Below, piece by piece: positions 1-37,406 of a stretch of 37,406 bases of DNA. The notes beneath the pieces are model-generated. The model had not been told where the DNA came from, made no database searches, and saw only the letters and a list, made by a program, of their open reading frames with translations. Positions within the stretch are counted from its first letter, which is position 1, and each line of letters starts with the position of its first letter. The position numbers and the translations under genes were made by a program. The stretch is from IMG/VR virus record IMGVR_UViG_3300044630_007413, positions 1 through 37,406 of that record. The stretch is one strand, 5' to 3'. The DNA comes from a virus.

Positions 1-438
1 TTCTATTGTTCACCAATTGTTTCTAATTTAACAAGTACATCACAAAAGTCGATAAGATATCAATATAGTGAACAGGTTACTAACTTAATGTTCTTAACCG
101 TAACACCATCATCTGCGCCAACAAATAAACCAAACACAGTTCCTTTTATCGGTACACCATCTCAAAAAATTATTCTAAATAATACGTATTTTAATCCAAC
201 AACGATTGAAGTTGAAATGGTTGAACATGACGCTTCAACACTTGCACACGCATTATATGGTAATCAAAGTAAGGCGGTTTCTCAAGGTATATACACTATC
301 TACGATAATAATAATAACATCTATAGACAATATAACCTTTATGAGGTTAAAGACGAATTTAATGAAACTTTATATGAAGTTCGTGAAGAGAGAGCTAGCG
401 TTGATGAGACTTTAAATTTTGATACTATAACAGAATAA
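1..438 (+). CDS. Structural protein of unknown type, 5'-truncated by the window edge
   Basis: The reading frame is open from base 1, so the ATG at base 88 is probably internal and the gene starts outside the window. The visible 145 residues have no recognisable catalytic motif. They are polar, rich in Asn, Thr and Tyr, and end in an acidic segment. The stop codon overlaps the ATG of the next gene by one base (TAATG), which indicates translational coupling with the baseplate-like gene downstream. By position it is likely a baseplate or tail component, but this is inference from context only. Confidence 0.6.
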   Translation, partial: FYCSPIVSNLTSTSQKSIRYQYSEQVTNLMFLTVTPSSAPTNKPNTVPFIGTPSQKIILNNTYFNPTTIEVEMVEHDASTLAHALYGNQSKAVSQGIYTIYDNNNNIYRQYNLYEVKDEFNETLYEVREERASVDETLNFDTITE

Positions 439-3400
439 TGGCAGTAAGAAAGAAAGTACCTAGCCAAGCTGCTAGTGGAGCGGAAACATTTAGTGATTTT
501 TTAGTTGGTAGACAAATTACCGATGGAACATCCTCGCTTACTAATAGTGTATTTGAGTTAGATAAAATAATCCCCGAAAAGGATGCTAAAACTTTCAAAA
601 CAAATCCGTTTTCTAAATTTTTAACATTAGATACCCTTAACGAAGAAACTAAATCACCAACAACATCACAATCGGTTTCTAAGAAAAGAAGTGATGAGAT
701 TAAATTTAAGACTAATAAAAAAAATGCAGATAAATCATTATTTGGTTCTTTAAAAAGTAGAATATTAGTTTCAATAACAAAAATTATAAATAAGTTTCCA
801 GCCGGGTTTTATGTTAATGCAAATGGACCTATTGGAAATAGTACTTATACCGCATTAAATGTTTCATATAACACAAGTTTAAATAAAACAACATTTTACG
901 TCGAAAGAAGTAAAATCTTTAATCCTTTTGAAATTTTATTTATTACACCAAATAGTATTATTAAACCGGCAACCGAAAATGAAATTAGAAATTTTTATTC
1001 TTCGTACACAAAATATGTTGTAATTGTTGACGGTGAATCGTACCCAATATTGGAATACTCTGAACCTAATAGTGATAATCAAATTAAATTTATTGTTTCA
1101 GGTAAATTATTTAATACACAATCATATAGTTCGAATCTTTTATTTAGACCAAGTGACGGTGTTGTTGAGGAATTTTTTAGTGGATTAGATGATTTGGAAG
1201 AATCATTGATGAATAGAGATACTAACCCAATATATTCATCAAGTTTTCAAGTACCAAGAGATAGTTCAGATAATAGTAAAACATCTCTTGTTAATATACA
1301 ATATAGTTGGCCACTAAGTAATGATGGTTGGAATATACAAATTGCTGGTATTGATTACGAAAGTTATGTTCGTAGTTTAAGTAATATCTCAGACGAAATA
1401 GATGATTATAAATCTAACTTAATGGTTAGATTTTTGGCATCACCGCAATTATTTGAATTTGATACTGACGACCAAAAAGCACAAAGTGTTTTTCAACTAT
1501 ACGGACAAAGTTTTGATAGTGTAAAAAAATTTATAGATAACATTGCTCACATGAGAAATGTAAGTTATGATGGTATTAATAATTTACCTGATATTCTATT
1601 AAAAAATTTAGCGGAAAATATCGGATTATCAGGTGTTCCGTTGTTTGATGAGAAATCACTAGACGAAGTATTATATTCAAGACTTAATTCAAGTTATGGT
1701 GGAGTTTCAAGTGGATATAATTTAATTGAAGCTGAATATGAATTTTATAGAAGACTTCTTGTAAATTTAGCATACATTTTTAAATCAAAAGGTACAAGGT
1801 CATCTATTGATTTCTTTTTGAAATTTTTGGGAGCACCCGAACCTCTAATAAAAATTGAAGAATACATTTACAAGGTTACTTCAATGCCAGCTAGTCATGA
1901 TTTACAACAGGATATCTATGATGTTATAATTGGTGAAAAAAAATATACCTACGGTGTATTTGATACTACCAGTTACACATATAACAAAGTAACATACACA
2001 GCAACTACAACATTTGATAGAGCCGGTTATCCTGTTGATGAAATTACGGGTTTACCGAGAAGAGCAGTTAATATTACTGAAAATATATTTTTTGGTGCGG
2101 GTTCTGGATGGTATGATAATACATTGTCTCACCGTTCACCATCAATTTTAGATACTGAAAATTCAATACTAACAGGTAGAACTAAAACAATTAAAACAAA
2201 AAATAAACCATATACATATGGTGAAGATTATTTTGATGTTTTTAGAACATTACCAGGATTAGATACGGGTTATGGATTAAAACCTGTTATTGATAATAGA
2301 AAAGTAAGTAATATTGAAGATGATTCTTCTCTTATTTTACAAAGAAAAAATATTGGAGCGTATATCTCACCATCTAGAGCGGTTGATTATGATATTTTTA
2401 GAAAAGGTAGAGAATTAGAACTTTCTTTTGGTTCGAATACATTACACCCACAAACAGGTATAACATTTGCACAATTTATTGATAGTGCAATTAATAAACT
2501 TGTATTTAATTCAAATAAAATTAGATATAAAAAGAATTATATACAACTTGAGGATGTTTATTCGGATTATTTTAGTCAAACTGGATTTACTTCGTACCAT
2601 TTTATAGATTCATATGAATTTGTGGATAGAATATCCCCATATTGGGCTCAGTTACTTGAACAAATCATACCATCAACCACACTTTGGACTGGTGGTAATT
2701 TAATTGAGAACAATGTTTTAGGTAGACCAAAATATCATTACAAATTAGATTGTCAACCATTACAATTTATTGAAGAATTATATCCAGATTTTGAAACGGT
2801 AATTGAAGAAGATTTAGAAACATTAATTGGTGAGGAAAATAATTTTAGAGATTTAATTTCAATTACTGGTGTTAGTTATTATCCAATTATTGAAATTGAT
2901 GGGATTATTTTTACAGGTGATACAATAACGGTTAGTGGGTCGACATCATATTCTGGTGTTAGTGCTCAGTTATTTACCTATCCATCGTTTCCACAGACAG
3001 GTTGTACCGATTTAAATACAAGTACAACTGTACTTCCACTTATTTGTGATTATAAAAATTATTTAGAACCCGATGTTGATACAATTGAAGATTTATGGGT
3101 TGTGTCTCTTATTGATTTAATTGATAATGTGGTAAACAAATCTGTTACAGGATATACAGCCGGATATGAAAATTACGCACCTTACACCGCGGCAACAAGT
3201 GGGTCAACATATGAGTGGGAATATAAACCATTAATTACATATGAATTTTTTACAGATGTTGATGGTAAGAAAAAAATAAAATTCTCATCAATAAAATATG
3301 GCGTTAGAGATTGTTCGGTTAAGGATTATTTTGATTATAGATTTGAAAGTGAATATAATGTAACAAAAAATAGCGATAAAATTAGTGTTGAAGTCACTAC

Positions 3401-4811
3401 TAATGGTGAATATTATTGTGATAATCCAGAATACTGTCAACTAGTTACTGATTTATTTATTGAAGTGAAAGGTACAACAAAAGTTGGGGTACAAAACGGA
3501 ACTGATTGGTCATATTATATCTACGCAAATTGTGTTAATGGATACAATGAAAACGCCGACATTTATATTGAAAAATATGGTGATTGTATTTTTAAAATAA
3601 CAGGGGTGACTGATACAGATGTAATAGATTTTAATATTGTTGATGGAGCAAACAAAGAAGTTAAATTTAGAATCGAAGGATTAACCGCAAAAGTTGAACA
3701 AGACCCATGTGGTAAAAGTCACAATGAAATTTTTCAAATTTCAGGATATCAAGGTAGTAGTGGAAATACGATATCAACATTAACTGGGTCAACATATTGT
3801 GATAATTACACGGGATATACTATTCAACCTAAAGTAGAATACAAATCTAATTTTGATTATGGATTAAAATGTGATTCTATTGTTTTAACAATGGCATCTG
3901 GTGTAACCATTAACAATACAACAACTAGATATAATATCGAATCATATATAACAGGAGGAACAATTGTTGAAAAAAGTGTTTGTGATTTATCGGTTGGTGA
4001 ATATATTTTATCAGCGGATTATACACCATGTAGTGGATTTACAAATCAAAATCTACAAAACGCAATTATTAGTGGATATTCATCCACATTTACTTACACC
4101 AAATTGGAGGTTACGGATAAAGAATGTCTATCTTCAATTAAAAGAAGTTTAATCACCGGATTAACATCAAATGGTGATTATGAAATATTTGAAGTTTTAC
4201 CAAATACGGAATTAAGAGTTTATACAAATAGATTAATTGAGGATTACGGTCAAATAACAAATAGTATTTATCATTTTGATGATAGATTCCCTGAAGAGTT
4301 ACAAATAAAACCAGAAAACTTTATTGACCCATGTTGCGACCACGGAAAAGAATTATATAATCATGGAGATTATTTAATAAACCAATATGGTGAATTAATA
4401 GAGGTTATAGGTGTTGATTTAAATTATTGTGACTCTGATTTATATTTTAATTTAAATTTAAAAAAAGATAGTGTTGATTTAAATGTTGAAAATGTTGTTG
4501 TATTTGACGGAAATTCAGACCAACAAATATTAATGAGACATGTATATAATATTCATCCAAATATTAATTTTAATTTAGGTCAATATTATACCGACCCAAC
4601 ATGGTGTCCAACCCCACCAAGTGACTCATCGTTAGATGATTTCCCATTTGAATGTATAATACTTAGTCCGACACCAACACCAACCATAACACCAACCATA
4701 ACCATCACACCTACTATTACACCAACAAGAACCGTCACACCAACACTAACTAAAACACCAACATCTTCGGTTACCCCAACACCAACCCCAACCCCAACAA
4801 CTACTCCGTAA
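438..4811 (+). CDS. Large baseplate/tail structural protein with Cys-rich C-terminal half and Pro-Thr tail
   Basis: This 1457-residue protein has two visibly different halves. Residues 1 to about 770 contain no cysteine. They include a helical segment near residues 309-475 with a stretch reading FKSKGTRSSIDFFLKFLGAP, which resembles large tail or baseplate proteins of phages of Bacteroidota and environmental origin (recalled resemblance, not searched). From C772 onward there are about 19 cysteines in short beta-rich segments with repeated Gly-Ser-Thr-Tyr motifs, like the adhesin modules in the genes that follow. Residues 1410-1457 are a Thr-Pro tail (SPTPTPTIT... TTTP) running to the stop codon. 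The start overlaps the upstream stop by one base. The likely role is a virion protein anchoring or carrying fibre domains at the baseplate. Assignment to a specific T4 gp number is not supported. Confidence 0.65.
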   Translation: MAVRKKVPSQAASGAETFSDFLVGRQITDGTSSLTNSVFELDKIIPEKDAKTFKTNPFSKFLTLDTLNEETKSPTTSQSVSKKRSDEIKFKTNKKNADKSLFGSLKSRILVSITKIINKFPAGFYVNANGPIGNSTYTALNVSYNTSLNKTTFYVERSKIFNPFEILFITPNSIIKPATENEIRNFYSSYTKYVVIVDGESYPILEYSEPNSDNQIKFIVSGKLFNTQSYSSNLLFRPSDGVVEEFFSGLDDLEESLMNRDTNPIYSSSFQVPRDSSDNSKTSLVNIQYSWPLSNDGWNIQIAGIDYESYVRSLSNISDEIDDYKSNLMVRFLASPQLFEFDTDDQKAQSVFQLYGQSFDSVKKFIDNIAHMRNVSYDGINNLPDILLKNLAENIGLSGVPLFDEKSLDEVLYSRLNSSYGGVSSGYNLIEAEYEFYRRLLVNLAYIFKSKGTRSSIDFFLKFLGAPEPLIKIEEYIYKVTSMPASHDLQQDIYDVIIGEKKYTYGVFDTTSYTYNKVTYTATTTFDRAGYPVDEITGLPRRAVNITENIFFGAGSGWYDNTLSHRSPSILDTENSILTGRTKTIKTKNKPYTYGEDYFDVFRTLPGLDTGYGLKPVIDNRKVSNIEDDSSLILQRKNIGAYISPSRAVDYDIFRKGRELELSFGSNTLHPQTGITFAQFIDSAINKLVFNSNKIRYKKNYIQLEDVYSDYFSQTGFTSYHFIDSYEFVDRISPYWAQLLEQIIPSTTLWTGGNLIENNVLGRPKYHYKLDCQPLQFIEELYPDFETVIEEDLETLIGEENNFRDLISITGVSYYPIIEIDGIIFTGDTITVSGSTSYSGVSAQLFTYPSFPQTGCTDLNTSTTVLPLICDYKNYLEPDVDTIEDLWVVSLIDLIDNVVNKSVTGYTAGYENYAPYTAATSGSTYEWEYKPLITYEFFTDVDGKKKIKFSSIKYGVRDCSVKDYFDYRFESEYNVTKNSDKISVEVTTNGEYYCDNPEYCQLVTDLFIEVKGTTKVGVQNGTDWSYYIYANCVNGYNENADIYIEKYGDCIFKITGVTDTDVIDFNIVDGANKEVKFRIEGLTAKVEQDPCGKSHNEIFQISGYQGSSGNTISTLTGSTYCDNYTGYTIQPKVEYKSNFDYGLKCDSIVLTMASGVTINNTTTRYNIESYITGGTIVEKSVCDLSVGEYILSADYTPCSGFTNQNLQNAIISGYSSTFTYTKLEVTDKECLSSIKRSLITGLTSNGDYEIFEVLPNTELRVYTNRLIEDYGQITNSIYHFDDRFPEELQIKPENFIDPCCDHGKELYNHGDYLINQYGELIEVIGVDLNYCDSDLYFNLNLKKDSVDLNVENVVVFDGNSDQQILMRHVYNIHPNINFNLGQYYTDPTWCPTPPSDSSLDDFPFECIILSPTPTPTITPTITITPTITPTRTVTPTLTKTPTSSVTPTPTPTPTTTP
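4665..4808 (+). repeat. Thr-Pro repeat tail at the C-terminus of the baseplate-like protein
   Basis: Forty-eight codons of alternating Thr-x, mostly Thr-Pro, end directly at the stop codon. The composition matches the linkers in the next four genes, although nothing follows the tail here. It may be a linker that has lost its distal domain, or a tail that associates with the neighbouring Thr-Pro proteins. Confidence 0.85.
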
Positions 4812-4928
4812 TATTTTTTTTAAAAAATTATTTTTATTAATCTTTAAATGAATCACAAATTTGTTTATATTTTTCTATTGGGTTCTTAGATTATGGATAT
4901 TTAAGAAGAAGGGGTTTTTAAAAATTAA
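4812..4928 (+). other. AT-rich gap before the giant gene, with promoter-like element
   Basis: This 117-base gap contains a T-tract followed by an A-tract that could form a weak AT hairpin (4820-4840). It also has a perfect 10-base palindrome ACAAATTTGT at 4855-4864 and, overlapping it, the sequence TTGTTTATAT at 4861-4870, which matches the element seen before the primase and the candidate RNA. No G/C-rich terminator stem is visible. A purine run (AAGAAGGGG) lies about 14 bases from the ATG, too far to be a convincing ribosome binding site. Confidence 0.4.
4861..4879 (+). promoter_or_regulatory. Promoter-like TTGTTTATAT element
   Basis: TTGTTTATATTTTTCTATT aligns with TTGTTTATACTTTATCTATT at 30601 and TTGTTTATACTTCCTATT at 30731. 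It lies about 50 bases upstream of the start of the giant Thr-Pro gene. Recurrence before separate transcription units suggests a phage promoter box, but in such AT-rich DNA chance matches are possible. Confidence 0.35.
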
Positions 4929-7900
4929 ATGGCGATAATAAAAATTAATACGGGAAATTATGGTGGAGAAACTGCGGTTATTACTTACTATCCTTGCACA
5001 GGTGGTACCATTAATATTGGTACTGTTGTCATGCCGTATTATTATGACACAAATTATTATTTAGGAACATATTCAGTTTATTTTAGTAATTTAGACAAAA
5101 CTTGTTACGCCGAAGTTGCCTGCCCAACACCAACTCCTACTGCGACACCATCACTAACCCCGACAATTACAAAAACTCCTATTTTTGTTACACCAACAAA
5201 TACCCCAACACTTACTCCAACAAACACATTAACTCCAACTAATACAATCACCCCCACTAATACAATCACCCCTACTAATACGGTTACACCAACCAATACA
5301 ATTACTCCAACAAACACAATCACCCCTACTAATACAGTTACCCCAACAAACACATTAACACCTACTCAAACTCTAACACCTACTCAAACATTAACTCCAA
5401 CTAATACCATCACCCCAACTGTCACAGAAACTCCAACTAATACTCTTACCCCCACAAATACTGTTACACCAACCGTAACTGAAACCCCAACCAATACTCT
5501 TACTCCCACCAACACCATAACACCCACAGTTACAGAAACTCCAACCCAAACCCCAACAGAAACTCCAACCCAAACTCCAACAGAAACGGTAACTCCTACT
5601 CAAACATTAACCCCCACAGTTACAGAAACCCCAACAAATACATTAACCCCCACAGTTACGGAAACACCAACAAATACTTTAACACCTACTCAAACTCTAA
5701 CACCGACCAATACTGTTACACCGACCAACACATTAACACCAACAAATACTCTTACACCGACAAACACAGTAACCCCAACTAATACCATCACCCCAACTGT
5801 CACAGAAACTCCAACTAATACTCTTACCCCCACAAATACTGTTACACCAACCGTAACTGAAACCCCAACCAATACTTTAACTCCTACCAATACCGTTACA
5901 CCGACCGTAACAGAAACCCCAACCAATACTCTTACCCCAACCAACACCATAACACCCACAGTTACTGAAACTCCAACAAATACCTTAACACCCACAAATA
6001 CTGTTACACCTACTAACACCTCAACCCCAACAAATACTTTAACGCCAACAAATACTCTTACACCGACAAACACGGTAACTCCAACAAATACTCTTACACC
6101 AACGAATACTGTTACTCCAACTAACACATTAACACCAACAGTAACTGAGACTCCTACGTTAACACCAACAAATACGGTAACACCTACAAACACCATAACA
6201 CCCACAGTAACTGAGACTCCTACAAATACTTTAACTCCAACTAATACCTTAACCCCAACAAATACCTTAACCCCAACAAATACAATTACACCAACTCAAA
6301 CTATTACCCCAACTAATACGGTAACCCCAACAAATACTGTTACCCCAACAAATACTGTTACCCCAACAAATACCCTTACTCCTACAAATACCCTTACGCC
6401 AACAAATACCTTAACGCCGACTAACACCCTGACACCGACTAACACCCTGACACCAACAAATACTGTTACCCCAACGAATACCCTTACTCCTACAAATACC
6501 GTTACCCCCACAAACACCTTAACCCCAACAAATACAGTTACTCCTACGTTAACGCCAACCAATACCTTAACACCTACTCAAACATTAACGCCAACCAATA
6601 CCTTAACACCTACTCAAACATTAACGCCAACCAATACCTTAACACCTACTCAAACTCTAACACCTACTCAAACTCTAACACCTACTCAAACTCTAACACC
6701 TACTCAAACTCTAACACCAACTGTTACAGAAACGCCAACTAACACGTTAACACCGACTAATACTATTACGCCAACCGTAACTGAAACTCCCACAAATACC
6801 TTAACCCCAACCAATACCCTGACACCTACAAATACTATTACTCCTACAAATACTATTACTCCCACAGTTACTGAAACACCTACGAATACTCTTACTCCTA
6901 CGAATACCTCAACCCCAACTCAAACTATTACCCCAACGAATACCTTAACACCGACAAATACGGTAACTCCCACAAACACCGTAACTCCAACAAATACCCT
7001 GACACCTACAAATACTATTACTCCTACCAACACTTTAACACCAACGAATACATTAACACCTACAAATACTGTCACCCCAACAAACACGTTGACACCGACT
7101 AACACTTTAACGCCAACAAATACCTCAACCCCAACATTAACCGAAACACCCACGTTAACACCGACTAATACATTAACCCCAACTCAAACTCTAACTCCAA
7201 CCAATACATTAACACCAACAAATACACTAACACCTACAAATACCCTAACCCCAACTAATACGGTTACTCCCACAAACACATTAACACCAACTATTACACC
7301 AACCAATACGGTTACCCCAACAAATACATTAACACCAACCAATACTCTTACTCCAACCAATACGGTAACACCTACAAATACCGTTACTCCTACTCAAACA
7401 TTAACCCCAACTAATACTCTTACTCCAACCAATACACTAACCCCTACTCAAACATTAACACCAACACTTACTCCCACAAACACTCTTACTCCAACTAACA
7501 CGTTGACACCGACTATTACGGTAACACCAACTAATACTTTAACTCCAACCGTTACTCCAACGAATACATTAACACCAACAAATACGAATACCCCGACGAA
7601 TACATTAACACCCACCAATACGTTAACACCAACAAATACTAATACCCCGACTGTAACTCCAACTAACACGTTGACACCGACTATTACGGTAACACCTACA
7701 AATACGTTAACACCGACAAATACTTTAACACCAACCAATACAGTAACTCCGACCAACACCTTAACTCCAACGAATACCATTACTCCAACGAATACCATTA
7801 CTCCAACGAATACCATTACTCCAACAAATACTTTAACACCTACGAATACCATTACCCCAACCAACACGTTGACTCCAACGGTGACACCGACAAACACATT

Positions 7901-10900
7901 AACACCAACCAATACACTTACTCCAACTAACACATTAACCCCAACAGTAACACCAACTAACACAGTTACTCCAACGAATACCGTTACACCCACCAATACA
8001 GTTACTCCAACGAATACTCTTACCCCTACTCAAACATTAACACCCACGAATACCTTAACTCCAACAAACACTATTACTCCGACTAACACCTTAACCCCTA
8101 CCAACACTATTACTCCGACTAATAGCATCACCCCTACAAATACATTAACTCCAACAAATACTCTTACTCCCACATTAACTCCAACAAATACTCAAACTCC
8201 AACAAATACTCTAACACCTACGAATACGTTAACCCCAACATTGACACCTACAAATACTCTTACGCCAACGAATACTCTTACTCCAACTAATACTTTAACA
8301 CCTACTAACACGCCAACCAACACAGTAACACCTACTAATACCGTAACCCCAACAAATACTCTTACTCCTACTGTAACACCAACAAATACTATCACGCCAA
8401 CAAACACTCTTACGCCAACTAATACTGTTACTCCAACCAATACCATCACCCCTACAAGTACATTAACTCCAACAAATACATTAACACCAACGAATACTAT
8501 TACCCCAACTGTTACACCTACTAACACTTTAACTCCCACTAACACGTTAACACCTACCAATACCCTAACTCCAACTGTTACTCCAACAAACACCTTAACT
8601 CCAACCAATACCTTAACACCTACTGTTACCCCAACCACCACCTTAACTCCAACCACCACCTTAACTCCAACTCAAACACCGGCACCATCTTGTGATATTG
8701 ATTACACGATGATACCATCACCAACACCAACCGCCACACCAACTAATACTTTAACCCCAACATTAACTCCAACAAATACACTCACACCAACAAACACTAT
8801 TACCCCTACCAATACTTTAACACCAACCAATACCGTAACCCCGACTAATACTGTTACCCCAACTTTAACTCCAACAAATACCTTAACTCCAACGAATACG
8901 GTTACGCCAACAAACACCCTAACCCCAACTAATACGGTAACTCCAACAGTAACGCCAACTAATACGGTAACATCTACCAATACTGTTACTCCTACAAATA
9001 CCGTTACACCTACAAATACATTAACCCCAACTAATACCCTTACTCCGACTAACACAATTACACCGACAAACACGGTAACTCCGACTAACACCCTTACTCC
9101 AACGAATACGTTAACACCTACAAACACAGTTACACCTACTAACACCTTAACCCCAACAAATACTGTTACTCCAACCAATACTATAACGCCAACCTTAACT
9201 CCAACCAATACCATCACCCCTACAAATACCTTAACTCCAACCAGAACTCTTACACCAACTATTACTCCAACGAATACGATTACTCCTACGAACACCCTTA
9301 CACCAACTAAAACCTTAACGCCAACCTTAACCCCAACCAATACGGTTACCCCTACTAATACCTTAACCCCTACTAATACCTTAACCCCAACTGTTACCCC
9401 TACGAATACCCTTACACCGACCAATACTCTAACACCAACTAACACTTTAACTCCAACAAATACTGTTACACCTACGAATACTTTAACGCCAACTAATACT
9501 CTTACTCCGACTAACACAATTACACCAACCAGAACTCTCACTCCAACAGTTACCCCAACGAATACTTTGACCCCAACAAACACACTAACACCTACAAATA
9601 CCGTTACACCGACTAATACTATTACTCCTACATTAACACCAACTAACACGTTGACACCTACCAATACGGTTACACCAACTAATACGGTAACTCCAACTAA
9701 TACCCTTACCCCAACGGTAACTCCTACCAACACTATCACTCCTACGAATACTGTTACCCCAACTCAGACTTTAACACCCACAAACACAATCACACCAACA
9801 AATACCTTAACTCCAACAAACACAATTACTCCAACAAATACGGTAACACCAACTAAAACCTTAACTCCAACCTTAACTCCCACAAACACAATCACACCAA
9901 CAAATACATTAACTCCAACAAATACACTCACACCAACAGTAACTCCAACCAATACTTTAACACCAACTAATACCTTAACTCCAACAAATACTGTTACCCC
10001 AACTTTAACTCCAACAAATACCTTAACTCCAACGAATACACTTACTCCCACTAGAACTTTAACCCCAACCCTTACCCCAACGAACACAATAACTCCAACC
10101 AATACCATCACACCGACTAACACAATTACCCCAACTGTAACACCGACAAATACGTTGACTCCAACAAATACCCTGACACCTACAAACACAGTTACACCGA
10201 CAGTTACTCCTACTAACACCCTAACACCAACCAATACCGTAACTCCAACTAACACCCTTACACCAACAGTAACGCCAACTAATACGGTAACACCTACGAA
10301 TACTATTACTCCTACCAATACTCTTACACCAACAGTAACGCCAACTAATACTCTAACACCAACAAATACAATCACACCAACTAACACTATCACCCCTACA
10401 AATACCCTGACTCCAACTAATACAATCACACCTACAAACACTTTAACTCCAACGAATACGATTACTCCTACGGTAACACCAACCAATACCCTGACGCCAA
10501 CAAATACTGTTACTCCAACCAATACACTTACTCCAACGTTGACACCGACAAATACAATCACACCAACAAATACAATCACACCAACTAGAACTCTAACTCC
10601 AACAGTTACTCCTACCAACACCATCACTCCAACTAATACCGTTACTCCTACAAATACTCTGACACCTACCAATACGGTTACCCCAACAAACACTTTAACA
10701 CCTACAAACACTTTAACACCTACAAATACATTAACCCCAACCAACACTTTAACGCCAACTGTCACTCCAACTAACACCTTAACACCAACGAATACGTTAA
10801 CACCTACAAACACAGTTACACCTACAAATACTTTAACGCCGACTAATACTCTTACCCCTACCAACACCCTAACACCAACTAACACCATCACACCAACCAG

Positions 10901-13900
10901 AACTCTTACCCCAACTGTAACCCCAACAAACACAATCACGCCAACGAATACTTTAACGCCAACTAATACGGTAACCCCAACTCAAACTCTTACACCTACT
11001 AACACCCTAACACCTACAAATACTGTTACTCCAACTAATACTCTAACCCCCACTAGAACTTTAACTCCAACCCTTACCCCAACAAATACCGTTACTCCAA
11101 CCAATACGTTGACTCCTACCAATACTATAACACCAACGGTAACACCAACAAATACATTAACTCCAACCAACACACTTACACCAACTAACACCATTACTCC
11201 AACAGTAACACCTACAAATACGTTGACACCTACGAATACCCTTACCCCAACAAACACTTTAACACCAACTCAAACTCTTACTCCAACAAATACAGTCACT
11301 CCAACTAATACTTTAACTCCAACAAACACATTAACCCCAACTAACACCATCACACCAACAAATACTATTACTCCTACGAACACCCTTACACCAACTAAAA
11401 CCCTTACACCAACTGTAACACCTACGAATACTATTACTCCTACAAATACGTTGACACCGACTAACACAGTTACTCCAACGGTTACTCCTACGAACACCCT
11501 TACACCAACCAATACCATTACCCCTACAAATACGGTTACGCCAACAAACACTATTACACCAACCAATACTCTGACACCGACAAACACATTAACCCCAACT
11601 AGAACTCTAACACCAACCTTAACTCCAACAAACACAATTACTCCAACAAACACAATTACTCCAACAAATACGTTAACACCAACTCTCACACCTACGAACA
11701 CAATTACTCCAACTCAAACCATCACCCCAACAAATACCCTTACACCTACTAATACTGTTACTCCTACAAATACATTGACTCCAACAAATACCATCACCCC
11801 TACTAATACATTAACACCAACAAGAACTCTCACACCTACGGTTACCCCTACTAATACCTTAACACCAACAAATACTCTAACCCCAACTAGAACTCTCACT
11901 CCAACTGTTACTCCTACCAATACTCTAACCCCAACTAACACGTTGACACCTACCAATACTATTACTCCTACTGTAACTCCTACCAACACTATAACTCCAA
12001 CAAATACTATAACACCAACTAGAACATTAACTCCAACTGTAACCCCTACAAACACAATTACACCAACCAACACTTTAACTCCAACAAACACGGTTACTCC
12101 AACGTTGACACCTACTAATACATTAACACCTACAAACACCGTTACACCGACCAATACCCTAACCCCAACTGTTACACCAACAAATACTATCACCCCAACC
12201 AATACAGTTACCCCTACGAATACCTTAACCCCAACTGTTACACCAACAAATACTCTAACTCCAACCAATACTCTTACCCCTACTAATACTCTCACACCAA
12301 CTAACACCATCACACCAACCAGAACTCTTACCCCAACTCAAACTATTACACCTACCAATACATTGACACCAACTGTAACTCCAACAAATACTTTGACCCC
12401 AACAAACACATTGACACCCACTAACACCCTTACACCAACCAATACTTTAACGCCAACTAATACGGTAACCCCTACCAATACTTTAACTCCAACTAGAACT
12501 CTTACTCCTACTAACACGATTACACCAACAGTAACTCCAACCAATACAATTACCCCAACTAATACGGTAACCCCTACCAATACCTTAACTCCTACTGTTA
12601 CCCCAACAAACACATTAACACCGACTAACACAATTACTCCTACAAACACAATTACACCAACCAATACTATTACACCCACAAACACCTTAACTCCTACCAA
12701 TACCATTACTCCAACTGTTACTCCTACGAATACTATTACACCGACAAACACCATCACCCCAACTAGAACTCTTACTCCAACTGTTACCCCAACCAACACC
12801 TTAACTCCTACCAATACAATAACACCAACCAACACCCTGACACCTACTAATACAATAACACCCACGAATACTATTACTCCTACAAATACTCTAACTCCAA
12901 CCAAAACTGTTACTCCAACAAATACTGTTACTCCTACCAATACGGTTACACCAACAAACACTATAACTCCAACCAATACTATCACCCCAACAAACACATT
13001 AACCCCAACTAATACTCAAACCCCAACTAGAACTTTAACACCTACGGTAACACCTACAAACACTATTACACCCACAAACACATTAACACCAACTAATACG
13101 GTTACACCTACATTAACACCAACCAATACAATTACGCCAACAAACACATTAACACCGACTAATACTTTGACCCCCACAAACACTCTTACACCTACTAACA
13201 CATTAACTCCAACAAACACCTTAACCCCAACTAGAACTCTAACTCCAACAGTTACACCTACCAATACTCTTACCCCAACCAATACAATAACACCAACCAA
13301 CACATTAACTCCAACGTTGACACCAACCAACACAATCACACCTACCAATACTGTTACTCCAACTAATACATTGACACCAACCAACACTTTAACTCCAACA
13401 AATACCCTTACTCCTACGAATACTATTACTCCAACAAATACGTTGACTCCGACTAGAACCTTAACACCAACCTTAACTCCAACGAATACAATTACCCCCA
13501 CTAATACCATTACTCCTACTAACACTTTAACACCGACTGTAACACCTACCAACACCATCACGCCAACGAATACAATCACTCCAACAAGAACATTAACTCC
13601 AACAGTTACTCCAACAAACACCCTAACACCAACCAATACTTTAACGCCAACAAACACCCTAACACCAACATTAACTCCTACCAATACTATTACCCCAACA
13701 AACACATTGACACCGACTAACACCCTAACCCCAACTAGAACTATTACTCCTACGAATACATTAACACCAACTAAAACCATAACACCGACTAACACCATCA
13801 CCCCAACTAGAACCCTTACCCCAACAGTAACACCAACAAATACCGTAACTCCGACAAACACTATTACACCAACCAATACACTTACTCCAACAAACACTAT

Positions 13901-16900
13901 TACTCCAACCAATACACTTACACCTACTAATACCATCACACCAACAAGAACCCTTACTCCAACTGTAACCCCAACTAATACCCTAACACCTACAAATACT
14001 GTTACTCCAACCAATACTTTAACTCCAACAGTAACCCCTACCAATACCCTAACACCAACAAACACTCTTACCCCAACTAACACATTAACCCCCACTAATA
14101 CCCTTACACCGACTAGAACCTTAACACCAACCTTAACTCCAACGAATACAATTACCCCAACTAACACATTAACACCAACAAATACTTTAACTCCAACAGT
14201 AACCCCTACCAATACTATTACACCGACTAACACGTTAACTCCAACCAATACTTTAACACCAACCAACACTATTACCCCTACCAATACTTTAACGCCAACA
14301 AGAACTCTTACTCCAACAGTTACCCCAACGAATACTCTTACACCCACGAATACTATTACTCCAACAAATACATTGACATCAACTGTTACCCCAACAAATA
14401 CGTTGACACCTACAAATACATTAACTCCAACCAATACTCAAACACCCACAAACACAATCACACCGACTAATACATTAACACCTACAAACACCCTTACCCC
14501 GACTGTTACTCCAACTAACACGTTGACACCTACTAATACTGTAACTCCTACTAGAACTCTTACTCCAACAGTTACCCCAACGAATACTCTTACACCCACG
14601 AATACTATTACTCCAACAAATACGGTTACTCCAACCAATACATTAACACCCACTAGAACTTTAACACCAACTCTTACCCCAACCAATACTATTACACCAA
14701 CAAATACCCTGACTCCCACTAGAACTTTAACCCCAACCCTTACCCCCACTAACACTTTAACTCCAACAAATACTGTTACACCTACGAATACGTTAACTCC
14801 AACAAATACGTTGACACCGACTAATACCATCACTCCAACAAGAACATTAACTCCAACAGTTACTCCAACCAATACAATTACCCCTACGAATACACTTACT
14901 CCAACTAGAACTCTAACCCCGACTGTTACACCAACAAATACGTTGACACCGACTAATACCTTAACTCCAACGAATACCATCACCCCCACAAATACTCAAA
15001 CTCCAACCAATACAATAACGCCGACAAACACAATTACTCCTACGAATACATTAACGCCAACAAGAACTCTAACTCCGACCCTTACTCCAACAAATACCAT
15101 CACTCCAACGAATACGGTTACACCGACTAACACCCTAACACCAACCAATACTCTTACGCCGACTAACACGATTACTCCAACAAATACGTTGACACCGACT
15201 AATACCTTAACTCCAACAAGAACTTTAACTCCGACTGTAACACCTACTAACACCATTACACCTACGAATACCATAACCCCAACTAGAACCCTTACTCCTA
15301 CGTTGACCCCCACTAACACCCTTACCCCAACAAATACAATTACCCCTACGAACACTATAACACCAACTATCACACCAACGAATACTATTACCCCAACAAA
15401 TACAATTACACCTACGAGAACTATAACACCAACTATCACACCAACGAATACCATCACTCCAACGAACACGATAACACCTACGAATACTTTAACTCCGACT
15501 AATACTTTAACTCCGACAAACACATTAACCCCAACAAATACGTTGACACCTACGAACACTATTACCCCAACTAGAACGTTGACTCCAACCGTTACACCAA
15601 CCAATACGATTACCCCTACTAATACCATTACACCTACTAGAACCCTTACACCAACTGTTACCCCAACCAACACTTTAACTCCAACAAATACTCAAACGCC
15701 AACGAATACGCTGACACCAACAAATACCATTACTCCTACGAATACTTTAACACCTACGAATACAATAACACCGACAAACACTATTACCCCAACTAGAACT
15801 ATTACTCCAACGTTGACACCTACTAACACTTTAACCCCTACTAATACCTTAACACCAACAAACACTATTACTCCGACTCTAACCCCAACAAATACTATTA
15901 CCCCAACAAATACCCTTACCCCAACTAGAACAATAACTCCAACGGTAACACCAACGAATACTATTACACCGACTAATACTTTAACACCGACTAATACAAT
16001 AACACCAACCAATACCATCACCCCTACCAATACATTAACACCCACGAACACAATAACCCCAACTAGAACTATCACACCAACATTAACACCGACTAATACT
16101 CTTACCCCTACTAACACTTTAACTCCAACTAGAACAATTACACCGACATTAACCCCAACAAACACAATCACACCGACTAATACTCTTACCCCTACTAATA
16201 CTCTCACACCAACTAATACCATAACCCCTACCAACACATTAACACCTACAAACACTCAAACCCCAACTAGAACTATCACACCAACTCTTACCCCAACCAA
16301 TACAATTACACCTACTAACACATTGACACCTACCAATACATTAACACCAACCATCACACCGACTAATACTATAACACCTACTAACACATTGACACCTACC
16401 AATACATTAACACCAACCATCACACCGACTAATACTATCACACCTACTAATACTATTACACCAACGAGAACTATCACGCCAACTGTTACTCCTACTAACA
16501 CAATCACACCAACGAACACAATTACACCAACGAGAACTATCACGCCAACTGTTACTCCTACTAACACAATCACACCAACGAACACAATTACACCAACGAG
16601 AACTATTACTCCTACTCTAACTCCTACTAACACAATCACACCAACGAACACAATTACCCCAACTAGAACAATAACTCCAACGGTAACACCAACGAATACT
16701 ATTACTCCTACTAACACTTTAACACCGACAAACACAATCACACCGACAAACACAATCACACCTACTAACACTTTAACCCCTACTAACACATTAACGCCAA
16801 CAAGAACTCTAACTCCGACTCTAACTCCTACGAATACTATTACACCAACAAACACAATCACCCCAACGAGAACTCTTACTCCCACAGTAACCCCTACCAA

Positions 16901-19898
16901 TACTATCACCCCAACAAATACTATTACACCAACGAACACAATAACCCCAACTAGAACTATCACTCCAACCAATACTCTGACACCAACAAACACAATAACT
17001 CCAACTAGAACTCTTACACCAACTGTCACACCAACTAACACCATCACACCAACAAACACAATTACTCCAACAAATACTCTTACTCCTACATTAACACCCA
17101 CAAACACCATTACCCCAACAAATACCCTGACTCCAACCAATACTATAACTCCAACAAATACCATCACACCAACCAACACATTAACACCCACAAACACTCA
17201 AACCCCAACTAGAACTATTACACCAACTGTCACACCAACCAATACCATCACTCCAACTAACACATTGACACCTACGAATACATTAACACCAACCATCACA
17301 CCTACTAATACAATTACACCAACAAATACTATTACACCAACGAGAACTATTACTCCTACTCTAACTCCTACCAACACAATCACACCAACAAATACAATAA
17401 CTCCAACTAGAACTCTTACACCAACATTAACACCGACTAATACAATCACCCCAACTAACACCATCACACCAACTAGAACACTAACTCCGACTCTAACCCC
17501 AACTAACACCATCACACCGACTAATACTATTACACCAACAAATACCCTGACTCCAACGAATACCATCACACCAACAAATACCCTGACTCCAACGAATACC
17601 ATTACGCCAACCAGAACACTCACTCCTACTCTAACACCTACTAATACTATTACCCCAACGAATACCATAACTCCAACTAGAACCCTAACACCAACAGTAA
17701 CACCCACGAATACTCTTACACCAACCAATACTCTTACACCAACCAATACCCTGACACCAACAAATACAATTACTCCAACTAATACAATAACACCTACGAA
17801 TACCATTACTCCTACTAGAACTATTACGCCAACTATAACACCAACAAATACAATCACTCCGACCAATACCATTACACCAACTAGAACTATCACACCAACT
17901 CTTACCCCAACCAATACTCTGACACCTACTAACACAATTACACCAACTAGAACTATCACACCAACATTAACACCAACTAATACTCTGACACCTACTAACA
18001 CAATTACACCAACTAGAACTATTACTCCTACTCTAACTCCTACCAACACAATCACACCAACAAACACAATTACACCAACGAGAACTATTACACCAACATT
18101 AACCCCTACTAACACTATTACCCCAACGAATACCATAACTCCAACTAGAACCATTACGCCAACTCTAACACCAACAAATACAATCACTCCGACCAATACT
18201 ATTACACCAACAAGAACTCTAACTCCTACTCTAACACCAACTAACACAATCACTCCCACAAGAACTATTACTCCTACTCTAACTCCTACTAATACTATTA
18301 CACCGACTAATACCATAACCCCAACTAGAACTATCACTCCTACTCTAACTCCTACCAACACAATCACACCAACAAACACAATTACACCGACATTAACCCC
18401 TACTAATACTTTAACACCGACTAATACAATAACACCAACTAGAACTATTACTCCTACGAATACATTAACACCAACTAAAACCATAACACCGACTAGAACC
18501 ATAACACCAACAGTAACACCGTCAACAGTAATTGTGACGGTAAATGCAACAAACTGTTGTGATGGTTTAACATATACTTTCAACTTGACCGAAGGTGATT
18601 GGTTGGCAATATTTGCTAATAATCCCGCTAACGCTTGGTATATAAATGGTTTTGGATGTGCTACCAATTTTATTATAGTTGCATACCAACCAATAAACCC
18701 ATTATATTCAATAATTGGGGGACCATATCCGGGTGGTTGTCCTGAATGTTTACTTGAACATCCGTGTCCAACCCCAACTCCAACCCCAACCAGTACCATT
18801 ACACCAACTAATACCATCACCCCAACTTTAACACCGACTAATACAATAACACCAACTAGAACTATTACTCCTACGAATACATTAACACCAACTAAAACCA
18901 TAACACCGACTAGAACCATAACACCAACAGTAACTCCAACAACAGTAATTGTGACGGTAAATGCAATAAACTGTTGTGATGGTAATCAATATACTTTCAA
19001 CTTGACCGAAGGTGATTGGTTGGCAATATTAGCCAATAATCCTGCTAGTGTTTGGGGTGTAAATGGTTCTTGTTGGAGTGATTTTATTATAACCGCATAC
19101 AACCCAATAAACCCATTATATTTAAATGCAGGAGGACCATATACGGGTGGTTGTGTTGAATGTTTATCTGATTATCCATGTCCCTCACCAACCCCAACTC
19201 CGACTAGAACCATTACACCAACTAATACCATCACCCCTACAAGAACTATAACACCAACAAGAACCATAACACCAACAAGAACTATTACTCCTACGAATAC
19301 ATTAACACCAACTAGAACACCAACATCTGGAGGTGCAACACCAACACCAACAAGAACCATAACACCATCACCATCAACTGTACCATTTAGTTGTCCAGGT
19401 GGTTGTCGAACATATAGAATTATCTTCCTTAACATAAATTTGGGTGGTGATGTAACATACACAGATTGTTTAACTGGAAACCAATCATCAATACCATATA
19501 GTTGGATACAAGGCCAAACCGACGCTATTTTTGTATGTGCATGTTTTGATACAGTAGTTGTTCAATGGAATGACCCTAATGACTACAGTATAACCCAAAC
19601 ATCAGCTGAATGTACATTAAACCAATTTTGTACATGTTATGAGGTTACTATTGACCAACAAGATTTAAATGACTCACAAGATAATACGGTATATTTAAGA
19701 GTTCAAGAATGTGATGGTAGTTGGACGACAAGAACATTTAATACAGCGGGACCAACCAATATTTGTATTATGAATCTTTGGTCTGTGTCTGGAGGTACTT
19801 CTCTTTCTATGTACATCTTACAGGGTGGAAATATCACCGCTGTATCATTCTCAACAGCAACTACTTCGGGATTTCCATGTTCAGGAACAATTTGTTAA
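4929..19898 (+). CDS. Giant Thr-Pro-repeat fibre/adhesin-like protein, 4989 residues
   Basis: Residues 1-65 form a small head domain with Cys23, Cys59 and Cys65. Residues 66-4531 are a Thr-Pro tract made of TPTxTx hexapeptides and TPTx tetrapeptides, broken only near residues 1250-1265 (Cys1255-Asp-Ile-Asp-Tyr). Two copies of an ~80-residue Cys-rich domain follow (4533-4613 and 4672-4751), each joined by short Thr-Pro linkers. A 171-residue Cys-rich terminal domain (4819-4989) ends the protein. There is no signal peptide and no recognised enzyme motif. Thr-Pro-rich stretches of this kind act as extended, poorly folded stalks in other surface proteins. Here the stalk could hold receptor-binding domains far from the virion. 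Location after a baseplate-like gene and before a tail gene supports a virion role. The frame stays open for 15 kb, so the gene is very likely real; its function is inferred. Confidence 0.8.
5124..8682 (+). repeat. Thr-Pro repeat tract 1 (acidic, then neutral)
   Basis: Tandem 18-base and 12-base units encode [30 protein letters not shown] and TPTV. All four Thr codons and all four Pro codons are used, so the peptide is far more regular than the DNA. Glu appears only here, in the sixth position of the unit (TVTETPT), between about 5410 and 7150. The remainder to 8680 is uncharged. Apart from one Lys near the start, I saw no Lys or Arg in this tract. Confidence 0.9.
8683..8735 (+). other. Non-repeat island separating the two Thr-Pro tracts
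   Basis: The regular repeat is interrupted by a short segment encoding [20 protein letters not shown]. It carries a single Cys (residue 1255) and an SPTPTPT-type restart, the same way linkers begin after Cys-rich domains elsewhere in this gene cluster. It may be the remnant of a lost domain or a fusion joint. Charged-residue content of the repeats differs on its two sides. Confidence 0.7.
8736..18521 (+). repeat. Thr-Pro repeat tract 2 (basic)
   Basis: About 9.8 kb of in-frame 18- and 12-base units. From about 9241 onward Arg (always AGA as far as I saw) and a few Lys occupy the fourth position of the unit ([18 protein letters not shown]); Glu is absent. Ile increasingly replaces Leu and Val in the sixth position toward the 3' end, where a 22-residue super-unit becomes regular. 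No stop or frameshift interrupts it. Confidence 0.9.
16321..16700 (+). repeat. Higher-order 66-base repeats inside tract 2
   Basis: The phrase CCAACGAGAACTAT or a close variant recurs at 16461, 16527, 16593 and 16659, exactly 66 bases apart, encoding [10 protein letters not shown](or L)[12 protein letters not shown]. Just upstream, a 50-base stretch at 16321-16370 recurs identically at 16387-16436, again 66 bases apart. Near-identical DNA here, compared with scrambled codons elsewhere, indicates recent local amplification. Similar 22-residue units continue to about 18400. Confidence 0.8.
18411..18827 (+). repeat. 417-base tandem duplication, copy 1
   Basis: This unit comprises about 110 bases of Thr-Pro repeat, a Cys-rich domain (18525-18767) and a following Thr-Pro linker. 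It recurs head to tail starting at 18828. The linker portion starting TTAACACCGACTAATAC is identical over roughly 100 bases in the two copies, and the domain portion is closely similar. Confidence 0.85.
18525..18767 (+). repeat. Dispersed Cys-rich domain module, copy A (also at 18942-19181 and 26294-26533)
   Basis: Three copies of an ~80-codon module begin with ACAGTAATTGTGACGGTAAA. They encode a CCD start, a [12 protein letters not shown] core, a GGPY-GGC-ECL motif and a closing PC before a Thr-Pro linker. Two copies lie in the giant gene and the third in the gene ending at 27235. Long identical DNA stretches across all three show recent duplication or gene conversion. Confidence 0.85.
18828..19241 (+). 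repeat. 417-base tandem duplication, copy 2
   Basis: This is the second copy of the preceding unit. Its Cys-rich domain (18942-19181) is one codon shorter than in copy 1 and has diverged most in the middle ([13 protein letters not shown] versus [13 protein letters not shown]). The 3' boundary is approximate because it lies in Thr-Pro repeat DNA. Confidence 0.8.
19383..19895 (+). repeat. C-terminal Cys-rich module shared with 26717-27232
   Basis: The last 171 codons of the giant gene and the last 172 codons of the gene at 21617-27235 encode closely related proteins. Both start [12 protein letters not shown], both contain [13 protein letters not shown] and [10 protein letters not shown], and both end PCSGT-C. 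Several DNA stretches are identical, including the region encoding TRTFNTAG and NICIMNLWS. The copies differ mainly in the segment after TYRI. Confidence 0.85.
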
Positions 19899-19932
19899 TA
19901 ATTAAATTTATAAAATAGATATTTATACTTAA

Positions 19933-20709
19933 ATGGGATTAAACGTAAAACTATATAATATAACAAATGACGGACCTTATTCAATAAGATATAAGTCCGG
20001 AACAAATCCATATCCTGAACATGATAATACAAGTTATACATTATACGGAACTGGTTTAACAAACCCGTCAATTATTTTAACGGGAATGAGTTTTGATACC
20101 CAATATTGGGTTAAAATGACCGATGAAACAACAAATAGGTACATTGTTAAAAACGTATATACAAACGATAGTAAAACATATCCATGTTATGATACAATAT
20201 GTTTTGATATTCAAGTTGTGTGTGATGTAAGTCCATCTCCAACACCAACCATTACACCAACTAGAACAATTACACCAACAAATACTCAAACACCTACAAA
20301 TACCCTAACCCCAACAAATACTTTAACACCAACTAACACAATCACACCCACTAGAACGCCAACTAACACAATCACACCAACAATAACACCAACAAACACA
20401 ATCACACCAACCAATACACCAACAAGAACCATTACACCAACTAGAACCATAACACCAACCATAACACCAACAAATACTATTACCCCAACCAATACCATAA
20501 CACCAACCAATACCATAACTCCTACCAGAACCATAACACCAACCATAACACCAACTAGAACCATAACACCAACCAATACTATAACACCAACTAGAACCAT
20601 CACACCAACTAATACTATTACACCAACAAGAACCCCAACACCAACTAGAACCCCAACACCAACTAGAACACCAACTAAAACCATAACACCAACGCCAACA
20701 TCAACATAA
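19933..20709 (+). CDS. Small Thr-Pro tail protein with fibronectin-like head
   Basis: The 258-residue product has a head domain (1-97) and a Thr-Pro tail (about 101-258) that runs to the stop with nothing after it. The head begins [11 protein letters not shown] and contains [10 protein letters not shown] and a segment [15 protein letters not shown] that resembles the strand F-G region of fibronectin type III or Ig-like domains (pattern judged by eye). Its three Cys are close to the end of the head, the last being Cys97. The tail has the TPTRTI and TPTNTI units of the giant gene's 3' end. It begins 34 bases after the giant gene and ends one base before the next ATG, so it is probably co-expressed. 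The likely role is an accessory fibre or adhesin subunit. Confidence 0.65.
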
Positions 20710-20710
20710 T

Positions 20711-21439
20711 ATGTCATTACATCAAATAACAGTAAATAATTTTATAGGAACAACACCATGTGGTGGTTATTACATTTATACAGGTTTAACAACCAATATA
20801 AATGGCGTGAGCACGGATTACATAAATGGTTCAGAAACTCTAATTCCCATTCCATCAAGTGGATATACATTTACGATAACAATTGACCCAGCAATAAAAA
20901 ACATTTATGTATTTGTTGAACATTGTGATGGTCACGATAATTCCGAAACAAATCAAGGAGGATATCAAATGTCGTATGTTGATTTAAGATGTATTGATTG
21001 TAACACAGGTACAACTATTACACCAACACCAACCATTACACCAACTAACACCCTGACACCAACAAATACCATAACACCAACAGTAACACCTACTAATACC
21101 CTTACTCCAACCAATACTATTACCCCAACAGTAACTTCGACATCTTCCGTATGTTCTTGTTCGACGTATAGAATTACATTTAATTCTAATTGTGGAGAAT
21201 TATTAAATTGGACCGATTGTAACACAAACACACCGATGTCCGAACAGGGTGATTATTTTGGATTACCCACCAACCAATTTACCACGGGAACGGTGTTAGA
21301 TTTATGTTCTTGCTCTTTACCAACAACGGATTGTACTTTATTAACAATAAGTTTACTCAATAGTGGATGTACACTTGAGGGAGGGTTTATATTAAACCCC
21401 TCACCAACACCTACCCCAACACCAACACCAACCGTTTAG
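20711..21439 (+). CDS. Two-domain Cys-rich protein with Thr-Pro linker and tail
   Basis: The 242-residue product has an N-terminal domain (1 to about 100, with TPCGGYYIYTGL and several Cys), a Thr-Pro linker (about 104-148), a second Cys-rich domain and a short Pro-Thr tail ending at the stop. The second domain (CSCSTYRITF, WTDCNTNT, VLDLCSCS, GCTL) aligns by eye with the first half of the terminal domains of the two giant genes ([24 protein letters not shown]). It is therefore a shorter relative of the same family. The start lies one base after the upstream stop. The likely role is a virion-associated adhesin subunit. There is no signal peptide. Confidence 0.65.
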   Translation: MSLHQITVNNFIGTTPCGGYYIYTGLTTNINGVSTDYINGSETLIPIPSSGYTFTITIDPAIKNIYVFVEHCDGHDNSETNQGGYQMSYVDLRCIDCNTGTTITPTPTITPTNTLTPTNTITPTVTPTNTLTPTNTITPTVTSTSSVCSCSTYRITFNSNCGELLNWTDCNTNTPMSEQGDYFGLPTNQFTTGTVLDLCSCSLPTTDCTLLTISLLNSGCTLEGGFILNPSPTPTPTPTPTV

Positions 21440-21616
21440 ATTTTTAATAATTATATCAATGACCGGAAGTGGTAATTGTCTATAAAATTTTATTTTTAAT
21501 AAAAATACATTCCAAATGTATTTATTTCTCTTTAAAATTTACTTTCCGGTATTTATCTGATATATTAAGTAATTAATGACAAGGTTATTTATATTAAAAC
21601 AATTGCAAAAAGATAA
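21440..21616 (+). other. Structured AT-rich gap between two adhesin-like genes
   Basis: This 177-base gap has no ORF. An outer inverted repeat pairs ACCGGAAGT (21462-21470) with ACTTTCCGGT (21541-21550), nine pairs with one bulged T. Inside it lies a hairpin with a 9-base stem and CCA loop, AAATACATT/AATGTATTT (21503-21523), preceded by AT palindromes such as ATAAAATTTTAT. It could be a leader structure, a terminator/processing site or a protein-binding element. There is no T-run directly after the outer stem. Confidence 0.35.
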
Positions 21617-24600
21617 ATGAGTAATTTTATAGTTAATAGGTGTGGTGTAACAGAAACTTTAAATGCTGATATTCCTGGTGCGTCATATTCCACAATAATT
21701 ACAGGAGATACAATTTTAAGTGTGGCTGGTATTTGTTATGAGGTAACAGCTACAGGAGGTACGGGTGCGGACATTACTCTTTCATTACCCAGTGGATATA
21801 ATGTAGGTAGTTGTAATTCATTCCAATGTAGGTCTTATATTATATCGGGATGTAGTAGTGGAGTTCAATATGAGGTTGTGGTACCATATTCTATAAATCC
21901 TGTTGGTGTCCCTGGACAATTAGTTGTTTGGAATAATCAATGTTTTGGTATCGTATCACACGGAGGTTTGGGTACTTATGTCCTTAATCAATCTTCATAT
22001 GTTCTACCAGCCCAACTTTCAGGATTAACTTGTAATGACGGGTATAGTGGGTGTACCTCAATGCAAACTCATACAATAACTGAATGTGCTTGTGATGAAA
22101 ACACATATACCGTAAATCTACCAACCGGTGTAACAATCGGTGATTCATTTTTATATAATGGAATATGTTATTCTGTTGGAACTAATCTAAGTTTTGATTT
22201 TAGCGCAAAATATTTAGATGTTGATACTTTTTATTCTGCCGGATGTCCCGCATGTACATCAACAATAAACTGTAATGAGAGTTATTTAGTTCAACAATGT
22301 GGTACGGAATTTTATTTTTTATCTCCTGTTGCAGGTAATGTTGGAGAATATTTTAGAACGACTCAATATATTTGTTATCAATATGTTCAACCAGACCCAA
22401 CAATACAGTATTTTAATACCGGACTTAATGGTACATATTATGAATCGATAGCTAATTGTAATGATTGTATTCCACCACCGTCTCAATATGGTATATCTTG
22501 CTGTCCTCCTTATGTTTATTATTCATCAGTAACTCAAACATTTCTTATTGATTTTGTTTATTTAATATATGATGAAACTCTCGAAACAGTTGTTTCTTGT
22601 TTTAAAGGATATGATGGAGTTCCAACAACAGCAATAAATTTAGATACAACATATTCTAGCGGTAGTTATAGTATTGTTCAACAGGGTTATGAAGTTTGTG
22701 CCGGACTTCCTAATTATACTGGTGATACTCCAACATATAGTTGTCCTGAATGTCCATCACCGACCCCAACACCAACGCGAACTAGAACCCCTACACCAAC
22801 CCCAACCCCTGACGATAATTGTGGTTGTTGGACATTAACGATTGCTCAATCTGATTTAGATATTGCAATAGGAAATACTGACACATCTTTAAATAATAAA
22901 TTATTTTACCCATATACCCCTTGTGGTACTACCACAATTGAAATAACAGGGTCTACAACAGTTTCAGGTGTAACGTATTATTGTTTAAATGATTTATCAA
23001 TACCACCACCTAGTGTTTACTACTATATTAACGATATATATGTTGGTTCAAGTGCTAGTAATTGGCAATCAAGTTTTACATCTTGTACAAATGATGGAGA
23101 TTGTTCTATTTCACCAACCCCAACCAACACATTAACCCCTACGAATACCATTACACCAACCAACACATTAACCCCTACGAATACCATTACACCAACAAAC
23201 ACAATAACCCCTACGAATACCATTACACCAACCAATACCATCACACCATCATTTAATGATTTACCATCACCAACACCAACTAATACCCTAACACCAACAA
23301 ATACATTAACACCAACCCTAACACCAACAAATACTGTAACACCAACAGTAACACCAACAAATTTAATTTTTTTATATACATTTATAGATTGTTGTAGTAG
23401 CGAACCACCGCCACTTAATGAGGTTAGGTTTAATATTGTGGGTTCAATTCCTTTAAATATAGGGGATACATATACTATTGATGGTTATTGTTATAGTGTT
23501 AATAGTGGTGGTGATACATATGACCCATTTTATTCTGTAAAAACACTTGGTACATTTTTTCCCGATTGTGCTTCGTGTACAATTGAACATCCGTGTCCAA
23601 CCCCAACCCCAACCCCAACTGTAACAGAAACCCCAACAGAAACACCAACTCCTGAGCCGACTATAACACCAACAAATACTATAACGATAACCCCAACCAA
23701 TACATTAACACCTACAAATACAATCACACCCACCAATACAATTACCCAAACACCAACCAATACATTAACACCAACCCCAACCAATACTTTAACTCCAACT
23801 ATAACGATAACCCCCACAAATACTTTAACACCTCAACCCGAAATTTCACCAACACCTAGTGCAAGTCCAACACCTACTCAATCATATAAATTTAAAAGTT
23901 GTTGTGGTGATTACTATGTATTAAACGATATACCCGGTATTATTGGACAAACATATAGTGGGTTAACTACTGGTGGTTGTTGGACAAGTACAATTGATGA
24001 ATTTGAACCTAAACAAAATGCAACATTAGGATTAAATATAGAAGAACCTATATCGTGTGACGATATTGGTTGTTCACCTTGTAACGATTATGTGTTAATA
24101 AATGAAACACCTAATAGTTTTCTATTTGATTGGATAAAATGTAATGGTGAGGTTTTTATTGGTGTCAATCTTACAGCTGGTGATACCATAAATTTAGAGT
24201 GTGTTTGTTTATTACCCGCCACATCAGGATTTACAAATAATTTAGTTGAATCGGGTGTAACTATTAATCCAATTGGTCCGGGAACATGTATAACCCCAAC
24301 CCCAACCCCGACTTTAACACCAACCAATACACCAACAAGAACCATTACACCAACCAATACATTAACACCAACATTAACCCCCACCAATACCATCACACCC
24401 ACTAATACCCTTACACCAACAAATACATTAACACCCACACCAACATTAACACCAACAGTTACCTCATCACCCGGAGCACCGTGTGTTAGAGATACTGTAA
24501 CACCTAAAGGTGTTTTAATTAATATCACATCAAATTCAATCTATAGTGATTGTACCGTTTATACAGGTTTAACTGAGTCAACAGTTACAGGTTCAACATA

Positions 24601-27235
24601 TTGTGTTTCATTACCGTCAGGAAGTACTTGTAATTTAACAGGTATTAACCCTAATTTACTTGAAATTTATGTAAAATTAGATTGTGTAGGATGTTGTCAA
24701 AACATATATAGAGTTAATTTAGATGATTGTTGTGGTACAATAACCACACCAACCCCAACCCCATCAACCCCAACCAATACGGTAACTCCAACAGTTACAC
24801 CTACAAATACGCTAACCCCCACAAATACTTTAACTCCAACAAACACATTAACACCAACAATAACTCCAACACAATGTGTTAATGTTGTTACAAATGGTAA
24901 TTTTGATACTAATTTAAGTGGTTGGACTAACGATAGTGGAGCACCTTGGGTTTGGAGTTCAAACTATGGAGGTTCTGCAGAAGCAACAGGTATGGATGAA
25001 CTATCTTGGCTATCTCAAAATTGTTTAACAGAAAATTGCGAATATCAGATAACATTTGAAGTTGTAATGAACAGTCCTTATATTCAATTTGTTGTTGTTG
25101 CGGGTGACACTAATATTGGTGGTTTACCACAAGGAGATAACGTATCTTCTACAATAACAACAAGTGGAATATACACAGTAAATTTAGTTTGTACGGGTAG
25201 TACTGAATTACAAATGTTTACATTTGACGGTAATGGAGCAGATAATGTTTTTGTAAAAAGTATAAGTGCTTGTTTATTAAATTGTCAAACACCAACTCCT
25301 ACTCCAACAAATACATTAACTCAAACGAATACCATTACACCAACAAATACACCAACCCCCACGAATACAATAACACCAACAAATACTCTTACACCAACTA
25401 ATACTCTTACTCCAACAGTTACGGAAACTCCAACCAATACCATCACCCCAACTAACACAATCACACCGACAAATACTTTAACTCCAACAGTTACCGAAAC
25501 TCCAACCAATACTCAAACACCGGGAGGTTCACCAACCCCAACTAATACTCTTACTCCAACTAATACTCAAACTCCTACCAATACCGTTACACCGACCGTA
25601 ACTGAAACCCCAACCAATACTTTAACACCTACAAATACTCTTACTCCAACAGTTACTGAAACTCCAACCAATACTCAAACACCGGGAGGTTCACCAACCC
25701 CAACTAATACTCAAACACCAACTAATACTATAACTCCAACCAACACCTTAACACCTACTGTTACAGAAACACCCACTAATACTCTTACTCCAACAGTTAC
25801 GGAAACTCCAACAAATACTATCACACCGACAAATACTGTTACTCCTACCAATACGGTTACACCAACAAACACCTTAACACCTACTAATACTTTAACACCT
25901 ACTGTTACAGAAACACCAACCAATACCATCACCCCAACTAATACTCAAACTCCAACCAATACTTTAACACCAACCATTACCGAAACCCCAACTAATACAA
26001 TCACACCAACCCTTACACCCACTAATACTTTAACCCCAACTAACACAATCACACCGACCATTACCGAAACACCAACTGTAACAGAAACACCCACTAATAC
26101 TCAAACACCAACTAATACCATCACACCAACAAATACTTTAACACCTACCAATACTCAAACGCCAACGAATACTCAAACACCAACTAACACAATCACACCA
26201 ACTAACACAATCACACCAACGGTGACACCAACTAATACAATTACACCAACATTAACACCAACAAGAACCATAACACCAACGGTAACTCCAACAACAGTAA
26301 TTGTGACGGTAAATGCAATAAACTGTTGTGATAGTTCAACATATACTTTCAACTTGACCGAAGGTGATTGGTTGGCAATATTTGCTAATAATCCTGCTAA
26401 CGCTTGGAGTGTAAATGGTTCTTGTTGGAATAATTTTAATATAGATACCTATAACCCAGTTCTACCATTATATTCAATAAATGGAGGACCATATACGGGT
26501 GGTTGTGTTGAATGTTTATCTGAATATCCATGTCCCTCACCAACACCAACACCCACTAACACCATCACACCAACAAGAACCCCAACTAATACTATTACAC
26601 CAACTATCACACGAACTATTACCCCAACAAGAACCATAACACCAACTAATACACCAACTAGAACTATAACACCAACATTTGGAGGTGTTACCCCAACACC
26701 ATCACCGTCACAACCACCATTTAGTTGTCCAGGTGGTTGTAAAACATATAGAATTATTATTACTAACGGAAGTATGACTGGTAATATAACATACACAGAT
26801 TGTTTAACTGGAAACCAATCATCAATACCATTTGATTGGTACCAAGGTCAAACAGATACTATTTATGTATGTGCATGTCTGAATACAGTAACAATTGCGG
26901 GTTATAATGAGGGTGGTGATTATAGTCTAACCCAAACATCAGCTGAATGTACATTAAATCAATCTTGTACATGTCACACGGTTACTATTAACCAACAAGA
27001 TTTAGATGACTCACAAAATAATACGGTATATTTAAGAGTCCAAGAATGTGATGGTAGTTGGGCGACAAGAACATTTAATACAGCGGGAACAACCAATATT
27101 TGTATTATGAATCTTTGGTCTCTGTCTGGTACTCCTTCTCTTTCTATGTATATCTTACAGGGTGGAAATATCGTTACAGCACCAAACTCAACAGTAACTA
27201 ATCTAACATCTCCATGTTCAGGAACAATGTGTTAA
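21617..27235 (+). CDS. Large multidomain Cys-rich / Thr-Pro adhesin-like protein, 1872 residues
   Basis: At least a dozen small Cys-rich domains are threaded on Thr-Pro linkers. Residues 1 to about 375 hold several ~60-residue modules with a C-x-C or CC start, a GD or GxCY core and a closing CxxC. Further modules follow near 23380, 23890, 24065 and 24480. Residues 1087-1223 (24875-25285) read NGNFDTNLSGWT... and resemble the jelly-roll carbohydrate-binding modules of the CBM4/9/22 type. After a long linker (25288-26290, containing TVTETPT units and two TPGGSPTPT breaks) come a CC-type domain (1560-1639) and the 172-residue terminal domain shared with the giant gene. It is preceded by a 177-base gap and followed closely by a tail gene. 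The likely role is a multivalent receptor- or glycan-binding virion protein. Confidence 0.75.
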   Translation: MSNFIVNRCGVTETLNADIPGASYSTIITGDTILSVAGICYEVTATGGTGADITLSLPSGYNVGSCNSFQCRSYIISGCSSGVQYEVVVPYSINPVGVPGQLVVWNNQCFGIVSHGGLGTYVLNQSSYVLPAQLSGLTCNDGYSGCTSMQTHTITECACDENTYTVNLPTGVTIGDSFLYNGICYSVGTNLSFDFSAKYLDVDTFYSAGCPACTSTINCNESYLVQQCGTEFYFLSPVAGNVGEYFRTTQYICYQYVQPDPTIQYFNTGLNGTYYESIANCNDCIPPPSQYGISCCPPYVYYSSVTQTFLIDFVYLIYDETLETVVSCFKGYDGVPTTAINLDTTYSSGSYSIVQQGYEVCAGLPNYTGDTPTYSCPECPSPTPTPTRTRTPTPTPTPDDNCGCWTLTIAQSDLDIAIGNTDTSLNNKLFYPYTPCGTTTIEITGSTTVSGVTYYCLNDLSIPPPSVYYYINDIYVGSSASNWQSSFTSCTNDGDCSISPTPTNTLTPTNTITPTNTLTPTNTITPTNTITPTNTITPTNTITPSFNDLPSPTPTNTLTPTNTLTPTLTPTNTVTPTVTPTNLIFLYTFIDCCSSEPPPLNEVRFNIVGSIPLNIGDTYTIDGYCYSVNSGGDTYDPFYSVKTLGTFFPDCASCTIEHPCPTPTPTPTVTETPTETPTPEPTITPTNTITITPTNTLTPTNTITPTNTITQTPTNTLTPTPTNTLTPTITITPTNTLTPQPEISPTPSASPTPTQSYKFKSCCGDYYVLNDIPGIIGQTYSGLTTGGCWTSTIDEFEPKQNATLGLNIEEPISCDDIGCSPCNDYVLINETPNSFLFDWIKCNGEVFIGVNLTAGDTINLECVCLLPATSGFTNNLVESGVTINPIGPGTCITPTPTPTLTPTNTPTRTITPTNTLTPTLTPTNTITPTNTLTPTNTLTPTPTLTPTVTSSPGAPCVRDTVTPKGVLINITSNSIYSDCTVYTGLTESTVTGSTYCVSLPSGSTCNLTGINPNLLEIYVKLDCVGCCQNIYRVNLDDCCGTITTPTPTPSTPTNTVTPTVTPTNTLTPTNTLTPTNTLTPTITPTQCVNVVTNGNFDTNLSGWTNDSGAPWVWSSNYGGSAEATGMDELSWLSQNCLTENCEYQITFEVVMNSPYIQFVVVAGDTNIGGLPQGDNVSSTITTSGIYTVNLVCTGSTELQMFTFDGNGADNVFVKSISACLLNCQTPTPTPTNTLTQTNTITPTNTPTPTNTITPTNTLTPTNTLTPTVTETPTNTITPTNTITPTNTLTPTVTETPTNTQTPGGSPTPTNTLTPTNTQTPTNTVTPTVTETPTNTLTPTNTLTPTVTETPTNTQTPGGSPTPTNTQTPTNTITPTNTLTPTVTETPTNTLTPTVTETPTNTITPTNTVTPTNTVTPTNTLTPTNTLTPTVTETPTNTITPTNTQTPTNTLTPTITETPTNTITPTLTPTNTLTPTNTITPTITETPTVTETPTNTQTPTNTITPTNTLTPTNTQTPTNTQTPTNTITPTNTITPTVTPTNTITPTLTPTRTITPTVTPTTVIVTVNAINCCDSSTYTFNLTEGDWLAIFANNPANAWSVNGSCWNNFNIDTYNPVLPLYSINGGPYTGGCVECLSEYPCPSPTPTPTNTITPTRTPTNTITPTITRTITPTRTITPTNTPTRTITPTFGGVTPTPSPSQPPFSCPGGCKTYRIIITNGSMTGNITYTDCLTGNQSSIPFDWYQGQTDTIYVCACLNTVTIAGYNEGGDYSLTQTSAECTLNQSCTCHTVTINQQDLDDSQNNTVYLRVQECDGSWATRTFNTAGTTNICIMNLWSLSGTPSLSMYILQGGNIVTAPNSTVTNLTSPCSGTMC
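25288..26290 (+). repeat. Thr-Pro repeat linker of the 1872-residue protein
   Basis: About 1 kb of in-frame [18 protein letters not shown] and TPTVTE units. The Glu-containing units resemble the 5' part of the giant gene, whereas its last units ([11 protein letters not shown]) match the 3' part. A TQTPGGSPTPT break occurs twice (about 25513 and 25681) in identical sequence context, showing an internal duplication of about 168 bases. Confidence 0.85.
26717..27232 (+). repeat. C-terminal Cys-rich module, second copy
   Basis: This is the partner of 19383-19895. It has the same CPGGC start, the same [12 protein letters not shown] motif and the same PCSGT-C end, with stretches of identical DNA. 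It has two parts: a TYRI-type subdomain and a C-T-C---TI-QQDLDDSQ-NT subdomain. The latter also resembles the segment CGCWTLTIAQSDLD at about 22819 in the same gene. Confidence 0.8.
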
Positions 27236-27269
27236 TTATAAAATAAAATGAAAAAAATAAATAACTAAT

Positions 27270-29450
27270 ATGAGCTTTTTAAGTAAAAATAATTCAGAAT
27301 TCCTATCTGTGAGAATAACCCAAAAGGGAAGAAACAATATCTCAAAGGGTAATTTTAACATATCATATTTTCAAATTGGGGATTCCGAATTTGATTATAC
27401 TGCACCATTTGATAATTTTACAGGTTTGGGAAAAATACCTCACCAATCGGTTTTTTCACCAATGGATAAGGAAAGTGGAGTAAAATACCCATATAAAATT
27501 GATAATTCAGCAACATCCACAGTTTATGGTATTCCTATTCAGATGTCAACAACTGATACAATAAGAAATGTAATGGGACCAGCAGGATTTGTTAGTGAAT
27601 ATAAAGAATATGACCCAGCAGATTGTACTGGTACATCTATTGAATGCACCACACAAAGTATTTCTATTTCGAGTATTAATGGTTCATCTTCGATTACTGT
27701 TCCAACAGGTAGTAGTTTTAACAATTGTGAGTATATTACATTAGTTTTCAGTCAATTTTGTGGAACTGACCCTAATTATCCGGTGATTACAGGACAATCT
27801 TCAAGTTTAGTTTATAAAGTTTTATCTGTTAGTGGTAACACACTTACAATTGATAGACCAACTCCTATATTAACGGGATGTACAGGTAATGCTCAAGTTA
27901 TCTGTAATTCATGTGAAAATGAATTTCCAATAAGTGTTGAATATAACCCAAGTTGTAGACCAGCAGATATTGACCCATCACAACAATTAAATCCATGGAA
28001 AATGGAAGTTGTTTGGGGTGATAAACCAATTGGTTTTGATGCTACGGTTATTGGTACGGGTCCTGATGAAAGTTTATCAGGTTTTACATCAAATAAACAC
28101 GTCTCAACAAAACAATTCTTAGGTTACACTACATCAAGTGGACAAACATTTAATAATTTTACAGGAGCAACAATAACATATCCAACGTCATATCGTAATT
28201 CATTTGGTGAACAGATTAATGTATCACCCGAAGAACAAAGATGTATTGCGGTCATTCATTATTCAGAATTAGGGGACTTAAAAAACGACCCAGAAAGATT
28301 CTTTAAGTATGATGATTATATTAGTACTGACACAACATCTGAACCATTATTAGAAGACTCAATTGGAAATCCAATTACAGATTTAGAATATTTTGAAGTT
28401 TACATCCCTTTTATACAATATCATAGAAATAGTGGAACTACTATTGGTGCATTATTTACAATGGATACAGTTAACTACTATGTTGATTCAAACATTAACG
28501 CGAACCAACGATTATTATTCCGTTATCTTTTAGATGAAAATGGAAATAAAGTCGGAAAAGTGTTTGTAAATAATAAAATTGTGGTTTTTGATGACCAAGA
28601 ATTGGTTGCAGTACTTGACTACAAATCAAATAGAAAATACACACTACCTTCACCTAAAGTTACATACATTCCAAGTGATGGAACATCCGTAAGTTCATTT
28701 TTTTCGGGTAACATTGAAGAAACAACATGGGTAACATATATGTTTACTTATAGTGGTAGTACGGGTAACGATATTAATGCGTTAAATGGTTTACCATGTA
28801 ACTACTATACTAAATTTGAAGCAACAAGTGGTAGTACCTTCTATCAGATACCGTCAAATTTATATGTTAAATTTACAGGTGATTTTTTCTCAAATATGAC
28901 ATCAGCAAATGGACTATGTGGAGCAACTAGTGGATTTATCGCTAGCGAGTTCTACTTATTAATACAAAAAACAAACTTAGGAGAATTACCAACACCATTA
29001 GATTGGAAAATAATTGATATGACATCAGGAACAACAAAAGTAGGTGGATTAATCGACCCAACAAGTTTAGTTGATGTTTCTTTCATTGTTGATTTTGATA
29101 CTTATGACAACGGTTCAATTTATGATATTGAACAATACATGGGGTTAGTACCAAATGAGGATGATTCAATAATTGAACCCGGATTACCACAATTTGGTGA
29201 CGAACAACCTTTTCCTGGTAGCATTAGATTAGTTAGAGCAACGGACATTGAAAAAATGAATTTCATGGTTAATTTACCATCATCTCAATTCTTAACAACC
29301 CAAAACCCAACATATACCGTGGGACAAATGAAAAGAATTACCGAAGTTGCTTTATTAAATGAGAATAAGGAAGTTCTTGTTATTGGTAAAGTTTCTAATC
29401 CAATAAAAAGAAGTGGTACACAAGTGTTTGCGGTTAAGATAGATTTCTAA
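27270..29450 (+). CDS. Tail/baseplate structural protein, 726 residues
   Basis: The N-terminus (FLSVRITQKGRNNISKGNFN, then YFQIGDSEFDY) has the form seen at the start of many phage tail or fibre-attachment proteins, in which a 'QKGR...GDSE' segment precedes a beta-rich body. This is recalled, not searched. Residues about 115-235 form a Cys-containing insertion similar in style to the adhesin modules upstream, but there is no Thr-Pro linker. The C-terminal part is conserved-looking and Cys-free, with PGSIRLVRATDIEKMNFMV and MKRITEVALLNENKEVLVIG. The gene starts 34 bases after the 1872-residue gene. It is probably a virion protein that completes the tail or fibre assembly block; the exact role is unknown. 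Confidence 0.6.
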   Translation: MSFLSKNNSEFLSVRITQKGRNNISKGNFNISYFQIGDSEFDYTAPFDNFTGLGKIPHQSVFSPMDKESGVKYPYKIDNSATSTVYGIPIQMSTTDTIRNVMGPAGFVSEYKEYDPADCTGTSIECTTQSISISSINGSSSITVPTGSSFNNCEYITLVFSQFCGTDPNYPVITGQSSSLVYKVLSVSGNTLTIDRPTPILTGCTGNAQVICNSCENEFPISVEYNPSCRPADIDPSQQLNPWKMEVVWGDKPIGFDATVIGTGPDESLSGFTSNKHVSTKQFLGYTTSSGQTFNNFTGATITYPTSYRNSFGEQINVSPEEQRCIAVIHYSELGDLKNDPERFFKYDDYISTDTTSEPLLEDSIGNPITDLEYFEVYIPFIQYHRNSGTTIGALFTMDTVNYYVDSNINANQRLLFRYLLDENGNKVGKVFVNNKIVVFDDQELVAVLDYKSNRKYTLPSPKVTYIPSDGTSVSSFFSGNIEETTWVTYMFTYSGSTGNDINALNGLPCNYYTKFEATSGSTFYQIPSNLYVKFTGDFFSNMTSANGLCGATSGFIASEFYLLIQKTNLGELPTPLDWKIIDMTSGTTKVGGLIDPTSLVDVSFIVDFDTYDNGSIYDIEQYMGLVPNEDDSIIEPGLPQFGDEQPFPGSIRLVRATDIEKMNFMVNLPSSQFLTTQNPTYTVGQMKRITEVALLNENKEVLVIGKVSNPIKRSGTQVFAVKIDF

Positions 29451-29489
29451 CACTTTACTTTATTAAAAATATCCTGTATATATTTTGAT

Positions 29490-30098
29490 ATGACAACAAA
29501 ATTAAAGAATGCTCCCAAGATTTTGGGATTAGACATTTCAACTAAGACCACCGGGTGGGCGCTATTCGATATTAATTCTTCTAAATTATTAGAATTAACA
29601 CATTTCTCACCTAAGATAAAACCACAACCAGAAGATAAAATAGAAGAGATGTTAAAAAAAGCCGATGCTTTTAGAGAACACTTAGAGAATTATAAAGATG
29701 TGGGAATAACTAAAATAGTTATTGAAGAACCTTTGTTGAATTCAAACAACATTTATACGGTCGGAACGTTGTTGAGATACAACACAATGATTTTAAAATG
29801 TTGTTATGACATGTTAGGAATCGTTCCTACATTTATTTCAACTTACAACGCAAGAAAATTTGCGTTCCCAAGTTTAGTTGGACTAAATGATAAAGGTAAA
29901 AATGTTTTATTTGGTGGATTACCAAAAGATATTGATAAAAAACATATTATTTGGGAAAATGTAAATTCAGTTTGTCCTGAAGTAGAATGGTTGTACGGTA
30001 AAACTGGACAACTTAGAAAAGAAAATTACGATATGAGTGACGCAGCAACTGCCGTTATTGGTTATGTTAATATGCAGAAAAATAGTTTAAAAAACTAA
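29490..30098 (+). CDS. RuvC-like Holliday junction resolvase / RNase H-fold nuclease
   Basis: The 202-residue product has the RuvC pattern of acidic residues: Asp15 in ILGLDIST on the first strand, Glu79/Glu80 in IVIEEPLL, and Asp181/Asp184 in DMSDAATAVIGY near the C-terminus. This class resolves branched DNA before packaging or during recombination-dependent replication. The length is close to bacterial RuvC (about 170-190), with a small insertion around residues 130-165. It sits between two structural genes. The ATG is preceded by TATATTTTGAT and no Shine-Dalgarno sequence. The next gene starts one base after its stop. The fold assignment is confident; the exact substrate is not shown. Confidence 0.8.
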   Translation: MTTKLKNAPKILGLDISTKTTGWALFDINSSKLLELTHFSPKIKPQPEDKIEEMLKKADAFREHLENYKDVGITKIVIEEPLLNSNNIYTVGTLLRYNTMILKCCYDMLGIVPTFISTYNARKFAFPSLVGLNDKGKNVLFGGLPKDIDKKHIIWENVNSVCPEVEWLYGKTGQLRKENYDMSDAATAVIGYVNMQKNSLKN

Positions 30099-30099
30099 T

Positions 30100-30576
30100 A
30101 TGTCTAATTTTAAATTATTTAGAGGTTACTTAGATGAACCGGGTCGAATGACCGATAACAACTCAAATCAAAATGGGGTGTTCATTCCAGCATTTGAACC
30201 GATGAGACAAAATAGATTCTTAATTATTTTTCCTGAAATATTCAATATATCACCTTATTTAGTTAGAATGGCATCAAGACCAACAGCAACATTTAATGAT
30301 GGTTTGGTTAGATGGGATGACATGCAGTTTACACTACACGACCCAATAAGTCCATCCATGTCACAAACAATTTATGAACTTATAGGTACAGAAATACTTT
30401 ATAGTCCGATGGTTATAAAACTTCAAATGTTAGGACCTGTTGGAGATATAATTTCAGATTGGTCAATATGGGGAGCAATTAATTCGGCCGATTTTGGTGA
30501 TTTAGACTACAGTTCTGATGAATTGGCGGATGTTACATTAAACATGAGTATATCAAATGTTATATTAAATTATTAA
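30100..30576 (+). CDS. Tail tube protein (T4 gp19-like)
   Basis: The 158-residue product matches the contractile-tail tube family in length and landmarks. There is an early NRFLIIFPE strand, a central segment ARRANGED as MQFTLHDPISPSMSQTIYEL, and the diagnostic C-terminal run VGDIISDWSIWGA followed by FGDLDYSSDELADVTLNMS. In T4 gp19 and the related tube initiator gp54 the corresponding region reads much the same (DFGDLDYSSDE). The protein would form the inner tube through which DNA passes, so its presence argues for a myovirus. The alternative is a gp54-like or second tube paralogue. It begins one base after the RuvC-like gene and is followed by a terminator-like hairpin about 90 bases downstream. 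Confidence 0.75.
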   Translation: MSNFKLFRGYLDEPGRMTDNNSNQNGVFIPAFEPMRQNRFLIIFPEIFNISPYLVRMASRPTATFNDGLVRWDDMQFTLHDPISPSMSQTIYELIGTEILYSPMVIKLQMLGPVGDIISDWSIWGAINSADFGDLDYSSDELADVTLNMSISNVILNY

Positions 30577-30600
30577 ATTAATTTTGTAATTTAATTTTTT

Positions 30601-30620
30601 TTGTTTATACTTTATCTATT
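30601..30620 (+). promoter_or_regulatory. Promoter-like element before the candidate small RNA
   Basis: A T-tract leads into TTGTTTATACTTTATCTATT. The same TTGTTTATACTT occurs at 30731 just before the primase start, and close variants occur at 4861 and 33862. Here no ORF follows, only hairpins and a T-run, which favours a transcriptional rather than translational role for the element. Confidence 0.45.
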
Positions 30621-30621
30621 A

Positions 30622-30702
30622 TAAAAAACATATCATATCATTGTAGCACAATGTACAATGGTATAAGACGGAAGTTGTTGGTGTACGCTTCCGTCTTTTT
30701 TA
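30622..30702 (+). ncRNA. Candidate small structured RNA of unknown function
   Basis: Directly after the promoter-like element lie two abutting hairpins. The first pairs 30635-30645 (ATATCATTGTA) with 30654-30664 (TACAATGGTAT), 11 pairs including one G-U, around an 8-base loop GCACAATG. The second pairs 30665-30674 (AAGACGGAAG) with 30688-30697 (CTTCCGTCTT), 10 perfect pairs, around a 13-base loop, and runs into T6. Because base 30664 ends one helix and 30665 begins the next, the helices could stack coaxially. It does not fold as a tRNA. The alternatives are a tandem terminator of the tail tube transcript or a leader of the primase gene. Confidence 0.45.
30665..30702 (+). terminator. Rho-independent terminator
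   Basis: A perfect 10-base stem (AAGACGGAAG / CTTCCGTCTT) with a 13-base loop is followed by six T residues (30696-30701). It is the only clear intrinsic terminator in the window. It separates the structural/RuvC block from the replication block and would end both the tail tube transcript and any RNA started at about 30620. Confidence 0.75.
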
Positions 30703-30730
30703 TTTCCAAATTTTGTTATTTCAATTTTTT

Positions 30731-30748
30731 TTGTTTATACTTCCTATT
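30731..30748 (+). promoter_or_regulatory. Promoter-like element abutting the primase start
   Basis: TTGTTTATACTTCCTATT, preceded by TCAATTTTTT, ends exactly at the primase ATG. The same arrangement (TCAATTTTTTTTT-TTG-TATAATTTAGCATT-ATG) precedes the gene at 33879. If the TATA box acts as a -10 element, the transcript would have almost no leader. Confidence 0.4.
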
Positions 30749-31687
30749 ATGTCATCAATAGCAATAGAATATGCACCAGTTATCGATATTTTAGAAGATA
30801 TTCTAGGTGAACATCGAATGCATAATGATTATAAGGGTCAAATATCTTTTGATTGTCCCGTTTGTTCATATGATATTAAAGGTTTGGATGATGGAGATGG
30901 TAAGGGAAACTTAGAGGTTAATTACAAACGAGCGGTTTATAAATGTTGGTCATGTGCTGAAACAAACAATACTCACGGTTCAATATATAAATTAATTAAA
31001 AAGTATGGAAATCAAAAACATCTGAAAAGATATGAGTTATTAAAACCAGAAGATGTTGAATTTGTACAACCAATTAAGAAAGAAGTAAAACTACCCCAAG
31101 GGTTTGTACCACTAAATAATGTTAGTTTAGGTATGAAGTTGTCACACCAATATAAACAGGCAATGACATACCTTAAAAAAAGAAACATAGATGATAAAAT
31201 AATAAGAAAATTTAATATTGGGTTTTGTTATGATGGACACTATGAGAATAGAATTGTAATTCCATCGTATAATGAACAAAGAAAAATTAACTATTTTATT
31301 GCTCGTTCATATTTGTCCAAAACAAAAATGAAATATAGGAATCCTGATGTTCAAAAGGAGTTAATCATCTTTAATGAAAGTCTAATTGATTGGACTAAAA
31401 AGATTTATCTTGTTGAGGGTGTTTTTGATTCGGTTTTTTTAGATAACGCAATACCAATGTTAGGTAAATACATAAGTGATTTACTATATAGTAAAATATA
31501 CGAGAATGGTAATGAGGTTACAATTGTTTTGGATGGGGATGCATGGAGTGACGCTGAGAAACTTTACCATAAAATAAATTGTGGTAGATTAATGGGTAAA
31601 GTTAATATCATCAAGTTACCAAAAGATAAAGATATTGCCGACTTACAAGGTAATTTACAAGATTATAAAGAATTTAAATTAGACTAA
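30749..31687 (+). CDS. DnaG-type DNA primase with zinc finger and Toprim domain
   Basis: The 312-residue product makes RNA primers for replication. A zinc-binding motif is seen at Cys36-P-V-Cys39 and Cys66-W-S-Cys69 near the N-terminus. The Toprim core has Glu223 in YLVEGVFDSVF and Asp262/Asp264 in VLDGDAWSD, with a further acidic site in PKDKDIAD (residues 291-298). No helicase domain follows, so the protein is shorter than T7 gp4 or cellular DnaG, and the helicase must be encoded elsewhere. I chose the ATG at 30749. A TTG 36 bases upstream is in frame but would lie in the promoter-like T-tract and add a hydrophobic, non-conserved leader. The stop overlaps the next start by one base (TAATG). 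Confidence 0.85.
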   Translation: MSSIAIEYAPVIDILEDILGEHRMHNDYKGQISFDCPVCSYDIKGLDDGDGKGNLEVNYKRAVYKCWSCAETNNTHGSIYKLIKKYGNQKHLKRYELLKPEDVEFVQPIKKEVKLPQGFVPLNNVSLGMKLSHQYKQAMTYLKKRNIDDKIIRKFNIGFCYDGHYENRIVIPSYNEQRKINYFIARSYLSKTKMKYRNPDVQKELIIFNESLIDWTKKIYLVEGVFDSVFLDNAIPMLGKYISDLLYSKIYENGNEVTIVLDGDAWSDAEKLYHKINCGRLMGKVNIIKLPKDKDIADLQGNLQDYKEFKLD

Positions 31688-32541
31688 TGGATTTACATAA
31701 AATAGCAGAAGAAATAAGAAACACTCTTGAGGAAAAAAGAAAAGAGTTAGAGTTAACCTTTATTGAGGAAGACCACATTTACTATATGAAAGATATAAAT
31801 GGAAAAATTAGGTCAAATTTCCCTTCAGTATCCAAAGTATTAAAAAAGTTTTACGTCCCATTCGATGCCGATACGAAGGCATTACAAATGAGTAATGGTG
31901 ACGAATATGAGGCCGATATTCTATTAGAAAAATGGAAGAAAGCTGGTGATTATTCAACTAATTTAGGTAGTAGAGTACATTATGAATTAGAGTTTGATTT
32001 GATTGGTAGGTATAATAACTATAAAGAAATTAGACAACCTATATTTGAATGTGATGAGACCCAAATTGATAAGAGTGACCGAATGATTTCAGGTGGTAAA
32101 GAATTTATTAACCTAATGATTTCAAGAGGAGCTGTCTTATTGGATACTGAGATAGTATTGGGTGACCCAGAATTGGAATACACGGGACAACCAGATAAGG
32201 TTTGGTTAATGATGAATAAAACAAAAGATGATTTTGGTATTGTTGTTACCGATTGGAAAACAAACCAACCTAAAAACTTTTTAGTTCAACCATATACCGG
32301 TTGGATGAGTTCACCTTTTGATGAATATAGGGATACGGCATTAACACATTATTTTATACAATTACCTTTGTACGCAAAATTGCTGATAAAGATGTTACAA
32401 AACACTAAATTTAAAGATGTAAAACTATTAGGTTGTGTTGTTACACATTTAAAAGAAGATGGTACATTTGATGAATATAAAGTACCGTCAGAAATAAGTC
32501 AAGGTGTTATGCAAATGGATATAAAACAATATTTAAAATGA
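31687..32541 (+). CDS. PD-(D/E)XK exonuclease, RecB/Cas4-like
   Basis: The 284-residue product carries the motif series of RecB-type nucleases: His98 in GSRVHYELE, Glu155 in DTEIVLGD, Asp170 in YTGQPDKVW, Asp189-Trp-Lys191 in VVTDWKTNQ, and Gln225-x3-Tyr229 in FIQLPLYAKLL. These residues bind metal and cleave DNA in the family. No iron-sulphur cysteine cluster is visible, unlike Cas4 or AddB. It overlaps the primase stop by one base and the next gene by four (ATGA), so the three genes are probably translated together. The likely role is end resection or recombination alongside the gp46/47-like pair. Exact polarity and substrate cannot be read from sequence. Confidence 0.8.
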   Translation: MDLHKIAEEIRNTLEEKRKELELTFIEEDHIYYMKDINGKIRSNFPSVSKVLKKFYVPFDADTKALQMSNGDEYEADILLEKWKKAGDYSTNLGSRVHYELEFDLIGRYNNYKEIRQPIFECDETQIDKSDRMISGGKEFINLMISRGAVLLDTEIVLGDPELEYTGQPDKVWLMMNKTKDDFGIVVTDWKTNQPKNFLVQPYTGWMSSPFDEYRDTALTHYFIQLPLYAKLLIKMLQNTKFKDVKLLGCVVTHLKEDGTFDEYKVPSEISQGVMQMDIKQYLK

Positions 32542-33344
32542 TAAAAAAAATAATTCACATTGCGGATTTACATATCAGAACATTTCAGTTACATGATATG
32601 TATAAAAAACAGTTTAAACTACTTTTAGAGGACATTAAGAAACAAGTTGAAGGTTATGACTATGATGAAATTAGAGTGGTAATTGCGGGTGACATTGCTC
32701 ACCAAAAAATTAATGTATCTAACGAACAAATGTTATTAACATCATGGTTTTTTAAACAGATTGTCGATAAAATTGGTAAATTAATTATAATTCCGGGTAA
32801 TCACGACTTTTTAGAGAACAACCACTCAAGAGTTGATAGTATAACACCTGTTGTGGAGTTATTAAACAATCCTAATATCACTTATTATAGAGATAGTGGT
32901 GTCTATGATGATGACAATGTTAAATGGGTTGTATATTCGTTATATCAACACAATCAAAGACCTGATTTTATAAAAGAAGATGATGGTTTATATGTTGGAT
33001 TGTTTCACGGACCAATTCAAGGACTCTCAACCGACTTAGGGTTTGAATTTGACAACGCTTATTCACCATTAAACTTTGTAAATTTAGACATTGTACTATG
33101 TGGGGATATACATAAGAGACAAATGTTTGATTTATCTAGTGGTGGTAGAGCATTTATGATTGGTTCACTAATTCAACAGAATTTTGGTGAAACGGTTAAC
33201 TTCCACGGTTATGGAATTTATGATGTTGAGTCTGAAGAGTACACAACACATGATATTGATAACGAACAACCATTTTTAAATTTTTTGATGACAGATATTT
33301 CCGATATAGACAACAATGCAGAAGTCCTTCTTAACATTAGATAA
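32538..33344 (+). CDS. SbcD/Mre11-like nuclease (T4 gp47-like)
   Basis: The 268-residue product contains all five metallophosphoesterase motifs of Mre11/SbcD: Asp10-x-His12 (IADLHIR), GD-x2-H at 51-55 (GDIAH), GNHD at 87-90, His147 (LFHGPI) and GDIH at 179-182. It would act with the SbcC/Rad50-like protein encoded at 34777 to process DNA ends in recombination-dependent replication. It is shorter than T4 gp47 (339 residues), so the C-terminal capping/partner-binding part is reduced. The ATG overlaps the upstream stop (ATGA). The 3' end overlaps the next gene by 29 bases in a different frame. In this phage three genes separate the two subunits of the complex. Confidence 0.88.
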   Translation: MIKKIIHIADLHIRTFQLHDMYKKQFKLLLEDIKKQVEGYDYDEIRVVIAGDIAHQKINVSNEQMLLTSWFFKQIVDKIGKLIIIPGNHDFLENNHSRVDSITPVVELLNNPNITYYRDSGVYDDDNVKWVVYSLYQHNQRPDFIKEDDGLYVGLFHGPIQGLSTDLGFEFDNAYSPLNFVNLDIVLCGDIHKRQMFDLSSGGRAFMIGSLIQQNFGETVNFHGYGIYDVESEEYTTHDIDNEQPFLNFLMTDISDIDNNAEVLLNIR

Positions 33345-33840
33345 TGAATTTCTAAAATATTGTGAAATTAACAATATTATTGACCCTGAAAAATTAGCAA
33401 AAGAAATATTTCAGAAGGGATTCTCCATTATAAAATATGGTGAAACTCCTAATGGTTTAAAGGGTCAAAATACAATTATTGAAAAAGAAATAATCAAAGA
33501 AGTCATTAAAGAAGTTATCGTTGAAAAATTTGTAGATAGGATAGTTGAAAAACCAATTGAGATTATAAAAGAAGTAATTAAGGAGGTTCCGGTTGAGGTT
33601 ATAAAAGAAGTACCAATTGAGATAAAAGGTGACACTCAAATTATAACTAAAGAGGTTATAAAAGAAATAACAGTTGATAAGATAGTTGAAGTCATCAATA
33701 CAGATGAAGTTAATAGATTAACTGAGGAAAATAAAAAATTAAAAGAAGATTTAGACAAAATAACATCATCGTTAGAAGGTTTTGGCCGTAAGGGTAAACT
33801 AATGAAAGACAGTAATCTTTCATCATTATATGATGAATAG
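33316..33840 (+). CDS. Protein with IKEV tetrad repeats, function unknown
   Basis: The 174-residue product begins inside the 3' end of the gp47-like gene (29-base overlap). It has a helical N-terminal domain (1-50), then about 70 residues (54-125) of four-residue units of the type IKEV, VEK, PIEI and IVEK. A short coiled-coil-like helix (VNRLTEENKKLKEDLDKI) and a basic tail follow. Alternating hydrophobic and charged residues of the VEVIKEVP sort occur in scattered phage and Bacteroidota proteins as presumed extended beta or helical spacers. The position between gp47-like and gp46-like genes suggests a replication/recombination accessory protein, but no function can be assigned. There are no Cys residues except Cys16. 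Confidence 0.6.
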   Translation: MQKSFLTLDNEFLKYCEINNIIDPEKLAKEIFQKGFSIIKYGETPNGLKGQNTIIEKEIIKEVIKEVIVEKFVDRIVEKPIEIIKEVIKEVPVEVIKEVPIEIKGDTQIITKEVIKEITVDKIVEVINTDEVNRLTEENKKLKEDLDKITSSLEGFGRKGKLMKDSNLSSLYDE

Positions 33841-33861
33841 TTTTGTTTAGTCAATTTTTTT

Positions 33862-33878
33862 TTGTATAATTTAGCATT
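33862..33878 (+). promoter_or_regulatory. Promoter-like element before the membrane protein gene
   Basis: A T-tract (TCAATTTTTTT) leads into TTGTATAATTTAGCATT, which runs straight into the ATG. It matches the layout before the primase gene but has two fewer bases between TTG and TATA. A TAGTTTTG box, matching the Bacteroidota TAnnTTTG consensus, lies at 33838-33845 and overlaps the upstream stop codon. Confidence 0.4.
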
Positions 33879-34229
33879 ATGGAAAAGATTATATTTTGGG
33901 CGTTAGCCGCATATGGAATGAGCACCATTATTATATACGGCTCAATTTTCGAAGGTTTTAGAAATTTTATTCACCGATGGGGGAATAATAAATTAGCACC
34001 TTTACAAGGTCTTGGTAATTTTTTATCAGGATTAATAAAATGTATGTTATGTACATCAACATGGGTTGGGTTCTTTTTCTCAATTTCTCTTGGTGGATTA
34101 ACATCACAACTATTCAATATTGGGTGGTTACCGTCAATTTTCTTTGATGGTATTTTTACCGCTGGTATTGTATGGGCAATAAACGGAATTGTCGAATTTT
34201 TTGAAGAGAATAGATTCGGACAACAATAA
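33879..34229 (+). CDS. Small membrane protein with CxxC-TW motif
   Basis: The 116-residue product has hydrophobic segments near residues 5-22, 60-74 and 88-108, predicting three membrane passes by eye. The loop between the first two contains Cys55-M-L-Cys58-T-S-T-W62-V-G, a pattern resembling the small Cys-x2-Cys-x-S-F/W-x-G membrane proteins of the DUF1360 kind found in phages and bacilli (recalled, not searched). It has its own promoter-like element and stands slightly apart from neighbours (38 bases each side). It might act at the host inner membrane, for example in lysis control or superinfection exclusion, but the sequence shows only membrane location. Confidence 0.6.
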   Translation: MEKIIFWALAAYGMSTIIIYGSIFEGFRNFIHRWGNNKLAPLQGLGNFLSGLIKCMLCTSTWVGFFFSISLGGLTSQLFNIGWLPSIFFDGIFTAGIVWAINGIVEFFEENRFGQQ

Positions 34230-34231
34230 AC

Positions 34232-34246
34232 TCATCCAATGGATGA
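34232..34246 (+). other. Short inverted repeat between two genes
   Basis: TCATCC-AAT-GGATGA forms a 6-base perfect stem with a 3-base loop just after the stop of the membrane protein gene. No T-run follows, so it is at best a weak attenuator or an RNA processing site. Confidence 0.2.
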
Positions 34247-34267
34247 AAGTGTAAAAAATTAAATTTA

Positions 34268-34780
34268 ATGGCGTTTAAAAAAAACAATTATGACGATAGT
34301 AAAGTTAGAGAGTTCGGAATAAAATTCACAAAAGATGCATTCAATCTTTTATTTGAATCACACCCTAATTGTAAGGCAATTGACCTAATAGACCCAAATG
34401 ATTATTCATTTGGTGTAGAATTAGAAAGAGGTGGGTGGTTAGGTAATTTTTGGGAAAACGATTATTCATTTGTAAGTGGAATGGCAATTAGAACCATAAA
34501 TGTACCGATAAGAAAATTAAAGTATTGGTATAATACGGTCTACAACAAAAGAGTACCAAATAATGATAAAAACATATTCATTAGAACGAATAAGGATTTT
34601 ACTCAGACTATTTTAATTAGACCTGAAATAATTAAAGATGAAACAAAAATACTTTTTACGGAGTTTAAACCAAAAAATAGTGATGAAATTGAAAAATGGA
34701 TGTCATTTGAAGAAAAAAATGTTGAGACATACGATTTAATTGACAATATTTGGCAACTACAAAAAAAAAACAAAAAATGA
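34268..34780 (+). CDS. Conserved-looking hypothetical protein, 170 residues
   Basis: I do not recognise this protein. It has no Cys cluster or membrane segment; only one Cys (Cys35) is present. The segments FGVELERGGWLG and KNIFIRTNKDFTQTILIRPE suggest an alpha/beta fold. A Glu-x-Glu followed later by short strands could fit a restriction-endonuclease-like fold, but no complete PD-(D/E)XK motif is visible, so this is weak. Its stop overlaps the start of the gp46-like gene (ATGA), so it is translationally coupled to that ATPase and may work with it. The C-terminus is very lysine-rich. Confidence 0.55.
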   Translation: MAFKKNNYDDSKVREFGIKFTKDAFNLLFESHPNCKAIDLIDPNDYSFGVELERGGWLGNFWENDYSFVSGMAIRTINVPIRKLKYWYNTVYNKRVPNNDKNIFIRTNKDFTQTILIRPEIIKDETKILFTEFKPKNSDEIEKWMSFEEKNVETYDLIDNIWQLQKKNKK

Positions 34781-37119
34781 TTTATAAAAATCCTTATATA
34801 AAAGTAAATTGGCAAGACACACACGAAAATTTTACGCCAGAAAAAATAAGTAGAATTAAATCTTACTTTCAAAAAAAATATAATACCAAACATGTTCAAA
34901 TAATAACAAAAGTTAGTACAAATGATGAGGATACTAAATTAGCTTCATTAGATATATCTGAGAGTATTTCTGATTACCAATATCAAAAAATGTTGATGAG
35001 GGATTTCATCAAAGAAAATAATATTACTATTGATATTGACCTTATTGACCGTTTAGATAATCGTGTTAATGAACAATTAACTAAAAAGAACGGAGGTAAA
35101 GTAAAATATAGTAAATGGAATATTAATAAAGTTGAATTCTCTAATTTTCTTTCTTATGGTAATGATAATGTAATTGATTTTACTGATTTACCCGGCATTA
35201 CTGTTGTTGAATCTACACCTAAAAACTTTGGAGGTAAATCAACCGCAACAGTTGATTTGTTAATGTTCTTATTCTTTAATAAAACAACCAAAACTAAAAC
35301 TAATTCTGAAATCTTTAATACATTTACAGATGTTGATGAGGTTAAAGTTAAGGGTTATATTAACATTGATGGTGATGACTACATTATTGAAAGAATAAGT
35401 ACTCGTAAGAAAAGTAAAAGTGGTGATTATACTATCACCAATAAACTTGATTTCTCCAAAATAAATTCTGATGGTACTGTTGAGAACCTAACCGGAGAAC
35501 AAAGAAGAGAAACTGAAGAGTTTATCGTAATGGCAATCGGTGATGAAGAAGATTTCTTATCGACCATATTGACCACAGGATATAATTTAGAAGAATTAAT
35601 TGAATCAAAACCAACAGCAAGAGGACAAATACTAACTAAATTTTTAGGTTTAGAAACACTTAAAGATAAAGAAGACATTTGTAAAACCATACAAACTGAA
35701 TGGAATAAAAAATTAGTATCCAACAGTCACAATCTTGTTGATTTAGAAGGTGAAATCACACTATTCAAGGAGAGTATTGATAACAACAACAATGAGATAA
35801 AACGATTGTCTAATGAATTATCATCAACGGAAAAAAGATTAAAAAAATTAGAATCCCGTAAAGATGAAGTTCAATTAAAAAGAAATAATGATATTGACCA
35901 AGAGTTAATAAAAACAAATTCAGACCAAATCAAGAAAGACATTGGGACTCTTAATGTTTCAAAACAAAAAGCATTAACTGAAGCTAATTCTACCAATGTA
36001 AAAGAACCATCAAAATTTTACTTAGAAGAAGACCATCAATTAGTAAAAGATGAGATGAATGGTCTAATCGTTGAGGGTAGGGTTAATGCTGATGTAATTA
36101 AAAGAAATGAGTTATTAGTAAAACAATTAGAGGAAGGACAGATATGCCCAACTTGTAATCGTGCATTGGAAGATGTTGACCATACCGATGAAATCAATAA
36201 AATAAAACAATTGATTGAAAGTACCAACGGAATCCAAACTGAAAATAGAAAAAAATATGACGAATTAACTGAAAAAGAGAAAGTACTATCCGATTTGAAA
36301 AAAGAGTACGATGAGTATGAAAGAAACAAATTGAAAAAAACAAGGTACGAACTTGAATCTGACCAAAAACAAATGGAGATTGATAGGTTACAACTCAAAC
36401 TTGACAACTATGACCGTAACAAACAGAAATTAGATGAGAATCAAAAAATTGATGGAGAATTAATTGGATTGAAAACTCAGATTGATACTGCAAAAGCGGA
36501 TATTCGTCAATTTAATGGTAGTATTGAGAAATTGAAAGCAACTATTGTTTCATTAGGTGAAAAGATTAAAGTAAATGAGGAGTTGTGTGAAAAAATTAAA
36601 AAAGAAAATATAACACAGTCAATATTCAAAGTTTATCTAAGCGTGTTTGGTAAAAATGGTATATCAAAAATTATCCTTAAAAATATGATACCATTAATAA
36701 ACCAAGAGTTATATCGATTATTGGTTGATAGTTGTTATTTCATTTTAGAATTAAACATTAACGATAAAAATGAAGTTGAATTTTTAATGATTGATACTGA
36801 AACTAGAGTAGTTAAACCATTGAATGCGGGTTCAGGATATGAAAAGACAATCTCATCATTAGCATTAAGAAGTGTACTTACTAAAATCTCATCTTTACCT
36901 AAACCAAACATAGTTGTTATGGATGAAGTATTTGGTAAAATCGCGGATGAGAATTTGGAGATGGTCGGAGAATTCTTTAAAAAGATAAAAGGATATTTTG
37001 ACCATATATTTGTAATTTCTCATAACTCATTAATACGTAATTGGTCAGATAATATTGTTATGGTTAAAAAAGAAGAGAATATAAGTTCAATTGATTTTAT
37101 TACCCTAAAAATTTCTTAA
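34777..37119 (+). CDS. SbcC/Rad50-like ATPase (T4 gp46-like)
   Basis: The 780-residue product is the ATPase partner of the SbcD/Mre11-like nuclease. It has a P-loop at residues 148-156 (PKNFGGKST), a long coiled coil from about 300 to 630, a zinc-hook Cys457-P-T-Cys460 in the middle, an ABC signature near 684-690 (AGSGYEK), Walker B at 711-717 (IVVMDEV) and the switch His749 in VISHNS. About 110 residues precede the ATPase head, an extension not found in T4 gp46 (560 residues). The P-loop lacks the usual first and fourth glycines (Pro148 and Phe151 instead). I chose the ATG at 34777, which overlaps the upstream stop. An in-frame TTG at 34750 would overlap the neighbour by 31 bases. Confidence 0.88.
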   Translation: MIYKNPYIKVNWQDTHENFTPEKISRIKSYFQKKYNTKHVQIITKVSTNDEDTKLASLDISESISDYQYQKMLMRDFIKENNITIDIDLIDRLDNRVNEQLTKKNGGKVKYSKWNINKVEFSNFLSYGNDNVIDFTDLPGITVVESTPKNFGGKSTATVDLLMFLFFNKTTKTKTNSEIFNTFTDVDEVKVKGYINIDGDDYIIERISTRKKSKSGDYTITNKLDFSKINSDGTVENLTGEQRRETEEFIVMAIGDEEDFLSTILTTGYNLEELIESKPTARGQILTKFLGLETLKDKEDICKTIQTEWNKKLVSNSHNLVDLEGEITLFKESIDNNNNEIKRLSNELSSTEKRLKKLESRKDEVQLKRNNDIDQELIKTNSDQIKKDIGTLNVSKQKALTEANSTNVKEPSKFYLEEDHQLVKDEMNGLIVEGRVNADVIKRNELLVKQLEEGQICPTCNRALEDVDHTDEINKIKQLIESTNGIQTENRKKYDELTEKEKVLSDLKKEYDEYERNKLKKTRYELESDQKQMEIDRLQLKLDNYDRNKQKLDENQKIDGELIGLKTQIDTAKADIRQFNGSIEKLKATIVSLGEKIKVNEELCEKIKKENITQSIFKVYLSVFGKNGISKIILKNMIPLINQELYRLLVDSCYFILELNINDKNEVEFLMIDTETRVVKPLNAGSGYEKTISSLALRSVLTKISSLPKPNIVVMDEVFGKIADENLEMVGEFFKKIKGYFDHIFVISHNSLIRNWSDNIVMVKKEENISSIDFITLKIS

Positions 37120-37135
37120 TATCAAAAAAAATAAT

Positions 37136-37143
37136 TACTTTTG
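37136..37143 (+). promoter_or_regulatory. TAnnTTTG box before the ClpP-like gene
   Basis: TACTTTTG fits the Bacteroidota -7 consensus TAnnTTTG and lies 16 bases before the ATG. No clear -33 TTG is seen at the expected distance, so the assignment rests on the single box. Confidence 0.3.
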
Positions 37144-37158
37144 TAAAAAATAAATAAT

Positions 37159-37406
37159 ATGACATCAAAAATTTATAATGAATTCGGACTGTTCGCAAAG
37201 GACAAAGGAATAAGTGGAATGAACCTACATCATTTCAATAAACAGATAGAGGATAATATGACTCCGTACATTTTAGAGGAAAGAAGTATGAATGTAACCG
37301 TTATGGATGTGTTTTCACGTTTAATGATGGAACGTATCATATGGGTTGCCGGTGTTGTTAATGATAACATGTCGACTATCGTACAGGCTCAGTTGATGTT
37401 CTTAGA
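37159..37406 (+). CDS. ClpP-like serine protease, 3'-truncated by the window edge
   Basis: The first 82 residues are visible. After a non-conserved leader, residues from about 35 read MTPYILEERSMNV-TVMDVFSRLMMERIIWVAGVVNDNMSTIVQAQLMFL. This matches the N-terminal region of ClpP, where R-I-I/F-x-x-G-x-V/I-x-D followed by a helix rich in Ala-Gln-Leu-x-F-Leu is typical. The catalytic Ser, His and Asp lie beyond the window, so activity cannot be judged. ClpP-fold proteases occur in large phages as head-maturation proteases or as host-like regulatory proteases. A 39-base gap with a TAnnTTTG box separates it from the gp46-like gene. Confidence 0.7.
   Translation, partial: MTSKIYNEFGLFAKDKGISGMNLHHFNKQIEDNMTPYILEERSMNVTVMDVFSRLMMERIIWVAGVVNDNMSTIVQAQLMFL

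Follow-up and report, generated by a model that had tools for sequence, protein, structure and literature searches.

The two-hairpin element reported here is a real structured RNA with a conserved fold, and 67 distinct relatives of it were found in jumbo phages. The element lies in a window of 37,406 nt (the whole stretch of DNA that was analysed), a 37.4-kb IMG/VR fragment of a tailed phage. The comparison of the relatives showed that selection acted on the folded shape and on one exposed loop. Judging from sequence, we give an even chance to the reading that the element is a trans-acting sRNA of ~65–85 nt, the loop of which would pair with the 5′ end of the mRNA of a gene divergent from bS21.

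The order after a tail-tube-like ORF is a promoter-like box, two abutting hairpins, a T6 run, a second near-identical box, and the ATG of the primase. The features of the locus, in window coordinates, are as follows.

30100–30576: tail-tube-like ORF, with its stop at 30576.
30583–30613, + strand: predicted sRNA promoter P1, consisting of TTTG (30583–30586), N19 and TATACTTT (30606–30613); predicted start ~30618.
30618–30701, + strand: predicted small RNA of ~84 nt, start taken from the −7 box and end from the terminator; match to covariance model R2 of 86.9 bits.
30635–30664, + strand: hairpin 1, 11 pairs (one U-G), by sequence reading, shuffle test and covariation; 5′ arm ATATCATTGTA (30635–30645), loop GCACAATG (30646–30653), 3′ arm TACAATGGTAT (30654–30664).
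30665–30697, + strand: hairpin 2, an intrinsic-terminator hairpin of 10 pairs with a 13-nt loop, by sequence reading, shuffle test and covariation; 5′ arm AAGACGGAAG (30665–30674), loop TTGTTGGTGTACG (30675–30687), 3′ arm CTTCCGTCTT (30688–30697).
30679–30684, + strand: UGGUGU in the loop of hairpin 2, a putative interaction site, by conservation of loop and leader.
30696–30701, + strand: T6 run of the terminator, by sequence reading.
30712–30743, + strand: predicted primase promoter P2, consisting of TTTG (30712–30715), N20 and TATACTTC (30736–30743); predicted start ~30748.
30749–31687, + strand: DnaG-type primase gene, a neighbour outside the RNA (PF08275, E 1e-7; phrog_47, E 1.9e-38).

Rereading of the sequence confirmed all coordinates given in the preliminary description for the two hairpins, their abutment at 30664/30665 and the T6 run. 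The gap was also free of ORFs as claimed, the ORF list being empty from the tail-tube stop at 30576 to the primase; a listed TTG start at 30713 continues in frame into the true primase ATG at 30749. The MFE of the fold was −27.4 kcal/mol vs −12.8 ± 2.5 kcal/mol for 200 dinucleotide shuffles (z −5.7), and 0/200 shuffles were as good. The segments GTACA (30653–30657) and TGTAC (30682–30686), from which an alternative fold had been proposed, exist. The alternative fold itself was rejected, as GUAC on both sides is restricted to the window's own close group and the pairing is absent in the relatives.

The relatives were gathered by tail-tube protein, primase, primase profile, and a protein-free DNA pattern. 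In all, there were 67 distinct structured relatives. They were named for convenience as group A (the window), group B (L179, L180, L206, L209, L223, L233, L234), group C (L181, L182), and group D (most members). Both hairpins are kept in the nine closest relatives despite tail-tube protein identity down to 66%. Distant phages (primase 60–77%) showed the same layout with wholly different stems. In the 52 sequences of group D, 98.1% of 1026 pair cells were paired and 289 cells were changed on both sides. The group D covariation score was 0.816 vs 0.215 for shuffled and 0.12–0.19 for slid partners; the alignment was fitted to the covariance model, which favours structure and inflates pair counts, and this is a minor worry because the gap to both controls is so large. 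Groups A and B together scored 0.418 vs 0.222 in the control, with two-sided changes in 9 of 21 pairs. In these two groups, 93.9% of the hairpin 1 cells were paired and five of its pairs had two-sided changes. Hairpin 2 had two-sided changes at four pairs in groups A and B and at 8/8 in group D. Compensatory changes in both helices exceeded the controls, which is the mark of a structure-conserved ncRNA gene. The conserved G-U pairs (48/52 at one position) can pair only on the primase-sense strand, and therefore the unit is the RNA.

Covariance models gave one confident copy of the sRNA per whole record, and the scan of whole records added a small number of weaker matches to R2, with E 0.001–0.006. 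The model R1 found no match below E 6 in 0.89 Mb from 80 unrelated viral loci. The predicted length of the sRNA is ~84 nt in the window and ~65–70 nt in most relatives. In L181 (4800–4960), ~100 nt with extra hairpins separate hairpin 1 from the terminator hairpin.

The primary sigma factor of Bacteroidota (sigma-ABfr) has the consensus TTTG/TAnnTTTG (PMC6847099, PMC7366714), with a spacer of ~19–20 nt. The promoter-like element of the preliminary description is present and fits this consensus better than the E. coli type, and a scan for E. coli-type promoters gave 67 sites vs 72.1 in shuffles, i.e., no excess. The predicted start at 30618 assumes that the first T of the −7 box is −12. A box of TATATTTA/TATACTTT stands 5′ of the hairpins in nearly every relative; the final G of TAnnTTTG is missing in most, and the −33 box is variable. 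Host-type promoters are numerous in the one 288-kb relative examined for promoters, where TTTG-N18-21-TATA[CT]TT occurred 47 times vs 2–16 times in Markov sequences, and 22 of the 47 sites were within 60 nt 5′ of an ORF start. This genome-wide enrichment 5′ of ORFs, with the conserved TTT(G)/TATA(T/C)TT box, predicts that the sRNA has its own promoter. We strongly infer that the sRNA is transcribed independently from this host-type promoter and terminated by hairpin 2.

The near-copy box TTTTGTTTATACTT (30729–30742) is located immediately 5′ of the primase ATG, and the relatives likewise have a second promoter between the sRNA and the primase, after the terminator. An almost leaderless primase mRNA is predicted, its −7 box ending 5 nt before the ATG (window 30736–30751), and this box is similarly close to the ATG in most relatives.

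The primase-independent DNA pattern scan found 67 contigs with the unit, and the primase was directly downstream in 66 of the 67 matches. The 67th match (L390) has an aminotransferase-like gene between the intact sRNA unit and the primase. Because another gene is inserted there, the unit is independent and not a primase leader. The place of the sRNA is conserved, and the unit is separable from the primase. A primase leader or attenuator would always lie directly 5′ of the gene on one transcript, whereas the second promoter and the L390 insertion were found here. It is thus quite improbable that the unit is a cis element of the primase operon, i.e., an attenuator or insulator that blocks upstream readthrough and tunes primase expression. 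The 66 placements directly upstream of the primase are consistent with such an element, and so are the group D T run, which comes near or into the −33 region of the primase promoter, and the plain terminators that sister phages have at the same place. However, the unit has its own promoter and the primase another after the terminator, and the aminotransferase gene can intervene. A plain terminator needs neither hairpin 1 nor an invariant loop. There is also no conserved anti-terminator pairing, as many 5′ terminator arms in group D are G-rich and cannot pair with GACGGG. Attenuation via GGGAA:UUCCC in group D was rejected, being absent in many sequences.

The covariation, the conservation of the promoter and the separability from the primase all support the earlier proposal of a phage small RNA of ~80 bases that has a promoter and a terminator of its own, here as a predicted RNA. 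The structured leader or terminator that had also been considered is less likely, since the primase promoter lies downstream of the terminator and a gene stands between them in L390. Transcripts from the tail-tube gene that simply end here are unlikely to be the whole story, as the upstream gene varies while the unit stays. The idea of an RNA decoy found no support. Marine sister phages without the sRNA have a plain AU terminator or nothing at that place. The nearest primase from an isolate is that of Flavobacterium phage immuto (32%), which has only a plain terminator at its locus.

For lambda OOP RNA, a role as a replication-origin transcript was once proposed. The present RNA adjoins a primase, is AT-rich, and is predicted to be a short terminated transcript, which suits a primer or R-loop RNA. 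We consider this role very unlikely, because selection acted on RNA pairing and on one loop and not on an unstructured primer. No consistent GC-skew turn was found at the site in seven records, which is a weak test in T4-like replication.

The loop of the terminator hairpin contains GGUGU in 66/67 and UGGUGU in 65/67 distinct members, mostly with a G directly before UGGUGU; L209-type phages have GGUGG. In a plain terminator, no conservation of the loop would be expected. The basal part of hairpin 1 (GACGG with UUnGUUGGU) is nearly invariant in group D and combines G-U pairs with a G-G or G-A mismatch, and the remainder of the hairpin turns over, with a loop that is mostly GNRA or UUAAAA. Loop-loop kissing between GCAC (loop 1) and GUGU (loop 2) was rejected, as it is not conserved and loop 1 of group D is mostly of these two types. 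A scan with 16-mer loop patterns was also discarded, as its matches were mostly unrelated and at chance level.

An invariant loop on stems that turned over is what would be expected of a protein site. A trans-acting sRNA may accordingly be bound by a protein or a host RNA at its GGUGU loop and, in group D, at GACGG/GUUGGU, where the invariant non-Watson-Crick flanks G-A-C-G-G/G-U-U-G-G point the same way. The match to the bS21-divergent leader described below would then be a coincidence or a DNA operator. We regard this reading as unlikely.

The start regions of G002 were not enriched in ACACCA, which argues against general seed targeting of phage mRNA starts. Among 166 orthogroups from seven genomes, one stood out, with ACACC in 4/5 leaders. 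This was the 141-codon gene divergent from bS21. Its predicted mRNA 5′ end is ACACCAUAAA, in which ACACCA is complementary to the loop UGGUGU. The seven genomes contained no further ACACC-type site with a promoter box beyond this leader. Scanning for the gene yielded 56 distinct leaders, of which 55 had sufficient length for assessment. CACCAU was present in 53/55 (49 ACACCAU and 4 other) and was followed by AA in 53/53, and the flanks of the element drift and are AU-rich. A TATATT box lies 12 nt upstream of the element in 35/53 leaders, and therefore the A of ACACC is predicted to be at +1. The distance from the element to the ATG is 31–35 nt. As an mRNA element in its own right, ACACCAUAAA is a notable 5′ terminus, frozen at predicted +1 to +10 in most of the 55 distinct leaders (L541–L620).

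Among records with the gene, the leader element was found in 10/10 that bear the sRNA (8 ACACCAU, 2 UCACCAU) and in 0/4 that lack it; this comparison follows phylogeny (gene identity 56–100% vs 34–42%), so the co-occurrence represents few independent events. Binding of the loop by a protein or host RNA leaves both this co-occurrence and the place of the element at the predicted mRNA 5′ end unexplained. In its favour, 37 of 1280 comparable 6-mers were conserved upstream of some orthogroup, so that the chance for one given 6-mer is ~3%, and the target match alone is an event of this order. The leader element could alternatively be a DNA operator between two divergent promoters.

The pooled energy of the loop-leader duplex placed the gene 2nd of 166 orthogroups, and 8th to 121st with shuffled loop cores; shuffled cores also gave other orthogroups equal or better top scores. 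In single genomes, the energy of this 6–8-bp duplex does not by itself stand out, the rank of the gene being 3 to 68. Covariation between loop and leader is absent because both sides are nearly invariant, and no UGGUGA loops accompany the two UCACCAU leaders. The G before UGGUGU in group D can wobble-pair with the U of ACACCAU. This evidence is not decisive, and we put the loop-leader pairing itself at slightly under an even chance. A 16-nt complement at 172774 of G002 was rejected as a target, since it is present in that genome only and the gene there has no ortholog in the other six. This segment (L314 12775–12790) is a perfect complement of that phage's own sRNA loop and lies upstream of an 83-aa ORF.

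In the reading we prefer, that of a trans-acting sRNA with the bS21-divergent mRNA as its target, transcription of a discrete ncRNA would begin at a Bacteroidota-type promoter of its own and end at hairpin 2 and the U run. The RNA would consist of the variable hairpin 1 followed by the terminator hairpin, which displays the invariant (G/U)UGGUGU loop. The loop would act in trans by pairing 6–8 bases with ACACCAU at the extreme 5′ end of the mRNA, and this pairing would change the translation or decay of the mRNA. We speculate that a virion-type gene may in this way be repressed or delayed until late infection. That a new jumbo-phage sRNA family regulates the bS21-divergent gene, with the terminator loop kissing the first 6–8 nt of its mRNA, is a tentative proposal that we hold somewhat below even. 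Bacteroidota translation starts without Shine-Dalgarno pairing, and a retuning of host ribosomes has been proposed as the role of phage bS21. The pairing, if genuine, would be a post-transcriptional switch next to bS21 in hosts without Shine-Dalgarno pairing. The function is directly testable because of the covariation, the fixed place, the invariant loop, and the single conserved candidate target.

The target protein had no Pfam match above the cut-off and no PHROG match at E 0.001. Its AlphaFold model had a pLDDT of 88, and the PDB matches were weak, the first by E-value being the lambda tail terminator gpU (E 0.014). The VIA structure comparison gave Z ≤ 7.3, which is within the range of models without a true relative. 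The model weakly resembles small tail-completion proteins.

The window also contains two giant Thr-Pro-rich repeat ORFs, at 4929–19898 (4989 codons) and 21617–27235 (1872 codons), with many copies of ACACCAAC. The relative G002 has a Thr-Pro repeat ORF of 5472 codons, and similar genes were found in 7/7 large relatives examined. An antisense RNA against these genes, in which ACACCAAC is repeated hundreds of times, seems hardly plausible. The window loop UUGUUGGUGUA is an exact complement of TACACCAACAA in the repeats, and G003 has a 14-nt match three times, but with hundreds of low-complexity repeats such matches are to be expected. Against ACACCAA, most group D loops (GUGGUGU) have a mismatch at the next base, and some of the group B flanks do not fit either.

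Rfam release 15 had no family above the gathering threshold for the two-hairpin RNA, in agreement with the earlier remark that no known family was recognised. The best sub-threshold matches were RF01403 STnc290 (22.8 bits vs a gathering score of 60) and RF00515 PyrR (31.3 bits vs 54); the likeness is one of stem-loop shape only, and the RNA is a member of neither. Lambda OOP RNA is short, independently transcribed, and intrinsically terminated, and lies beside phage replication genes (PMC12197685). The present RNA is also short, intrinsically terminated, and beside a replication gene, and its independent transcription is predicted. OOP overlaps the cII gene and is antisense to it. The present unit lies between genes, reads in the same direction as its neighbours without overlapping any coding gene, and has its candidate target far away in the genome.

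Among other phage sRNAs, lambda PreS and VP882 VpdS act on mRNA of the host or the phage (PMC12197685). The present RNA resembles them as a phage-encoded sRNA that may act on mRNA in trans. PreS and VpdS depend on Hfq, whereas the putative seed of this RNA sits in the terminator loop; unlike them, this RNA is conserved through a jumbo-phage lineage. To our knowledge, Hfq is absent from most Bacteroidota, and we know of few sRNAs of lytic phages with a known job. A partial literature search found OOP, PreS and VpdS from other phages and none from Bacteroidota phages. We file the element as a new RNA family of the phage-encoded trans-acting sRNA kind. Should the target prove wrong, the two covariance models would still provide a marker of a jumbo-phage lineage common in fresh water, as well as a candidate family for Rfam.

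The large sRNA-bearing records span 170–310 kb, and bS21 is encoded in 8/10 of them. The carriers appear to fit the freshwater Bacteroidetes jumbo phages of Chen et al. 2022 (PMC9723584), whose bS21 phages share the host group and setting of the sRNA carriers. The main text of that paper does not contain 'non-coding', 'intergenic' or 'promoter', and this RNA is not described there. Annotated phage records gave no megablast match. The 288-kb relative has 23 tRNA genes in one block (L306 573–5473). The contig L294, filed as Prochlorococcus sp. AG-409-L21, carries a primase that belongs to this phage group (49% identity). The contig is listed in IMG/VR as well (L457) and is probably a phage that was sorted together with the cell.
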